Assembly: GCA_017432615.1 (NCBI GenBank)
Contig: JAFRIV010000017.1
Coordinates: forward strand, 1-64,000
Reading direction: 5' to 3'
Length of the DNA stretch: 64,000 bases
DNA from: Oscillospiraceae bacterium
Lineage (GTDB): Bacteria; Bacillota; Clostridia; Oscillospirales; Oscillospiraceae
Within the stretch, counting starts at the first letter, position 1. Every line of letters begins with the position of its first letter. The notes beneath the pieces were generated by a model. It ran no database searches. It was not told the origin of the DNA and worked only from the letters and a program-made list of their open reading frames with translations. The translations under genes and the position numbers were made by a program. Positions 1 to 64,000 of this stretch are shown here, piece by piece.

Positions 1-2
1 AG

Positions 3-1901
3 AAGAACGCGACGAAGACCGCGCAGACGGTAGAATTTGATGCGATAACCTTTACGAAGGCCGGCACATACAAGTTCACGATCACTGAGACCGTGCCGGA
101 AGGAGCCGTTGGCAACAAGAAAGACGGCATCACGTATGACACGACGCCGCATAACGTGGTAGTGACGGTAGTGGACAACCACGACGGCACGCTGACGGCG
201 ACGGCGAAGTATGACGAGGCTGATAGCCTGACGATCACGAACACCTACGCCGCAAAGGGCGAGATTACATTCAGCGGCACGAAGAACCTGCAGAATCGTA
301 TTTTGACGGAAGGCGAATTCAGCTTTGAGTTATACGAAGGCGAAAACACGACCCCGTTACAGACTGTGACGAACGCAGCGGACGGCAGCTACAGATTTAC
401 AAAGATAGAGTACACCGAAGCCGATCTGAATAAGGATACAGCTGGCAGCTATGTAGAGACCACGAAGACATACAAAGTTGTAGAAAAGGCCGGACGTGAC
501 AGGTATATCGTTTATGACAATACGGTTTATGATATTACTGTTACTCTGAAGGATAACGGTGACGGAACAATCTCTGTGAATGCGGATCCGAAAGAAAACA
601 GCTATGACTTCACAAATACGTATGCAGCGACCGACATCACCATCCGTAAAGTATGGAACGACAATAATAATCAGGATGGAGTCCGACCAGCAAGTGTAAC
701 GGTTGTGCTGACAGCAAACGGGGTTGGCGTACCGGGAGCAGTGAATGTGACATTAAATGCCACTAATAACTGGACTGCAACGTTCAAAGATCTGCCTGTC
801 TATAAAAACGGAGCCCCGATCAATTACGTATGGATCGAAAGCGTTCCGACCGGTTACACGGCAAATATTACCCGCACGGAAAATCAGGGTGAATGGATCT
901 ATACGCTGACGAACAGCCGTACGCCGGAGACGACAAGCAGAACGATACGGAAAGTCTGGAATGACCAGAATAATGTTGACGGGATCCGTCCTGCTGAACT
1001 GACCGTCGTGTTAACCGGCAGCAATCAGTATACCAATACGCTGCAACTGAATGCCGGTAATAACTGGACGCAGACGGTAGAGAATCTGCCCGTGTTTGAT
1101 AACGGCACAAGAATCACCTATACCTGGACGGAATGGGCAACAGCCGGGTATGTGCTGACAGATTCGACAACTGACGGCACAACAACGACCTTTACCAACA
1201 CCCATGAAGTCGACTCGAGAACATTGACAGTTGTGAAGGTATGGGATGATGCAGACAATGCCGACGGACTGCGACCGGCGACGCTGAATGTGAATTTGCA
1301 AGCCAATGGCGTTACAGTCAGAACGGTAGCTTTGAGTGAAGCCAATGGCTGGAGACAGACAGTGACCGACTTGCCGATGCGGGATGCGAACGGCCTGATC
1401 AACTACTCGTGGGTGGAGCCCAATGTGCCCGGATATACACTTTCCGGCACGGAAGAGAATGCCGGTGTGACGACCATCACGAACAGGCATGAGATCGACA
1501 GGACTGCCCGGACGGTAAGCAAGAGATGGAACCACGGCAGGAACCTGCAGGCTTTGTGGCCGACAGCCGTGCATGTGCAACTGTATGCCGGTAATGTACT
1601 GACCGGCGAGGTGACACTGACTGCTGCCAACGGCTGGACCGCTACACTGGATGACCTGCCGATGAGGGAAGCCGGAGAAGAGATCGTTTACCGGTGGGTG
1701 GAGCACAGCGTACCGATGTACATCCTCACGGATACTGCGATCACAGGGGATACGACGGTATTCACCAACACCTACCGCGACAGAGAGGTTCCGCCGGGTG
1801 ACGTGCCGGTTCCCGGACCGCCGCTGTTCGAGATCGATGACTTTGATACGCCTTTGGGCGTGGAAGTGATCCTGAACCACGTGGGCGACTGCTATGACTA
1901 A
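3..1901 (+). CDS. Surface protein with FctA-type and CnaB repeat domains, 3' part only
   Basis: The reading frame is open from the first complete codon, so the start lies outside the window. A pilin-type isopeptide (FctA/Spy0128-like) unit spans about 249-630 and ends in an NTYA motif; the end of a similar unit precedes it. Four tandem CnaB domains follow. Each opens with K(V/R)W, carries a W(I/T/V)E in the middle and ends in TN(T/S/R), which are the Lys, Glu and Asn of CnaB isopeptide bonds. The fourth, with KRWNHGRN, is the most diverged. The C-terminus is a short acidic piece ending DTPLG...NHVGDCYD. It has no LPXTG motif, membrane segment or basic tail, so sortase anchoring is not supported. 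Such domains make stalks or adhesins; the ligand cannot be told. A terminator follows. Confidence 0.85.
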   Translation, partial: KNATKTAQTVEFDAITFTKAGTYKFTITETVPEGAVGNKKDGITYDTTPHNVVVTVVDNHDGTLTATAKYDEADSLTITNTYAAKGEITFSGTKNLQNRILTEGEFSFELYEGENTTPLQTVTNAADGSYRFTKIEYTEADLNKDTAGSYVETTKTYKVVEKAGRDRYIVYDNTVYDITVTLKDNGDGTISVNADPKENSYDFTNTYAATDITIRKVWNDNNNQDGVRPASVTVVLTANGVGVPGAVNVTLNATNNWTATFKDLPVYKNGAPINYVWIESVPTGYTANITRTENQGEWIYTLTNSRTPETTSRTIRKVWNDQNNVDGIRPAELTVVLTGSNQYTNTLQLNAGNNWTQTVENLPVFDNGTRITYTWTEWATAGYVLTDSTTDGTTTTFTNTHEVDSRTLTVVKVWDDADNADGLRPATLNVNLQANGVTVRTVALSEANGWRQTVTDLPMRDANGLINYSWVEPNVPGYTLSGTEENAGVTTITNRHEIDRTARTVSKRWNHGRNLQALWPTAVHVQLYAGNVLTGEVTLTAANGWTATLDDLPMREAGEEIVYRWVEHSVPMYILTDTAITGDTTVFTNTYRDREVPPGDVPVPGPPLFEIDDFDTPLGVEVILNHVGDCYD

Positions 1902-1930
1902 AGCAACAGCAAAAACCATATAAACCATAA

Positions 1931-1969
1931 GCTGGCTGCAGCCTGAAACGGGTTGCAGCCAGCGCTTTT
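1931..1969 (+). terminator. Intrinsic terminator after the CnaB protein gene
   Basis: A 13-bp stem (1931-1943 with 1951-1963, one G-T pair) and a 7-nt loop are followed by a short T run. Confidence 0.75.
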
Positions 1970-2096
1970 AATGCGGGCAGGAAGTACCGAGAGATTTACA
2001 GAAAATTTAATTCTACGACATTGATTTGACATATTGAACTGATAAAAAGAGAGCATAAAATGAAAGGTACCTGTTTGTACCGGGAAGGAAAAATGA

Positions 2097-4418
2097 ATGA
2101 TCGTAGTACCAACCTATAATATGATCCTTGCGTCAGAGGCAACACTGTTTTACCCCATTGAACAGCTGCGGCGCAGCGCAGGGGAGAACGGCGTGACGCT
2201 CAACGAAAAAGTCATTATGATCGTGGTAAAGGAGAATAAAAGCTTTGCTGCCCTGACAGAAGATGATTTTTACCCCATCGGCGTCGCGGGAATCATTACA
2301 GAGCTGAATCAGCAAGGGTATGCTGTAATCCGCACGCAGTACCGCGTGAATCTGGAGGATATACGGATCTATCCGGACCATACGATCCGGCTGATGACGT
2401 CCCGCAGGAAGGATATCGAAGACCTTGACAGCGCAGAGGAAAAAGAGAAACTGAAAGCGCTGATTAAGGAAATGCGCAGCTACAGCGCCGGTCTGAAATG
2501 GGCGGAGTCTGCCGAATATTTTATCAATCAGGTGGACTCCCTCGGGATGGCGGCGTGTCTGATGTCGCCGGCGGTGCATATCACCAACGAGGAACGGTAT
2601 GCTATCCTCGCAGAGGACAGCCGCGCCAAACGAGCAGAGCTGATCGAAAAGACGCTGTATGAATTTATGGAGGTTGACCGGATCACCAACGAGGCCAACT
2701 CCTCCCAGCAGCAGGAATATCAGCAGCGGTATAAGGAAGCGGCCATCAAACGGCAAATGGAACACCTGCAGAAAGAACTGGACGAGATGCATCCGGAGAA
2801 TGTGACAGACGTGCAGCGGTTTGCGCAGAAGATTGCGGAATCCGAGATGAATGAGACCGCCCGCAAAGAAGCGGAAAAAGTCCTCAACCGGCTGAAACAG
2901 GAAGGCAAAGAGAGCGTGGAGTCCGGCATACTGTACGATTATCTGGACTTTGTGACCGGCCTTTCGTGGAAGAAGGAAGCCGCGGAGAATATTGACCTGG
3001 ATATGGCACGGCGGATCCTGGATGAGGATCACTATGGGCTGAATAAGGTAAAAGACCGGATTATTCAGCAAATTGCCGTAATGAATCTGAAAAAGCAGCA
3101 GTCCGGCTCAATTCTGCTGTTCGTCGGTGCACCGGGCACGGGGAAAACCAGCATCGGGAAGAGCATTGCACGGGCACTGGGAAGGAAATATGTACGCGTA
3201 AGCCTCGGCGGGGTGCACGATGAATCCGACATTCGCGGCCACAGAAGGACGTACATCGGCGCAATGCCGGGACGGATCATGGACGGGATCCATAAAAGCG
3301 GAGTCTCCAACCCGGTGATGGTTCTGGACGAAGTGGACAAGCTTTCAGCTTCCTACAACGGCAGTCCGGCCAGTGCCCTGCTTGAGGTGCTGGACCCGGA
3401 GCAGAACAACACCTTCACCGACCATTATATGAACGTGCCTTACGATCTGTCCGATGTGCTGTTTATCTGCACAGCCAACACCACCGATACGATTCCTCAA
3501 CCACTGCTGGACCGTATGGAGGTTATCCAGTTTAACGGGTATACGCCGCTGGAAAAGATGCAGATCGCCAAAGAACATCTGGTGCCGAAGTCAATGGAGA
3601 ATATGGGAATCGACGCGGAACAGATGCAGTTTGAGGATGGGGCGCTGAATACCCTGATCTCCGATTATACCATGGAGGCGGGGGTGCGCGGATTGCGAAA
3701 GATGATCGATACCCTGTGCCGCATTTTGGCGGTTCGGGTTGCTTCCAATCCGGAACAGCGCGTCACAGTTACGCCGGAAGTTGTAAGGGACGAAATAGAA
3801 AGCCGACCGATCCACCATGAACAGATCCTGCCGGAGCCCACGGCAGGGGTCGTAACCGGGCTTGCCTGGACACCTGTCGGGGGGGAGATCTTGTATATTG
3901 AAACAAAACTGATCCGAGGAAAAGGGGAACTGATCATCACCGGACAGCTGGGCGATGTGATGAAGGAGAGCGCCCGAATCGCCATCAGCCTGGTGAAGGG
4001 AATGTTCCCGAAGGAAGCAGAGAAACTGAAAGATCACGATCTGCATATTCACGTTCCCAGCGGAGCGGTGCCAAAGGACGGGCCTTCCGCCGGCGTGACG
4101 CTGACGACGGCACTGGCCTCGCTTTTGACGGGAAAAGTCGTAGATCCGCACATTGCCATGACGGGAGAAGTTGCCCTGCGCGGTGCGGTGACACCCATCG
4201 GCGGTCTGCCGGAAAAACTGATGGCTGCCCAGCGGGCGGGCATTACCAAAGTGTTTATTCCGCAGGAAAACCTGCACGATCTGAAAGATGTTGCACGGGA
4301 AGTAAAGGACAGGATAGAGATCATTCCGGTGAGCAGAGTGGAAGAGCTTTTAAATGCCGTCGGGATCCCGGCGGGCAAAGGAGAGCGGAAGAAAGATCCC
4401 TCCTGGAAAGCGGTATAA
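2097..4418 (+). CDS. lon: ATP-dependent protease Lon
   Basis: Cytosolic AAA+ serine protease that unfolds and degrades damaged and regulatory proteins. The 773-residue protein has the LonA layout: an N-terminal substrate domain (about 1-190), a coiled helical region, AAA+ with Walker A GAPGTGKT (344-351) and Walker B VMVLDEVDK, then the protease domain. The catalytic dyad is Ser664 (KDGPSAG) and Lys707 (GGLPEKL); their 43-residue spacing matches E. coli Lon. The ATG at 2097 follows GGGAAGGAA. An overlapping ATG at 2093 is out of frame. The gene stands alone between two terminators. No CIRCE or CtsR site was recognised upstream. Confidence 0.97.
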   Translation: MIVVPTYNMILASEATLFYPIEQLRRSAGENGVTLNEKVIMIVVKENKSFAALTEDDFYPIGVAGIITELNQQGYAVIRTQYRVNLEDIRIYPDHTIRLMTSRRKDIEDLDSAEEKEKLKALIKEMRSYSAGLKWAESAEYFINQVDSLGMAACLMSPAVHITNEERYAILAEDSRAKRAELIEKTLYEFMEVDRITNEANSSQQQEYQQRYKEAAIKRQMEHLQKELDEMHPENVTDVQRFAQKIAESEMNETARKEAEKVLNRLKQEGKESVESGILYDYLDFVTGLSWKKEAAENIDLDMARRILDEDHYGLNKVKDRIIQQIAVMNLKKQQSGSILLFVGAPGTGKTSIGKSIARALGRKYVRVSLGGVHDESDIRGHRRTYIGAMPGRIMDGIHKSGVSNPVMVLDEVDKLSASYNGSPASALLEVLDPEQNNTFTDHYMNVPYDLSDVLFICTANTTDTIPQPLLDRMEVIQFNGYTPLEKMQIAKEHLVPKSMENMGIDAEQMQFEDGALNTLISDYTMEAGVRGLRKMIDTLCRILAVRVASNPEQRVTVTPEVVRDEIESRPIHHEQILPEPTAGVVTGLAWTPVGGEILYIETKLIRGKGELIITGQLGDVMKESARIAISLVKGMFPKEAEKLKDHDLHIHVPSGAVPKDGPSAGVTLTTALASLLTGKVVDPHIAMTGEVALRGAVTPIGGLPEKLMAAQRAGITKVFIPQENLHDLKDVAREVKDRIEIIPVSRVEELLNAVGIPAGKGERKKDPSWKAV

Positions 4419-4429
4419 GAACAGAGAAA

Positions 4430-4476
4430 AAGCAGCGGTGCAATACAGTTTATCAGACTGTATTGCACCGCTGCTT
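4430..4476 (-). terminator. Terminator between convergent lon and iscU genes
   Basis: A perfect 19-bp stem (4430-4448 with 4458-4476) has a 9-nt loop. The run of T lies on the minus-strand side, so it mainly ends the iscS-iscU transcript. The hairpin may also stop lon. Confidence 0.85.
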
Positions 4477-4498
4477 CATAGCAGAAAACAGAAAGGAC

Positions 4499-4894
4499 TT
4501 ATTCCTTTGCAGGGGCTTTTTCCGGATGCTTTTTATAATAGTCTTCCAGGGCGGACTGAATGGCCTCCTCCGCGAGGACGCTGCAGTGCATTTTGTAATC
4601 GGGAAGGCCGTCCAGCGCCTCGGCAACCGCTTTGTTCGTCAGCTGCATGGCGTCAGCTACGGGCTTGCCTTTAATCAACTCAGTCGCCATAGAACTGGAA
4701 GCGATTGCACTGCCGCAGCCGAAGGTTTCAAATTTCACATCTTCAATGGTGTCGTCTTTGATTTTAAGGTACATCTTCATGATGTCGCCGCATTTGGCGT
4801 TTCCGACTTCTCCAATGCCGTCTGCATCCTCAATTACGCCGACGTTCCGAGGGTTGCGGAAATGATCCATCACTTTTTCACTGTATAATGCCAT
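4499..4894 (-). CDS. iscU: Fe-S cluster scaffold protein, IscU/NifU N-terminal type
   Basis: Scaffold on which iron and cysteine-derived sulfur are assembled before transfer to client proteins. At 131 residues it is the single-domain form. The three conserved cysteines are present: Cys35 (GNAKCGD, with Asp37), Cys60 (FGCGSAIA) and Cys104 (HCSVLAEEA). It starts 12 nt after the cysteine desulfurase gene on the same strand, the usual NifS-NifU pair of clostridia, so the sulfur donor is encoded alongside. No IscA, HscBA or IscR gene is nearby. Confidence 0.95.
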   Translation of the reverse strand: MALYSEKVMDHFRNPRNVGVIEDADGIGEVGNAKCGDIMKMYLKIKDDTIEDVKFETFGCGSAIASSSMATELIKGKPVADAMQLTNKAVAEALDGLPDYKMHCSVLAEEAIQSALEDYYKKHPEKAPAKE

Positions 4895-4906
4895 GGGGCT
4901 TCCTCC

Positions 4907-6094
4907 TTACAAAATGAATTTGGCTTTACCGCTCATCAGATCCCGCCATACGGGAGAGAATCCGCGGAGATAGGCCACAACTTCTTTGACGTTCTGAATA
5001 ATATAGTCGACTTCTTCCGGGGTGATATCTTCCCCAATGCTCAGGCGCAGAGAACCGTGCGCCACGTCGTGTACGCGGCCGATGGCGAGCAGCACATGGC
5101 TGGGATCCAGTGATCCGGAAGTGCATGCACTTCCGGAAGAAGCACAGATGCCGCGATCATCCAGCAGCAGAAGAAGGGATTCACCCTCGATGCCTTCAAA
5201 ACAGAAATTCACATTGCCGGGCAGCCGGTTTGTCGCGTCGCCGTTCAGAGCAGAGTGGGGGATCTCCTGCAGACCGGCGATGAGCCTGTCACGCTGCTGC
5301 TGCATGTGGGCGGCATTTTTATCCATGTTGGCAACGGCTTCCTTCAGAGCGGCAGCCAGACCGACAATGCCGGCAACGTTTTCCGTACCGGCGCGGAGCC
5401 CTCTCTCCTGCGCACCGCCTTCGATCAGATTTGTCAAACGAATGCCTTTTCTCACGTAGAGAAAACCGACGCCTTTCGGACCGTGAAATTTGTGGGCTGA
5501 GGAAGACAGCATGTCAATGTTCTGCTTTTTGACGTCGATGGGAAGATGACCTACCGCCTGTACGGCATCGGTATGGAAAAGCACGCCATGCTTTTTGCAA
5601 ACAGCACCAATTTCACTGATCGGCTGGATCGTACCGATCTCATTGTTCGCATACATGATGGTGACAAGGCAGGTATCCTCCCGGATCGCGGCTTCCAGTT
5701 CCTCCACACGCACCAACCCGTCTTCATGCACATCCAGCAGGGTAACCGAGTACCCTTCCTTCTGCAGCTTTTTCAGCGTATGCAGCACGGCATGATGTTC
5801 AAAAGCAGTGGAAATGATATGCATTTTCCCGGATTTCTTCCCAAGAGCGGCTGCAGAACGAATCGCCTGGTTGTCAGCCTCGCTGCCGCCGGAGGTAAAC
5901 AGAATCTCACGCGGCTGCGCACCGATAGCAGAGGCAACATCTGCACGGGCCTGCTCCAGAAGTTCCCTTGCTTCCTGCCCGAGTACATACAGGCTGGACG
6001 GATTGCCATATTGCTCTTCCATACACGGAATCATGGCATCTATGGCGGCACGACACATTTTTGTGGTGGCTGCGTTGTCTGCGTAAATTCTCAT
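4907..6094 (-). CDS. iscS: Cysteine desulfurase, NifS/IscS family
   Basis: PLP enzyme that converts cysteine to alanine and leaves a persulfide for Fe-S assembly and tRNA thiolation. The 395-residue protein has the PLP lysine Lys202 ([11 protein letters not shown]) and the sulfur-carrying Cys324 in [10 protein letters not shown], typical of group I enzymes. The RBS CAGGAG lies upstream of the ATG at 6094. It is followed at 12 nt by iscU. mnmA, a user of this sulfur, lies about 1.4 kb away on the other strand, as related pairs do in other Firmicutes. Confidence 0.95.
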
Positions 6095-6153
6095 AAAGAT
6101 CTCAGTCTCCTGTTGAAATATTTGATATATGGTTAGTTCCTTAAAACAGGAAC

Positions 6154-6182
6154 ACTATACACCCAAAAACCTATCATGTCAA
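6154..6182 (-). promoter_or_regulatory. Promoter of the iscS-iscU operon
   Basis: On the minus strand TTGACA (6177-6182) and TATAGT (6154-6159) are 17 nt apart. The leader between it and iscS has a small hairpin (GTTCCT/AGGAAC) but no recognised regulator site. Confidence 0.8.
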
Positions 6183-6244
6183 TAGGCGAACGGAGACACA
6201 ACAGCGATGCTGCTCTCTCCCGTTCCAAAGGGCAGAGGAAAGGA

Positions 6245-7297
6245 TTATTTGTGCTGCATCAGGGAAGAAAACAGAGAAAGCAGAGCCTCCGTATCGGAGA
6301 CAGTGGTAGCCCAGCCGGTTGCCAGGCGGATGATGGTGTGTGAGACATCCGGCTTTTCCCAGAAGCTATATTCCAGAGAATCCTGCAACCGGGCCAGCAG
6401 CGCATCTTCCAAAATGCAGAAGATCTGATTGGTAGGAGAAGAAAAGCAGAGAGGAAGGCCAAGTGAGGCCAAAGCGCTGCGGATACGGTCCGCTGAGCGA
6501 ATGGCGGAAATCCCAATGTGTTCATACAGCCCGTCGGAGAAAAGGGCGTCAAACTGGATGCCGAGCATCCTCCCTTTGGCCAACAACGCCCCGTGCTGCT
6601 TGATCAGGGTAAAGAGGTGAGGGATCAGACCGGGCTGCGGAATCACGACGGCCTCTCCGAACAAGGCACCGCACTTGGTGCCGCCAATATAAAATACATC
6701 ACAGAGTTTTGCAAGATCGGGCAATGTCACATCGTTTTCCGGGCAGGCAAGGGCATAGGCAAGCCGTGCGCCGTCGATGTAAAGGGGCAAATGATTCTCA
6801 CGGCAAAGGTCACTGATTTCCGTCAGTTCCGCAAAGGAATACAGGGTGCCGTATTCTGTGGGCTGAGAGAGATAGACCATTCCCGGCATGACAAGATGGT
6901 CCCGATTGGCATCTCCGTTGTAGGCATCCAGCAGTTTGCGGATCTGGGAGGCAAAAATCTTTCCGTTGGCATTCGGCAGCGTCAGCACCTTATGACCGCC
7001 GGCCTCGATGGCGCCGGCCTCGTGGCTGCTGATATGGCCGGTGTCCGCCGCAATTACTCCCTGATAGGGGCGAAGCAGGGCATCGATTATCACAAGATTG
7101 GTTTGCGTCCCCCCTACAAGGAAGTGTATTTCGGCATCCGGACATTTACATGCTGAACGGATCTTTTCGCGGGCTGATGCGCACCAGGCGTCTGCCCCAT
7201 ACCCGGGGCTGTGCTCCAGGTTGCTGCTTTCCAAGCGGCGCAAGATCTCCGGATGCGCGCCCTCCTGATAATCTGAGGCAAAATACAGTTTTTCCAT
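6245..7297 (-). CDS. L-threonine aldolase family PLP enzyme
   Basis: Fold-type I PLP enzyme expected to cleave L-threonine or L-allo-threonine to glycine and acetaldehyde. The 350 residues include the family's HISSHEAGAIE stretch, the PLP-binding Asp175 in DGARL and the Schiff-base lysine Lys208 in YIGGTKCG. It lies between iscS and mnmA but is not in an operon with either. A weak hairpin at about 6190-6222, without a clear T run, may end its transcript. Stereospecificity cannot be read from the sequence; family assignment is firm. Confidence 0.9.
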   Translation of the reverse strand: MEKLYFASDYQEGAHPEILRRLESSNLEHSPGYGADAWCASAREKIRSACKCPDAEIHFLVGGTQTNLVIIDALLRPYQGVIAADTGHISSHEAGAIEAGGHKVLTLPNANGKIFASQIRKLLDAYNGDANRDHLVMPGMVYLSQPTEYGTLYSFAELTEISDLCRENHLPLYIDGARLAYALACPENDVTLPDLAKLCDVFYIGGTKCGALFGEAVVIPQPGLIPHLFTLIKQHGALLAKGRMLGIQFDALFSDGLYEHIGISAIRSADRIRSALASLGLPLCFSSPTNQIFCILEDALLARLQDSLEYSFWEKPDVSHTIIRLATGWATTVSDTEALLSLFSSLMQHK

Positions 7298-7402
7298 AAC
7301 TCCTCCTCAAAGCAATTCCTTGCCAAGGCAGTACTGTCAGTATACCCTGTAGAATAGAAAAAGGCAATGAAAACCTGCAGACCGAGAAAGATAGACCTCT
7401 CC

Positions 7403-7431
7403 TTGACAAAGAACGGCAAATGTTGTATAAA
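7403..7431 (+). promoter_or_regulatory. Promoter of mnmA
   Basis: TTGACA (7403-7408) and TATAAA (7426-7431) are 17 nt apart, with mnmA starting 48 nt further on. Confidence 0.85.
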
Positions 7432-7479
7432 ATGCCTATCTATTTGATAAGATATAATTCATAGGAGAAGACAGGGAAT

Positions 7480-8562
7480 ATGAAAAAAGCAATGATTGCC
7501 ATGAGCGGAGGCGTAGACAGTGCGGTTGCCGCCCTTTTGATGAAAGAAGCCGGATACGATTGCTGCGGGGTAACAATGCGGCTTTATCGGGAAGCAGCGT
7601 TTCAGCCGGAGAATAAAAAAAGCTGCTGTTCGGATGAGGATGAAGACGATGCTGCCTTCGTGTGCTATCAGCTGGGAATCCCGCATGAAACCCAGTGCTA
7701 TTCCAGGCAGTTTGAGCAGCAGGTCATCCGGAGATTTATCCGGGAATATGAGGCGGGATATACGCCAAATCCCTGCATCGAATGCAACCGTTATCTGAAA
7801 TTTGACGAACTGATGAATTATGCACGTTCATCCGGCTATGATGTGTTGGTGACCGGCCATTATGCCCGCATTACCCGGGAAGAGAGCACCGGACGGAGAC
7901 AGCTTCGCAAGGCAGTGGATGAAACGAAAGACCAGAGCTATGTTTTATATATGCTGACGCAGGAGCAACTGAAATATCTATGCTTTCCTCTGGGGGAACT
8001 GCTGAAAACGGATGCGAGGGAGATTGCAGCGCAGCATGGCCTTGCCAACGCGAAAAAACATGAAAGCCAGGATATCTGTTTTATTCCCGACGGCGATTAC
8101 GGAGCATTTCTGGAAAGGCGAACCGGAAAGACCTATCCTCCGGGAGACATTGTAGATGAGAACGGAAAAATCGTTGGGCAGCATCATGGGCTGATCCGAT
8201 ATACTATCGGGCAGCGGCGGGGACTGCATGTTGCAATGAGAGAGCGTATATACGTTACGAAAAAGGATATTGCGAACAACACCCTGTCCGTCAGTACGGA
8301 GAAAGAACTGTTCCACCATGGGCTGGTAGCGGGAAATTTTAACTGGCTCTCCATCCCGACACCGGAGGGAGAGATCACCGTTACAGCCCGTACACGCTAT
8401 CATCAGATAGAAAAACCGGCCACTGCACGACCGCTGCCGGACGGAAGCGTGAAGATCCTTTTTGAAGAGGGACAGCGGGCAGTTACCCCGGGGCAGGCCG
8501 TTGTCCTTTACGATGGGGACCTGGTCCTGGGCGGCGGAGAGATCTGTGAAGTGCTGGAATGA
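7480..8562 (+). CDS. mnmA: tRNA-specific 2-thiouridylase MnmA
   Basis: Adds the 2-thio group to the wobble uridine of tRNA-Lys, -Glu and -Gln, using ATP and sulfur passed from a cysteine desulfurase. The PP-loop SGGVDS is at residues 9-14. The catalytic cysteines are Cys102 (NPCIECN, with Cys99) and Cys200 (SQDICFIPDGDY). DQSYVLY at about 151 is the tRNA-recognition motif. Length (360) is normal. The RBS GGAGAAG precedes the ATG. The divergent iscS nearby is the likely sulfur donor. Confidence 0.97.
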   Translation: MKKAMIAMSGGVDSAVAALLMKEAGYDCCGVTMRLYREAAFQPENKKSCCSDEDEDDAAFVCYQLGIPHETQCYSRQFEQQVIRRFIREYEAGYTPNPCIECNRYLKFDELMNYARSSGYDVLVTGHYARITREESTGRRQLRKAVDETKDQSYVLYMLTQEQLKYLCFPLGELLKTDAREIAAQHGLANAKKHESQDICFIPDGDYGAFLERRTGKTYPPGDIVDENGKIVGQHHGLIRYTIGQRRGLHVAMRERIYVTKKDIANNTLSVSTEKELFHHGLVAGNFNWLSIPTPEGEITVTARTRYHQIEKPATARPLPDGSVKILFEEGQRAVTPGQAVVLYDGDLVLGGGEICEVLE

Positions 8563-8629
8563 AACCACTGCTTACTATCCTGGACAAAAAACAAAAGGAA
8601 AACAGAACTGTTTTCTGGTAAATTGACAA

Positions 8630-8658
8630 TTGACAAACATCGTCTTTTGGCGTAAAAT
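8630..8658 (+). promoter_or_regulatory. Promoter of the glutamine synthetase III operon
   Basis: TTGACA (8630-8635) and TAAAAT (8653-8658) are 17 nt apart. A second TTGACA overlaps upstream at 8623. The expected start near 8665 puts the leader hairpin at 8671 at the very 5' end of the RNA. Confidence 0.85.
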
Positions 8659-8670
8659 GCTTGCCATTAA

Positions 8671-8720
8671 GAGACATTGGCGTCTCGCGGTTTTCCGCAC
8701 GCCAGTGTCTTTTTTTATTT
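8671..8720 (+). promoter_or_regulatory. Attenuator with ANTAR-like hexaloop hairpin in the GSIII leader
   Basis: Two structures that exclude each other are seen. One is the hairpin GAGAC-ATTGGC-GTCTC (8671-8686), whose six-base loop has A1 and G4. The other is a terminator pairing 8672-8683 with 8699-8710 (12 bp, one wobble), followed by seven T. Forming the small hairpin removes the left arm of the terminator. The same 16-nt hairpin, with one loop base changed, opens the glmS leader. ANTAR proteins are known to bind paired hairpins with A1/G4 hexaloops; only one such hairpin is clear here. Control by the ANTAR protein at 22425-23009 is inferred. Confidence 0.75.
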
Positions 8721-8742
8721 TAAAAGACAGGAGATTACGATT

Positions 8743-10821
8743 ATGAAGAGTACAGTGGATTGCTTCGCAAGCAGAGTTTTTGATGATAAGGTTATGCGGG
8801 AAAGGCTTCCGGGCGAAGTCTATCAGGCTCTTCAGCAGACGATCAACGATGGGGCAGCGTTGAACCCGCAGCTTGCCGACACGGTGGCAAAGGCAATGTG
8901 TGCCTGGGCAATCGAAAACGGGGCGACGCATTTTACCCACTGGTTTCAGCCTCTTACGGGAATCACAGCGGAAAAACATGACAGCTTTATCAGCCCATCT
9001 CCGGATGGACGCGTGATTATGGAGTTTTCCGGAAAAGAGCTGATCAAAGGCGAGCCGGATGCTTCCTCTTTTCCGTCCGGCGGTCTTCGCGCAACATTTG
9101 AAGCAAGAGGTTATACTGCATGGGATCCGTCCAGCTTTGCTTTTATCAAAGACCGCGTTCTCTGCATCCCGACGGCGTTCTGCTCCTACAGCGGCGAGGC
9201 GCTTGACAAAAAGACACCGCTGCTGCGAAGCATGGAAGCGCTGAACCGGCAGGCACTGCGTATTTTGAAACTCTTCGGCAATCAGGACGTCCGCCATGTG
9301 AGCACGAACGTAGGGCCGGAACAGGAATATTTTTTAATCGACAGGGAACTCTACCGACAGAGGCGGGATCTGGTCTACACAGGAAGGACATTATTCGGGG
9401 CACGGCCGCCGAAAGGTCAGGAACTGGACGACCACTATTTCGGTGCAATTACTCCTCGGGTACAGGCATATATGGAGGAGTTGAATGAAGAGCTCTGGAA
9501 GCTCGGCATTTTCGCCAAGACGGAGCATAATGAAGTCGCACCGGCACAGCATGAACTGGCCTGTATTTACCGCACTGCCAATGCAGCCACCGACAATAAC
9601 CAGCTTGTCATGGAAATTATGAAGAAAGTGGCAGAAAAACACGGACTGGTGTGTCTGCTGCATGAAAAACCCTTCGCCGGGATCAACGGCAGCGGAAAGC
9701 ACAATAACTGGTCGCTTTCGACAGATACCGGGATCAACCTGCTTTCTCCCGGGGATACACCGCAGGACAATGCACAGTTTCTGCTGTTTCTGCTGGCGGT
9801 TATTGAAGGAGTGGATGAATATCAGGATCTGCTTCGCCTCAGTGTGGCTTCGGCAGCGAATGATCACCGGCTTGGAGCAAATGAAGCACCTCCTGCCGTT
9901 ATCTCTGTTTTTCTGGGGGAGGAACTTACGGAAGTGATCTATGCCCTGGAGACAGACAGCGAATATGTCGGATCAGAGAGAAGCCCCATGAAACTGGGGG
10001 TGGATATTCTCCCTGTTTTCCCGAAGGACACCACAGACCGCAACCGCACGTCCCCCTTCGCATTTACGGGGAACAAGTTTGAATTCAGGATGGTGGGTTC
10101 CAGCGATTCCATTGCCTGCCCGAATATTATGCTCAATGCGGCGGTGGCAGAATCTCTCCGCAGATTTGCCGATACCCTGGAAGGCGTAAAAGACTTTGAT
10201 CAACGTCTTCACGCGCTCATGAGAGAAACGATCACTTCTCACAAACGCATCATCTTCAACGGGAACGGATATGATGATGCCTGGATCCGGGAAGCGACAG
10301 TGAAGCGGGGGCTCTTGAACCTGCGTACTACCCCGGATGCGCTGCCAAGGCTCCTGGAGGAGAAGAATATCAGGATGCTGATTCGGCACGGCATTTTTAC
10401 AGAAGCGGAACTGCACTCAAGACTGGAGACACAGCTGGAAAACTATGTGCATACAGTTGAAATCGAAGCGCGGACGATGTCAGAAATGGCATGGAAGGAG
10501 ATCCTGCCTGCAATTTCGGCATACACAGCTTCTCTTGCCGCAGGGAGAGGTGGAAAAGAAACGGCAGACAGTTGTGAAGGACGCCTGATCAAAAAGCTAT
10601 CTGCACTGGAAGAACAAGTCATGGACCGGCTGGAGATGCTGGATGCGGCAATCGACGAGACAGAAAGCTTCCGGGAACTGATTTACAGTGCAGCTTATGT
10701 AAGAGATAAACTTCTGCCATGCATGGCATCTCTGCGGGAAAGCTGTGACAGAGCGGAAAAAATAACAGCTTCCGAATATTGGCCTTTCCCGACTTATGGG
10801 GAACTGCTTTTTGGAATATAG
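8743..10821 (+). CDS. glnA: Glutamine synthetase type III
   Basis: ATP-dependent amidation of glutamate to glutamine, the entry point for ammonia. The 692-residue length and the motifs [26 protein letters not shown] and [14 protein letters not shown] identify the GSIII family (GlnN), about 250 residues longer than GSI. The ATG at 8743 has the RBS CAGGAG. An upstream GTG/ATG extension in frame would run through the terminator stem and is rejected. It heads an operon with asnB, a sugar amidotransferase-like gene and pyrG, all users of its product or of ammonia. Expression probably depends on read-through of the 8671-8720 attenuator. A second synthetase of type I is at 23033-24241. Confidence 0.96.
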
Positions 10822-10854
10822 GAGTATTGAAAGAAGAAAGGACGGTTTTGCGAT

Positions 10855-12438
10855 ATGTGTTCCATTATGGGTTTCACAAAATGGGATCTGACACCGGAGG
10901 AAACACATGTATACTTCGACAGGACAAAATCCCGCGGGCCTGACAGCACCCGCATCGAACGCGCAGGAGAAGGAAGCCTGTGCTTTCATCGCCTCAGCAT
11001 CATGGGGCTGGAAGAAAGCGGGATGCAGCCGTTTCATCTGGGGAAGAACAGCTGCGTGTGCAACGGGGAGCTGTATCTGTTTCGCCTGCTGAAAAAGGAA
11101 CTGGAGGAGAAGGGATACGTATTCCAGAGCGGGTCAGACTGTGAAATCATTCTGCCGTTATACCGGGAGTACGGATTAGATCTGTTTGCCAGACTGGACA
11201 GTGAATTTGCCATGGTGATCTACGACGGAGAGAAAGACGCTTTTATTGCCGCACGCGACCCCATCGGGATCCGCCCTCTGTTCTATGGATATGACTCAAA
11301 AGGTTCCATTATTTTTGCCAGTGAAGCAAAGAACCTGATTGGCCTGTGCGAAGAAGTCAGCCCCTTTCCGCCCGGACATTACTGGGCGGACGGAAAGTTT
11401 GTCCGCTATGCAGATCTTACAACAGTTGAAAAAACGATCGATGGAGATCTGGATTCCATCTGTGCCGGGATTCGGGAGAAGCTGATCCTTGGAGTGGATA
11501 AACGCCTGGATGCGGATGCTCCTCTGGGATTCCTCCTCTCCGGCGGGCTGGATTCCAGCCTGGTGTGCGCGATTTCAGCAAAGCTTTTAGGGAAAAAGGT
11601 GCGTACCTTTGCCATCGGGATGGATCTCGACGCCATTGATCTGAAATATGCCCGTATGGTAGCAGATTATATCGGGGCGGAGCATACGGAAGTGTTTATG
11701 ACCAGGCAGCAGGTGCTGGATTCTCTGGAAGAGGTTATCGCCATGCTGGGGACCTGGGATATTACGACCATTCGTGCCAGTATGGGGATGTATCTCTGCT
11801 GCAAAGCTATTCATGAACAGACGGATATCCGCGTACTGATGACAGGAGAGATCAGCGATGAATTGTTTGGCTACAAATATACGGATTTTGCCCCCTCTGC
11901 CGAAGAATTTCAGAGAGAGGCGAAAAAACGCGTAGACGAATTATATATGTATGATGTGCTGCGGGCGGATCGCTGCATTTCCGTAAACTCTCTGGAGGCA
12001 CGGGTTCCGTTTGGCGATCTGGAATTTGTAAAATATGTCATGGCTATCGATCCCGCACTGAAGATGAACACTTACGGCATGGGAAAATATCTGCTTCGCC
12101 ATGCCTTTGAGAAGGATGCTCTCCTGCCGGAGGAGATCCTTTGGCGTCAGAAAGCAGCTTTTTCCGATGCGGTGGGGCATTCCATGGTGGATGATCTCAA
12201 GGCTTACGCTGAAAGCTGCTATACCGATGAAGCGTATGAACAGAAACGCCGGAAGTATTCTTACTGTATGCCCTTTACCAAGGAAAGCCTGTTATATCGC
12301 GAAATCTTTGAAAAATACTATCCGGGGCAGGCAAAAATGATCGTGGATTACTGGATGCCGAACAAAGCCTGGGAAGGCTGCAACGTCAATGACCCTTCGG
12401 CCCGGGTGCTTTCCAACTATGGGGCAAGCGGAAAATAG
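10855..12438 (+). CDS. asnB: Asparagine synthetase, glutamine-hydrolysing
   Basis: Makes asparagine from aspartate, ATP and glutamine. The ATG at 10855 places Cys at position 2, the nucleophile of the class II amidotransferase domain, so the start is fixed. RGPDS and the N-terminal glutaminase are followed by the synthetase domain with PP-loop SGGLDSS near residue 229. Length (527) is close to E. coli AsnB. It lies 33 nt after GSIII and 18 nt before the next gene, so it is in the glutamine operon. Confidence 0.95.
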   Translation: MCSIMGFTKWDLTPEETHVYFDRTKSRGPDSTRIERAGEGSLCFHRLSIMGLEESGMQPFHLGKNSCVCNGELYLFRLLKKELEEKGYVFQSGSDCEIILPLYREYGLDLFARLDSEFAMVIYDGEKDAFIAARDPIGIRPLFYGYDSKGSIIFASEAKNLIGLCEEVSPFPPGHYWADGKFVRYADLTTVEKTIDGDLDSICAGIREKLILGVDKRLDADAPLGFLLSGGLDSSLVCAISAKLLGKKVRTFAIGMDLDAIDLKYARMVADYIGAEHTEVFMTRQQVLDSLEEVIAMLGTWDITTIRASMGMYLCCKAIHEQTDIRVLMTGEISDELFGYKYTDFAPSAEEFQREAKKRVDELYMYDVLRADRCISVNSLEARVPFGDLEFVKYVMAIDPALKMNTYGMGKYLLRHAFEKDALLPEEILWRQKAAFSDAVGHSMVDDLKAYAESCYTDEAYEQKRRKYSYCMPFTKESLLYREIFEKYYPGQAKMIVDYWMPNKAWEGCNVNDPSARVLSNYGASGK

Positions 12439-12456
12439 AGATTGGAGGAAAGGAAA

Positions 12457-13572
12457 GTGCAATACTGTAAAAAATGTGTGATGCCGGATACCAGACCGGG
12501 AATCTCCTTTAACGAAGAGGGAATCTGTTCCGGGTGCCAGTCCTACGAAAAGAGAAACCAGATCGACTGGGATTCCCGCTTTCGGGAGTTGGAGGCAATC
12601 TGCGACAAATATCGCGGATGCAACGGAGACGGATATGACTGTGCAATCGCCGTCTCCGGCGGAAAGGATTCTCATTACCAGGTTTACCTGATGAAAGAAG
12701 TGCTGCGGATGAATCCGATCCTCTTCAGTGTGGAAGACAACTTTCCCATGACGGAGGCGGGCAAACACAACATTCGCAATATCTCAGAGGTATTCGGCTG
12801 CTCTATCATCAGCATGAAACCGGATATCTGTGCCCAGAAAAAGCTGATGCGCTACATGTTTGAGGCCTATGGAAAACCGACCTGGTATATTGACCGCCTG
12901 ATTTATACCTATCCGCTTTTGATGGCGGCACAGTTCCACACACCGCTTCTCGTTTACGGGGAAAACGTGAGCTATGAATACGGCGGAGAAGGCTATGAAG
13001 AAACGTACTCTGCCAGGAACCAGATCGATAACGGAGTCGCGGCGGGGGTTGATGAACAGGAACTGATCGAAAAGGCAGGAGTTACAGCGAAAGACCTGTA
13101 TCTCACACGGGCACCGGCCAAAGAGATCCTGGATCAACTCGACCCGATCTATATCTCTTACTTTGTCCCCTGGAACAGCGTGGAGCATGCTGTGTTTGCC
13201 AGAAGCCGCGGGTTTCATGATCTGACTCATGAATGGAAACGCACGCAATGCGTGGAGGACTTTGACCAGGTCGATTCCCGCGCCTATCTGGTGCACCCCT
13301 GGCTCAAATATCCAAAGTTCGGGCATTCCAGCGCAACAGACTATGCCTCGCGATTCGTGCGTTACGGCCTTATCAGCCGGGAAGAGGCGGTACAGCTTGT
13401 GCGCGAACATGACGCGGTCCTCGACCCGTTGTGTATTCGGGATTTCTGCGAATTCTGCGGGTATTCCGAGGCGGAATTCTGGAACATAGCGGATCGTTTT
13501 TACAACCCGGAGCTTTTCCGGAAAAATAATCTCGGAGAATGGGTGCTCAGACATCCGGTCTGGGAGGAATAA
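12457..13572 (+). CDS. N-acetyl sugar amidotransferase-like PP-loop protein (WbpG/PseA family)
   Basis: The protein has a Zn-ribbon-like pair of CxxC motifs (YCKKCVMPDTR and CSGCQSY), then an ATP-binding PP-loop SGGKDSHYQ, and WNSVEHA further on. These place it in the family that turns a sugar acetamido group into an acetamidino group in glycan pathways. The start is taken as GTG 12457, with GGAGG 8 nt before; the in-frame TTG at 12442 would include that RBS. Members usually sit with HisH/HisF-like partners that supply ammonia. None is here; the neighbours are asnB (18 nt) and pyrG (3 nt). The substrate may therefore differ. Family assignment is good, function open. Confidence 0.75.
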   Translation: MQYCKKCVMPDTRPGISFNEEGICSGCQSYEKRNQIDWDSRFRELEAICDKYRGCNGDGYDCAIAVSGGKDSHYQVYLMKEVLRMNPILFSVEDNFPMTEAGKHNIRNISEVFGCSIISMKPDICAQKKLMRYMFEAYGKPTWYIDRLIYTYPLLMAAQFHTPLLVYGENVSYEYGGEGYEETYSARNQIDNGVAAGVDEQELIEKAGVTAKDLYLTRAPAKEILDQLDPIYISYFVPWNSVEHAVFARSRGFHDLTHEWKRTQCVEDFDQVDSRAYLVHPWLKYPKFGHSSATDYASRFVRYGLISREEAVQLVREHDAVLDPLCIRDFCEFCGYSEAEFWNIADRFYNPELFRKNNLGEWVLRHPVWEE

Positions 13573-13575
13573 TCC

Positions 13576-15171
13576 ATGGCTAAATATGTGTTTGTGACCG
13601 GCGGTGTCGTATCCGGCCTGGGAAAAGGAATCACAGCGGCTTCCCTCGGCCGGCTGCTGAAAAGCCGCGGTTTGAAGGTCGCAGCGCAGAAGCTTGATCC
13701 TTACATCAACGTTGATCCCGGGACGATGAGCCCCTACCAGCACGGGGAAGTATACGTCACGGAGGATGGCAGTGAGACAGACCTGGATCTCGGGCACTAT
13801 GAACGCTTCATTAATGAAGATCTGAACCGTTATTCCAATCTTACTACCGGCAAGGTGTACTGGAATGTCCTGAATAAAGAACGGCGGGGTGAATATCTCG
13901 GGCAGACCGTGCAGATCATTCCACACATTACGCAGGAGATCAAGGATTTTATCTACCATGTGGGCAAGGAGACAAACGCAGACGTTGTTATCACGGAGAT
14001 CGGCGGCACAACGGGGGATATCGAAAGCCAGCCGTTTCTTGAAGCTGCCCGACAGGTCAGCCTTGAACAGGGACGGGAAAATACGCTGTTCATTCACGTT
14101 ACTCTTGTTCCTTTTCTGAGGGGCAGTGACGAGCATAAAACCAAACCTACACAGCACTCCGTCAAGGAACTGCAGGGAATGGGCATTGCTCCGAATATAA
14201 TTGTTCTGCGATGTGATGAACCATTGGAACCGGAGATTTTCCATAAAATTGCCATGTTTTGCAATGTCAAACCCGACTGCGTGATTGAAAACCGGACACT
14301 GCCATTGCTTTATGAGGCACCACTGATGCTGGAGGACAAGGACTTTTCCCTGATCGTCTGCCGAGAACTCGAATTGTGGACACGCGCCCCACAGCTGGAT
14401 GAATGGCGGGCTATGGTAGCACGTATCAAATCGATGGATCGCAGTGTGACGATCGGCCTTGTCGGGAAATATGTGCAGCTGCATGATGCCTATCTCTCTG
14501 TTGCCGAGGCACTGAGGCATGCCGGTTATTCATGCGGCGCACAGGTAGATATCCGTTGGATCAACAGCGAGACCATCACGAAAGAAACAGTCCAAGAGGA
14601 CCTTGCCGGCTGCGACGGGATCATTATCCCCGGAGGATTTGGGGAGCGCGGAGTAGAAGGGATGATTGTGACAGCACAATACGCCAGGGAGCATGACATC
14701 CCGTATCTTGGCATCTGCCTCGGGATGCAGGTAGCGGTGATCGAGTTTGCACGGCATGTATGCGGCCTCGCGGATGCCAGCTCCAGAGAATTTGATCCGG
14801 ACTCGCCCTACAAAGTCATTGACTTTCTGCCCAATCAGAATGAAAGTATCAGGAAGGGCGGAACGCTTCGGCTGGGCGCGTATCCCTGCTGTATTGCAGC
14901 AGAAACGGTAATGCGCCGATGCTACGACAGAGAGGAAATTCGGGAGCGCCATCGACATCGTTATGAATTCAGCAATGCTTTTCGTGATATAATGACGGAA
15001 AACGGATTATGCTTATGCGGACAGTCCCCTGACGGCTATATTGTAGAGGCTGTGGAACTCAGCGAGAAACGGTTTTTCATTGGGGTACAGTTTCACCCGG
15101 AATTCAAGAGCCGCCCTAACCATCCGCATCCACTGTTTGTGGGGCTGATCAGGGCATCTCTGGAAAGCTGA
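13576..15171 (+). CDS. pyrG: CTP synthase
   Basis: Converts UTP to CTP with glutamine or ammonia and ATP. The synthase domain begins [16 protein letters not shown], with the P-loop and [16 protein letters not shown]. The class I glutaminase domain has the nucleophile Cys381 in GICLGMQ and the His-Glu pair in FHPEFKSRP. Length (531) is normal. The ATG is 3 nt after the previous stop, with the RBS GGGAGGA inside that gene's end. It is the last intact gene of the glutamine operon and is followed immediately by a guaA remnant. Confidence 0.97.
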
Positions 15172-15174
15172 TCT

Positions 15175-15374
15175 ATGGATAGAATCCTGATCCTCAATTT
15201 CGGCGGGCAGTATAACCCCTTGTTCTTCAACCTGCCCAGCTGCCGCGATCAGAAAAGAGAAAAGACGGGTCTACGGCGCGCAGTAACCACACAGTGTATG
15301 GTATGGGAGAGATATTGCACAACTTTCTCAACACGGTCTGCGGAGCACACGGAGATTGGACAATGTATGAATAG
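15175..15374 (+). pseudogene. guaA: Remnant of GMP synthase guaA
   Basis: The first 13 codons (MDRILILNFGGQY) match the start of the GuaA glutaminase domain. From 15294 another frame reads GEILHNFLNTVCGAHGDWTM, which resembles the end of that same domain, and stops at 15374. About 150 residues between are missing, the frame has shifted, and the whole ATP-pyrophosphatase half is gone. It starts 4 nt after pyrG, so an intact guaA probably once ended this amidotransferase operon. The reading rests on two short matches made by eye. Confidence 0.6.
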
Positions 15375-15403
15375 AAATGGGCGGAAGGAACTTCATCCGC
15401 TTG

Positions 15404-15442
15404 AAGCAGCAGGCATTCATTTTTAAAGAGTGCCTGCTGCTT
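15404..15442 (+). terminator. Possible terminator hairpin after the guaA remnant
   Basis: A perfect 12-bp stem (15404-15415 with 15431-15442) has a 15-nt loop. No T run follows, so termination activity is uncertain; it may mark the end of the GSIII-pyrG transcript. Confidence 0.4.
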
Positions 15443-15531
15443 GATCATCATGGCTATGCCGGTGGAAAATACAGGAAAAAACAAACATTCCAAACTGTTC
15501 ATAAGCCAATTTTTGTGATATAGTAAATTGA

Positions 15532-15618
15532 GTTTATGATAAATTCCTGGACTTCTATGGCATTACCGAGGAAGACGGCATGTACCTTGCTCCGGAAAAC
15601 CGAGTCGTGATCTGGTGA
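15532..15618 (+). pseudogene. C-terminal scrap of an M13 (PepO-like) metallopeptidase
   Basis: One frame, closed upstream by a stop, reads FLDFYGITEEDGMYLAPENRVVIW and then stops. This resembles the last residues of M13 endopeptidases, which end in a D-x-MY-APE-RV-IW pattern. No zinc motif or other part of such a protein is nearby. With the guaA remnant it suggests a deletion scar. The match is short and made from memory. Confidence 0.45.
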
Positions 15619-15631
15619 TATGGAAAAGAGA

Positions 15632-15661
15632 TTGTCAAGGGATTTGTTTGCGTGGTACAAT
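15632..15661 (+). promoter_or_regulatory. Promoter of the TlpA-like gene
   Basis: TTGTCA (15632-15637) and TACAAT (15656-15661) are 18 nt apart, 43 nt before the start codon. Confidence 0.65.
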
Positions 15662-15704
15662 TATTTAACAGTCTGAAAAAAGGAACAGAAAGGAAAGAAG
15701 AAAA

Positions 15705-16724
15705 ATGAAAAGGATCTTTTGTATGCTCCTGGCAGTTCTGCTGTTCGCGTCACTCGGAACAGCAACGTTCGCAGAAGAGAGCGTTCTGGACATTGACATC
15801 ATGGGTATCCGCATGAATTATCCGGAGGAATTTAAGGAACTTCAGGGAATTCTGGAGCCCGATCCCAGCGGCATCATAGCCTATGACCCGGACGTATATT
15901 ACATGTCGATTGATTACTATGCCATGTCGCAAGAACAGCTTGATGAATTGATAAACAAGACGGAAGACGAACTGACAGAGGCAGACTATGAGTTTTTTCT
16001 TTCTTCATATGGGACCATTGGGGAGGTGCTGGCATGCGAAGGCGGTATAGAAACAGCTCTAAGTGCTTTCGGACTGGATGAGCTTCCTAAGGGGATGAAG
16101 ATGACAGAAATCGGTTCAGCAGACAAGCTCCATTACTATTATATTACCCAAGACGATGATGAAGAGGTTTCCGGATTTGAAGAGAAATATGCACAAGAAG
16201 CTGCTGCTCTGAAGGGAAGCGTCCTCGAAATGCTTAAGAGTGCTGAGTATTATTCCCCAGTGGATCCTATTGCGAAGACCGTGGGAAAGGTGGTCCGTTT
16301 TGAGACTACAGATCTGGACGGCAATGTTGTCAGCAGCGAGGACCTTTTCTCTGCAAATGAGATCACCATGATCAATTATTGGGGTACCTGGTGCATATGG
16401 TGTGTCCGGGAACTGCCGGAACTTGCCAAAATCCACAGCAGATTGCAGGAAAAGGACTGCGGCATTATTGGCATTCTCCAGGACGGCGACGATCCGGAAA
16501 AGGTGGAACTTGCCAAGAGCCTTATGAAAGAAAACGGAACCAATTATCCCAACGTCGTACTCAGTGATGACATGAGTTTTCTGGATATGGTCAGTTCTTT
16601 TCCAACCAGCTTTTTTGTAGATAGGGAAGGCCGGATCCTTTGCTACCCGATTGCCGGTGCTGCGGTGAATGAGTATGAACCGACGGTGGACACGCTTTTG
16701 GCCGGGAGCCTGCCAGCGATGTGA
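15705..16724 (+). CDS. Exported TlpA/ResA-like thioredoxin-domain protein
   Basis: A signal peptide (about 1-23, ending ATFA-EES) sends it out of the cell. Residues 24-190 are an acidic region I do not recognise. Residues 195-339 are a TlpA/ResA-like thioredoxin fold with the redox pair CIWC (230-233) in NYWGTWCIWC, and the cis-proline in SSFPTSFFVD. Such proteins reduce or exchange disulfides outside the membrane. There is no lipobox and no partner CcdA or methionine sulfoxide reductase nearby, so the client is unknown. RBS GAAAGGAAAG precedes the ATG. Confidence 0.8.
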   Translation: MKRIFCMLLAVLLFASLGTATFAEESVLDIDIMGIRMNYPEEFKELQGILEPDPSGIIAYDPDVYYMSIDYYAMSQEQLDELINKTEDELTEADYEFFLSSYGTIGEVLACEGGIETALSAFGLDELPKGMKMTEIGSADKLHYYYITQDDDEEVSGFEEKYAQEAAALKGSVLEMLKSAEYYSPVDPIAKTVGKVVRFETTDLDGNVVSSEDLFSANEITMINYWGTWCIWCVRELPELAKIHSRLQEKDCGIIGILQDGDDPEKVELAKSLMKENGTNYPNVVLSDDMSFLDMVSSFPTSFFVDREGRILCYPIAGAAVNEYEPTVDTLLAGSLPAM

Positions 16725-16789
16725 CTGTGCCGGCCTCCTCTGCGGATGATGCAGGCACTTATCCGACCACTGCGCGGATACAAAAAAAT

Positions 16790-16824
16790 GAAAAAAAGGG
16801 GCCGTCTTCGGGCAGCCTCTTTTT
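16790..16824. terminator. Bidirectional terminator between tlpA-like and cytidylate kinase-like genes
   Basis: A stem with a UUCG tetraloop (16798-16806 with 16811-16819) is flanked by seven A on the left and five T on the right. It can end both the plus-strand tlpA-like gene and the minus-strand liv operon. Confidence 0.8.
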
Positions 16825-16838
16825 GTTTCAGACAGTGT

Positions 16839-17471
16839 TCAGTCCGTTTCCTTCCAGTACAGCGGCAGGAACTGCAAGATGCGCTCCACACAGCCGTCTT
16901 CTCCCAATTCACCGGAATCCAGGCTCAGATCGTAGCCGGAGACATCCCGCCATTCTTCTCCGGTATAATAGTGATAGTAGGCAGAGCGGCGCTTATCTTC
17001 CGTGCGCAGGTATTTCAGTACTTCACGTTCACTCCAGGCGAGGGAATACTCCGCTACGCGCTCTTGCCGTACTTCCAATGGGGCATGGATGAAAACACGC
17101 AAAACATCCTTCCTCTCCTGAAGAAGGTAGTTTCCGCATCGCCCGAGGATAATGCAGCTTTCCTCTTCAGCCAGTTCCTTGATGATTTTCGCTTGAAAGC
17201 TGAAGAGATTTCGCGTAGAAATAAAGTCATCACTGTCCGGAGGAAGAAGCTCTCCGGTGTAGACTTTTTCCGCAGCGGAGATCATCTCCCAGAAACCGAT
17301 CCGTTCATCCGCCTGCCCGAACAGTCCTTCATGGATCCCGCTTACTTCTGAGGCCTTTCGCAGCAGGTCTCGGTCATAGTATGGAGCACCGGTCGCTTCG
17401 GAAAGTTTTCTTGTAATGTTTAAGCCTCCGCTTCCTGTCTCGCGGGCAATTGTAATAACAAACTTCTTCAT
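16839..17471 (-). CDS. Cytidylate kinase-like family protein
   Basis: The 210-residue protein begins KKFVITIARETGSGG, a modified nucleotide-kinase P-loop, followed by YYDRDLLRKAS and later ILGRCGNYLL. This matches the cytidylate kinase-like family common in clostridia, which is distinct from the true Cmk and has no settled substrate. It starts 18 nt after livF on the same strand, with an AGGAAGGAG site, and is the last gene before the terminator. It is therefore probably co-transcribed with the amino acid transporter. Why is unclear. Confidence 0.8.
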   Translation of the reverse strand: MKKFVITIARETGSGGLNITRKLSEATGAPYYDRDLLRKASEVSGIHEGLFGQADERIGFWEMISAAEKVYTGELLPPDSDDFISTRNLFSFQAKIIKELAEEESCIILGRCGNYLLQERKDVLRVFIHAPLEVRQERVAEYSLAWSEREVLKYLRTEDKRRSAYYHYYTGEEWRDVSGYDLSLDSGELGEDGCVERILQFLPLYWKETD

Positions 17472-17489
17472 GCCAATGACTCCTTCCTC

Positions 17490-18194
17490 TTATTGCCCAA
17501 GGTACGCTTTTCGTACGCGATCATCACTGGCGAGGGCAGAGGCTATCCCGCTCATAGTGATGGTACCGGTTTCCAGCACATACGCGCGATCTGCCACAGC
17601 AAGTGCCATTTTTGCATTCTGCTCCACAAGAAGGATTGTGATACCGTTTTCGTGAAGTGTGCCGATGATGGAAAAGATCTCTTTGACCAACAGCGGGGAG
17701 AGCCCCATAGAAGGCTCATCCATCAGCACAATGGATGGATTCGTCATTAAAGCACGTCCTGTTGCCAGCATTTGCTGTTCACCACCGGAAAGCGTACCGG
17801 CCAATTGACGGTATCGTTCCTTCAAACGTGGGAAATAAGAATAGATCTTTTCCAGGTTTTCCTGGATTTTTTTCTGATTGCGCTCAATATACGCCCCCAT
17901 CAGCAGATTCTCTTCTACGGTCAGGCGCGCAAATACATGCCGCCCTTCCGGCACATGCGCAAGGCCGAGGGAGAGAATCTTATTCGGCGCAGTTTTCAAC
18001 AGATCCTTCCCGTCGAGCAGAATAGAACCTGAGGCAACCGGCAGCAATCCTGAAATGGCATGCAGGGTTGATGTTTTTCCAGCGCCATTGCTCCCAATCA
18101 GTGAGACGAGTTCTCCATCGTTAACGGTGAGGGAAAGCCCTTTCAGCGCATGGATCACACCGTAATAGACATTCAGGTCTTTTATCTCAAGCAT
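17490..18194 (-). CDS. livF: Branched-chain amino acid ABC transporter ATPase LivF
   Basis: One of two ATPases powering uptake of leucine, isoleucine and valine. Walker A is GSNGAGKTS, the ABC signature LSGGEQQMLATGRAL and Walker B IVLMDEPSMGLSP. The start is ATG 18194 (MLEIKDLNVYYG), with GAGGAGG 10 nt before; the longer in-frame extension overlaps livG and lacks family similarity. The 234 residues are normal for LivF. It lies 16 nt after livG. Confidence 0.94.
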   Translation of the reverse strand: MLEIKDLNVYYGVIHALKGLSLTVNDGELVSLIGSNGAGKTSTLHAISGLLPVASGSILLDGKDLLKTAPNKILSLGLAHVPEGRHVFARLTVEENLLMGAYIERNQKKIQENLEKIYSYFPRLKERYRQLAGTLSGGEQQMLATGRALMTNPSIVLMDEPSMGLSPLLVKEIFSIIGTLHENGITILLVEQNAKMALAVADRAYVLETGTITMSGIASALASDDRVRKAYLGQ

Positions 18195-18210
18195 AAAAAA
18201 CGGCACCTCC

Positions 18211-18984
18211 TCATTCGCCCAGATAAGCGGCAATGACACGCTTGTTTGTGGCGATTTCTTCCGGACTGCCGGAGGCAATCGTCTGCCCGTAGTCGATGAC
18301 CTGGATCCTTTCACAGATATTCATAACAAGAGACATATCATGTTCGATGAGTAAAATGGCAATGCCGAAGGTCTTGCGGATCACCTGAATGCAGGCAAGG
18401 AGTTCTGCTGTTTCTGTGGGATTCATCCCGGCAGCAGGCTCATCCAGCAGAAGAACCTTCATGTCCGTTGCCAGCGCACGGGCAATTTCCAGTTTGCGCT
18501 GTCTTCCGTAAGGAAGACTCGCAGCAGGAAGCCCTGCCACATCGGAAAGCCCGCAGATTTCTAACAGGCGGATAGATTTTTCCGCAACTTTCTGTTCCTG
18601 CTGCCAGTATTTCGGCGTGCGAAAGCTCGCTGAGAACAGCCCGTAGGATAGATCTTTCGTGCAGGCGACCATTACATTTTCAAGCACCGTCATCTCTTTG
18701 AAAAGCCTTATATTCTGAAATGTTCTTGCAATGCCCGCCTGGACAAACTGATGGGTCTTTTTCCCGTTCAGAGGGACGCCGTCTAAAAGTACTGTGCCCT
18801 CTGTCGGTGAATATACCCCGGTCAGAAGATTGAAAACGGATGTTTTTCCTGCTCCGTTTGGACCGATCAGGCCCACCAGTTCTCCCGGATAGATCTGAAT
18901 GTTGAAGTTGGAAACCGCTCTCAATCCGCCAAATGTGACACCGAGCTTTCTGGTTTCCAGGACAGGAGTTTTCTTTTCAACCAT
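18211..18984 (-). CDS. livG: Branched-chain amino acid ABC transporter ATPase LivG
   Basis: Second ATPase of the LIV system. It has Walker A GPNGAGKTS, the Q-loop RTFQNIRLF, signature LPYGRQRKLEIARAL (a common LivG variant of LSGGQ) and Walker B VLLLDEPAAGMNP. LivG and LivF act as a heterodimer on LivHM. Its start overlaps the end of livM by 8 nt, which suggests translational coupling. Length 257. Confidence 0.95.
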   Translation of the reverse strand: MVEKKTPVLETRKLGVTFGGLRAVSNFNIQIYPGELVGLIGPNGAGKTSVFNLLTGVYSPTEGTVLLDGVPLNGKKTHQFVQAGIARTFQNIRLFKEMTVLENVMVACTKDLSYGLFSASFRTPKYWQQEQKVAEKSIRLLEICGLSDVAGLPAASLPYGRQRKLEIARALATDMKVLLLDEPAAGMNPTETAELLACIQVIRKTFGIAILLIEHDMSLVMNICERIQVIDYGQTIASGSPEEIATNKRVIAAYLGE

Positions 18985-20128
18985 TTGCTCTTGCCTCCTT
19001 TCGTTCCTGCCTGGCTGCCTTGCGCTGTGCGGCAGCCCTGCGGAGATCCGGAATCAGGTTTTGGAGAGAAAACTCATAGCTTCCGAAGATCCCTTTCGGA
19101 CGAAACAGGATCACGACAATCAACACGAGAGCATATACCAGCATCGGATATTCAAAAATCCCCTTTACGGAAGACGGCAGCAGGTCGACCCATGTACCGT
19201 TTTTGATCTGGTAATTGACAAAGAACATGATAGCCGCTGCGACTGCCGAACCCGTCAGAGATCCCATGCCGCCCAATACCACCATGACTACCACAAAAGT
19301 GGAATTCAGGATCCCTCCGTTCGTGAAGGCGAAAGAGGAAGTGGAAAGCGTTGCGTTGGTGCATGCGTACAATGCTCCGGCAATACCGGCGAAAAAACCG
19401 GAATAGGCAAAGGTTAGCACTTTGAAACCCGCAACATTAACGCCGGAAGCAGAAGCGGCAATCTCGTCGTCCCGGATGGCCCGAATCGCTCTGCCGTATT
19501 TGGAACGTACGAACATAAACATCAGTGTCAGTGATAAAATGGTTACAATCAAGGCAAACCACAGAAACTGGACCTTGGCTTTACTCCCAAAGCCAAGCCC
19601 GTTTTTATAGAGAGAGGCTGCGGCAGAACCAAGCGCAAGCCCATCCTGTCCGCAGAAAGGAAGATTGTTGATGATATTGACAATGATCATCCCGAAACCG
19701 AGAGTGATGATGGCAAGATAGTCGCCTTTCAGACGAAGCGCAGGGATACCGACGAGAAGGCTCAGCAACGCACTGAGAGTCCCAGCGGCAAGAAAGCTTG
19801 CAATCATAACAAGGAGAAACATCGGATCAGACTTGCCGGTAAAAAACCCGGACCTTTCACAGGCAAGACTCAGCAGAGCAGCTGTGTAAGCCCCTACCGC
19901 CATAAATCCACAGTGCCCGAGAGACAGCTGCCCCATAAATCCCAGAACGAGATTCAGCGAGCAGGCGAGCACCATCAGATAACAACACTGCCAGAGAGAG
20001 GGAACCAGCACCAGCTTGAATGATCCGTCCGATCCTTTTACTTTCGTGAGGATCTGAAAGGCAGTAAAAAGAAGCACGATCACGACGGTATTGAGAAGAT
20101 AACCGTTTGATGTTTTTTTCAGGTTCAT
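18977..20128 (-). CDS. livM: Branched-chain amino acid ABC transporter permease LivM
   Basis: Integral membrane permease of the LIV system. The 383 residues contain about nine or ten hydrophobic segments, the MVLACSLNLVLGFMGQLSLGHCGFMAVGAY stretch typical of LivM, and the cytoplasmic coupling segment SKYGRAIRAIRDDEIAASASGVN. A basic tail (RRAAAQRKAARQERKEAR) ends the protein. It overlaps livH by 4 nt and livG by 8 nt. Confidence 0.94.
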   Translation of the reverse strand: MNLKKTSNGYLLNTVVIVLLFTAFQILTKVKGSDGSFKLVLVPSLWQCCYLMVLACSLNLVLGFMGQLSLGHCGFMAVGAYTAALLSLACERSGFFTGKSDPMFLLVMIASFLAAGTLSALLSLLVGIPALRLKGDYLAIITLGFGMIIVNIINNLPFCGQDGLALGSAAASLYKNGLGFGSKAKVQFLWFALIVTILSLTLMFMFVRSKYGRAIRAIRDDEIAASASGVNVAGFKVLTFAYSGFFAGIAGALYACTNATLSTSSFAFTNGGILNSTFVVVMVVLGGMGSLTGSAVAAAIMFFVNYQIKNGTWVDLLPSSVKGIFEYPMLVYALVLIVVILFRPKGIFGSYEFSLQNLIPDLRRAAAQRKAARQERKEARANG

Positions 20129-21021
20129 ACCTTTTCCCCCACGTTCTTTCCAAGAATCCCGGCGGGTTTGATTACCAGCACGATGATCAGGATCAGAAAC
20201 ACAAAAGTATCTGCCATGCTGGAGGAGATATAACTCGTTGTAAAAGATTCCACCAGTCCGATTACGATCCCTCCAAGCATGGCGCCGGGGATGATTCCGA
20301 TCCCACCGAGCACGGCAGAAACGAATGCTTTAAGCCCCAACAGCCCGCCCATTGTGGTATATACTTTCGGATACTGTGCCAGGTACATCAGAGCAGCAAC
20401 GGCTGCCAGAGCAGATCCGATTCCGAAGGTCAGCAGGATGGTATGGTTCACATTGATTCCCATTAAAGTCGCTGCGGCTTTATCCTCAGACACACAACGC
20501 ATGGCACGACCGAGGCGTGTTTTCTGGGTAAAGGTATACAGTACCAGCATGATAACAGCACTGATTATCAGGGTGAAGATCGTGGTATACTCCATGGTGA
20601 CCGTTCCAAAACGGATACCGCCTGCACGAAAGATCTGGGTGGAAACTTTCGGATTCGGCCCTATCACAGGGATCGCCTGAGCCAGATTTTCCAGGAAAAG
20701 GCTCATGGCAATTGCAGTGATCAGGGCAGTCATATTGGTGCCTTTCTTTCGCACCGGACGGTAGGCAATCAACTCAGTACTCATACCGACGAGTGCACAC
20801 ACCACAACGGCTGCCAGAACGGACACCCATGCCGGTGCGCCAAGCCGCAATACAAGCGGGATAGTAAAGATTACGGTATAGCCGCCGACCATGATAAAAT
20901 CACCGTGGGCAAAATTGATCAGACGGATAATTCCGTAGACCATGGTATAACCCAGGGCGATGAGGGCATAAATACTGCCAAGACGCAGCCCGACTATCAG
21001 AGTCTGGAAAAATGTACTCAT
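20125..21021 (-). CDS. livH: Branched-chain amino acid ABC transporter permease LivH
   Basis: Partner permease of LivM. The motif LRLGSIYALIALGYTMVYGIIRLINFAHGD is diagnostic, as is the coupling segment TRLGRAMRCVSEDKAAATLMGIN. The start is ATG 21021 (MSTFFQTL), with GGAGCA close upstream; an in-frame ATG 60 nt earlier lies in the intergenic hairpin and is rejected. 298 residues. It overlaps livM by 4 nt. Confidence 0.94.
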   Translation of the reverse strand: MSTFFQTLIVGLRLGSIYALIALGYTMVYGIIRLINFAHGDFIMVGGYTVIFTIPLVLRLGAPAWVSVLAAVVVCALVGMSTELIAYRPVRKKGTNMTALITAIAMSLFLENLAQAIPVIGPNPKVSTQIFRAGGIRFGTVTMEYTTIFTLIISAVIMLVLYTFTQKTRLGRAMRCVSEDKAAATLMGINVNHTILLTFGIGSALAAVAALMYLAQYPKVYTTMGGLLGLKAFVSAVLGGIGIIPGAMLGGIVIGLVESFTTSYISSSMADTFVFLILIIVLVIKPAGILGKNVGEKV

Positions 21022-21046
21022 AAAATGCTCCTTCCGAGATGGGATT

Positions 21047-21072
21047 GGGAGAGGAAAAGCCCTCTCCCAACA
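21047..21072 (-). repeat. Hairpin between livJ and livH
   Basis: A perfect 10-bp stem (21047-21056 with 21063-21072) without a T run. It probably protects the 3' end of livJ mRNA or lowers read-through, so the binding protein is made in excess over the membrane parts. Confidence 0.55.
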
Positions 21073-21098
21073 AGTCCACACATTTTATAGGGAAGCTG

Positions 21099-22268
21099 TC
21101 ACGGCAACTGTGAAACTACATCAACCAGCTTTGCTGAGACAGACTGCCCGTCAGAAGAGAAGGAGATGATGGCTGCACCTTTCATCGGCGTACCGGACTC
21201 ATCCAGGGAGAAAGTCCCTGTAACGCATTCATATACAGCCGAGGTATCGGCAAGGGCATCCCGAACAGCTTCTGCATCAACAGCCCCGGCAGCCTCAATG
21301 GCTGCTTTGTACATATAAACACAGTCATATCCGGTGGCACCGAATGCACTGGGAATAGAACCATATTTTTCCTCATAGGCTTTTACAAAAGAACTGACAA
21401 TTTCGGAAGTGTCACTGGGATCGTAATGGTTTGTCCAGTATACATCGTTGAAGGCTGTCAGGTCGGCACCGGCCACCACATAGTCCGGCGTGGTGTCATA
21501 GCCGTCAGCACCCATGATAATGCCGAGATACCCGGCTGCACGTGCCTGGGGTACCACATACGGGCCGACGACGTCATAATAATAGGGGGCATAAACAAAA
21601 TCGACCCCGGCGTTGACCATCGCGTTAAACTGGTTGGTATAGTCCTGAACATCCAGGGATGCCGTCGATTGTTCGGCTGCAACCTCAATGCCGTACGCTG
21701 CACAGGCTTTGGAGAAGGAATCAAACAGACCTTTGGAGTAGACGTCTGCAGCGCAATAGACAACGCCAACTCTTTCAAAACCTGCCTGTTTGGCATAAGC
21801 TGCAGCAATAGCCCCTTGAAAACTGTCTGCATAGCAGGCACGGAAAATATAGTCGTCCTCCGTGGTGAGCGAATCAGCCGTGGCAGTAGGGGATAAAATA
21901 CAGACTTCCTCTTCGTTAGCCGCATCTGTGATAGCAGAAGTACAACCGGATGTGGCAGAACCTACAATCAGCTGAACGCCCTTTGCTACCAGAGAGTTAA
22001 AGGCATTGAGACATTCCGTGGGGTCGCTCTGGTCATCGGTGTGGATCAGTTCGACCTGTCGGCCAAGGATCCCGCCGGCGGCATTGATTTCTTCTACGGC
22101 GAGATCTGCCCCAGTGGAGATCCCGATGCCGTAAGCTGCCAAAGCACCGGTATTCGGAGAAATAACGCCGATTACAATGGCATCATCTGCTGCCCAGACG
22201 CCGGTTCCAGACAAGGTGAAAACAAAGATGAACGCAAGAACGAGAAAAATAAGGTTACGTTTTTTCAT
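21099..22268 (-). CDS. livJ: Branched-chain amino acid binding protein LivJ
   Basis: Extracellular receptor of the LIV transporter, type I periplasmic binding fold. The ATG at 22268 (MKKRNLIFLVLAFIFVF) has the RBS AAAGGAG; an in-frame ATG further up would translate the leader terminator. The signal peptide ends at about residue 27 (GVWA-ADD). The mature part starts IVIGVISPNTGALAAYGI, as in LivJ/AmiC proteins, and GSATSGCTSAI belongs to the ligand cleft. There is no lipobox cysteine, unusual for a Gram-positive binding protein. 389 residues. Ligand specificity is inferred from the family. Confidence 0.9.
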   Translation of the reverse strand: MKKRNLIFLVLAFIFVFTLSGTGVWAADDAIVIGVISPNTGALAAYGIGISTGADLAVEEINAAGGILGRQVELIHTDDQSDPTECLNAFNSLVAKGVQLIVGSATSGCTSAITDAANEEEVCILSPTATADSLTTEDDYIFRACYADSFQGAIAAAYAKQAGFERVGVVYCAADVYSKGLFDSFSKACAAYGIEVAAEQSTASLDVQDYTNQFNAMVNAGVDFVYAPYYYDVVGPYVVPQARAAGYLGIIMGADGYDTTPDYVVAGADLTAFNDVYWTNHYDPSDTSEIVSSFVKAYEEKYGSIPSAFGATGYDCVYMYKAAIEAAGAVDAEAVRDALADTSAVYECVTGTFSLDESGTPMKGAAIISFSSDGQSVSAKLVDVVSQLP

Positions 22269-22285
22269 GGGATTATTCTCCTTTA

Positions 22286-22332
22286 CGAAAAATAGGCAAA
22301 GGCGCCGTGCTGGAAAGCACGGCGCCTTTGCC
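22286..22332 (-). terminator. Terminator-like hairpin in the liv operon leader
   Basis: A perfect 17-bp stem (22295-22311 with 22316-22332), tetraloop and TATTTTT lie between the liv promoter and the livJ RBS. It looks like an attenuator, yet no competing antiterminator hairpin could be seen. Alternatively it could end transcripts arriving from the ANTAR gene. Confidence 0.75.
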
Positions 22333-22344
22333 GTTTGTGAGTGC

Positions 22345-22373
22345 ATTATATCGCTTTGTTACAGGGAAGTCAA
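22345..22373 (-). promoter_or_regulatory. Promoter of the liv operon
   Basis: Minus strand TTGACT (22368-22373) and a consensus TATAAT (22345-22350) are 17 nt apart, placing the start just before the leader hairpin. Confidence 0.85.
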
Positions 22374-22424
22374 TAAACGAAACAACCAAGAAATTCTTCT
22401 CAAAACAGCTATATTTTTGGCGTT

Positions 22425-23009
22425 TTACTCAAATTGGCAGAGAATTCGCTGTGCAGCTTCCCTCTTGGAGATCCGTTCATCCATGGCGCGCTTTTCTACA
22501 CAACGATGGGCTTCTTCCTCCGTCATACTCTGCTTCTCAATCAGCAACCATTTGGCGCGGTTTACAAGGCGTAGCTCTGTGATCTGTTCTTCTACCTTCT
22601 GCTGCTTTTCAATAAAACGCAGCAGCCTTTCTCTTTCTGCGCAAAGCATCTGTAAACTCTGCGTGATCAGAAGGGAAGAGGTAGGTTTGGCAATCACTGC
22701 CAGCCCGTGCAGGGTAGCCTCGGCGGTGACTTCTTCCAGCAACTCGTTCTTTACAAAAAGGATTACACCGGCAGACGTTTTTTCACAACAATCAAAAGCA
22801 AACTGTGTACCGAATTCATCCTTCAGCGGTGCATTGATAAGGATCAGGTCATATTCCCGCTCCGGCAGAGATCGCCGTGCCGCTCCGCAATTGGCTACGG
22901 AGTCGACAGGCCAGTAATCGGTTCCGGGTAACTGTTGACGGATTGCTTCACAGAATTTCTCCGAGGAAGAAACCAGCAGCACGGCGTAGGTCCTCTCCTG
23001 AAAGACCAT
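22425..23009 (-). CDS. ANTAR-domain RNA-binding antiterminator with degenerate receiver
   Basis: The 194-residue protein has a receiver-like domain (1-120), a coiled coil (about 122-150) and an ANTAR domain (about 150-190: RAKWLLIEKQSMTEEEAHRCVEKRAMDERISKREAAQ is read in pieces as the AxxxLxxxxgmsEeeAh pattern). ANTAR domains bind leader RNA hairpins and prevent termination. In the receiver the acidic pair is Ser-Ser (VSSSEK) and the phosphoacceptor is Asn59 (ILINAPL), though Lys108 remains, so classical phosphorylation is unlikely. It starts 23 nt after a type I glutamine synthetase gene, a pairing known from clostridial nitrogen control. Likely targets are the hairpins at 8671 and 26202. 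Confidence 0.88.
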   Translation of the reverse strand: MVFQERTYAVLLVSSSEKFCEAIRQQLPGTDYWPVDSVANCGAARRSLPEREYDLILINAPLKDEFGTQFAFDCCEKTSAGVILFVKNELLEEVTAEATLHGLAVIAKPTSSLLITQSLQMLCAERERLLRFIEKQQKVEEQITELRLVNRAKWLLIEKQSMTEEEAHRCVEKRAMDERISKREAAQRILCQFE

Positions 23010-23032
23010 CTTCCGATACCTCCTTTGATCCC

Positions 23033-24241
23033 TTAGGAACAGAAAGCGGAAAGAATGGCCCGGGGTAAATGCGCATGCACGAAATCGCTTTTTTGGGCCG
23101 CGAGAACGGCTTCCTCCCGCGTTTTCGGCAGTGCACGGTAGATGGAAAGCTGTGCTTCGCTGGCAGTATAGAGATTCAATTCTTCACTTTTTGGTAAGAG
23201 GAGGCGGTTTTCAATACCGTAAAGACCTGCTTCGATCAGCAGAGCAAAGGCCAGGTAAGGATTTGCCATAGAATCGGCAGAGCGCAATTCAGCACGTCGT
23301 GTCTCAGGGACTGCCGCCGGTATGCGGATCATCTGGGAACGGTTCTCTTCTCCCCAACTGATATAGCCCGGGGCTTTGCGGCTTCCCAAACGCTGATAGG
23401 AAGCATCCGTCGGGTTTAGGAAAATGGTAAAATCATAGATCTTTTCCAGAATTCCGGCTATCACAAAGGGTAACAGATCACGCCCGTCTTCACTTTTTAC
23501 AGAAAGATTGATGTGAAGCCCGTTGCCGGGTTCCGTCGGGAGTGGTTTGGGGGAGAAATCAGCGCAGAGCCCGTTCCGTGCCACAATAGTTTCCACGACG
23601 CTGCGGAATGTTATGGCATTATCGGCAGCGGAAACGGCATCGGAATATCGGAAATCGATTTCATTCTGGCCGGGTCCTTCCTCATGATGGGAGCATTCCG
23701 GATGGATGCCCATCTGTTCCAGCGTCAGACAGATTTCCCGACGAATATTTTCCCCTTTATCGAGGGGAAAAACGTCCATATAGTGGGCATGATCGTATGG
23801 AATCTTTGTCGGTTCGCCGTCTTCATCCGTTTTGAAGAGATAAAACTCCATTTCCGAGCCAAAAAAGAAACGGATACCGCGCGATTCTGCCGCCTTTACG
23901 CAACTGCGCAGCAACTCCCTGGCATCGGCATCAATTGTTTCGCCGTTCGGATGAGCGACACGGCAGAGCATCCGGACAACCTTTCCGTTCGCACTGCGCC
24001 AAGGCAGGCCGGACAGGGTGCTTGCATAAGGGTGCAGATATAAATCGGAACGTACCCCATCGCAAAACCCTGCAATGGCAGACCCGTCAATTGCGATGCC
24101 GGAAGTGAAGGCACGTTCCAGCTCAGACGGCTGAATGGCTATATTTTTCTGCCTTCCATATACGTCGCAAAAGGCCAGACGAATAAACTGAACATTTTCC
24201 TGCTCCACATACTGCAACACTTCCTGCTCTATTTCTTTCAT
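23033..24241 (-). CDS. glnA: Glutamine synthetase type I family protein
   Basis: The 402-residue protein has GSI motifs: DGSAIAGF, metal site GSEMEFYLF, HHEEGPGQNEIDF, NGLHINLS and NPTDASYQRLGSRKAPGYISWGEENRS. It is about 40 residues shorter than usual GSI, with shorter loops, but the catalytic motifs are present. It should make glutamine from glutamate and ammonia; a role as a sensor or in a related gamma-glutamyl reaction is possible because a full GSIII is also present. It shares an operon with the ANTAR gene. Confidence 0.88.
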   Translation of the reverse strand: MKEIEQEVLQYVEQENVQFIRLAFCDVYGRQKNIAIQPSELERAFTSGIAIDGSAIAGFCDGVRSDLYLHPYASTLSGLPWRSANGKVVRMLCRVAHPNGETIDADARELLRSCVKAAESRGIRFFFGSEMEFYLFKTDEDGEPTKIPYDHAHYMDVFPLDKGENIRREICLTLEQMGIHPECSHHEEGPGQNEIDFRYSDAVSAADNAITFRSVVETIVARNGLCADFSPKPLPTEPGNGLHINLSVKSEDGRDLLPFVIAGILEKIYDFTIFLNPTDASYQRLGSRKAPGYISWGEENRSQMIRIPAAVPETRRAELRSADSMANPYLAFALLIEAGLYGIENRLLLPKSEELNLYTASEAQLSIYRALPKTREEAVLAAQKSDFVHAHLPRAILSAFCS

Positions 24242-24274
24242 CTGATTTTATCCTTCTTTCTCTTTTGTTTGGCC

Positions 24275-24303
24275 ATTCTATCACGGGAAAACAGGGAGTG
24301 CAA
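24275..24303 (-). promoter_or_regulatory. Promoter of the GSI-ANTAR operon
   Basis: Minus strand TTGCAC and TAGAAT are separated by 17 nt, in the short gap after glmS. The leader is brief and shows no hairpin, unlike the GSIII and glmS leaders. Confidence 0.6.
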
Positions 24304-24308
24304 CAGCT

Positions 24309-26132
24309 TTACTCCACTGTGACGGATTTGGCCAGATTTTTGGGTTTGTCAATGTCGCAATTGTGTGCTTTCGCTGCATAATATGCCAACAGCTGTAGAG
24401 GAACAACAGCAAGAATCGGAGAAAAAATCGTCGAGATACGGGGTATGAAGATCACATCATCAGCCTGTGAGATAATTCTGCTGTTTCCGTGAAAAGCCAG
24501 CGCAAGCACTTTTGCCCCGCGCGCCTTTACCTCTACGACATTGCTGAGCGTTTTATCTGCCAACGCTTCATTGCAGCACACTGCTATGACGGGCTGGCCG
24601 TTCTCAATCAGCGCGATGGTGCCATGTTTTAATTCTCCGGCAGCGTATGATTCTGCGTGCAGATAGGAGATCTCCTTCATTTTCAGGGCGCCTTCCAGAG
24701 CAACCGCGTAATCCGTGTTACGCCCGATGAAGAACAGAGAGCGGCTGGAATAACGGCGGGACAGTGTGGGAAGCTGGTAATTCATATCAATGGACTGCTG
24801 AATATATTTAGGGACCTGTTTCAACTCCCAAAGGAGAGAGGAATAGACTTCCGGTGAGATAGAACGCAGCTTCTCGGCAAAAGAAAGGGCTATTAAATAC
24901 AGAACGGCAAGCTGAGTGGTAAACCCTTTCGTGGTGGCAACAGCTATTTCCGGACCTGCGCGGGTATACAGGGTATAATCCGCCAGATTTGCAATCGTAC
25001 TGCCTACCACGTTTACGATGCCGATGATCGTTGCGCCTCTTGCCCTGCATTCTTTCAGAGCGGCGATGGAATCGGCTGTTTCTCCGGACTGTGAGATCAC
25101 AAGAACCAGCGTGTGTGTATCCACCAGAGGGTCTGCATAACGCAATTCGCTGGCCAGTTCTACCTCAACCGGAAGATGACAGAGCTTTTCAATGGCATAG
25201 CGGCCGGAGCAGCCGGCATAATAAGCCGAACCGCATGCTGTGATTATGATCTTGTGAAACGAACGGAGAATTTCTGCAGGCAGTTCAAAATCATCAAGAC
25301 GGATCTTCTCACCCTGGATCCGGGAAGTGAGGGCTGCTTTCACAGCTGCCGGCTGCTCCATGATCTCTTTGAGCATAAAATGTTCATAACCACCCTTCTC
25401 TGCGGCTTCCACATTCCAGGTCACGCGGCTGATCGGCTTTGTGATTTCTTTCCCGGTACAGTCATATACTGTCACGTGATCCGGGGTAAGGCAGGCTATT
25501 TCACCGTCTTCCAAATAGATCACATTTTTGGTAAGAGAAATCAGTGCGGTAACATCAGAGGAAAAATACTGTTCTCCCACTCCAATGCCCAGGATCAGCG
25601 GACTTGCCTCCCTCACTGCAAATAAGGTATCCGGGGCATCAGTGCATAAAATGCCGAGCGCATAGGAACCTTCCAGCCGGGAGGCAGTTTTCATAACGGC
25701 GGCTTTGATATCGCCGGTATAGTATTTTTCCAAGAGGTGAACGATTACTTCCGTGTCAGTCTCACTATGAAAAATGTAATCCTCCGCAATCAGTTCCTCC
25801 CGCAATGCCAGATAATTTTCAATGATACCATTGTGCACAACGGCAAAGCGACCATCGTTGGATAGATGAGGATGCGCATTGAAATCGGTAGGCGCACCAT
25901 GAGTCGCCCAACGGGTGTGGCCAATGCCGATTGTTCCGGGGACAGTTTTTCCGCCCTCTGTTTTTTCATAGAGTTTGGCAATTCGCCCGCTGACTTTTTC
26001 AATATGAATAGCGTTGCCGTTCAGAACAGCAATGCCGGCCGAGTCATATCCTCGGTACTCCAGCCTGCTCAGTCCGTTCAACAAAACGGGAGCAGCCGGA
26101 TGCATACCGGTAAACCCGGTTATTCCGCACAT
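24309..26132 (-). CDS. glmS: Glutamine--fructose-6-phosphate aminotransferase
   Basis: Makes glucosamine-6-phosphate from fructose-6-phosphate and glutamine, the first step to UDP-GlcNAc and the cell wall. Cys2 (MCGITGF) is the glutaminase nucleophile, which fixes the start at 26132. The glutaminase domain (1-240) has HTRWATHG; two SIS domains follow (TACGSAYYAG, SQSGETADS) and the C-terminus is DKPKNLAKSVTVE. 607 residues. The leader has an attenuator instead of the glmS ribozyme found in many Firmicutes. Confidence 0.97.
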   Translation of the reverse strand: MCGITGFTGMHPAAPVLLNGLSRLEYRGYDSAGIAVLNGNAIHIEKVSGRIAKLYEKTEGGKTVPGTIGIGHTRWATHGAPTDFNAHPHLSNDGRFAVVHNGIIENYLALREELIAEDYIFHSETDTEVIVHLLEKYYTGDIKAAVMKTASRLEGSYALGILCTDAPDTLFAVREASPLILGIGVGEQYFSSDVTALISLTKNVIYLEDGEIACLTPDHVTVYDCTGKEITKPISRVTWNVEAAEKGGYEHFMLKEIMEQPAAVKAALTSRIQGEKIRLDDFELPAEILRSFHKIIITACGSAYYAGCSGRYAIEKLCHLPVEVELASELRYADPLVDTHTLVLVISQSGETADSIAALKECRARGATIIGIVNVVGSTIANLADYTLYTRAGPEIAVATTKGFTTQLAVLYLIALSFAEKLRSISPEVYSSLLWELKQVPKYIQQSIDMNYQLPTLSRRYSSRSLFFIGRNTDYAVALEGALKMKEISYLHAESYAAGELKHGTIALIENGQPVIAVCCNEALADKTLSNVVEVKARGAKVLALAFHGNSRIISQADDVIFIPRISTIFSPILAVVPLQLLAYYAAKAHNCDIDKPKNLAKSVTVE

Positions 26133-26159
26133 TTAGCATCTCTCCTTTCTCAAAGCAAC

Positions 26160-26217
26160 AAAAAAAAGAGACGCTGACGCAAAGCTGACAGATTCAGCCC
26201 TGAGACGCCAGTGTCTC
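26160..26217 (-). promoter_or_regulatory. Attenuator with ANTAR-like hexaloop hairpin in the glmS leader
   Basis: The transcript begins with the hairpin GAGAC-ACTGGC-GTCTC (26202-26217), a six-base loop with A1 and G4, and a sixth U-A pair below. Its left side can instead pair with 26168-26180 to form a terminator of about 12 bp followed by seven T. A second small stem (GCTGA/TCAGC) lies between. The hairpin matches that of the GSIII leader at 15 of 16 bases. Confidence 0.75.
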
Positions 26218-26227
26218 ACAGGTTGGA

Positions 26228-26256
26228 AGTATAACCTTCTTTTCGGATAATGTCAA
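26228..26256 (-). promoter_or_regulatory. Promoter of glmS
   Basis: Minus strand TTGACA (26251-26256) and TATACT (26228-26233) are 17 nt apart; the attenuator hairpin begins 10 nt after the -10 box. Confidence 0.85.
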
Positions 26257-26336
26257 GAGCATCCGAAACCGGAGAATTGTCGCCGGGAATCAAAGATTAC
26301 GGAGAAAAAATGGGGACATGAACTCCGGCGGAGCAG

Positions 26337-26365
26337 TTGCTTTTTCTCCGGGACTTGTCTATAAT
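26337..26365 (+). promoter_or_regulatory. Promoter of the C69 dipeptidase gene
   Basis: TTGCTT (26337-26342) and TATAAT (26360-26365) are 17 nt apart; a second TATAAT lies at 26370. Confidence 0.75.
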
Positions 26366-26404
26366 GTCTATAATAAGAACATCGAGAGAGAAGGAGAATA
26401 ATAC

Positions 26405-27868
26405 ATGTCCTGCACAACTGTTCTGGTTGGGAAAAAGGCCAGCAATGACCATTCCACAATGATTGCCCGTACGGATGACGGGCATTTTGATGTAAAAAAA
26501 CTGATTACGGTAGAACCCCGAAAAATCAAAAAAACATATCGGACGGTCCTGTCTCATCTTACTGTTGAGTTGCCGGAGCCTCCAATGCGCTATACCGCAT
26601 GTCCGAATGTTGACCCCTCGAAAGGAATCTGGGCAGCAACCGGCATCAATGAAGCGAATGTTGGTATGACGGCAACGGAAACCATCACTTCCAATCCCCG
26701 CGTTCTTGCCGCCGACCCACTGGTGGAAATGCAGAAGGCATCTTCCCGGCGGGAAAAAGAGATCCCCGGCGGAATCGGGGAGGAGGATTTTGTGGTCCTG
26801 GTGCTGCCCTATATACACACTGCCCGGGAAGGGGTTTTGCGCCTCGCCTCTTTGTTGGAGCAATATGGTACTTATGAATCCAACGGAATTGCTTTCAACG
26901 ATGAAAATGAGATCTGGTGGATGGAAACCATCGGAGGACATCACTGGATGGCAAAACGTGTCCCGGATGAAGCCTGCGTAATCATGCCTAACCAGTTCGG
27001 GATGGATTCATTTGACCTGGAAGATGCTTTCGGGAAAAAGCAGGATCATCTTTGCTCTGCCGACCTGTGCACCTTTATTGAGGAGAATCATCTGGATCTG
27101 AACCGGAAGGGTAATTTTAATCCTCGTAATATTTTCGGATCCTGCAGGGATATGGATCATATTTACAACACGCCTCGCGCATGGTTTATGGGCCGTTATC
27201 TGACAGCGGAGACGCACTGCTGGGAGGGGGAAAGAGCAGAGTTTACACCGGAGAGCAATAACATTCCCTGGTCGCTTGTACCGGACAGAAAGCTTGCTGT
27301 GGAAGATGTAAAATATCTCCTTTCTTCCCACTATCAGGGGACGCCCTACAATCCTTATTCCGGGCAGGACACCGGAAAGCGCGGTATGTACCGCTCCATT
27401 GGGATCAACCGCACAGGGGTCACTTCGATCTGCCAGATCAGAAGTGATGTGCCGGAGAGAATCAGGGGAGTCGAGTGGATCTGTTTTGCTTCCACGACTT
27501 TTAATACGGTGCTTCCGGTATACGCCAATGTTTCCAGAATACCGAAATATCTGAGCGATGTCGGCTTGGAACCATCTTCGGAAAACCTTTACTGGGCCAG
27601 CCGCCTGATTGCTGCCCTGGCAGATCATAATTACGCGGCCTCCATCCAGAATGTGGAGCGCTATCAGAATGCAGTTGTAACAAAGGGACGCCGGTTGGTG
27701 CAGGAGTATGACCGGAAAATGGCAAATACCGGAAACTGGGCGCTGGCTGAGGAGGCAAATGAAAAAATCTGTGCCATGGCGAAAAAAGAAACAGATGCTG
27801 TTCTCGGTAAAGTTCTGCAGACTGCCAGTGAACATATGAAAAACGGCTTTAATCTCGCAGACAACTAA
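26405..27868 (+). CDS. C69 family dipeptidase
   Basis: N-terminal nucleophile hydrolase of the PepD/U34 family, which releases amino acids from dipeptides in the cytosol. The start MSCTTVLVGKKAS puts the nucleophile at Cys3; family members lose the residues before it. Other family features are IIARTDDG-like MIARTDDGH, NEANVGMTATET and GIGEEDFVVLVLPY. 487 residues, normal for the family. The RBS AAGGAG is 8 nt upstream. It leads a plus-strand run with a phosphatase and an exonuclease, and would complement the peptide importer at 38-44 kb. Confidence 0.92.
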   Translation: MSCTTVLVGKKASNDHSTMIARTDDGHFDVKKLITVEPRKIKKTYRTVLSHLTVELPEPPMRYTACPNVDPSKGIWAATGINEANVGMTATETITSNPRVLAADPLVEMQKASSRREKEIPGGIGEEDFVVLVLPYIHTAREGVLRLASLLEQYGTYESNGIAFNDENEIWWMETIGGHHWMAKRVPDEACVIMPNQFGMDSFDLEDAFGKKQDHLCSADLCTFIEENHLDLNRKGNFNPRNIFGSCRDMDHIYNTPRAWFMGRYLTAETHCWEGERAEFTPESNNIPWSLVPDRKLAVEDVKYLLSSHYQGTPYNPYSGQDTGKRGMYRSIGINRTGVTSICQIRSDVPERIRGVEWICFASTTFNTVLPVYANVSRIPKYLSDVGLEPSSENLYWASRLIAALADHNYAASIQNVERYQNAVVTKGRRLVQEYDRKMANTGNWALAEEANEKICAMAKKETDAVLGKVLQTASEHMKNGFNLADN

Positions 27869-27892
27869 TTTGTGCTTTTCTCGCAGACAACT
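27853..27892 (+). repeat. Short direct repeat at the end of the C69 gene
   Basis: The 14-nt string TCTCGCAGACAACT covers the last codons of the dipeptidase gene (27853-27866) and recurs at 27879-27892, just before the next gene. It looks like a local duplication. Confidence 0.8.
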
Positions 27893-27898
27893 TACTGG

Positions 27899-28675
27899 AT
27901 GATGAAAAAACGGTATTTGTTCTTTGATATTGACGGCACTCTGATAACCGGTGGTTACGGCGTTGGGAATATCCCAGCGTCGGCAAGGGAAGCCCTGCAC
28001 AGGCTTAAGCAAAACGGGCACTTTCTGGCTATTGCTACCGGGAGGTCACAGGCAATGGCATTCGATATCATGCAGAGCCTTGGACTTGAAAACATGGTCA
28101 GCGACGGGGGGAATGGTATCACGATCAACGGAATCCTGCTTGGTATTGAACCCATCTGCAAGGAAGATGTTGTAGCCCTTGTGCATGAGTGCGAGGAGAG
28201 AGGCTTTCCATGGGGCCTTCAGAATGACAACAGCAAGGAACGGCTCACTCCGGACAACCGGTTTCTGGAAGCAACACGGGATACCTATCTGAAAACCCGC
28301 ATTGTGCCTGGCCTCAGAGCGGAGGATCAGGACAAGATCTATAAGGCTTTTGTCGCCTGCCCCTATCCGCAGGAACTGACGCTGCGCACACTCTCCTGTC
28401 TGCCCTGGTGCCGTTTTCATGATTCATACTTCTTTGTGGAACCGAATGATAAAGCTATCGGGATCCGGAAAATCATGGATTATTTTCATGCTCCGTATGA
28501 AGATGCCATTGTATTCGGTGATTCCGGGAACGATTTGTCTATGTTTACCAATGAATGGACAAAAGTAGCCATGGGCAACGCTATTCCGGAACTGAAGGAA
28601 AAAGCAGATCTTGTGACGACGGATGTTGCAGAAGACGGGATCTTCCATGCCTGCCAAGCTCTGGGATTGATCTGA
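27899..28675 (+). CDS. HAD-superfamily hydrolase, Cof type
   Basis: Small-molecule phosphatase of HAD subfamily IIB. The motifs are FFDIDGTL (nucleophile and acid aspartates), ATGRS, a lysine in the cap region and FGDSGNDLSMF near the end. 258 residues. The start is uncertain: two adjacent ATG codons (27899, 27902) lack a good RBS, and a GTG at 27872 would include the duplicated sequence. Coupling to the gene before is possible. The substrate, probably a sugar phosphate, cannot be read. Confidence 0.88.
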   Translation: MMKKRYLFFDIDGTLITGGYGVGNIPASAREALHRLKQNGHFLAIATGRSQAMAFDIMQSLGLENMVSDGGNGITINGILLGIEPICKEDVVALVHECEERGFPWGLQNDNSKERLTPDNRFLEATRDTYLKTRIVPGLRAEDQDKIYKAFVACPYPQELTLRTLSCLPWCRFHDSYFFVEPNDKAIGIRKIMDYFHAPYEDAIVFGDSGNDLSMFTNEWTKVAMGNAIPELKEKADLVTTDVAEDGIFHACQALGLI

Positions 28676-28693
28676 CCGGGAGGGGATAATCAT

Positions 28694-29224
28694 ATGCAGC
28701 GCTTTGTCGCTTTTGATGTGGAAACACCAAATCATCGAAATCACCGTATGAGCGCCATCGGAATCACAGTAGTCGAAGACGGCATGATTGTAGAGGAATT
28801 TGAATCCTTTGTGAATCCGGAAACGGAATTTGATGCCTTCAACATCCGCCTGACGGGAATCAATGAAGAAGTGGTTGCTGACGCCCCCATTTTCCCGGAA
28901 CTCTGGCCGCAGATCCGCCCATTCATGGAGAGCGGAATCCTGGTGGCGCACAATGCTGTTTTTGATCTGAGCGTTCTGCGGCGTTGCCTGGAGGATTATG
29001 CGATCTCATGGCGTGACAGCACTCCCTATCTCTGCACTGTGCAGATGGGCAGACGTTTGCTGCCTGGCATCAGCCATAAACTCAACGATATGTGTTCCTA
29101 TTACGGCTTGGCGCTGGAACATCACCGGGCAGGCAGCGACAGTCACGCCTGCGCAGAGATCCTCTTGCATTATCTGAACAGTGGCGTCGATGCCGCTCCT
29201 TTCCTTCGCACATATTGTCTTTAA
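28694..29224 (+). CDS. DEDDh-type 3'-5' exonuclease (DnaQ-like)
   Basis: Stand-alone exonuclease domain of 176 residues. The first metal ligands are Asp8 and Glu10 (FDVET), the second motif is HNAVFDLSVL and the last HHRAGSDSHACAEI gives His and Asp of the DEDDh class. It resembles the proofreading subunit of DNA polymerase III but lacks polymerase-binding or helicase regions. It may trim DNA or RNA ends. The RBS GGGAGGGG lies 8 nt before the ATG; gap to the phosphatase gene is 18 nt. Confidence 0.88.
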   Translation: MQRFVAFDVETPNHRNHRMSAIGITVVEDGMIVEEFESFVNPETEFDAFNIRLTGINEEVVADAPIFPELWPQIRPFMESGILVAHNAVFDLSVLRRCLEDYAISWRDSTPYLCTVQMGRRLLPGISHKLNDMCSYYGLALEHHRAGSDSHACAEILLHYLNSGVDAAPFLRTYCL

Positions 29225-29316
29225 AAGCAGTTTTATCCTGATGATCCTTGCGTTTTTGAATGATAAAAGGCGCTGCCGAAAAGACACCGCCTGAAACAAA
29301 AGATGTTTTTACAACG

Positions 29317-29350
29317 GGAACCGCCTCGTATATCAAAATATGGCGGTTCC
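29317..29350. terminator. Possible terminator hairpin after the exonuclease gene
   Basis: A perfect 9-bp stem (29317-29325 with 29342-29350), extended inside by TATAT/ATAT pairing, is followed by TTCAGTTTT. Confidence 0.5.
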
Positions 29351-29459
29351 TTCAGTTTTAGAGATAAAAACCGGAAAACACCGGCAATGTAAAAGCCTCG
29401 GGAATACAGTGCCTGAATAATGCCGCAAATTTTGCGAAATTTCTGTCCGGCAGTATTTC

Positions 29460-29635
29460 TCAATTGTTCCCGGAATAAAACTCGGTGCTGGTCTCATTGG
29501 CATGAATCAACACGGAACTTTGATGGAACACGCGGATCAAATCATCTGCGGCGGAATGAACGGCTTCCGGAGTAGTATCGCTTTAATAGATGACGAGCGT
29601 GTATTCCTGAAAGAGCGTGCCGTATTACTACAGCA
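29460..29635 (-). pseudogene. Decayed 3' end of an unidentified small gene
   Basis: On the minus strand one frame reads YGTLFQEYTLVIY, an in-frame TAA, then SDTTPEAVHSAADDLIRVFHQSSVLIHANETSTEFYSG and a stop at 29460. The pattern (a beta strand, a helix starting TPEAV, then F-Q-SVL) has the look of a real protein, perhaps a DUF3574-like fold. The rest of the gene cannot be followed because frames break upstream. The plus-strand reading of this stretch has no start codon or family likeness. The remaining gene-free bases, 29225-29459 and 29636-29770, hold only the hairpin at 29317. Confidence 0.45.
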
Positions 29636-29770
29636 AACATCGAGGTACAAGTGCTGAATGGATAAAGATTTGCAGGGGATTTCGGCCAATCAGGCAAAAA
29701 TGAGTCGACAGCAGATGGAAAAGGGTGTAAAATAAGCAGCACTTTGAATCCCGGGGAGGAGTTTGGAGGA

Positions 29771-30472
29771 ATGGGTTATGATTTTTGGATTCAGTCCTGT
29801 CAGGATCTTATTAATGCAGTACAGGAGTATGGGATTGTTCCTTATTTTTCAAACTCTATTCCCGGCTTTTCACTGGAGGAGCACTGCAATGCTTCGGTCC
29901 TGTTTTCTGAAACAGGAGAGGAAGATACCTGGGCGTGGAAAGGACCGGTCATTCAATCTACCGGATGTGCCTATGCAAAACTTTTTGAGAAAAAAAGCAC
30001 ATATGTGCGGTCGGATCTTTTTTGCGATCTTGCCAACTATCGACGGGACGGATATGATTTTGATGCCCGCTATGATGACGGACTGGCAAAATATCAGGAT
30101 AAACAGCTATTTGATCTGATCAACAGCATGGCGCCCGTCCTCTCCAAAGAATTGCGGAGAGAAGGCGGTTATGCTTACCATGGCCGTTGGCAGAAAACAG
30201 AGGGGAAGAGAGGATTTGACGCTTCTCTTCTTCGGCTGCAGGAGCAGTGTTATGTTATTACCAGTGATTTTGTGTATACAATCGATAAAAACGGGAACAA
30301 ACGTGGATGGGGTGTCGCTGAATACAGTACCCCGGAAAAATTCTTTGGCAGCTGTTTTACGGAGAATGTTTACAGCAGAACACCGGAAGAGTCCTATGAG
30401 CGACTAATCAGGCATCTGCTTTCGCTGTTTCCAAATGTACCGCTTACAAGCCTGAAGAAGTTTTTAAAGTAA
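29771..30472 (+). CDS. AlkZ-related protein
   Basis: 233-residue protein with EYGIVPYFSNSIPGFSLEEHC near the start, WAWKGPVI, FCDLANYRRDGYDFDARYDDG and DFVYTIDKNGNKRGWGVAEYSTPE. I recognise it as the family named AlkZ-related in Firmicutes genomes, thought to be winged-helix proteins related to DNA glycosylases; its activity is not established. The start ATG 29771 has GGGGAGGAG about 10 nt upstream. A TTG 27 nt earlier would include that site. It is 31 nt upstream of the GH3 gene. Confidence 0.65.
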   Translation: MGYDFWIQSCQDLINAVQEYGIVPYFSNSIPGFSLEEHCNASVLFSETGEEDTWAWKGPVIQSTGCAYAKLFEKKSTYVRSDLFCDLANYRRDGYDFDARYDDGLAKYQDKQLFDLINSMAPVLSKELRREGGYAYHGRWQKTEGKRGFDASLLRLQEQCYVITSDFVYTIDKNGNKRGWGVAEYSTPEKFFGSCFTENVYSRTPEESYERLIRHLLSLFPNVPLTSLKKFLK

Positions 30473-30503
30473 TCGACAACACTATTTCCAGAGAGGACGA
30501 AAG

Positions 30504-33344
30504 ATGGAAGGGAATCCTTTTGATTTAGAACAGTACAGCGCTATTGCACGACAGGCCGCAGCGGAAGGTATCGTTCTGCTGAAAAATGACAGGAATGCCC
30601 TGCCTCTGAAGAGAGGGAGCAGGATTGCTGTTTTCGGACGCAGCCAGTTTCATTATTACAAAAGCGGAACCGGTTCCGGAGGTTCAGTAAATACGGGTGA
30701 AATAACAGGGATCTATGAAGCACTTCTCGCATCGGGACAGTTTGAAATCAATACCGGAATCAGAGCTGCTTATGAAAACTGGCTGGAAGGACATCCTTTT
30801 GATGCCGGAAATGGCTGGGCATCCGAACCCTGGGTACAGGAAGAAATGCCGCTGGAGGTTTCGCTGGCGGAGAAAGCAGCCAAAGAGAGTGAAACAGCAA
30901 TCATAATCCTTGGCCGAACGGCAGGAGAGGACCAGGATAATGCCAATGCAACGGGGAGTTTCCTGTTGACGGAGAAGGAAAGGAACCTGCTGCGTACTGT
31001 CTGCAGGGTATTCTCCAAGACGGTTGTACTTCTGAATACCGGCAATATTATTGATATGCGCTGGGTCAGGGAGTTTGATCCGGCTGCAGTGCTCTATGTC
31101 TGGCAGGGCGGCCAGGAAGGCGGAAACGGTGTTTTGGATATCCTTTCCGGGACAAGTACGCCTTCCGGTCATCTGCCGGATACAATAGCAAGAGAGTATA
31201 CCTGTTATCCTTCTGCCGGGAGCTTCGGCTCTTTGACGGAAAATGTACAGGCGGAAGATATATATGTGGGATACCGGTATTTCGAAACATTTTCTCCACA
31301 GGATGTGCTGTATCCTTTCGGGTTTGGACTTTCTTATACAGAGTTTGATCAGAAATGTACGAAATGTGTTTTTGATCCAATGGAAGGAATCTCCCTCTTG
31401 ATAACAGTGCAAAATACCGGAACGGTACCGGGAAAACAGGTGGTACAAGTTTATGGCAGTGCTCCACAGGGAAGGCTTGGAAAACCGGCACGGGTACTGC
31501 TCGCTTTTGCCAAAACAAAGCTGCTCGCCCCGGGAGAAGCACAGGATCTGGCATTTTCCGTTGCACTTTCCCGACTGGCTTCTTACGATGACAGCGGTGT
31601 GACAGGTCATCGATCCTCTTTTGTTCTGGAAGAGGGGCTTTATCGGATATTCGCAGGAGAGAACGTGCGGGACGCGAAAGAAGCGGGTAGTTTTACACTT
31701 CCGGTACTCCTCACGGTTGAGGAGTGTGAAGAAGCCTTTGCTCCCGTGAAGCCGTTTGAACGGCTCATATGTGTGGAAAAACAGGGGAAACTCTTTCCGG
31801 GAAAGGAAGCAGTGCCATTGCAGACAGTTTCTCCGCAGCAGAAAAGAAATGCGGAGCTGCCCGGCTGCCTGCCCTATACAGGAGACAGGGGAATCCGCCT
31901 GCGGGATGTGGCAGAGGGAAAGAAGAATATGGAGGAATTCCTCGCACAGCTTTCCGGGGAGGAGCTTTGTACAATGATCCGCGGGGAAGGAATGTGCTCT
32001 CCAAAGGTTACTCCAGGGATTGCAGGAGCATTCGGCGGTGTAACGGAACGGCTGCAGGCTTTTGGCATTCCTGTTGCAGGCTGCAGCGATGGACCGAGCG
32101 GCATCCGAATGGACTGCGGTACGATTGCTTTCTCACTTCCAAACGGGACCTGTCTGGCCAGTTCCTTTAATGTAGAGCTCAATGAAGCGCTTTTCGCCTG
32201 GGAGGGTATGGAACTGCGCCGTAACAGGATTGATGTCTTGCTCGGCCCGGGCATGAACATTCATCGCAATCCACTGAACGGCCGCAATTTTGAATATTTT
32301 TCGGAAGATCCTGTTCTATCCGGAGCAACAGCCTGCTCACAACTGCGCGGTCTGGCTCATTATGGAGTTACGGGAGTAATCAAACATTTTTGCGGCAACA
32401 CGCAGGAGACACATCGTCACCATGTGAATATGGTAATATCCGAGCGCGCCTTGCGGGAAATTTATCTCAAAGGCTTTGAAATTGCCATCCGGGAGGGGGG
32501 CGCTAAAGCCGTAATGAGTACATACGGGCCTGTGAACGGCTTGTGGACCTCCGGTAACTACGATCTCCTTACCACCATTCTCCGTAAAGAATGGGGTTTT
32601 ACCGGTGTTGTAATGACAGACTGGTGGGCGATGGCCAATGATGCTGCCGGAGAAAAAGGTTCTTATCAGAATGTTTCCGCACAGGTACGCGCGCAGAATG
32701 ACCTGAATATGGTGAATACGGATGCATCCTCCAACAGCAACGGGGATGATTTGGTGGACGCTCTCCACAACAGCCGCCTGACGAGAGGAGAGCTGGTGCG
32801 TTCTGCCTCCAATATCTGCCGCTTTCTTCTCTCTCTGCCTGCCTGGAAACACAGCCAAGGAGAAGAGACGGAGCTGGATGAGGCACTGCGAAATTCATTT
32901 ACGGAAGAAGAAACTGCAATGCTGAGCAGCATCCCCGTTGTCGTTAACGAAAGGGAAACGGTGGTGGACAAGGAACTGATCCATACTGGACGGGGAGAGA
33001 CAACGGCTTTTACGCTCAACACCCCGCGTCGCGGTACAGTACAGCTGGCTCTTGAAGTGCGCGCTGTAGCGGAGAGTCCGATGGCGCAAATGTCTTTCAG
33101 CGTGTTCAAGGATCGTGACCTTGTGCGTACAGTTACCCTGACCGGTACAGACAGTGACTGGAGGGAACTGACCTTTATGATGATGGAGTCGTTTAACTAT
33201 CATTATATGGTAAGACTGTATTTTTCCCGGAGCGGGCTGGAGGTACGCAACGTCCGCTTCTCTTTGAAAGAAAATCAGGAAGAGAGGATCCGCATGATAA
33301 TAAAAGAAAGACGCAGTGGCACGACGGATGCGGAACATGAGTAG
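30504..33344 (+). CDS. Glycoside hydrolase family 3 protein with swapped domain order
   Basis: Probable beta-glucosidase or related exo-glycosidase acting in the cytosol (no signal peptide). The usual GH3 C-terminal sandwich comes first (QAAAEGIVLLKNDRNALPL, 1-280), then a fibronectin III-like domain (about 290-390), then the catalytic barrel (about 440-760) with DGPSGIR, GPGMNIHRNPLNGRNFEYFSEDP in pieces, KHFCGN and the nucleophile Asp706 in VVMTDWW. A beta-rich domain of about 150 residues ends the protein. This inverted order is known from some Ruminococcus and Butyrivibrio enzymes. 946 residues. The RBS AGAGAGGACGAAAG precedes the ATG. Confidence 0.92.
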   Translation: MEGNPFDLEQYSAIARQAAAEGIVLLKNDRNALPLKRGSRIAVFGRSQFHYYKSGTGSGGSVNTGEITGIYEALLASGQFEINTGIRAAYENWLEGHPFDAGNGWASEPWVQEEMPLEVSLAEKAAKESETAIIILGRTAGEDQDNANATGSFLLTEKERNLLRTVCRVFSKTVVLLNTGNIIDMRWVREFDPAAVLYVWQGGQEGGNGVLDILSGTSTPSGHLPDTIAREYTCYPSAGSFGSLTENVQAEDIYVGYRYFETFSPQDVLYPFGFGLSYTEFDQKCTKCVFDPMEGISLLITVQNTGTVPGKQVVQVYGSAPQGRLGKPARVLLAFAKTKLLAPGEAQDLAFSVALSRLASYDDSGVTGHRSSFVLEEGLYRIFAGENVRDAKEAGSFTLPVLLTVEECEEAFAPVKPFERLICVEKQGKLFPGKEAVPLQTVSPQQKRNAELPGCLPYTGDRGIRLRDVAEGKKNMEEFLAQLSGEELCTMIRGEGMCSPKVTPGIAGAFGGVTERLQAFGIPVAGCSDGPSGIRMDCGTIAFSLPNGTCLASSFNVELNEALFAWEGMELRRNRIDVLLGPGMNIHRNPLNGRNFEYFSEDPVLSGATACSQLRGLAHYGVTGVIKHFCGNTQETHRHHVNMVISERALREIYLKGFEIAIREGGAKAVMSTYGPVNGLWTSGNYDLLTTILRKEWGFTGVVMTDWWAMANDAAGEKGSYQNVSAQVRAQNDLNMVNTDASSNSNGDDLVDALHNSRLTRGELVRSASNICRFLLSLPAWKHSQGEETELDEALRNSFTEEETAMLSSIPVVVNERETVVDKELIHTGRGETTAFTLNTPRRGTVQLALEVRAVAESPMAQMSFSVFKDRDLVRTVTLTGTDSDWRELTFMMMESFNYHYMVRLYFSRSGLEVRNVRFSLKENQEERIRMIIKERRSGTTDAEHE

Positions 33345-35079
33345 TCAAAACGGCAGAAAAGCACAGATCAGCCAAAAACAGGCAATTGAGGAATATGGTG
33401 TTACAAAGAAGATTATTGAGCAGTTTTTCCCAAAACCACGGGTAATTACTACGAGGAGGCATCATTATCTTCGCCTGTGGGACCGCCAAGCAGTGGAGGA
33501 GGTTGTCCGACAGCCGGAGGTGAAAAAGCTGATCGAAGAGGTCAATGCTTCCCGCCGGCGGGAAAAGGAGATCAATGAGGTACGCTCTCTGCTGCTTGCC
33601 TATTCTCCGGATCATCTGGTGGACAAGGCAAAACAGCTGAAGCGCTGCTTTGTGCTGCACGTCGGGCCCACAAACAGTGGAAAAACGCATGATGCGCTGG
33701 AAGCACTGAAAGCCGCCGGCAATGGAACTTATCTTGGACCGCTGCGCCTGCTGGCACTGGAAATGTTTGACCGTCTGAATGCTGCAGGTGTGCCATGCAG
33801 CCTGCTGACCGGCGAAGAGTCAATTCCGACAGATGGAGCACAGGTCGTTTCTTCCACTGTGGAATTATGCTCTTTTCAAACCCATTATCAAGTTGCGGTG
33901 ATCGATGAAGCACAACTCATCACCGATGATGAACGCGGCTCTGCCTGGCTCAAAGCCATCTGCTGTGTGGATGCCGATGAGATACATATCTGCCTGGCGC
34001 CGGAGGCACTGAAAATTGTAGAAACCCTTGTCGCTCAATTTGACGACCCGTATACGGTGGTGCATCATGAAAGGCTTGTTCCGCTGGAATACTGCGGGAG
34101 ACTGGAAAGCTTTGAACAGTTACAGCCTTATGACGCAGTAATCTGCTTTTCCCGAAAAAATGTGCTTTCCACAGCCGCCCACCTCGAGCGGCTGGGCTTT
34201 AAGGCAAGCGTGATCTATGGGGCATTGCCTCCGTTGGCACGGCGCAATGAAGTGGAAAAATATACTGCAGGAGAGACCAACCTGATCGTCGCTACGGATG
34301 CGATCGGTATGGGGATCTCCTTGCCGATCCGGCGGGTGGTTTTTGCCGAAACCAGAAAATTTGACGGTCGCCAGACGCGGGATCTTACCAGCGGCGAAGT
34401 CAGACAGATTGCCGGCCGTGCCGGCCGATACGGGATGTTTAACCTGGGCGAAGTACTGACGATGGACGACAGCAACGTTATTGAAAACGGTCTTTCTGTT
34501 CCGGCAATGCGCGTTCGTACGCCATGCATTGAATTCCCGAGAGAAATGCTTGACACGGCTTATGATCTGGATATTCTTCTGAAAGGATGGCAGACGCTTC
34601 CTGTCAACCGTTCATTCAAACGGGAAGATATGTCTTCGGCACTGAATTTGTATTCGCTTTTGCGTGAGAACACGAGAGGACAGGATAGGCAGCTTGTGTT
34701 TTCCCTTATTACCTGCCCGGTGGACTCCAATGACAGAGAGCTGGCGCTGTACTGGCTGAACTGTGCGCGCAATATTTTACGGGGAAGGAGAATTCCGGAT
34801 CCCCACTTTGATATCGATACGTTACTCGGATGTGAGCAGCAGTACAAGGCGTGGGATATCAATCATCAACTAAAACTGCGCATTGGGGTTCGGGATGACA
34901 ATCTTGGCCAGAGGGAGGAGATCTGCCGAAGGATCCAGGAACTGATGGCTGCGGATAAAGGAGAATATATCCGAAAATGTACGGTTTGCGGGACTGAGTT
35001 ACCACTGGGGTATCCATATAACCTCTGTGAAAAATGCTTTGACATCCGTCCGTTTCGCGGCAGGTTCCGGATGAGATGA
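33337..35079 (+). CDS. SUV3-type RNA helicase with C-terminal zinc ribbon
   Basis: Superfamily 2 helicase of the SUV3 group, known best from the mitochondrial RNA degradosome. Motif I is GPTNSGKT (110-117), followed by the SUV3 hallmark GPLRLLALEMFDRLNAAGVPCSLLTGEE, motif II is DEAQ, and motif VI QIAGRAGRYG. C-terminal CTVC and CEKC (548-567) form a likely zinc ribbon. The start is uncertain: ATG 33337 overlaps the GH3 stop; ATG 33328 and GTG 33316 are options. Overlap suggests coupling with the GH3 gene. RNA as substrate is inferred from the family; no RNase gene is adjacent. Confidence 0.85.
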   Translation: MSSQNGRKAQISQKQAIEEYGVTKKIIEQFFPKPRVITTRRHHYLRLWDRQAVEEVVRQPEVKKLIEEVNASRRREKEINEVRSLLLAYSPDHLVDKAKQLKRCFVLHVGPTNSGKTHDALEALKAAGNGTYLGPLRLLALEMFDRLNAAGVPCSLLTGEESIPTDGAQVVSSTVELCSFQTHYQVAVIDEAQLITDDERGSAWLKAICCVDADEIHICLAPEALKIVETLVAQFDDPYTVVHHERLVPLEYCGRLESFEQLQPYDAVICFSRKNVLSTAAHLERLGFKASVIYGALPPLARRNEVEKYTAGETNLIVATDAIGMGISLPIRRVVFAETRKFDGRQTRDLTSGEVRQIAGRAGRYGMFNLGEVLTMDDSNVIENGLSVPAMRVRTPCIEFPREMLDTAYDLDILLKGWQTLPVNRSFKREDMSSALNLYSLLRENTRGQDRQLVFSLITCPVDSNDRELALYWLNCARNILRGRRIPDPHFDIDTLLGCEQQYKAWDINHQLKLRIGVRDDNLGQREEICRRIQELMAADKGEYIRKCTVCGTELPLGYPYNLCEKCFDIRPFRGRFRMR

Positions 35080-35121
35080 TACATATTTTAAAAACGTCTT
35101 ACCAGAAAAGGAGGATTTTAT

Positions 35122-36297
35122 ATGCTCAATCAGGATGCCTATGCGCTTGGTGCAGCACCCAGTGCGATCCGTGAAGTGTTTGAGTATGGGCGCAGGCAGG
35201 CAAAACTGCTGGGGGAAGACAAGGTGTTTGATTTCAGCCTTGGAAATCCATCTATTCCTGCACCGGATGCAGTAAATGAAGCAATCCATACCATCTTGAA
35301 AACAGAGAGCAGTATCCGGGTACACGGGTATACCAGCGGAGCGGGAAGCGATGAGCTGCGCACCGCGGTGGCGGAAAATCTGCGCAGGCGATTCGGTACG
35401 CCGGCCCGCCCTGAACAGATTTTTATTACATGCGGTGCAGCACCTGCCTTGACGAGCGTTTTGGAAGCGGTATCTGCACCAGGCAGTGAGGTAATTGCTA
35501 TTGCCCCTTTCTTCCCGGAATATCGTCCATTCACGAATTTTTCAGGCAGCCATTTTGTGCCGGTAATGGCAGACCGGGAGAGTTTTCAGCCCGATACGGA
35601 CGCTCTGGCAAAGGCAATCAATGCACACACGCAAGCGGTGATCATCAATTCCCCCAATAATCCAAGCGGCGCCGTCTTTCGGGAGGACGTCTTGAAAGAT
35701 ATAGCTGCTTTGCTCAGAGAACGTGCAAGAGAATATGGGCATCCGATATATATCATTTCCGATGAGCCGTATCGCGAATTGGTGTATGACGGGCAAAAAG
35801 TGCCGTTTCTTCCCAATTTGTATGAAGATACAGTTGTGTGCTACTCCTGGTCCAAATCCTTAAGCCTGCCCGGCGAGCGTATCGGATATGTCTACGTGCC
35901 TGGAGCGGCAACAGATTCCCGGGAACTGTTTCTCGCCGTGGCAGGGTCCGCCAGAATGCATGGTCACGTCTGCGCACCTTCTCTGATTCAACGCGCTGTT
36001 GCACAGTGTATTGACAGTTTGCCGGATCTTTCTGCTTACGATGAGAACAGGAAGCTGCTGTATGAAGGACTGACAGAAAGTGGCTATTCCTGCGTACGAC
36101 CGGACGGCGCATTCTATCTCTTTGTACGTACCCCGGGTGAAGACAATGACAGGTTCAGCCGGCGTGCTATGGAGAAAAATTTACTGGTGGTGCCCTCGGA
36201 GCCGTTTGGCGTATCGGGCTTTTTCCGTCTTGGGTACTGCGTAGCAAAGGAAACAATCGAACGGGCACTTCCTGTTTTCCGGGAATTGATTCGATAA
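35122..36297 (+). CDS. PLP-dependent aminotransferase, class I/II
   Basis: Fold-type I aminotransferase of 391 residues, closest by eye to aspartate/aromatic aminotransferase-like proteins of clostridia. It has FDFSLGNPSIPAP, the INSPNNPSGAVF motif, SDEPYRELVYDG and the PLP lysine in YSWSKSLSLPGERIGY; the distal RLGY supplies the substrate-binding arginine. The RBS AAAAGGAGG is good. The keto acid partner is not predictable. A terminator follows. Confidence 0.9.
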   Translation: MLNQDAYALGAAPSAIREVFEYGRRQAKLLGEDKVFDFSLGNPSIPAPDAVNEAIHTILKTESSIRVHGYTSGAGSDELRTAVAENLRRRFGTPARPEQIFITCGAAPALTSVLEAVSAPGSEVIAIAPFFPEYRPFTNFSGSHFVPVMADRESFQPDTDALAKAINAHTQAVIINSPNNPSGAVFREDVLKDIAALLRERAREYGHPIYIISDEPYRELVYDGQKVPFLPNLYEDTVVCYSWSKSLSLPGERIGYVYVPGAATDSRELFLAVAGSARMHGHVCAPSLIQRAVAQCIDSLPDLSAYDENRKLLYEGLTESGYSCVRPDGAFYLFVRTPGEDNDRFSRRAMEKNLLVVPSEPFGVSGFFRLGYCVAKETIERALPVFRELIR

Positions 36298-36315
36298 AGG
36301 AAAAGACAAAACAAC

Positions 36316-36344
36316 AAATACCGCAGAATTTTATAGCGGTATTT
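36316..36344. terminator. Terminator between the aminotransferase and D-aminoacylase genes
   Basis: A perfect 9-bp stem (36316-36324 with 36336-36344), then GCTGTTTTTA on the plus strand. The left flank is A-rich, so it may work both ways for these convergent genes. Confidence 0.65.
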
Positions 36345-36403
36345 GCTGTTTTTAGTTCCCAATTCGCTTCATGAGGGAGCAGATCAGAAGATTTCCTTCG
36401 GTT

Positions 36404-38020
36404 TTAATCGCCCGGTTTGGAATTGCTGATGCGGATCGCTCTGCCGGTTGAGCGAAGTGCATTTTCATTCAGATTGCCTTCATCCAGTACCAAAGTTCCG
36501 TTGATAAAAACCTTATCGATACCAAATGGCTTTTCCTGATCCGGGACTGCACTTTGAAGCACAGATTCATCAAAAACAGTCAGATCTGCAAAATATCCTT
36601 CTTTCAGGTAACCGCGCATCGGCAGCATGAAGCGGTCAGCAATCGCGCCTGTCATCCGGCGGATCGTATTGGGCATGGTATCCCCGGTACCGAGCAGCGA
36701 GTCACGAAGGAACTTAGGATAACAGTCATAGATAGCCGGATTCTGGATACCGTGGTCTTCAACCCAGGCATCTGTCATATAAAGGCAGTATGGGTTGTGT
36801 TCAAATTCAGAAATAATTTCCGGTGTTGAATAAGGCCCCATGTTGACGCGCCCTTTGAAATCACTGACTTCGCAGAGCATCAGATAGGCATCAAGATCAC
36901 GCATACCTTCTTCCTGCGCGATCTGGTGGACGGATTTCCCCTCAAACCGTTCGTAACCGGGACCGATATATGCTACAATGATATCCGGAAAGCCAAACCC
37001 GAGGAGCATACTGCTTGCTTTGACCAGAGCAGAGAGCTTTAGCCGATTCAATGGCTTTTTTCGCTCTTCTACGCTCATTCCCTGATACCATCCGGGCAGG
37101 ATGACCGTTATTACCGAAACGCCGAGACACTCATTATAGATATCAAACATCACGTCGACGCCTTCTGCACGAAGCTGCGCCATCAGCTTTAAAAGCTCTT
37201 CTTTATCCCGGAAAGAACTGCGGCCGACAAAGATTGCATGGGAATAATGCAGCTTCAGCTGTGTTCCTTTTGCAATTTCGACCAGTTCATCAAAGGCACG
37301 GAGCAGATGGGAACGACCGAAAAGCTGGGGATATGCCATCGACACTTTGGATTCCGCACGGGGGTGTACTGTCAAAGGCTTATTGTATTTTACGCAAAGT
37401 GCAGCCACTTTTTTTAACTCGTCAACGTCCGCGTAGAGACCAGGTTCATACATCATACCGAGAGAAAGGCCGGCAGCGCCTTGCTGCAGAGCCTTTTCCA
37501 GGATAGCAAGCATCTCCTTTTCTTCAGTGGCCGTCAGCTTCCGGTTTTCATATCCGGATACCGCAGCGCGAGCCGAGCAATGACCGGCAAGAACCGCCAT
37601 ATTACAGGGCATATTTCCATCCACAACGGTGAAAAAATCGTCCAGTGTTCCATATTGTCCTGTGGTATCCCGGAAACCGAAAAGCCCGCCGCCGAGTTTA
37701 TCGATATTTGAACAGCCTTTCTCAAAACCGATTGTGGAAAGCCCGCAGTTGCCTGCTACAAAGGTACAGATCCCCTGCCGGATAAACGGAGCGAAATAAG
37801 GAAGAGGCTCTATTTTTATGGCAAACCAGTCGTTGTGAGAGTGACCGTCGATAAAGCCTGAAGAGAGAGATTTCCCGGAGAGATCGATCACGCGGTCGGT
37901 TTTTTCTTCTATGGAAGTCCCGACTTTCCGGATGAATTGATCCTCAATCAGGACATCTCCCATGAACGGTGCAGCTCCTGTGCCGTCATAGATTTTCGCA
38001 TTTTTCAGCAACGTTTTCAT
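36404..38020 (-). CDS. D-aminoacylase / N-acyl-D-amino-acid deacylase family amidohydrolase
   Basis: Metal-dependent amidohydrolase of 538 residues. The N-terminal strand region leads to the HxH metal site in SSGFIDGHSHND. TFVAGNCGLS carries the cysteine typical of D-aminoacylases, and AADRFMLPMRGYLKEGYFADLTVFDE closes the beta sandwich. Such enzymes free D-amino acids from acylated forms or process peptides with D-residues. It lies behind oppA after a terminator, so it belongs functionally, and partly by transcription, to the peptide-uptake cluster. Confidence 0.85.
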   Translation of the reverse strand: MKTLLKNAKIYDGTGAAPFMGDVLIEDQFIRKVGTSIEEKTDRVIDLSGKSLSSGFIDGHSHNDWFAIKIEPLPYFAPFIRQGICTFVAGNCGLSTIGFEKGCSNIDKLGGGLFGFRDTTGQYGTLDDFFTVVDGNMPCNMAVLAGHCSARAAVSGYENRKLTATEEKEMLAILEKALQQGAAGLSLGMMYEPGLYADVDELKKVAALCVKYNKPLTVHPRAESKVSMAYPQLFGRSHLLRAFDELVEIAKGTQLKLHYSHAIFVGRSSFRDKEELLKLMAQLRAEGVDVMFDIYNECLGVSVITVILPGWYQGMSVEERKKPLNRLKLSALVKASSMLLGFGFPDIIVAYIGPGYERFEGKSVHQIAQEEGMRDLDAYLMLCEVSDFKGRVNMGPYSTPEIISEFEHNPYCLYMTDAWVEDHGIQNPAIYDCYPKFLRDSLLGTGDTMPNTIRRMTGAIADRFMLPMRGYLKEGYFADLTVFDESVLQSAVPDQEKPFGIDKVFINGTLVLDEGNLNENALRSTGRAIRISNSKPGD

Positions 38021-38088
38021 GATGTTATCTCCGTGTTTAACAGATTATTTGCATCGTATCATGAATCTGTTGGGAAAGCAAGAATAAA

Positions 38089-38112
38089 ATCACCCCGGAG
38101 GACCGGGGTGAT
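38089..38112 (-). terminator. Terminator between oppA and the D-aminoacylase gene
   Basis: A perfect 10-bp GC-rich stem with a 4-nt loop; on the minus strand it is followed by TTTATTCTT. Confidence 0.75.
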
Positions 38113-38144
38113 GGCATGTTAAGGGTTAAGAAGAATAAGGCAAC

Positions 38145-39914
38145 TTACTCTATGTCAGCGTATGTCCAGATAACATCGCCTGTGGCGAGACGGATGACGT
38201 CTTTCACATTGGGCTTGAGCATCTGGGCTGTGGTATAGTAGTAGAGAGGCGCAACACCGCCGGTAGCCATCAGGACCTTCTCGGCCTCGGCTGCGAGGGC
38301 AGCGCGCTCTTCAGGATCGGTTGCTGCCTTTACGGCATCGACAAGAGCATCATAGGCTTCTGCCCAGGTCTTGTCACCGTCCAGACCCCAGTATGCACCA
38401 ACACCGGCATCCGCAGTGACTTCGCTGTTGCGCGTATAGTCACCGATGCTGCGGCCGAGACGCGGGTAGTTGTTGCCGGATGCGGAGATGAAGATTTCGA
38501 GGAAGTTGACAACATCGTTGAAGTCGGCGATCCAACCCATACGAGCGGCTTCTGCGTCACCAGCTTTCAGCTTGGTCTGCAGGGTTGCCCAGGCTTCCTG
38601 GTTGACAACGCCGGTGATGCCGAACTGGTTCCAGGTCTCCTGAACGTACTGGATGATAAGAGCATTGTTGCCGCTGTTGTTGAAGGCAAATTCAATGGAC
38701 GGGAAGTCGGTGAAGACAATGTCACCGCCCTCAATGCTGCCGGTGTACGGATAGCCGAGGTCGATGAGCGTCTGGAGCGCTTCGACCTGGTCGTAGGTGT
38801 AATCTGGATTGATGTCGGAAGGATCATTGGTGCCTGCATACCAGATGCCGTAGCCGTTGCCTTCACGCACGTTGCTGTTCAGACCGTCGGAGAGACTGTC
38901 GGGGAAGAAACCGGTAGCAGGATTTTCGCCGCCCTTGGTTACGTAGGTGACAACTTCATAACGATTGATGAGCTGACCGAGAGCGAAACGGGCAAGACTC
39001 TGTTCCTGAACGGTGAGCTGCTTGGAAGAAGGGCTCATGTCTTTGTAAACATTAAAGAGGATATAATAAGTACCCTGAGTCGGCCAGAAAGCAAGTTCAC
39101 CGGGATAGGTGGCATTGAGTCTGTCAAACTCTGAAGAGGAAATAGACTGAATGTACTGTACAGTGTCATTCTCATAGGCTGTCAGAATAGCAGTGTTGTC
39201 CTCGGAGAGGTAGAAGTTCAGCCCGTCGATTTTTACTGCATCAGCGTTCCAGTAGTACGGGTTCTTCTCAAAGGTGATTACATCGTCAACGGCGTATTTG
39301 GTCATCTTGAATGCGCCAAGGCCAACATAGGTATCAGGATTGGTTGCCCAGATGCCTTCATTGTCAGCAAGGTCGACGCGGACAGGATAGAAGGGAACAA
39401 ATGCGCAGAGGTCGAGGAAGTAAGCACAGGGCTGCGGAAGATGCACAACAAAAGTGCGTGCGGCATCATCCACATCAATAGCAAGGGACCCATCTTCCGC
39501 GCGGTCGATTACATCGTAAAGAAATCCGTAGTCAGCACCGAGTTCTGCAGAAGCGGCGCGCTCCCAGGCTTCTTTAATCTGGGTTGCGGTGCAATCTGAG
39601 CCGTCAGACCACTTCAGGTTCTCACGGAGAACGAAGGAGTAAGTCAGACCGTCTTCAGAGACTTCGTAAGACTCAGCAATTTCCGGAGCCATAACAGGCT
39701 CTCCGCTTTCATCGTACTGGAAGCCCGTCAGACCTGCAAAAGCAGAACGGATGATGTTGGAACCAGTTGATGCACTGTTGAGTGCAGGATCCATGGACAG
39801 GGGCGTGCCGCCACCAAGAAACATGCTGATGATTTTGGGTTCATCCGCAGATGCGAAAGAAGCCAGACTCAGCACCATCACGAGAGCGAGCACAAGAGCG
39901 ATAGTCTTTCTCAT
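38145..39914 (-). CDS. oppA: Oligopeptide ABC transporter substrate-binding protein
   Basis: Family 5 solute-binding protein that captures peptides outside the cell. ATG 39914 (MRKTIALVLALVMVLSLASFASA-DEP) follows AAAGGAGGAAAA; a longer in-frame start lacks an RBS. The signal peptide has an AxA cleavage site and no lipobox. GLTYSFVLRENLKWSDG is the family signature, and the stop lies at 38145. 589 residues. It follows oppF at 66 nt, and a weak internal promoter-like pair (TTTACA/TAAATT) may raise its level. Confidence 0.92.
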   Translation of the reverse strand: MRKTIALVLALVMVLSLASFASADEPKIISMFLGGGTPLSMDPALNSASTGSNIIRSAFAGLTGFQYDESGEPVMAPEIAESYEVSEDGLTYSFVLRENLKWSDGSDCTATQIKEAWERAASAELGADYGFLYDVIDRAEDGSLAIDVDDAARTFVVHLPQPCAYFLDLCAFVPFYPVRVDLADNEGIWATNPDTYVGLGAFKMTKYAVDDVITFEKNPYYWNADAVKIDGLNFYLSEDNTAILTAYENDTVQYIQSISSSEFDRLNATYPGELAFWPTQGTYYILFNVYKDMSPSSKQLTVQEQSLARFALGQLINRYEVVTYVTKGGENPATGFFPDSLSDGLNSNVREGNGYGIWYAGTNDPSDINPDYTYDQVEALQTLIDLGYPYTGSIEGGDIVFTDFPSIEFAFNNSGNNALIIQYVQETWNQFGITGVVNQEAWATLQTKLKAGDAEAARMGWIADFNDVVNFLEIFISASGNNYPRLGRSIGDYTRNSEVTADAGVGAYWGLDGDKTWAEAYDALVDAVKAATDPEERAALAAEAEKVLMATGGVAPLYYYTTAQMLKPNVKDVIRLATGDVIWTYADIE

Positions 39915-39980
39915 TGATTTTCCTCCTTTTAGGAAAGATATAAAATTTATGTTCACGCCTTTCAGCTGTAAACACCAAAG

Positions 39981-40970
39981 TTAAACGTTGTGGCAGGCAA
40001 CGAAATGACCGGAAGAAACCTCTTGCAAAGAAGGGCAGATTTCAGCGCATTTTGCCGTTGCCCTGCTACAGCGGGTGCGGAATGGACAGCCGGATGGTAC
40101 ATTCAGGGGACTCGGCACATCACCCTCCAGAACGATTCTTTTTTGTTTCCGGCTCTCTTGCGGATCAGGAATAGGTACGGCGCTCATCAGAGAGATCGTA
40201 TAAGGATGAAGCGGATGCCGGGTCAGTTCATTGGAACCAGCCAGCTCCATCATATGGCCAAGATACATTACAGCAATGCGATTGGAAATGTGTTTTACCA
40301 CACTGATGTCATGCGCAATAAACAAATATGTCAGGCCTAATTGGTCCTGGAGATCCTCCAGCATATTGATTACCTGTGCCTGAATAGAGACATCCAATGC
40401 AGAAACAGGCTCATCACAAACGATAAATTCAGGGTTGGAAGCGAGAGCTCTGGCGATACCGATACGTTGCCGCTGCCCGCCGGAAAACTCGTGCGCATAT
40501 CGGGTGGCATGCTCTGTGTTTAATCCGACAAGGCTCATCAGCTCCTGCACACGTTCTTCCCGTTCCGTTCTGTCGGAACAGAGATGATGCACATCGATTG
40601 GCTCTGCCACAATGTCCGCCACAGTCATGCGGGGATTCAGAGAAGAATACGGATCCTGAAACACCATTTGTGCACGGCGCCGGAATTCCCGCAGAGTATC
40701 TTTGTCCTTGATCAGCTTCCCGTCAAACCAGACTTCTCCGCCTGTCGGTTTATAGAGCTGCAGCATTGTGCGGCCGACGGTGGTTTTTCCGCAGCCCGAT
40801 TCCCCGACAAGCCCTAATGTTTCTCCTTTCCTGATATCAAAAGAGACATCATCTACCGCTTTCAGCATGGTCGTTTTCAGAAATCCCGTCGAAATCGGAA
40901 AGTACTGTTTCAGATGGCTGACCTGAACGAGATAGTCAGGATTCGGGATAAAAGATCCTTTTTCACTCAT
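39981..40970 (-). CDS. oppF: Oligopeptide ABC transporter ATPase OppF
   Basis: ATPase subunit with Walker [27 protein letters not shown], signature [15 protein letters not shown] and Walker [15 protein letters not shown]. The C-terminal oligopeptide-transporter extension has [14 protein letters not shown], whose cysteines fit the Fe-S/zinc cluster seen in this subfamily. 329 residues. It overlaps oppD by 4 nt (ATGA). Confidence 0.95.
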
Positions 40971-41980
40971 GATTCCTCTTCCTCTCTTTCAGGACACTCG
41001 GCATAGCAGCAGCCATTTTTAACATTCATCCAACAGGCAGCCAAATGATTGTGCCCGACCCAGTATTCTTTCGGCTTTTCCTGAAGACATATTTTCATGG
41101 CATTATCGCATCTGGGAGCAAAAGGACATCCGGGAGGCATATGCAGAAGGTCGATCGGGGTACCGGTAATTGGAATCAGACGGGTTTTTTCATCGTCACT
41201 CATATCCGGGATGGAGCGCATCAGACCTTTGGTGTATTCATGCATCGGATGATAGAAAACAGCGTCTGTTGTACCGCGTTCACATACACCGCCTGCGTAC
41301 ATTACGATCATCTCATTGCAGATGGAAGCAATAACACCCATATCATGCGTGATCATAATGATAGCCATACCAAGCTCTTTTTGCAGATCAAGCATCAGAT
41401 CCAGAATTTGAGCCTGGATAGTAACGTCCAGAGCAGTTGTCGGTTCATCCGCTATTAAAACGTCTGGTTCACAGGCCAGTGCCATTGCAATCATTACACG
41501 CTGTCGCATTCCGCCGGATAATTCATACGGATATTGATGTATCCGTTTTTCCGGCTCAGAAATGCCGACCAGTTTCAACATTTCAACAGCCCGAGCTTCT
41601 GCCTGTTGGCGGTTGCGGTTTGTATGCAGAATAATGGCTTCCCGCAACTGATTTCCAATTGTGAAAGTCGGATTGAGCGAGGTCATAGGATCCTGGAAAA
41701 TAATGCTGATCTTGTTTCCCCGGATTTCTCGCATCTCAGAATCAGTTTTTCCGACCAGTTCTTCCCCATGAAGTTTTATAGAGCCGGAAACGATTCTTCC
41801 GGGATTGGTGAGGATCTGCAGGATGGAGTAAGCACTGACGGATTTCCCTGATCCGCTTTCCCCGACAATACCGAGGACAGAACCCTTTTCTAATGTGAAA
41901 GAAAGATCATTCACTGCTTTTACTTCACCGGAAGGAGTGAAGAAAGAAGTATGAAGATTTTTTACCTCAAGCATGCTCAT
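40967..41980 (-). CDS. oppD: Oligopeptide ABC transporter ATPase OppD
   Basis: Second ATPase, paired with OppF. Walker A is GESGSGKSV, the Q-loop [14 protein letters not shown], signature [15 protein letters not shown] and Walker [15 protein letters not shown]. The C-terminal CPFAPRC cluster is present. 337 residues. It starts 12 nt after oppC. Confidence 0.95.
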
Positions 41981-41992
41981 ATTTCTTCCCCC

Positions 41993-43039
41993 TTATGAAC
42001 GAAGCTTAGGATCAAATGCATCGCGCAATCCGTTTCCGAGAAGGTTGAATGCAAGGACGATCAGGAAAATCGCCAGTGCAGGGAAAAGCAGCTGGAAAGG
42101 ATAGGAACGAAGCCCCGTTCGGGCATCAGAAGCAAGGGAACCAAGAGAAGGCATAGGGACGGAGACACCGAGACCGAGGAAGCTGAGGAAGCTTTCTGTA
42201 AAGATCGCGCTGGGGATCTGCATAGCGGCGATAATGATGATAACGGAAACACAGTTGGGGATCATATGCTTGCGGATGATTCGTGCAGGGGAAGCACCGA
42301 TTGCCTTGGAAGCAAGAACATATTCCTGCTCTTTGATCGAGAGAATTTGTCCGCGCACCTGCCGTGCCATGGAAACCCAGTATAAAAGTCCGAATACGAT
42401 AAAGATTGATACCATTCCTGCGCCGAGACGGGAAACAAGAGTGCTTTTTGAAGTCGAAACCCAGTCTTTGATGGCAACTGAGAGCAGGATTACAATCAAC
42501 ACATCTGGCAGAGAATAGATGATATCTACAATTCTCATCATGATTAAGTCTACTTTTCCGCCAAAATAACCGGAGATTGAACCGTAGATTATGCCGATTA
42601 CGATAACAATCAAGGCGGAGAAAATACCGACCAGCAAAGAAATGCGCGTTCCATAGATTACACGGATGGCATAATCCCGGCCTAAAGCATCTGTTCCCAT
42701 GATGTGCGGGAAAACACTTTGCCCTCTGTCAATCTTGGCTTGCTCTTTGGCACTGTATTGGAAAGGCGCAAGGTTTTGTGCGGTCACATCCTGTTTCGTA
42801 TAAGTATAGGGATAAAAATTTGGGACAATAAAGGCTATTAAAGCAATGATCAGAATAATAAAAAGAGAAATCATTGCAATATGGTTCTTGCGAAGGCGGC
42901 GCATTGCATCCTTCATAAAAGATACAGATTCCCGCATAGAGACCTGCTGTGCCTTTTCGTCCTCGCTGGCTGGTTCGAACAGAGAGGGATCGATCTGCAG
43001 GCTGATTGGGTTTTTAAATGTTTTTTTCGTATCGGACAT
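41993..43039 (-). CDS. oppC: Oligopeptide ABC transporter permease OppC
   Basis: Inner permease with a long N-terminal cytoplasmic stretch, one TM segment (IAMISLFIILIIALIAFIV), the extracellular HIMGTDALGRDYAIRVIYGTRISL motif of OppC/DppC, and the EAA coupling loop (EYVLASKAIGASPARIIRKHMIPN in the second half). 348 residues. It lies 15 nt after oppB. Confidence 0.94.
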   Translation of the reverse strand: MSDTKKTFKNPISLQIDPSLFEPASEDEKAQQVSMRESVSFMKDAMRRLRKNHIAMISLFIILIIALIAFIVPNFYPYTYTKQDVTAQNLAPFQYSAKEQAKIDRGQSVFPHIMGTDALGRDYAIRVIYGTRISLLVGIFSALIVIVIGIIYGSISGYFGGKVDLIMMRIVDIIYSLPDVLIVILLSVAIKDWVSTSKSTLVSRLGAGMVSIFIVFGLLYWVSMARQVRGQILSIKEQEYVLASKAIGASPARIIRKHMIPNCVSVIIIIAAMQIPSAIFTESFLSFLGLGVSVPMPSLGSLASDARTGLRSYPFQLLFPALAIFLIVLAFNLLGNGLRDAFDPKLRS

Positions 43040-43054
43040 CTCGATTCTCCTTTT

Positions 43055-43981
43055 TCAGCTCAGATCGATGCGAGGATCTACCACTTTATACAGGATATCC
43101 CCAATGAAATTCATCAGAATAATCATGGTTGCCAGAAAAATGGTCACACCCATTATCATCATGTAATCTGTGCGCAGCATACTGTTGGTAAACAGGCGGC
43201 CAAGCCCCGGAACAGAGAAAATATTCTCGACAACCATAGAACCTGTCAGAATATATGCCATCATCGGACCGGCATAGGTAATTACAGGCGTTAAGGTGTT
43301 TTTCAAAGCATGTTTAAAAATCACCTTACTGTTCTTTACACCCTTGGCACGTGCAGTACGAATATAGTCCTGACCGAGCACGTCCAGCATGGAAGAACGC
43401 TGCAGACGGGTGGTATAAGCCATCGGATAAAGGCTTAAAGAAATAATAGGAAGAATTAGCCCGCCCTTTTGATTCCCCAGAGACGGCAGCCATCCCAATT
43501 GCAGGGAAAAGACAAGCAAGAGGATCGTTGCCATGACGAAAGACGGCATAGAAACAAGTGCGGTTGTAGCGACCTGAATGATTTTATCCAGTGCTCTCCC
43601 TCGCTGTAAAGCGGCAATTGAACCAAGTATTACCCCTAATACCAACGCCAGAATACCGGCAGTGAAACCGATTCGTGCAGAATAAGAGAATCCGCCGATA
43701 ATCAGTTCAATCACAGTGTTTCCAACCCAGCCGGTAGAAAGGCCAAAGTCTCCATGAAGAATATTCTTCAGATAATTTAAAAACTGGATCGGTACGGGCT
43801 TATCAAAACCATATTTTGCTTCCAAAGCAGCTATAACGGCATCACTTTTTGCTTTCTCGGAACTGAACGGGCTGGCCGGAATTGCATGCATGACAAAAAA
43901 TGTGATGGCAACTACAAGAAAAATCGTCAGTAAAGCCATTAACAGTCGTTTTACAAGGTATGAAAGGAATTTTGCGTTCAT
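43055..43981 (-). CDS. oppB: Oligopeptide ABC transporter permease OppB
   Basis: First gene of the opp operon. N-terminal YLVKRLLMALLTIFLVVAITFFVMHAIPASPF, then GLSTGW, and the EAA loop QDYIRTARAKGVKNSKVIFKHALKN identify the OppB/DppB permease with six TM segments. 308 residues. The RBS AGGAGGAG lies right before the ATG. Confidence 0.94.
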   Translation of the reverse strand: MNAKFLSYLVKRLLMALLTIFLVVAITFFVMHAIPASPFSSEKAKSDAVIAALEAKYGFDKPVPIQFLNYLKNILHGDFGLSTGWVGNTVIELIIGGFSYSARIGFTAGILALVLGVILGSIAALQRGRALDKIIQVATTALVSMPSFVMATILLLVFSLQLGWLPSLGNQKGGLILPIISLSLYPMAYTTRLQRSSMLDVLGQDYIRTARAKGVKNSKVIFKHALKNTLTPVITYAGPMMAYILTGSMVVENIFSVPGLGRLFTNSMLRTDYMMIMGVTIFLATMIILMNFIGDILYKVVDPRIDLS

Positions 43982-44022
43982 AGACTCCTCCTGATGGAAG
44001 ATTCAGATTTACATGAATAGTA

Positions 44023-44051
44023 ATTATAACGACGTTAGCAATATTCGTCAA
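44023..44051 (-). promoter_or_regulatory. Promoter of the opp operon
   Basis: Minus strand TTGACG (44046-44051) and TATAAT (44023-44028) are 17 nt apart. Confidence 0.8.
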
Positions 44052-44081
44052 GAAAAATATGCCAATTTAGTTCATTAAACA

Positions 44082-44111
44082 GTTTTTCCCGCCCTTTCAG
44101 GCGGGAAAAAC
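44082..44111 (-). terminator. Terminator of typA
   Basis: A perfect 12-bp stem (44082-44093 with 44100-44111) whose ends are A5/T5 runs, so it works on either strand. Confidence 0.85.
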
Positions 44112-44120
44112 GGAAATCTT

Positions 44121-45941
44121 TTATCGATTTTTCATCACTGTTTTCATCCGAAGCCCATGGTCCAGAATGCTTTTACGCAGCCGAAGATTTTTGGGGGTGA
44201 CTTCCAGAAGTTCATCGTCGGCGAGGAACTCCAGACACTGTTCCAGACTCATCTGACGCGGCGGTATCAAACGCAATGCTTCATCTGAACCGGAGGCACG
44301 AGTATTGGTAAGATGTTTTGTACGGCAAACGTTGACGGTAATATCATCCTGTTTCGGGCATTCGCCTACAATCATTCCTGAATACACCTGTGTGCCCGGC
44401 GTAATAAACATGATGCCGCGATCCTGCGCATTCCAGATCCCGTAGGCAACAGCTTCTCCCGTTTCATGGGCGATAAGAGAACCGGTGTGCCGGCGGGCAA
44501 GATCACCTTTGTACGGTTGATAGTTTTCAAATACAGAAGCAAGGATCCCCTCGCCTTTGGTATCAGTCAGGAATTCATTTCTGTATCCGAAAAGCCCTCT
44601 GGAGGGAACAAGAAATTCCATCTTCATCCGGTTGCCGACAGGAGTCATCTCCAGGAATTCCCCTTTTCGGCTGCCAAGCTTTTCCATCACGGAACCCATA
44701 GCTTCCTGAGGAACATCCACAACAACACGCTCGATCGGTTCACAGGTTTTGCCGTCGATCTCGCGGTAAAGAACACGGGGGGGAGAGACCTGAAATTCAT
44801 ATCCCTCACGCCGCATGGTTTCGATCAGAATGGAAAGACTCATTTCACCGCGACCGGCGACGTTGAAGCTGTCGGTGCTGCCTTCCACCTCGGTGACTCG
44901 AAGAGAGACATCCTTCATGGTCTCACGCATCAGGCGGTCGCTGATCTGACGGGAAGTGACGAATTTTCCTTCCTTGCCGGAAAACGGGCTGTCATTGACG
45001 GAAAAAGTCATCTCCAGCGTCGGCGCACCGATTTTTACAAAGGGAAGGGGTTCTGCAAAACCGCGGGCACAGATGGTATCTCCGATAGTAACATTTCCGA
45101 TGCCGGACATGGCAATGATATTGCCTGCCCCTGCTTCCGCTACAGGGACCCGGCTGAGCCCGTCAAACTGATAGAGAGAGACGGCCTTGGCCCGCAGCGG
45201 GGCAGCATTTGCACTGTGATAGTTACAGACGTCGATCTCCTGATTCTGTCTGATAATGCCTCGTTCGATTCTGCCGATGGCGATTCTGCCGACATATTCG
45301 TTATAATCAACACTGCTCACCAGCATCTGGAAGGGAGCATCTTCATCCATGCCCGGGGCAGGGATGTACTCCAGAATGGTCTCAAAAAGCGGTTTCAGGT
45401 CAGTTCCGACCACATCGGGAGAATAACTCGCCGTACCGTTGCGCCCGGAGCAGAACAGCATAGGAGAATCAAGCTGTTCATCTGTAGCATTGAGATCAAT
45501 CAGCAGTTCAAGAATCTCATCAATAACCTCGTGGATGCGCTGATCCGGCCTGTCAATCTTATTGACGACCACGATTACCCGGTGTCCGAGTTCCAATGCT
45601 CTGCTTAACACAAAACGAGTCTGCGGCATGGGACCTTCTGCGGCATCTACAAGCAGAATAACACCGTTTACCATTTTCAGGATACGCTCCACTTCGCCGC
45701 CAAAATCGGCATGGCCCGGGGTATCCACAATATTGATTTTTGTATCGCCATACCAAACGGCGGTGTTCTTTGCCATGATTGTGATACCACGTTCGCGCTC
45801 CAGATCATTGGAGTCCATCACGCGGTCAACAATCTCCTGATTTTCCCGATAGACACCGGACTGCTTCAGCAATTCATCCACCAGGGTGGTTTTTCCGTGG
45901 TCTACATGAGCAATAATTGCAACATTTCTCAGCTTGTCCAT
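44121..45941 (-). CDS. typA: Ribosome-associated GTPase TypA/BipA
   Basis: Translational GTPase that helps ribosome assembly and stress or cold growth. The G motifs are [10 protein letters not shown] (G1), RERGITI (G2), [14 protein letters not shown] (G3) and NKIDRPD (G4). EF-G-like domains follow, and the TypA-specific C-terminus contains [30 protein letters not shown]. 606 residues, normal. It has its own promoter, which overlaps that of the divergent yfbR. Confidence 0.97.
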
Positions 45942-45983
45942 AAATTCAGCTCTCTTTTCTTCAACATTTCACAACGAAAACGC

Positions 45984-46012
45984 ATTTTAACACTTGCGAA
46001 TAAAAAACGCAA
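45984..46012 (-). promoter_or_regulatory. Promoter of typA
   Basis: Minus strand TTGCGT (46007-46012) and TAAAAT (45984-45989), 17-nt spacer. It is interlocked with the plus-strand promoter at 45994-46022. Confidence 0.65.
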
Positions 46013-46022
46013 CAGTTATAAT
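45994..46022 (+). promoter_or_regulatory. Promoter of yfbR
   Basis: TTGCGA (45994-45999) and TATAAT (46017-46022), 17-nt spacer, overlapping the divergent typA promoter. Confidence 0.7.
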
Positions 46023-46050
46023 AAGAATGTTTTGAAAAAAGGAGTCTTCT

Positions 46051-46635
46051 ATGAGTTATCATTTTTTCGCGTATCTTTCCCGCATGCGAAACATCACCCG
46101 CTGGAGCCTGATGCGAAACGCAATACCGGAAAATATTCAGGAGCACAGCCATATGGTCGCTGTGATTGCGCATGCCTTGGGAATTATCCGGAGAGATGTA
46201 TTCGACATTCCCTGCGACCCGGAGGAATGCGCGGCGGTTGCGTTGTATCATGACTGCTCAGAGATCCTGACCGGCGATCTGCCCACGCCGATCAAATACT
46301 ATAACCCTGAGATACGGAATGCTTATAAGCAGGTAGAAAAGCTCGCCAATGACAGATTGCTGTCCACATTGCCGGAAGAGATCCGGCAGTCATTTGCCCC
46401 TTTTATGGGAGGAGAGGCAGAGGCACAGGTGCATGATCTTGTAAAAGCGGCGGATAAGCTCAGCGCCTATCTTAAATGTATCGAAGAACGCCGCGCAGGA
46501 AATGACGAATTTTTGTCTGCCGAAAAGCAGACCAGAAGAGCCCTGGAAGATGGGAAGCTTCCGGAGGTGCAATATTTTTTGGAACACTTTGTTCCTGCCT
46601 TTGAGCTTACACTGGATGAGCTCGGCACGATCTGA
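46051..46635 (+). CDS. yfbR: 5'-deoxynucleotidase, YfbR family HD-domain protein
   Basis: Removes phosphate from deoxynucleoside 5'-monophosphates. Residues match the E. coli enzyme with a shift of one: Arg17-Trp18, metal ligands His32, His67, Asp68 and Asp136. 194 residues. The RBS AAAGGAG is 7 nt before the ATG. A VanY-type carboxypeptidase follows in the same direction. Confidence 0.9.
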   Translation: MSYHFFAYLSRMRNITRWSLMRNAIPENIQEHSHMVAVIAHALGIIRRDVFDIPCDPEECAAVALYHDCSEILTGDLPTPIKYYNPEIRNAYKQVEKLANDRLLSTLPEEIRQSFAPFMGGEAEAQVHDLVKAADKLSAYLKCIEERRAGNDEFLSAEKQTRRALEDGKLPEVQYFLEHFVPAFELTLDELGTI

Positions 46636-46670
46636 CTGCAGATTAATCTTTGCCAAAGGAGTATGATAGT

Positions 46671-47654
46671 ATGAAGAAAAGAAGCTTGAAACGGATCATC
46701 GGCGGCGCCCTGTTTATTATTGCTTTTGTTATTTTTGCTTACCTCAGCTGCAAGGTTGCTGTTCACAGCAGCGATTTGGAAAACTATGAACCCATTACCC
46801 TCAATAAAGCCTATGGATATGACAGGAATCGCTATCTGATCAACCACGGACGCGCCAATGAGATCGTTTATGATGAGGATACACCTGCGTCAGTGACAGA
46901 CGATACGGTTGAAGAGGAAGACGATTTTACATTGCCGGTGGAGGAAGTTCCGGAGCTTTCCTTTGAACCGACACCGGAGCCGGTAGTTGAGCCAAGTGCT
47001 GCTGCATTGAAGGCTGCTTCTCTCGGCTTGCCGACGCCGCCGGATATCGATATTAACGAAGCGCAGTATGTACTGGTGAATGGCGATCATCCGATGGACC
47101 CGATTGATTATGAGCCGGCAAATCTTGTTTATTTGAACATGGTGGCGGAAGATACCGAAATCCGCACAGCCTATGACGGAAACCGCGTACCGGTGGACGC
47201 ACTGATTGCCCAGCCGCTGCTGGATATGGCTCGTGCCTGCAAGGCAACCGGGCTGCCGGTCTACCTTTCTTCCGGGTACCGGAGCTATGCGGAACAAGCG
47301 GCAAACTTCCAGCGGGTAAACGCCAACAATGGCATTTCTGACGGAAAGAATGCAGAGGGAAATTATATTACAATGCCGGCTGGCTGCAGCGAACATCAGA
47401 CGGGTCTCGGCATTGATATTACCGACTATTATCGAGAGATAAAAAACGATTCTATTGCGGAAACTGCTACAGTGCAATGGCTTGCACAGCATTGTGCCGA
47501 GTACGGCTTCATCCTGCGCTTCCCGCAGGATAAACGGGATATCACACATGTGATGGGAGAATCCTGGCATTTCCGCTATGTCGGGCAGGAGGCTGCAAGG
47601 TATATGACAGACAACAATCTTTGCCTGGAAGAATTCGTGGAACTATATGCATAA
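46671..47654 (+). CDS. Membrane-anchored D-alanyl-D-alanine carboxypeptidase, VanY type (M15B)
   Basis: Trims the terminal D-Ala from peptidoglycan stem peptides. ATG 46671 (MKKRSLKR) has AAAGGAG before it; an earlier ATG at 46650 lacks one. A single TM segment (about 9-27) anchors it, then an acidic, proline-rich linker (about 60-120) and the M15 domain. Zinc-site motifs are SEHQTGLGIDI (His and Asp) and GESWHFRYVG (His), with the family's LSSGYRS. 327 residues. Confidence 0.9.
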   Translation: MKKRSLKRIIGGALFIIAFVIFAYLSCKVAVHSSDLENYEPITLNKAYGYDRNRYLINHGRANEIVYDEDTPASVTDDTVEEEDDFTLPVEEVPELSFEPTPEPVVEPSAAALKAASLGLPTPPDIDINEAQYVLVNGDHPMDPIDYEPANLVYLNMVAEDTEIRTAYDGNRVPVDALIAQPLLDMARACKATGLPVYLSSGYRSYAEQAANFQRVNANNGISDGKNAEGNYITMPAGCSEHQTGLGIDITDYYREIKNDSIAETATVQWLAQHCAEYGFILRFPQDKRDITHVMGESWHFRYVGQEAARYMTDNNLCLEEFVELYA

Positions 47655-47690
47655 AAATCTCCGCCGCTAATAATTGCGGCGGAGATTTTT
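47653..47690. terminator. Bidirectional terminator between vanY-like and cdd genes
   Basis: A perfect 15-bp stem (47653-47667 with 47676-47690) with A5 and T5 at the ends serves both convergent genes. Confidence 0.9.
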
Positions 47691-47694
47691 TATA

Positions 47695-48075
47695 TTAAAA
47701 GTTAAAAGTATGCGGGAGGAGTTCTGAGAGCCTGTAGCTCACATAACGGCCTCCTGCTTTTGCGCAGAGAACCTCCATATCCGGAGAGAACTCGGCCAGA
47801 AACTGGCGACAGGCGCCGCAGGGAGTGCACCAGTTTTCGCTGTCAGCATAAATAGCAACACGGCGAAAACGTCTGTGCCCTTCGCTTACAGCCTTGCAGC
47901 AGGCGGTACGTTCAGCACAGATCGTACTGCCGAGAGCGGCGTTTTCAACATTGCAGCCTGTGAACACTGTACCGTCTTCACATTCCAGTGCGGCTCCCAC
48001 TGCGAAATGAGAGTAGGGAGTATAGGCATTCAGAGACGCCTCTTTTGCCATAGACATCAGCTGCCGATCCGTCAT
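47695..48075 (-). CDS. cdd: Cytidine deaminase
   Basis: Zinc enzyme that deaminates cytidine and deoxycytidine to uridine forms in pyrimidine salvage. The zinc and catalytic motifs are CAERTA (Cys and Glu) and PCGACRQ (two Cys). 126 residues, the usual short tetrameric form. It overlaps the upstream lipoprotein gene by 4 nt and ends the secA-pgeF-lipoprotein-cdd cluster. Confidence 0.96.
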   Translation of the reverse strand: MTDRQLMSMAKEASLNAYTPYSHFAVGAALECEDGTVFTGCNVENAALGSTICAERTACCKAVSEGHRRFRRVAIYADSENWCTPCGACRQFLAEFSPDMEVLCAKAGGRYVSYRLSELLPHTFNF

Positions 48076-49787
48076 GTATCAGTATCCTCCTTAAATGTAA
48101 TTGTCCAGTTTGGGAAATTGTATAGCGGATTGCCGAGATTGGCATCGATACCTCGAATAGCCTGCCGGTGCGTAATGATCTGCTGCTTCTCAAAGCCGAT
48201 CACGACAAAATAAGCTGCATTCGTCAGCACATATTCCGCAAAAGTGCGATAGTTGTTTTTACGGCTTGCGTTGCCGGAAATCAGGTAATTATAAAGGTAG
48301 GTCTCATACCCGTTTCCCATGGACCGCGTAAAGTTGACGTTGGAGGCATGATTGTTGTCTGTCCGTTCCTGCAGAAGCTGCGTGATGTCAAAATTGTTCC
48401 TGAGCTTTACCTCTGCATAGTACATATCAAACTGGAGCGGTTCAAAATCTTCATCTTCCAATTCTTCCTTGGTAAGATTCTCATAGTCAGTAAGTGCATT
48501 ATAATAATCCGTCCAAGTGAGAGCCATTACATTGACTTTGATGCCGATTGTCAGCATATCGGCGGCAAACCGGTTGGCTACACCGGCTTTTGCTGAACTG
48601 TCAGAGCAGAGAATGAAGTTGAGGACCAGATCCTCGTCATTTCCGTTCATGAGTTCCATAAATCCGTCTTCGTCATAGTCTCGAATACCGTTGTTTTCGA
48701 GAATGATTTTACAGCGGTCCAGATTATAGGCCAGTGCGGAATTAAGGTCGGAGGGAAAGTCTGTGCAGCTCGGTACCATGGGGATAGCAGAAGCGGTTGC
48801 GTTGTTATTTAACAGCGTTTCCAGGTAAGCCCGATTGAAAGCATACTGCATGGCATACCGAAAGCCACTGATCGCACCGACTCTCGATGACTGATTGAAA
48901 CCGACAAAATGCATATTCGTAGTTGCATAGGTATGAATCTCGTTGGTGCTGGCATATCCCAGGTTTGTGTAACTTGACGGGTCGTTAATACATACATCTA
49001 TGTAGGAGTCTTCAAAAGCGTTGATGATATCCTCTGCCTCTGTATATTCGGTGAGGTACACCGTTTCTAATGGAAGATCTTTCACTTTGTAAAACCCGTC
49101 ATATGCCTGCAAAGAGACAAGCATTTGACCGGCTTCCGTAATTACATTGCCCTCTTCGTCCAATTCCTCCGGAATCTCTTCAAAAACATAATCATACGGA
49201 CCGCTGCCGAGAGGAAACTTGTCATCATAGGAGCCATATTTGATAATGGGGATATTTAAGAGTTTGATGAATTGCGTGTCCCCAATGCTGAGTGTAATGT
49301 AGAGTTTATCGTCTCCATCCTGTGCAGCTCCCTGATAAGTGGAGAAGCGACCAAGAAAACGGTCAGAACTTACAGCACGATCAATGGAATAACGGACGTC
49401 GCGAGCGGTAACCGGGGATCCGTCGTGAAAGGTGTGAGAATTGTCGATGGTAAGCATCCAGCTGGTCGCAGCGTCGTTGCATTCCCACGCGGTGCAGACA
49501 TTCGGGAGCACTTCAAAATTATTGTCTACTTCCACCAGATTCTCGTAGACGAGAGAGCAGACCAGCTGATTGGAGTGATTGGTCGCAATCAAAGGATTAA
49601 AACTGTAGCGGCGGTTAATATTCAGGGAAAACACGCTGTCTGCTGCAGCTCCCATGGTCAGATCTTTCCCTTCGGTAGACTCGGGGATTTCATCGGCTGA
49701 AAGATTTGTACCGGGGAGTGTGCAGCCGGAAGTGGAAAGCATAGCAATTACGAGCAACAGTGCAAGGAATCGTTTTCGTTTAAACAA
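48072..49787 (-). CDS. Family 5 solute-binding lipoprotein
   Basis: Probable peptide or nickel-type binding protein. I take TTG 49787 as start (LFKRKRFLALLLVIAMLSTSGC), because GAGGGGGAA lies about 10 nt before it; no ATG fits. The lipobox LSTSGC is clear, so this one is membrane-anchored, unlike the other binding proteins here. TSWMLTIDNSHTFHDGSPVTARDVRYSIDRA is the family 5 signature in diverged form. 571 residues. No permease genes adjoin; it lies between pgeF and cdd. Confidence 0.83.
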   Translation of the reverse strand: MFKRKRFLALLLVIAMLSTSGCTLPGTNLSADEIPESTEGKDLTMGAAADSVFSLNINRRYSFNPLIATNHSNQLVCSLVYENLVEVDNNFEVLPNVCTAWECNDAATSWMLTIDNSHTFHDGSPVTARDVRYSIDRAVSSDRFLGRFSTYQGAAQDGDDKLYITLSIGDTQFIKLLNIPIIKYGSYDDKFPLGSGPYDYVFEEIPEELDEEGNVITEAGQMLVSLQAYDGFYKVKDLPLETVYLTEYTEAEDIINAFEDSYIDVCINDPSSYTNLGYASTNEIHTYATTNMHFVGFNQSSRVGAISGFRYAMQYAFNRAYLETLLNNNATASAIPMVPSCTDFPSDLNSALAYNLDRCKIILENNGIRDYDEDGFMELMNGNDEDLVLNFILCSDSSAKAGVANRFAADMLTIGIKVNVMALTWTDYYNALTDYENLTKEELEDEDFEPLQFDMYYAEVKLRNNFDITQLLQERTDNNHASNVNFTRSMGNGYETYLYNYLISGNASRKNNYRTFAEYVLTNAAYFVVIGFEKQQIITHRQAIRGIDANLGNPLYNFPNWTITFKEDTDT

Positions 49788-49803
49788 AAGCCTGTTCCCC
49801 CTC

Positions 49804-50604
49804 TCACAGCATAATACCGGCAACCATACTGCCGCGTACCTGATGATGACGGAACGTGTAGCGTGCTGACCAGAACTTGTCCGGGTGACACATGGTACAG
49901 GCATCTGACAGGTCGATATGTTCCGCAAGCAACCCAAGCTGAAGAAGGCGGCGGGCATTCGCTTTTCGAAGATCTACCATATATTTCCCGTCCTCACGTT
50001 TTACCCAAAGCCCTTTTGAATCACCGTGAAGATAGGCATTTAACGCGTCAGGCACATCCTGATCTGTTTCAAAACAGCAGGAACCGATGGACGGACCAAG
50101 AGCAGCACAGATATTTTGGGGAATTGCACCAAGTGACTGCATGGCGGTAACAGCGTTATTTAAAATATCTGCGGCGGAACTTCTCCATCCGCAGTGAACA
50201 GCACCTGCGGCATGCCCCTCCAGATCATACAGAAGCACCGGTACACAGTCAGCAGTAAAACAGAAAATCGGCAAGTGTTTTTCTCCGGTTACAAGTCCGT
50301 CCGCTCCTGTGGAAATATTAGCAAGGCAGGCATGCTTATCCTTTGAAGTTACTGTCTGGATATAATTTCCGTGCACCTGGTCAGTTACACAGCAGTCATC
50401 AACGCCGGAAGAAAACAGTGTACACCAACGCCGATAGTTTTCTCGGACAGCGTCAGGTTCATCCCCTCGATGAACGCTGATATTGAATGTTTCAAATCCG
50501 TTTCTGCTGATACCGCCGAGCCGGGTGGAAAAAGCATGCACGGCAGGCAGCACAGAAGATGTCAGATAAACAGGACCTTCAGAGCTTGTGTGTTCAGAAA
50601 ACAT
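49804..50604 (-). CDS. pgeF: Peptidoglycan editing factor / laccase-domain protein PgeF (YfiH)
   Basis: Member of the YfiH/LACC1 family. Bacterial members were linked to peptidoglycan quality control, and homologues show purine nucleoside phosphorylase-like activity. Zinc-site motifs are QVHGNYI (His), TADCVPVLL (Cys) and GAVHCGWRS (His), and ALGPSIGSCCFE is conserved. 266 residues. It begins directly at the secA stop, so translation is probably coupled. Confidence 0.92.
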   Translation of the reverse strand: MFSEHTSSEGPVYLTSSVLPAVHAFSTRLGGISRNGFETFNISVHRGDEPDAVRENYRRWCTLFSSGVDDCCVTDQVHGNYIQTVTSKDKHACLANISTGADGLVTGEKHLPIFCFTADCVPVLLYDLEGHAAGAVHCGWRSSAADILNNAVTAMQSLGAIPQNICAALGPSIGSCCFETDQDVPDALNAYLHGDSKGLWVKREDGKYMVDLRKANARRLLQLGLLAEHIDLSDACTMCHPDKFWSARYTFRHHQVRGSMVAGIML

Positions 50605-53376
50605 TTAATTCTCATTTCTGCCGCAGCATTCCTTGTATTTCAGTCGTCTGCTGCCGTCGGCCTTCATTTTACCACAAGGGCAAGGATCGTTGCGACCGGG
50701 TTTCGGAATCTTTTTCACCGGTTTTTTCTTCTCCGGCTCTCCGCCGGCATTTGCGGCAACATTCTTGGCAACTGCCTTCCGCTGCACTGTCTGTTCACCG
50801 CGAACACGCACAGTGAAGAGACGGCGCACCGTCTCTTCACGGATGCCGGCAACCATAGCCTCGAACATATCAAAGCCTTCCTGCTTGTAGGCGTCGATCG
50901 GTTTTACAGAACCATATCCGCGCAAACCAATGCCGCGTTTCAGATCATCCATTGCATCAATGTGATCCATCCAGTATTCATCCACTACACGCAGCATGAC
51001 CACACGCTCAAGTTCACGCATCAGAGGAGTGCCGTTCGGCATAGAGCCAAAGGCCGTTTCTCTTGCCTGATAGGCTTTCATAGCAAGGTCCTGAATGATC
51101 TCTGTCAGTTTATCCTGGGAGACAGCCCCGTTGCCCGGCATGCGGACAGCACCTGCGGGAAGGAAGAGCTTTGTAAAAGGAGCAAGTACTTCATCCAGCT
51201 GTGCTTGCGTTTCACAACTTTCTCCATGAAGTGCATCCGATACAGAGGAAGACACAAATTCACGAATCATATTTTCAATCTGCTGCTGGAGATCTTCCCC
51301 ATTGAGGACCTTCTGGCGTTCCCCGTAGATGATTTCGCGTTGTTTGTTCATCACATCATCGTATTCCAACACGGTTTTACGGGTCTGGAAGTTACGGGAT
51401 TCTACGGTTTTCTGCGCCTGCTCAATGGCATTGGACAGCATTTTGTGATCGAGCGGGGTGTCATCATCCACATTCAGCGCTTCCATCATCCCCATAATGC
51501 GCTCAGAGCCGAAGAGACGCATAATGTCATCCGTCAGCGCAAGATAGAAGCGGCTTTCACCGGGATCGCCCTGCCGGCCGGATCGTCCACGCAGCTGGTT
51601 ATCGATACGGCGGGACTCATGGCGTTCGGTGCCGAGGATGAAAAGACCGCCGGAGGCGCGCACCAGCTCGGCTTCAGCATCCGTCTCCTTTTTGTGCTCG
51701 GCTAACTTTTCCGCAAAAAGGGAGCGTGCCTGAAGAATATCTTCATTGGTTGTTTCGGCAAAACCGGTGGCTTCTGCAATTACCTCATCGGCAAAGCCTT
51801 TTTTTCGAAGATCCTGCCGAGCCATAAACTCCGGGTTGCCGCCCAGAACAATATCTGTACCACGCCCGGCCATATTCGTAGCAATTGTTACTGCCCCCAC
51901 ACGCCCGGCCTGTGCAACAATCTCTGCCTCTTTTTCATGGTATTTTGCGTTGAGCACAGTGTGGGCGACACCGCGCCGTTTCAGCAAGGAAGAAATATAT
52001 TCACTTTTTTCAATGGATACTGTGCCCACCAGGACAGGCTGACCCTTTTCGTGGCAGGCTACGATCTGCTCAATGATGGCACGGTTTTTTCCTGCGTCGT
52101 TTTTATATACGACATCCGGATTATCTTTACGGATGACCGGCTTGTTTGTAGGGATCTCAATAATATCAAGATTATAAATTGCCTGGAATTCCTCCGCTTC
52201 TGTTGCGGCAGTACCCGTCATGCCAGAGAGCTTGCTGTAAAGACGGAAGTAGTTTTGGAAGGTGATGGTAGCAAGGGTCTTGTTTTCTTTTTGGACATCC
52301 ACATGTTCTTTGGCTTCAATAGCCTGATGGAGCCCTTCGGAATAGCGCCGGCCAAGCATCAGACGGCCGGTAAATTCATCAACGATGATAATCTCTCCGT
52401 CTTTTACAATATAATCTATATCCCGCTTCATAATTCCATGTGCTTTCAGCGCTTGGTTAATATGGTGGCTGAGAGTGGCATTTTCCATATCCGCGAGATT
52501 TTCCAGCGCAAAGGCTTTTTCAGCCTTTGCAATGCCGCGTGCAGTCAGAGTGGCCGTTTTTGCCTTCTCATCTACCACATAATCGGCATCGAGATCTTCC
52601 TGCTCCTCTTCTTTTTCATCTACAGATGCATAAACGATTTTTTTCAAACCGCTGACAAAAATATCAGCCTGGCGATAGAGGTCTGTGCTTTCATCACCTT
52701 GCCCGGAGATGATGAGCGGGGTACGCGCTTCATCGATAAGAATAGAGTCCACTTCATCGACGATGGCAAAGCTGTGTCCGCGTTGAACCATATTTTCTTT
52801 ATAGAGGGCCATGTTATCACGCAGATAATCAAATCCCATCTCATTATTGGTGCCATAAGTAATATCACAGGCATAAGCCTGTTTGCGCTGAGAAGAATCC
52901 AGATCGTGGACAATCAGACCGACGGAAAGACCGAGGAAACGGTGTATCTTTCCCATCCATTCACTGTCACGCCGGGCAAGATAATCATTTACCGTAACAA
53001 TATGAACTCCTTCTCCGGCCAGTGCATTAAGATAGGAAGGAAGAACGGCAACAAGTGTTTTGCCCTCGCCTGTTTTCATTTCGGCGATGCGGCCCTGATG
53101 AAGCACGATACCGCCGATTACCTGTACATAGAAAGGCTTCATGCCGAGAACACGCCATGCGGCTTCCCGTGCAGTGGCAAATGCTTCCGGAAGAAGATCG
53201 TCTAATGTTTCACCGGCGGAAAGACGATTCTTGAACGCTGCTGTTTTTCCGCGGAGCTGTTCATCACTCAGAGAGGAATACTCCTCTTCCAGTGCCATGA
53301 CAGATTTTGCAATCGGAACTATTTTTTTCAATTCACGGTCAGAATAACTGCCGAAAATCTTATCTAAAAAACCCAT
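50605..53376 (-). CDS. secA: Preprotein translocase ATPase SecA
   Basis: Motor of the Sec export pathway at the membrane. The 923 residues include Walker [24 protein letters not shown], the preprotein-binding region, [12 protein letters not shown], and the C-terminal zinc site [20 protein letters not shown] read as CxC...CC. It heads the group secA-pgeF-lipoprotein-cdd. The RBS GAAGAAGG precedes the ATG. Confidence 0.98.
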
Positions 53377-53482
53377 TTTGTACCTTCTTCAAGAAATAAT
53401 TGATAAAACAACATTTTACAGTATAACACAGGAGAGACAAGAAAAAAATAGCCTGTTTGTAAAGTTTTCTCTTAAATCTTTC

Positions 53483-53511
53483 TTGCTGTTTCCAATCTGG
53501 TATGGTAAACT
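53483..53511 (+). promoter_or_regulatory. Promoter of the DUF1846 gene
   Basis: TTGCTG and TAAACT are separated by 17 nt, about 42 nt before the start codon. Confidence 0.5.
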
Positions 53512-53553
53512 GTCTAACGATTTTTTAGTTCTACACGGAGGCAAAAGGAAACC

Positions 53554-55038
53554 ATGCGTAAACTCGGCTTTGACAGTGTAAAATATAATGCTTTACAGTC
53601 GCAAAGCATCAAGGACAGGATTTCCCGCTTTGGTGGAAAACTGTATCTGGAATTTGGAGGGAAGCTGTTTGATGACTATCATGCATCCCGCGTTTTTCCC
53701 GGATTCCAGCCGGACAGCAAAGTTCGAATGCTTCTGGAAATGAAGGATGTGGCGGAGATTGTACTTGCTATCTCTGCGGACGATATTGAACGCTCCAAGC
53801 GGCGTGGGGATCTGGGTATTACATACGACGAGGATACGCTGCGCCTGATTGATTCCTTTCGGAGCATAGGGCTGTATGTAGGAAGTGTTGTAATCACGCA
53901 TTACCGTGGACAGAAAGCAGCCGATAAATTTTATGCACGGTTGGAAGCGCTGGGGATCAAAGCTTATCACCACTACATCATTCCGGAATATCCGTCCAAT
54001 GTGCCGCTGATCATCTCGGAAGAGGGCTTTGGCAGGAATGATTATATTGAAACTTCAAGGCCTCTTGTGATCGTAACGGCTCCTGGACCGGGAAGCGGGA
54101 AAATGGCTACCTGTCTTTCCCAGCTTTATCAGGAGCATAAGCGCGGCATCAATGCAGGGTATGCAAAGTTTGAAACTTTCCCCGTGTGGAACCTGCCTCT
54201 GAAGCACCCGGTGAATCTTGCCTATGAAGCGGCGACAGCGGATCTCAATGATGTGAATATGATCGATCCTTTCCATCTGGAAGCATATGGGGAGACGACA
54301 GTCAATTATAATCGTGATGTAGAGATCTTCCCGGTGCTGGAAGCCATGTTTCGGGAAATCTATGGGGAAAGTCCATATAAAAGCCCGACGGATATGGGTG
54401 TCAATCAGATCGGTTTTTGTATTCTGGACGAAGAAGTTTGCTGTGAAGCTTCCAGGCAGGAGATTATCCGGCGTTATTATGCTACGGCCTGCAGCGTAAA
54501 GCAGGGATTATCCGACCCTATGGAATTGCGTAAGATCGAACTTCTGATGAAGTCTACCGGTATTACGCCGGCAGACAGAAAGGTAGCGGTTGCAGCGCTT
54601 CAGCGTGCAGAAGAAACTGACGGTCCGGCTGTGGCCATTGAATTGAATGACGGAAGAATGATTACCGGCAAGACGACGGATCTTTTGGGGGCGGCATCAG
54701 CCTGTCTGATCAACTCGATGAAAGCCATCTCCGGTATTCGAAAGAAAACGAAACTGATTCCCAAAAATATCATTCAGCCGATCCAGCACCTGAAAGTGGA
54801 ACATCTCGGCAACCGCAACCCGTTGCTGCACATCGATGAGATTTTGATCGCACTTTCTGTCTGTGCTGTGACGAATCCGGTGGTGGAGGAAGCTTTGGAT
54901 GCACTGGGTGAACTTCGCGGTTGTGAAGCACATTCTTCAGTGATTCTCTCCCATCAGGATGAAGAGATTTTCAAGCGCCTGGGTATGAATATCACATTGG
55001 AACCCCGTTATCAGACGGAAAAACTGTATCACGCCTGA
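53554..55038 (+). CDS. DUF1846 family protein
   Basis: 494-residue cytosolic protein of the DUF1846 family, widespread in Firmicutes and without an agreed function. It begins MRKLGFDSVKYNALQSQSI, contains a P-loop-like GPGSGK (178-183) in VTAPGPGSGKMATCLSQLY, and NRNPLLHIDEILIALSVCAVTNP near the end. The P-loop suggests nucleotide binding, which is inference. The RBS GGAGGC is 9-10 nt upstream. A LysR regulator follows after 8 nt. Confidence 0.9.
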   Translation: MRKLGFDSVKYNALQSQSIKDRISRFGGKLYLEFGGKLFDDYHASRVFPGFQPDSKVRMLLEMKDVAEIVLAISADDIERSKRRGDLGITYDEDTLRLIDSFRSIGLYVGSVVITHYRGQKAADKFYARLEALGIKAYHHYIIPEYPSNVPLIISEEGFGRNDYIETSRPLVIVTAPGPGSGKMATCLSQLYQEHKRGINAGYAKFETFPVWNLPLKHPVNLAYEAATADLNDVNMIDPFHLEAYGETTVNYNRDVEIFPVLEAMFREIYGESPYKSPTDMGVNQIGFCILDEEVCCEASRQEIIRRYYATACSVKQGLSDPMELRKIELLMKSTGITPADRKVAVAALQRAEETDGPAVAIELNDGRMITGKTTDLLGAASACLINSMKAISGIRKKTKLIPKNIIQPIQHLKVEHLGNRNPLLHIDEILIALSVCAVTNPVVEEALDALGELRGCEAHSSVILSHQDEEIFKRLGMNITLEPRYQTEKLYHA

Positions 55039-55046
55039 GATGCAGA

Positions 55047-55919
55047 ATGCAGAATAAAGATATAGAAATATTCCTCGACCTTGTTCAGGCGAGGAATATT
55101 ACAAAGACAGCGGAACATCTGTTTCTTGCCCAGTCGGTGGTCAGTACCAGACTAAAACGGCTGGAGGAAGAACTGGGTTATGAGCTTTTCACCCGATCTA
55201 AGGGAGTTCGGGAGATGGAACTGACCAGGCAGGGCAGAGAATTTGTCGGCATCGCTACACGATGGAAAAACCTTTTTGAAGAGGCTGATCTGCTGAGGGA
55301 ACGCGCCCAGGTGTTGTTGCGCATCGCCGCTCCGGAGAGCGTATATTACGATTTTCTGGAGCCGATTGTGGTATCTACGATACATCGAAACCAGGCGTTG
55401 AAGCTGTCCGTGCAGATCAGTGATTCCTCCGGCATTTACGATATGATGGAAAACAACAGTATCGATTTCGGGTTTGCCTCCTACGAATCTTCCCGGGCAA
55501 ATATCATCCATCAGCATGTCTACGATCAGACCTTTTGTGTAGTGAGCTATACAAAACTGGCAGAAGGGGAGAACCTTTCCCCGCTTGTGCTGGATCCCGG
55601 CAAAGAGGTACAGCTTTCCGGCGGAAACTTTTCCAGTTTGACACTCTGGAGAGAAAAATGGTTTTCTGAGCACAATAATTGCCGTGTTGAGGTCAACTCT
55701 CCGCATATGATGGTGAGCCTCTTGAAGGAGGAGGGAACGTGGGCGTTATTGCCGTCTATCTCAGCAGGACATATTGCATCTCTGTATGGCATGCGCATCT
55801 ACGAACTCACGGACGCGCCAGAGAAGAGAAAAATCTATCTGCTGCGCCATGAAGGGGCTGCCTTTATGCAGACAGAAGCAGCGGCGATCTTCTCGGAAAT
55901 GCTGGAAAAAACAAGATAA
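55047..55919 (+). CDS. LysR-family transcriptional regulator
   Basis: 290 residues with the N-terminal winged helix (LVQARNITKTAEHLFLAQSVVSTRLKRLEEELGYELFTRSKG) and a C-terminal effector domain of the periplasmic binding fold. It follows the DUF1846 gene by 8 nt with only a poor RBS, so translation may be coupled. The effector is unknown. The TAXI-TRAP transporter about 1 kb on, past a HAD gene, is one possible target. Confidence 0.92.
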   Translation: MQNKDIEIFLDLVQARNITKTAEHLFLAQSVVSTRLKRLEEELGYELFTRSKGVREMELTRQGREFVGIATRWKNLFEEADLLRERAQVLLRIAAPESVYYDFLEPIVVSTIHRNQALKLSVQISDSSGIYDMMENNSIDFGFASYESSRANIIHQHVYDQTFCVVSYTKLAEGENLSPLVLDPGKEVQLSGGNFSSLTLWREKWFSEHNNCRVEVNSPHMMVSLLKEEGTWALLPSISAGHIASLYGMRIYELTDAPEKRKIYLLRHEGAAFMQTEAAAIFSEMLEKTR

Positions 55920-55934
55920 GCGTTTCCTGAAATC

Positions 55935-56804
55935 TCAGGAGTCTGTTCCCTGCATCAGCAATTCAAGAATTGTTTTTCCGACGCCTGCGGCATTATTGTC
56001 GCAGGCGGTTATTCTGTCTGCAGCGGAGCGAACAACAGCATCCCCATTGCACATGGCTATGCCGGTACCGGCGGTCTGAATCATAGCCAGATCATTGGAA
56101 TTGTCTCCAAAAGCAACGGAACACTCAACCGGGATTCCGAGAAGATGACAGAGCGTATTGAGGGCATGACCTTTATCAGCATCGGCAGCATTGATCTCAA
56201 TGTTGGAAGCCATGGAGGAAGTGGCTTTAACAGCGGGAAAAAGCCTGGGCAAAAGATCAATCTGGCTGAGACGGATTGCATTGTCCTTGTCCTGAAAGAA
56301 ATACTGAATCTTCTGAACGGCTTCTCCATTTTTCTGGACGTACTGTGGAAGATTCGGAACAGGGCGGCGGATACGCTTCATATACTGGACGTAATGCGCA
56401 TCAGAAACATAGTCCTGCAGACAGTCATACATGGACTGCGTCATGAGACCTTCATCCTGCATATAACAATCATACAGACAATCGAGTGTTTCAGCATATC
56501 GGAAAAGATCCAGTGCCAGAGTGTTGGAGAGATCTGCCGAAAAAAGCACACGATTCTCCTTTGCGTCGTATATACTGGCCCCGTTAATTAGAATAAAATA
56601 TCGCAAATAGGGTAATGAGCGGAATTCCTGCGGCAAACCGGCATAGAGCCTGCCCGTGGCAGGAACCGGGATGATGCCATGCGCTGCTGCGGCTTCAAGC
56701 GCCTGAAGATTTTGTGCGGGGATATGTTTTTCGTCATCTAAAAAGGTGCCGTCCAGATCAAAAGCGACCAGGCGGATCTCCGGAAGATTTCCTTGCTGTT
56801 TCAT
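55935..56804 (-). CDS. Cof-type HAD hydrolase
   Basis: HAD-IIB phosphatase of 289 residues: FDLDGTFLDDEK, PATGRLYAG, a cap-domain stretch, and FGDNSNDLAMIQTAG near the end. ATG 56804 (MKQQGN) has AAAAAGGAG about 10 nt before it; the upstream in-frame ATG at 56831 would include that site. It is convergent with the LysR gene and divergent from the TRAP genes. Substrate unknown. Confidence 0.9.
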   Translation of the reverse strand: MKQQGNLPEIRLVAFDLDGTFLDDEKHIPAQNLQALEAAAAHGIIPVPATGRLYAGLPQEFRSLPYLRYFILINGASIYDAKENRVLFSADLSNTLALDLFRYAETLDCLYDCYMQDEGLMTQSMYDCLQDYVSDAHYVQYMKRIRRPVPNLPQYVQKNGEAVQKIQYFFQDKDNAIRLSQIDLLPRLFPAVKATSSMASNIEINAADADKGHALNTLCHLLGIPVECSVAFGDNSNDLAMIQTAGTGIAMCNGDAVVRSAADRITACDNNAAGVGKTILELLMQGTDS

Positions 56805-56974
56805 GCTTTGCACACTCCTTTTTGCTGCCACTCATGATAGAACAAACTGGAAAAAAACGCAACAGATTTGTGTAAAATATCCAAAGAGAAACGCTGTCTC
56901 CATTAATATTTCGTTTTATTGCCAATAATTCATAAAAATATCAAAAATCATGATAATTTATGTTTTTTCCGTAT

Positions 56975-57003
56975 TTTACTTTTTTAAGGGATTATCGTAT
57001 TAT
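56975..57003 (+). promoter_or_regulatory. Promoter of the TAXI-TRAP operon
   Basis: TTTACT (56975-56980) and TATTAT (56998-57003) are 17 nt apart, within an AT-rich stretch (about 56870-57010) that separates two divergent genes. Confidence 0.5.
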
Positions 57004-57041
57004 TAAACCTGCAAAATTTTAAGAAAAGTGAGGAATTATCC

Positions 57042-58016
57042 ATGAAAAAGGTACTTTCCATTCTTTTGGCACTTTGCCTGGTTCTCTCTGTAGCGGCTGT
57101 TGCATTCGCTGATGCAGCGGCAAAAGACGGTGGATCGAAAATCATCTTTACGACTGGCGGCGAAGCCGGGACCTATTTTGGATTTGGTGGTGTTCTGGCA
57201 CAGAAGGTCAGCGAGGTTACCAGCACAAATGTAACAGCCACTGCCTCCGGTGGGTCTGCGGCTAACATTGATGCTCTGGATATGGGTGATGCACAGCTCG
57301 GTTTTTCCCAGTCTGACGTTCTGTCCTATGCGTATGAAGGTGTGCGTTCCTTTGAAGATCTCGGCGCGATTAACAATTTCTCCATCGTGGCACCTCTTTA
57401 TATGGAGCAGGTTCAGGTGGTCACCATGAATCCGGATATTAAAACGGTTGCTGATCTGAAGGGAAAGGCAGTTTCTATCGGAGCGGCAGGTTCCGGTGTT
57501 TACTTTAATGCAATCGATGTTCTGGGTGTTTATGGCCTGACAGAGGAAGATATCAAGCCTACCTACCAGTCCTTTGCCGACAGTGCAGAAGCCCTTCAGG
57601 ATGGCCAGATCGACGCTGCTTTCATCGTAGCCGGGGCACCGACTACCGCAGTAACTTCTCTTGCTACAACAAACAATGTCTATCTTGTCAGCCTGGATGA
57701 TGAGCACATCAATGCTTTGATTGAGGAATCTCCCTTCTATGCAAAAGCTGTGATTCCGGCAGAAACCTATAAAATGCCTGAGGATGCTACTACCGTTGCG
57801 GTCAGCGCAGTGGTGATTGCAGCGGATGATGTGGCAGATGCGGATGTGTACAACTTCCTGTTTGGCGTGTTTGAGAATCTTGATGCACTTGCTCAGATCC
57901 ATGATAAGGCAAACGAACTCAGCCTTGAGTTTGCTTCCTCTTTCTCCGGTGTTCCGTATCACAGTGGCGCTGTTGCCTACTTTGCCGACAAGGGGATTAC
58001 GGTTGAAGGCAAATAA
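57042..58016 (+). CDS. TAXI-family TRAP transporter solute receptor
   Basis: Extracellular receptor for a TRAP transporter. The signal peptide MKKVLSILLALCLVLSVAAVAFA is followed by KIIFTTGGEAGTYFGFGGVLAQKVSE, the TAXI family hallmark, and LKGKAVSIGAAGSGVYFNA. No lipobox. 324 residues, normal. Ligands of known members include glutamate and other carboxylates; here it is unknown. The permease follows after a terminator. Confidence 0.93.
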   Translation: MKKVLSILLALCLVLSVAAVAFADAAAKDGGSKIIFTTGGEAGTYFGFGGVLAQKVSEVTSTNVTATASGGSAANIDALDMGDAQLGFSQSDVLSYAYEGVRSFEDLGAINNFSIVAPLYMEQVQVVTMNPDIKTVADLKGKAVSIGAAGSGVYFNAIDVLGVYGLTEEDIKPTYQSFADSAEALQDGQIDAAFIVAGAPTTAVTSLATTNNVYLVSLDDEHINALIEESPFYAKAVIPAETYKMPEDATTVAVSAVVIAADDVADADVYNFLFGVFENLDALAQIHDKANELSLEFASSFSGVPYHSGAVAYFADKGITVEGK

Positions 58017-58029
58017 GATCTGATCCCCT

Positions 58030-58081
58030 AAATCATGCGGAAGCCCGCATCCTCTGTGGATGCGGGCAGCGTGATTTTTTT
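58030..58081 (+). terminator. Terminator between TRAP receptor and permease genes
   Basis: A 10-bp GC-rich stem (58043-58052 with 58058-58067) is extended below by pairing of 58030-58038 with 58069-58079, and followed by T7. The permease RBS lies just beyond, so the permease must depend on read-through. Confidence 0.85.
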
Positions 58082-58111
58082 GCTTCATTCTTTCGTAAAG
58101 GAGATCGTTTT

Positions 58112-60067
58112 GTGGCTAACAAAAATCCGGCAATCAACAATGAAACTGCCAGTGCAGAAGAACTGATGAAGAAATATGACAGGGAATCCAACGTCCGTAT
58201 CTGGGAGGGCATTCCCGCCAAAATCATCCGGACTATCTGTGCTGCTTTTTCCGTGTACTGCATCTGGGTGACGCTGTTTAGCACCATGATGCCGGAGGAG
58301 AAGCTGAATCTCTTCCTCGGGCTGATTCTGGTCATCGGATATCTGAATTATCCGGTCAGCAAGAAACATGTCCGGGCTAATTATATCCCATGGTACGATA
58401 TTGTAATTATGATAGCGGGTGCAATACCCTTCTTCTACTGTGCATTGCATGCACACTCTATTATCAAACTGGCAGCCCGTGTGACCAGAGATCCGAAAAT
58501 GGTTGTTATGGCAATTGTTGCTATCCTTGCCTATATGGAACTTTGCAGAAGATGCGTCGGGATTCCAATCCTTTGCGTTGTAGGTGTTTTGCTGGCCTAT
58601 GCTTTCGCCAATGTGCGTTTCGGAAAAGTAATCTATGATCTTTTCTATACGACAACGGGGATCATGAGCACACCGATCAACGTCTGCGCGAAGTATATCG
58701 TAGTATTTATTATCTTCGGGGCTTTCTTGGAACGAACCGGGATATCAAACTTCTTTATCAATCTGGCCAATTCCATGGCTGGGGCGTCCTCCGGCGGTCC
58801 GGCAAAGGTAGCGGTGATTTCCTCGGCACTGTGCGGTATGGTTTCCGGATCGTCTGTAGGAAACACGGTAACAACAGGTTCTGTGACGATCCCAATGATG
58901 AAGAAGACGGGATATAAGCCGGAATTTGCCGGAGCAGTGGAAGCTGCTGCTTCCACCGGCGGGCAGATTATGCCGCCGATCATGGGCGCAGCTGCGTTTT
59001 TGATGGCAGAGTATATGGGCATCCCATACGGGCAGGTCGCGTTGAAGGCTGTCCTGCCGGCGGTTCTCTATTTTGCGGGGATTTACATTGCTGTCCATCT
59101 GGAAGCAAAAAAACTGGGGTTGAAAGGAATTCCCAGAGACGAACTGCCAAAGTTCCGGCAGCTTCTGCCTAAGATCTATCTGCTTTTGCCCCTGGTGATC
59201 TTGGTATATCTGGTGGCTACCAATAAACGGACGATGCAGTTTTCAGCTGCTGTGGCAATCGGGGCAACGATTTTAGTCGGGCTTTACAACAATCTGATTA
59301 CTATTGCAACAAAAAGCCAGGACAAAAGTGATAATCTGACACTGGAGCGTTTTGTCGATGCACTGGAAGCAGGCGCAAAAAGCACGGTTACCGTTGCGGT
59401 TGCCTGTGCTATGGCAGGACTTGTAGCAGGTTCCATCACCACAACCGGGCTCGCTTCCAAATTGATCACTGCCATTGTTACGATCTCCGGAGGGCGTGTT
59501 CTGATTGCACTTGTGCTGACAATGCTCTGCTGCATCGTACTTGGCATGGGTGTACCGACAACGGCGAACTATTGCATTATGGCATCTACCTGTGCACCGA
59601 TTCTGATCACCATTGGGGTCCCGCAGGTTGCGGCACATTTCTTTGTGTTTTATTTCGGTATCGTGGCGGATATCACACCTCCAGTCGCGCTGGCTGCATA
59701 TGCGGGGTCTGCCATTGCAAAGGCGCCTCCAATGAAAACAGCTTTTAATGCAACAAAACTGGCTATCGCAGCATTCATCGTACCTTATATTTTTGCCATG
59801 AACCCTGCCATGCTGCTGATCGATACGACAGCAATCCAGGTCGTTCTGGTGGTGGTCTCTTCTATCATCGGAATTTTTGGAGTTGCCGCCGGATTGAACG
59901 GTTATCTGTTCCGGCCTCTAAATTTTCTTTTCAGAGGAATGTTGATAATTGCCGGACTGCTGATGATGGATCCGAACCCTGTGACGGATGTAATTGGTTT
60001 AGCGTTGATGGCAGTTGTATTTGCACTGCAGTATTTTGGAGCAAAAAAGTCAGATACAGCAGGCTGA
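58112..60067 (+). CDS. TRAP transporter fused permease (DctQM type)
   Basis: Membrane part of the TAXI-TRAP system, with the small (DctQ-like, about 1-150) and large (DctM-like) subunits fused, as usual for TAXI systems. Large-subunit motifs are GMVSGSSVGNTVTTGSVTIPMMKKTGYKPEFAGAVEAAASTGGQIMPPIMGAAAFLMAE in pieces and GMGVPTTANYCIMA. 651 residues and about 16 TM segments. Transport should be driven by an ion gradient, not ATP. GTG 58112 is the start, with AAAGGAG 8 nt before it. Confidence 0.93.
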   Translation: MANKNPAINNETASAEELMKKYDRESNVRIWEGIPAKIIRTICAAFSVYCIWVTLFSTMMPEEKLNLFLGLILVIGYLNYPVSKKHVRANYIPWYDIVIMIAGAIPFFYCALHAHSIIKLAARVTRDPKMVVMAIVAILAYMELCRRCVGIPILCVVGVLLAYAFANVRFGKVIYDLFYTTTGIMSTPINVCAKYIVVFIIFGAFLERTGISNFFINLANSMAGASSGGPAKVAVISSALCGMVSGSSVGNTVTTGSVTIPMMKKTGYKPEFAGAVEAAASTGGQIMPPIMGAAAFLMAEYMGIPYGQVALKAVLPAVLYFAGIYIAVHLEAKKLGLKGIPRDELPKFRQLLPKIYLLLPLVILVYLVATNKRTMQFSAAVAIGATILVGLYNNLITIATKSQDKSDNLTLERFVDALEAGAKSTVTVAVACAMAGLVAGSITTTGLASKLITAIVTISGGRVLIALVLTMLCCIVLGMGVPTTANYCIMASTCAPILITIGVPQVAAHFFVFYFGIVADITPPVALAAYAGSAIAKAPPMKTAFNATKLAIAAFIVPYIFAMNPAMLLIDTTAIQVVLVVVSSIIGIFGVAAGLNGYLFRPLNFLFRGMLIIAGLLMMDPNPVTDVIGLALMAVVFALQYFGAKKSDTAG

Positions 60068-60090
60068 TTATGAGCAATGATGAATAAAAC

Positions 60091-60126
60091 CTGGCGGTTT
60101 CCTGTAAAATCAAAGGAAACCGCCAG
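60091..60126. terminator. Hairpin after the TRAP permease gene
   Basis: A perfect 13-bp stem (60091-60103 with 60114-60126). The plus-strand side lacks a T run, so it may only protect mRNA or end transcription weakly. Confidence 0.6.
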
Positions 60127-60149
60127 ATTGACTATATAAAAGGAGAGAT

Positions 60150-60992
60150 ATGAAACGAACTGTCGCTGCAGTTATTATGCTGCTGTTTTTTCTGCTTTCC
60201 TGTTGTGCTTATGCGGAGATTAAACCGGCTTATCCCATTCTTTTTACCTATTATCGGCAGATCGGCTGGGGAGACCGGGTTGAGGTCGGCTATATTGACA
60301 GTCAGGGAGAACTCTGGGGATTGAGCGGGTATGATTCTCAGCTTCACTGGCCTTACAGCACGGATGCACAGTTTATGTTCCTGCAGGAAAATCAATTTAA
60401 AAATCTTGGTAAACTGGGACATGATGACCTGTTCGACCTGAAAAGCCTTATCAATGCTGTTGAAGTATTTGACGGAAAAACAAGTCATACAGCTAACGAT
60501 GCCGGAATTGAGCGCACCTATGCGATCCGGTACAGCACTGAAGGGGAACCGGAGTTCATTCTTCTTGGTATGTCAGGCGATAATATGTTTGAGAATCCGG
60601 ATCCGAATGCACAGGGCCTCTACCTCGCTGTTCACAGGATGTTTCCGAATGTTACTCATTATGCCGGCCTCATGGGACCGTCTGGATTTATCCCTGTAAG
60701 TCTCACTTCGTTTTGCCATCTCGGTGACCTTAACGGTGCGACGGTCAAAGCCTTTTACATGGACTGTGAAGGGGGGCCGGTGGAGAGAGAGCTCAGTGCT
60801 GACGAGCAGGCAAAGATCCTATACACGGTTATGAACAGTGTGGTAACCGGAAAAGTCAGCGCAGCTGACACTACCGGCGGCTATACAGATTATGGATTTT
60901 ATAAGGGAGAGGAATATCTGGGGCATATCAGCATATACAATGAGTATTGCTATCATTCTGACGGAATGTATTCAATTGAAATAAGAAAATAA
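60150..60992 (+). CDS. Exported protein of unknown function
   Basis: 280 residues, not recognised. The N-terminal signal MKRTVAAVIMLLFFLLSCCAYAEIKP could be cut after AYA, or be a lipobox at LLSC. The mature part is mixed alpha/beta with many aromatic residues; cysteines at about 194, 207 and 267 could pair. The RBS AAAGGAGAG is 5-6 nt from the ATG. It stands between the TRAP permease and fhs, with no obvious partner. Confidence 0.75.
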   Translation: MKRTVAAVIMLLFFLLSCCAYAEIKPAYPILFTYYRQIGWGDRVEVGYIDSQGELWGLSGYDSQLHWPYSTDAQFMFLQENQFKNLGKLGHDDLFDLKSLINAVEVFDGKTSHTANDAGIERTYAIRYSTEGEPEFILLGMSGDNMFENPDPNAQGLYLAVHRMFPNVTHYAGLMGPSGFIPVSLTSFCHLGDLNGATVKAFYMDCEGGPVERELSADEQAKILYTVMNSVVTGKVSAADTTGGYTDYGFYKGEEYLGHISIYNEYCYHSDGMYSIEIRK

Positions 60993-61061
60993 AGGAAGCA
61001 ATTGTATCTGATCATGCTGTAGTGTTCAGTTCACTTGGCTCATTGGCATTGGCCTTCCTTT

Positions 61062-62822
61062 TCAGAAAAGCCCGGTGACTTCGCCTGTTTCGGTGTTTAT
61101 ATCGACTCGGCGATAAGCCGGGTTGCTGCCGGTACCGGGCATCATGCTGATGTCACCTGCAACTGGGCAGAGGAATTCTGCCCCCCTGTATTCCAGCACA
61201 TCCCGCACCGGCAGACGCCATCCTTTCGGAACCCCCTTGCATTTCGGGTCGTGAGAAAGAGAGAGATGGGTTTTCACCATCATCGTGTGAAAACGAGAAT
61301 AAAGGGGATCGGCTTCAAAACGGCGAGCCTTCTCAAGAGCGAGCGGCGCCCAGTCGACCCCTTCAGCACCGTATACTTCTGCAGCAATACGCTGTACGCG
61401 CTCACGAAACGGTGTTTCAGGGGAATATAACGGATGTAATTCGGATGTCTCTTCGCAAGCATCCATAACTGTCCGGGCAAGCTCAACTGCCCCTGCCCCG
61501 CCATACTGCCAGTGTTCGGAAAGCGCGCAGCGAACTCCGTGCTCTTCACACCTCCGTCGAAGAAGGCGGACTTCATTTTCTGTATCTGTTGCAAAACGAT
61601 TGATGCAGACCACCGGCGTGATACCGGATTTCTTAACGGTATTGACATGATGAAAAAGGTTCTCACATCCCTTTTCCAACAGAGAAAGATCCTCTTTCTG
61701 ATAGGCATCCGGGATTGGCCTTCCCGGAGCAACTTCCGGGCCGCCGCCGTGGTTTTTCAGCGCACGGACGGTTGCAACGATGACGGAACAATCCGGTTTC
61801 AGGCCGGAAAGCGCACATTTGACATTCCAGAATTTTTCAAACCCGATATCTGCGGCAAAGCCCGATTCCGTGACATGGTAGTCAAAAAGCTTCAGGCCAA
61901 GGCGGTCACCAATGATAGAAGACTGGCCGATGGCAATATTGGCGAAAGGACCGGCATGCACGAGACAGGGCTGGTGTTCAGTTGTATAGCAAAGAGTCGG
62001 ATGAATGGTATCGCGCATCCAGGCCGTCATGGCACCGGCTACTTCCAGATCTTCAGTAGTAACAGGAACGCCATGTTTATCATAGGCAAGGACAATCTTT
62101 CCGATACGGCTGCGCAGATCATTCAGGTCCTGAACGATGGCGAGAATTGCCATGAGTTCAGAAGATACGGCAATGTTTGCCTGTGTTTGCATTCGGAACC
62201 CGGACATCGTCCCCTCGCCAAGGCCGATTTCCATTTTTCGCAGTGCCTGACAGCAGAAATCCAGAACAAAACTCCATTCGATTCGGGCAGGATCGATGTC
62301 CAGACGGCGCAGCCCAATGGAAGCAAGCTTCTCGTCGGAATAGTTTCGCTCGTGCTGCATACGGGCATTCAGGGCTGTCATGGCGAGATTGTGCGCGTTC
62401 ATGATGGCATTGATATCCCCCGTCAGGCCGAGAGAAAACTCCGTCATCGGAATGAGAAGAGCATTGCCGCCGCCGGCAGCAGAACCTTTCACGTTCATGG
62501 TAGGTCCGCCGGAAGGCTGACGAAGACAGCCGCCGGCTTTCAAGCCAAGTTTTCCAAGCCCTTCCATGAGACCGATGGAGGTGGTCGATTTCCCCTCCCC
62601 AAGCGGCGTCGGGGTAATAGCGGTCACTTCAATATACTTGCCGTTGGGCTTATCTTTAAGACGGTCCAGAATACGGAGGGCATGCAGCTTCGGCGTTTTG
62701 CCGTAGGGGAGGATCTCTTCCGGCAGCAGACCAAGTTCTTTTTGATAAACATCGATGGAAGGCAGGGAAGCCTCGGCAGCACGTGCAATTTCCCAGTCTT
62801 TATAGATACATGGATCGAGCAT
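61062..62822 (-). CDS. fhs: Formate--tetrahydrofolate ligase
   Basis: Makes 10-formyl-THF from formate, THF and ATP for purine synthesis, and in acetogens for the methyl branch of the Wood-Ljungdahl pathway. The P-loop is [14 protein letters not shown]; other motifs are [20 protein letters not shown] in pieces, [15 protein letters not shown] and [18 protein letters not shown] 62822 follows AGAAGGAG; the in-frame extension to 62909 lacks an RBS. At 586 residues it is longer than the common bacterial form (about 556) and its middle ([14 protein letters not shown]) resembles a separate long clade. No folD or fchA is near. Confidence 0.95.
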
Positions 62823-62969
62823 ATACGATTCTCCTTCTGTCACTGGTTGCCTACCAGTATAACATAACCCATGGGTATTTAAAAGATTTCTGCAATAAGA
62901 TTTCTGCAATCGGTTTCGGATGGTGTTTGTAAAAAATGATGAAAAAGCATGAAAAAACAGAGATTTTTA

Positions 62970-62998
62970 TTGCAGATAGATGTTTTTTCTATTATACT
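62970..62998 (+). promoter_or_regulatory. Promoter of the exported protein gene at 63042
   Basis: TTGCAG (62970-62975) and TATACT (62993-62998) are 17 nt apart. Confidence 0.75.
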
Positions 62999-63041
62999 GT
63001 TTTCAGGGTCATCCCATAAAAAACAGAAAGGAAGTTTTCCG

Positions 63042-63659
63042 ATGAAAAAACTGATATCCGTATTTCTTGTACTGGCACTTGTTTTTGCAGCTGCGGGAAC
63101 CACAGCTCTTGCTGCATCGAGCAAATTTGACCGTTCTATTTTTGAAAACAGCACGAAATTTTCCAAAGAAGGTTTTGGATGGAAACTGATCGGCGGGTAT
63201 GTTGAGCGCTTTAACGAGGGTACAGTTTCCGTAAGAGCGATGCTGTTTGATAATTACATCAAACAGGGATGGGGGCCGGAACTGAGAGTTGAGTTTTATA
63301 ATCCCGGAATCAGAGATTATGAGGAAGTAACGGCCTTCCGGGCCAATGTGGACGACGTCCTGTATTCTTTTGATAATCTGGAGTATAATGACGCAGAGGA
63401 TGTGCACGGAGGCAGTGTGTTCGGAGGAACGGTTTATCCGGCGTTCCTGCAGGCGATTCTTGATGCCAAGAATGTTGCATTTCAGATCGAATATGAAGAT
63501 ATGTACGGCAGAACGAACACGCTGACGATCGAACATGTTCATACCGGCGATCTTTCTGAGCTGAAAGATATGGCAACCTATCTGTTCCGTTCCAAGGCCT
63601 TTTCCGTGGATACGGATCCGGAAGGGAACGACAAGTATTACGGGGCATCCATTTCCTGA
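63042..63659 (+). CDS. Small exported protein of unknown function
   Basis: 205 residues, not recognised. The signal peptide MKKLISVFLVLALVFAAAGTTALA is followed by a mature part of about 181 residues, acidic and beta-rich, without cysteine. ATG 63042 has AAAGGAAG upstream and a promoter 44 nt before; a longer frame from 62949 crosses the -35 box and is rejected. It has its own promoter and terminator, so it is monocistronic. Confidence 0.75.
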   Translation: MKKLISVFLVLALVFAAAGTTALAASSKFDRSIFENSTKFSKEGFGWKLIGGYVERFNEGTVSVRAMLFDNYIKQGWGPELRVEFYNPGIRDYEEVTAFRANVDDVLYSFDNLEYNDAEDVHGGSVFGGTVYPAFLQAILDAKNVAFQIEYEDMYGRTNTLTIEHVHTGDLSELKDMATYLFRSKAFSVDTDPEGNDKYYGASIS

Positions 63660-63691
63660 GCGAGGAGTTACAGAGCATAGACAGAATAATG

Positions 63692-63720
63692 GCGGGAGCT
63701 GAAAAAAGCTTCCGCTTTTT
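63692..63720 (+). terminator. Terminator of the 63042 gene
   Basis: A 9-bp stem with one wobble (63692-63700 with 63707-63715), 6-nt loop, then five T. Confidence 0.8.
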
Positions 63721-63741
63721 ATACTTGTGAGAGAAAATTAT

Positions 63742-63770
63742 TTGACAAGTCGGCCGGTATCTTTTACAAT
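63742..63770 (+). promoter_or_regulatory. Promoter of the gene at 63875
   Basis: TTGACA (63742-63747) and TACAAT (63765-63770), 17-nt spacer. The leader of about 97 nt holds two small hairpins (GGCC/GGCC near 63797 and GGAAC/GTTCC near 63823). Confidence 0.8.
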
Positions 63771-63874
63771 AAAAAGTTGCATAGGGAGAGGAAACGGCCA
63801 GGCGGCCAGTTGCCCGAGAAAGGAACATCAAGTTCCATTTTACCCAAATTGAAGGAAATAAAAGGAGATTTTCA

Positions 63875-64000
63875 TTGGAAAACAGACAAAGTGAGAATAA
63901 AATCGGCAGGATTTATTTGATAGATTTTGAAAATGTGCATGAGCAGGGACTGATAGGAATTGCCAAACTCCCTCCGGAGGATACGGTGCATCTTTTCTAT
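63875..64000 (+). CDS. PIN/NYN-like domain protein, 5' part only
   Basis: The frame runs off the window after 42 codons. The start is TTG 63875 with AAAGGAG 7 nt before. The visible part, RIYLIDFENVHEQGLIGIAKLPPEDTVHLFY read in pieces, has an aspartate after a hydrophobic strand and the D-x-E-N motif typical of NYN/PIN-like nuclease domains in Firmicutes. Function, probably RNA cleavage, is inferred. Confidence 0.6.
   Translation, partial: MENRQSENKIGRIYLIDFENVHEQGLIGIAKLPPEDTVHLFY

What the first reader, a model, noticed from the sequence alone, without database searches (positions are those of the whole stretch)
26160..26217. glmS leader repeats the same hairpin-terminator switch; no glmS ribozyme seen
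Seen: GAGAC-ACTGGC-GTCTC begins 10 nt after a consensus promoter and differs from the GSIII hairpin by one loop base. It likewise overlaps a terminator with seven T. Known: in many Firmicutes glmS is controlled by a self-cleaving ribozyme. Here the leader is only about 90 nt and has no room for that fold. Inferred: glmS, a major glutamine consumer, has been placed in a glutamine-linked antitermination regulon.
Basis: partly seen in the sequence, partly recalled or inferred. Interest (0 to 1): 0.82.

Follow-up and report, generated by a model that had tools for sequence, protein, structure and literature searches.

The report
Single-hairpin ANTAR switch before glmS
In a bacterium that appears to belong to the Clostridia, the cell-wall-sugar gene glmS and two nearby nitrogen operons begin with the same small RNA hairpin overlapping a transcription terminator, and an ANTAR-family protein encoded beside glmS is predicted to stabilise that hairpin so that the terminator cannot form, which would tie cell-wall sugar synthesis to the glutamine supply.

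Summary
The glmS hairpin (26217-26202, minus) and the GSIII hairpin (8671-8686, plus) bear the marks of ANTAR target RNA: a six-base loop with A1 and G4, closed by C-G, overlapping an intrinsic terminator. A third copy precedes a transporter gene (22334-22319). A detector found these three and, in 200 shuffles, none with a promoter. The only ANTAR gene detected in the assembly lies in the glmS cluster: glmS, GSI, ANTAR. In 99 related genomes the element (E<=1e-4) is in 40 of 47 with an ANTAR match and 1 of 52 without. In relatives it precedes glutamine synthetases, gltB, amtB and amidotransferase genes (pyrG, asnB, guaA, purF, wbuX). Unusual: described ANTAR sites have two hairpins; here one sits 5-15 nt after the -10 box, and none of 109 elements has a second hexaloop in between. 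No glmS ribozyme was detected in this genome; in 18 of 61 same-genus genomes the ribozyme heads nagB operons, in none glmS. Best reading: a single-hairpin ANTAR antitermination regulon. Protein binding, direction and signal are untested.

The parts
26228..26256 (-). glmS promoter, TTGACA-17-TATACT (11 of 12)
26201..26218 (-). ANTAR-type hexaloop hairpin of the glmS leader, tgagac-ACTGGC-gtctca
   Evidence: 16-nt core alone -5.2 kcal/mol
26160..26217 (-). competing terminator: 26217-26206 pairs with 26179-26168, then 8 T (26167-26160)
   Evidence: MFE -28, z -3.96
24309..26132 (-). glmS (glutamine--fructose-6-phosphate transaminase)
   Evidence: TIGR01135, 774 bits over cut-off 418
23033..24241 (-). 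short type I glutamine synthetase (GSI), 402 aa, RKAP where the aligned synthetases have YEAP
   Evidence: (below the GlnA equivalog cut-off)
22425..23009 (-). ANTAR protein with pseudo-receiver (P0001)
22345..22373 (-). promoter of the transporter operon, TTGACT-17-TATAAT
22319..22334 (-). third hexaloop hairpin, acggc-AAAGGC-gccgt
22295..22332 (-). competing terminator of the third element
   Evidence: (MFE -36.6, z -8.61)
21099..22268 (-). substrate-binding protein, first gene of a branched-chain-type ABC transporter gene set (to 17490)
8630..8658 (+). GSIII promoter, TTGACA-17-TAAAAT
8671..8686 (+). hexaloop hairpin of the GSIII leader, gagac-ATTGGC-gtctc
8669..8716 (+). competing terminator with 7 T
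   Evidence: MFE -28.4, z -8.49
8743..10821 (+). type III glutamine synthetase
   Evidence: GSIII_N
10855..12438 (+). asnB, asparagine synthase (glutamine-hydrolysing)
12442..13572 (+). WbuX, N-acetyl sugar amidotransferase
13576..15171 (+). pyrG, CTP synthase (glutamine-hydrolysing)

Best explanation
The glmS leader carries an ANTAR-type six-base-loop hairpin that cannot coexist with the overlapping terminator, and it is likely a single-hairpin antitermination switch worked by the ANTAR protein encoded two genes downstream. Shown by sequence: promoter, then after about 10 nt the hairpin (loop A1, G4, C-G closing pair), then a terminator that re-uses the hairpin's own strand; the same design before GSIII-asnB-wbuX-pyrG and before the transporter genes; glmS, GSI and ANTAR genes in a row. 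Inferred: without the protein the terminator forms and transcription stops before glmS; when nitrogen or glutamine is short the ANTAR protein binds the hexaloop as it leaves the polymerase, blocks the terminator and lets the glutamine-making and glutamine-using operons be read. Because ANTAR lies behind the glmS leader it would activate its own operon. Its receiver domain lacks the phosphate-accepting Asp, so the signal probably comes from a partner protein; the adjacent GSI (next listed gene to ANTAR in 38 of 40 loci) is the first candidate, in the manner of AmiC-AmiR or NasS-NasT (AmiC-AmiR recalled; NasS-NasT from a search listing).
For: (1) Loop identity without circularity: in a scan that fixed only promoter, stem and competing terminator, loops of length 4, 5, 6, 7, 8, 9 gave 28, 1, 74, 2, 2, 2 elements; 71 of the 74 hexaloops have A1 and G4, 74 of 74 have G4. 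The C-G closing pair is in 77 of 77 aligned rows and is also what SELEX on NasR selected (passages of PMC7496416). (2) Stem: 98.2% of cells paired against at most 45.2% in slid controls; 4 of 5 pairs changed on both sides (pairing was also a selection rule). (3) One ANTAR gene detected in the assembly, in the glmS cluster. (4) Co-occurrence over 99 genomes: 40 of 47 with an ANTAR match, 1 of 52 without, have the element at E<=1e-4; leaving out genomes whose loci built the model, 22 of 29 against 1 of 52. (5) Genes behind the elements are mostly of nitrogen metabolism. (6) glmS belongs: directly behind an element in G000, in L040 (G054) and, with one stem mismatch, in L235 (G031); inside gene clusters whose head gene carries an element in 15 more of the 40 loci.
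Against: No protein-RNA or expression data. In the best-studied system (eutP) removing the first hairpin abolishes induction and changing the linker hurts (PMC3369931 passages), and NasR binds a lone hairpin about 12-fold more weakly (PMC7496416 passages), so one hairpin might not suffice. Seven of 47 ANTAR genomes lack an element at E<=1e-4 and one genome without a detected ANTAR gene (G020, 72% complete) has one (the search over 99 genomes used stricter filters). Nine glmS genes in same-genus genomes without a detected ANTAR gene also follow GSIII, so glmS-GSIII linkage does not need the switch. Of EutV's RNA-contacting residues, Lys149, Glu160, Met172 and Arg175 align with the same residue here, but Arg142, Tyr164, Arg168, Asn173 and Arg177 align with Leu, His, Glu, Asp and Ser (my reading against passages). 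E-values from model R1 are rough.
Confidence: 0.8

Rival explanations
1. It is a classical two-hairpin ANTAR site whose other hairpin was missed, because transcription starts further upstream or the second hairpin lies downstream.
For: The characterised ANTAR antitermination sites described in the passages I saw have P1 and P2 (PMC3369931 and PMC7496416).
Against: 0 of 109 elements have a second hexaloop (stem>=3) between -10 and hairpin, 0 of 109 one with stem>=4 in the 48 nt upstream, 3 of 109 one downstream; 1 of 109 has a 3-bp one within 20 nt upstream. No pair with stems>=4 in the 89 loci L037-L125 (no positive control was run).
Confidence: 0.08
2. An ordinary attenuator: strong terminators before highly expressed genes, with the small hairpin a by-product of the terminator's inverted repeats.
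For: Any terminator with internal repeats can form alternative hairpins.
Against: Loop length and loop bases are nearly fixed although neither is needed for a terminator; the element tracks ANTAR genes.
Confidence: 0.05
3. A metabolite-sensing leader (riboswitch or ribozyme) with this hairpin as its expression platform.
For: Many of the genes served share one metabolite, glutamine.
Against: No Rfam match at gathering score in the window and only unrelated sub-threshold ones at the glmS leader; the RNA before the hairpin is predicted to be a few nt, leaving no aptamer there.
Confidence: 0.03
4. A single-hexaloop element bound by ANTAR, but not for antitermination: binding favours termination, or the RNAs only titrate the protein.
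For: A sponge RNA with ANTAR motifs is known (EutX/rli55, in passages of PMC8934654).
Against: The hairpin excludes the terminator, the geometry of antitermination, and the elements lie at the start of operons.
Confidence: 0.04

Closest known systems
EutV / eut leaders of Enterococcus faecalis (ANTAR two-hairpin antitermination)
   Same: hexaloop with A1 and G4, hairpin mutually exclusive with an intrinsic terminator, ANTAR protein with receiver-type N-terminus
   Different: eut sites need P1 and P2 with a set linker; here one hairpin at the predicted start of the RNA; EutV is activated at Asp54, which aligns with Asn here
NasR-nasF (Klebsiella) and AmiR-amiE (Pseudomonas)
   Same: A1/G4 hexaloop and terminator, C-G closing pair for NasR; AmiR has His where EutV has Tyr164, as here
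   Different: two-hairpin motifs; NasR answers to nitrate or nitrite; no glutamine-amidotransferase targets in the passages seen
NitR of solventogenic clostridia and Clo1313_2030 of C. thermocellum
   Same: ANTAR gene in a cluster with glutamine synthetase and GOGAT genes (Clo1313_2030-2036; passages of PMC4676874; the glnA-nitR layout of other clostridia is recalled)
   Different: their RNA targets were not examined here; no glmS, pyrG or purine targets in the passages seen
Nitrogen-gene ANTAR hits of the 2012 survey
   Same: ANTAR motifs upstream of ammonium transporters, PII, glutamate and glutamine synthesis genes (passages of PMC3369931)
   Different: that survey searched for the dual hairpin; its supplementary hit lists could not be read here
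glmS ribozyme (RF00234)
   Same: another leader-RNA control of glmS in Firmicutes
   Different: not detected at this glmS or elsewhere in this assembly; metabolite-driven cleavage rather than protein-driven antitermination

Membership tests
ANTAR target RNA (two-hairpin antiterminator, Ramesh 2012) | hexanucleotide loop with A at 1 and G at 4 | tested here: met
   the three window hairpins; 71 of 74 in the loop-blind scan
ANTAR target RNA (two-hairpin antiterminator, Ramesh 2012) | two such hairpins with a short linker | tested here: not met
ANTAR target RNA (two-hairpin antiterminator, Ramesh 2012) | hairpin mutually exclusive with an intrinsic terminator | tested here: met
ANTAR target RNA (two-hairpin antiterminator, Ramesh 2012) | ANTAR gene in the genome | tested here: met
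ANTAR target RNA (two-hairpin antiterminator, Ramesh 2012) | bound by an ANTAR protein | not testable with these tools
   needs EMSA or in vitro transcription
ANTAR response regulator | ANTAR domain | tested here: met
   PF03861, 46.6 bits over cut-off 27.3
ANTAR response regulator | receiver with phosphate-accepting Asp | tested here: not met
   Response_reg 25.9 bits, below its cut-off 30.2; EutV Asp54 aligns with Asn; Asn in 10 of 11 orthologues read in frame, Asp in L103; a twelfth row was out of frame
glmS ribozyme RF00234 | covariance-model match upstream of glmS | tested here: not met

The most novel reading that the evidence does not exclude
A clade-wide, single-hexaloop ANTAR regulon in Clostridia binds together glutamine synthesis and a broad set of glutamine-using amidotransferases, with a variant glutamine synthetase (GSI) as the sensor that frees or holds the antiterminator; in taking over glmS it displaced the glmS ribozyme, which in the same genus now guards the ammonia-using nagB-glmM-glmU route to the same sugar.
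Probability: 0.35. Interest if true: 0.88.

Novelty: new variant of a known kind. Interest (0 to 1): 0.76.

Why it matters
The 2022 EutV-RNA structure paper names one hexaloop as the minimal ANTAR binding site but keeps the two-hairpin requirement for antitermination, and asks for bioinformatic work on how far single hexaloops matter (passages of PMC8934654). Here is a natural set of 147 distinct candidate single-hexaloop elements, selected for a promoter and a competing terminator, that makes the question testable with short RNAs and one protein. It would also put peptidoglycan-precursor synthesis (GlmS), CTP synthesis and, in some relatives, purine synthesis under the same antiterminator as glutamine synthetase, instead of under the end-product ribozyme.

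Tried and rejected
Exact pattern search in relatives found nothing outside G000 (1 of 149 genomes, G000 itself), because the stem varies between genes and species; structure-aware search was needed. Rfam at permissive E-value gave only unrelated sub-threshold hits at the glmS leader. Of 62 model hits at E<=10 in G000 three have E<1e-3; the fourth (0.005, before a P-loop ATPase gene) is left open, and hits 5-8 (L130-L133) showed no element by the stricter detector. Of 45 loci given to, 11 showed none by that detector (L130-L133, L186, L193, L195, L196, L209, L213, L214); the model's own alignments show hexaloop hairpins in L186 (loop G1), L193, L195, L209, L213 and L214 (L186, L195 and L214 with one unpaired stem position), not in L196. 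Element counts: 121 detections were merged to 115 by shared T run, and six more were dropped as spurious or identical, leaving 109; one of the 109 (L074:2466-2555) is read in the wrong register, and the L060 transporter leader, a likely true site by eye, was among those dropped. Of 47 glmS leaders looked at, two passed the relaxed rule (G059, G022), both with imperfect stems and not counted as elements; R1 scored G022 at 21.8 bits and did not find G059; G031 was seen by eye and confirmed by R1. For the GSI flap, 30 of 39 rows matched the search motif and all 30 had Lys; 9 rows did not match it and were not read by eye. One row of the ANTAR alignment (L008) was out of frame and dropped. Whether ribozyme placement before nagB is in print: two searches, listings only, nothing seen in titles or abstract starts. 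Whether ANTAR control of glmS or of amidotransferases is in print: listings only, plus passages of PMC3369931, PMC8934654, PMC7496416 and PMC4676874; nothing found; the library is partial and supplements could not be read. Structure prediction was not run.

Full report
What is there. On the minus strand a promoter TTGACA-17-TATACT (26256-26228) is followed after 10 nt by GAGAC-ACTGGC-GTCTC (26217-26202); this hairpin's 5' arm and loop (26217-26206) also pair with 26179-26168 just before eight T. glmS starts at 26132. The GSIII leader (8630-8716) has the same plan, one loop base different. A third, which the finding does not mention, heads the transporter genes: TTGACT-17-TATAAT, acggc-AAAGGC-gccgt at 22334-22319, terminator 22332-22295. 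A detector asking for stem>=5, loop ANNGNN, a T run and a terminator that re-uses the hairpin found exactly these three in 64 kb; 200 shuffles gave a mean of 0.01 and none with a promoter. Hairpins alone fold at -5.2 to -6.9 kcal/mol, leaders at -28 to -36.6, so the terminator is the predicted default fold.

What it is. Hexaloop, A1 and G4 are the marks of RNA bound by ANTAR proteins, and a C-G closing pair was selected by NasR (passages of PMC3369931 and PMC7496416). The assembly has one ANTAR match, in the window: 22425-23009, directly behind GSI and glmS. No terminator-like site was reported between glmS, GSI and ANTAR on that strand, only a 9/12 promoter-like match inside the end of glmS, so one operon is likely. 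The GSIII gene set codes for GSIII, AsnB, an N-acetyl sugar amidotransferase (WbuX) and CTP synthase: three amidotransferases behind a glutamine maker.

Relatives. Matches to the ANTAR protein are in 73 of 149 genomes, G000 included. In 40 loci around them (L037-L076) GSI is the next listed gene before ANTAR in 38, and GSIII, asnB, pyrG and glmS cluster around the pair. glmS is in the cluster in 16 of 40 (L076, with a distant glmS, not counted): directly behind an element in L040, behind GSIII or GSIII-asnB in nine (in L050 with about 2.5 kb between), at the end of GSI-ANTAR-pyrG-glmS in six; the head gene carries an element in all 16 by the rules (the first, stricter scan, missed L045 and L051). 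Co-transcription is inferred.

Test of the loop. Fixing only promoter, stem and competing terminator over the window and 73 loci, loop lengths 4-9 gave 28, 1, 74, 2, 2, 2 elements; of the 12 four-base cases printed, several are hexaloops with a further pair. Of 74 hexaloops, 71 are A1 and G4, 74 G4, 74 purine at 5. The rows are related, so these are not independent events. The 77-row alignment A1 gives five stem pairs, 98.2% of cells paired, pair types changing on both sides in four; slid controls reach at most 45.2%. Pairing was a selection rule, so this describes variety rather than proves the stem.

Genome-wide. Model R1 gives three hits below E=1e-3 in G000, the three above. In 99 genomes, 62 have a match at E<=0.01 (stricter filters, a limited number of candidates scored per genome). 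At E<=1e-4, 41 have one: 40 of the 47 with an ANTAR match, 1 of 52 without (Fisher P 2.8e-19; leaving out genomes whose loci built the model, 22 of 29 against 1 of 52, P 8.6e-13). Of 147 distinct elements the assigned downstream gene was GSIII 58, a class-II amidotransferase-domain protein of about 365 aa 23, pyrG 19, GSI 10, ammonium transporter 10, asnB 4, gltB 4, transporter binding protein 4, glmS 2, purA 2, WbuX 2, PPDK-domain protein 2, purB-like, guaA, purF, dapF and a P-loop ATPase 1 each, unassigned 2 (families). Many loci were chosen around ANTAR, which inflates the GS counts. Further model hits precede carA (L193, some distance downstream and possibly not the first gene), asnA (L213), another 365-aa-type amidotransferase (L209), an aminotransferase (L186) and a gene without family match (L195).

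One hairpin, not two. In 109 elements the -10 box ends 5-15 nt (median 9) before the hairpin, so the RNA upstream of it is predicted to be a few nt; 0 of 109 have a hexaloop between -10 and hairpin, 0 of 109 one with stem>=4 in the 48 nt upstream, 3 of 109 one with stem>=3 downstream, 1 of 109 a 3-bp one within 20 nt upstream. No two-hairpin motif with stems>=4 was found in 89 loci (no positive control was run). Published work holds two hairpins necessary for antitermination in eut (PMC3369931), while the structure paper names a single hexaloop as the minimal binding site and leaves its role open (PMC8934654). This is the respect in which the case is new. By the two-hairpin definition it is not a member; it works like one.

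The protein. P0001 aligns with EutV, AmiR and Rv1626. The Asp54 position of EutV is Asn; so it is in 10 of 11 orthologues read in frame. Of EutV's RNA contacts Lys149, Glu160, Met172 and Arg175 are kept; Tyr164 is His, as in AmiR, and Arg142, Arg168, Asn173 and Arg177 differ (my reading against residue numbers). A partner protein as signal source is therefore likelier than phosphorylation. GSI is the candidate: it keeps the GxExEF and HHE motifs but has RKAP where the two synthetases shown have YEAP, with Lys in all 30 rows that matched the motif, of 39 read. That this Glu matters for ammonium handling and glutamine feedback is recalled, not from a call.

The ribozyme. RF00234 matches in 29 of 99 genomes, none in G000. 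By coordinates, 10 lie directly upstream of glmS, all in other families of the order (G098, G100-G102, G111, G113, G116, G122, G124, G127). In the window's genus 18 of 61 genomes have it (17 over the family cut-off, G044 just under), and in all 18 a nagB-type gene follows on the same strand, within about 130 nt in 13 and after about 720-770 nt in five; none lies upstream of a glmS. In L222 the intervening gene is GlmU-acetyltransferase-like and the gene after nagB is glmM; the same glmM-like start is seen by eye in 6 of 12 same-genus stretches. So the ribozyme there heads an amino-sugar synthesis operon in which NagB stands where GlmS would (that NagB can run from ammonia is recalled). One match (G107) is at neither. 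G000 has a nagB (77% identity) with no ribozyme match in the 1 kb upstream.

Limits. Several glmS genes in ANTAR-bearing relatives are unlinked and have no element (for example G012, G018, G030, G042, G097, G121), so the placement varies. In nine same-genus genomes without an ANTAR match glmS still follows GSIII. No experiment was available; direction, signal and the role of GSI are inferences.

Noticed in passing
L218-L226, L228-L230 (same-genus genomes G027, G039, G054, G060, G051, G026, G035, G033, G017, G004, G021, G034): glmS ribozyme (RF00234) heads nagB operons, with glmM and a GlmU-acetyltransferase-like gene in L222, instead of glmS; 18 of 61 same-genus genomes by coordinates.
   Followed up: partly
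window 23033-24241 (-) and GSI of L037-L075: GSI beside ANTAR is short and has Lys where the aligned synthetases have Glu (RKAP for YEAP), in 30 of 30 rows with the motif, 39 rows read.
   Followed up: partly
G000:C1:80897-80991 (L129, L282): Weak fourth element (E 0.005): gcgac-AAGGAA-gttgc with promoter and terminator before a 235-aa P-loop ATPase gene.
   Followed up: partly
L064, L069, L074 (GSIII leaders), L111 (amtB leader): Two hexaloop-plus-terminator units in tandem before one gene, each apparently with its own terminator.
   Followed up: no
L231, L238-L244, L277: glmS directly follows GSIII in nine same-genus genomes where no ANTAR gene was detected.
   Followed up: partly
L110 and L111: Records titled Treponema and Alistipes MAG carry the element and an ANTAR relative; either transfer or mis-binning.
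   Followed up: no
L100, L213: The ammonia-using asparagine synthetase asnA follows an element in L213, and an AsnA-like gene does in L100 by eye, so the regulon is not limited to glutamine-using enzymes.
   Followed up: partly
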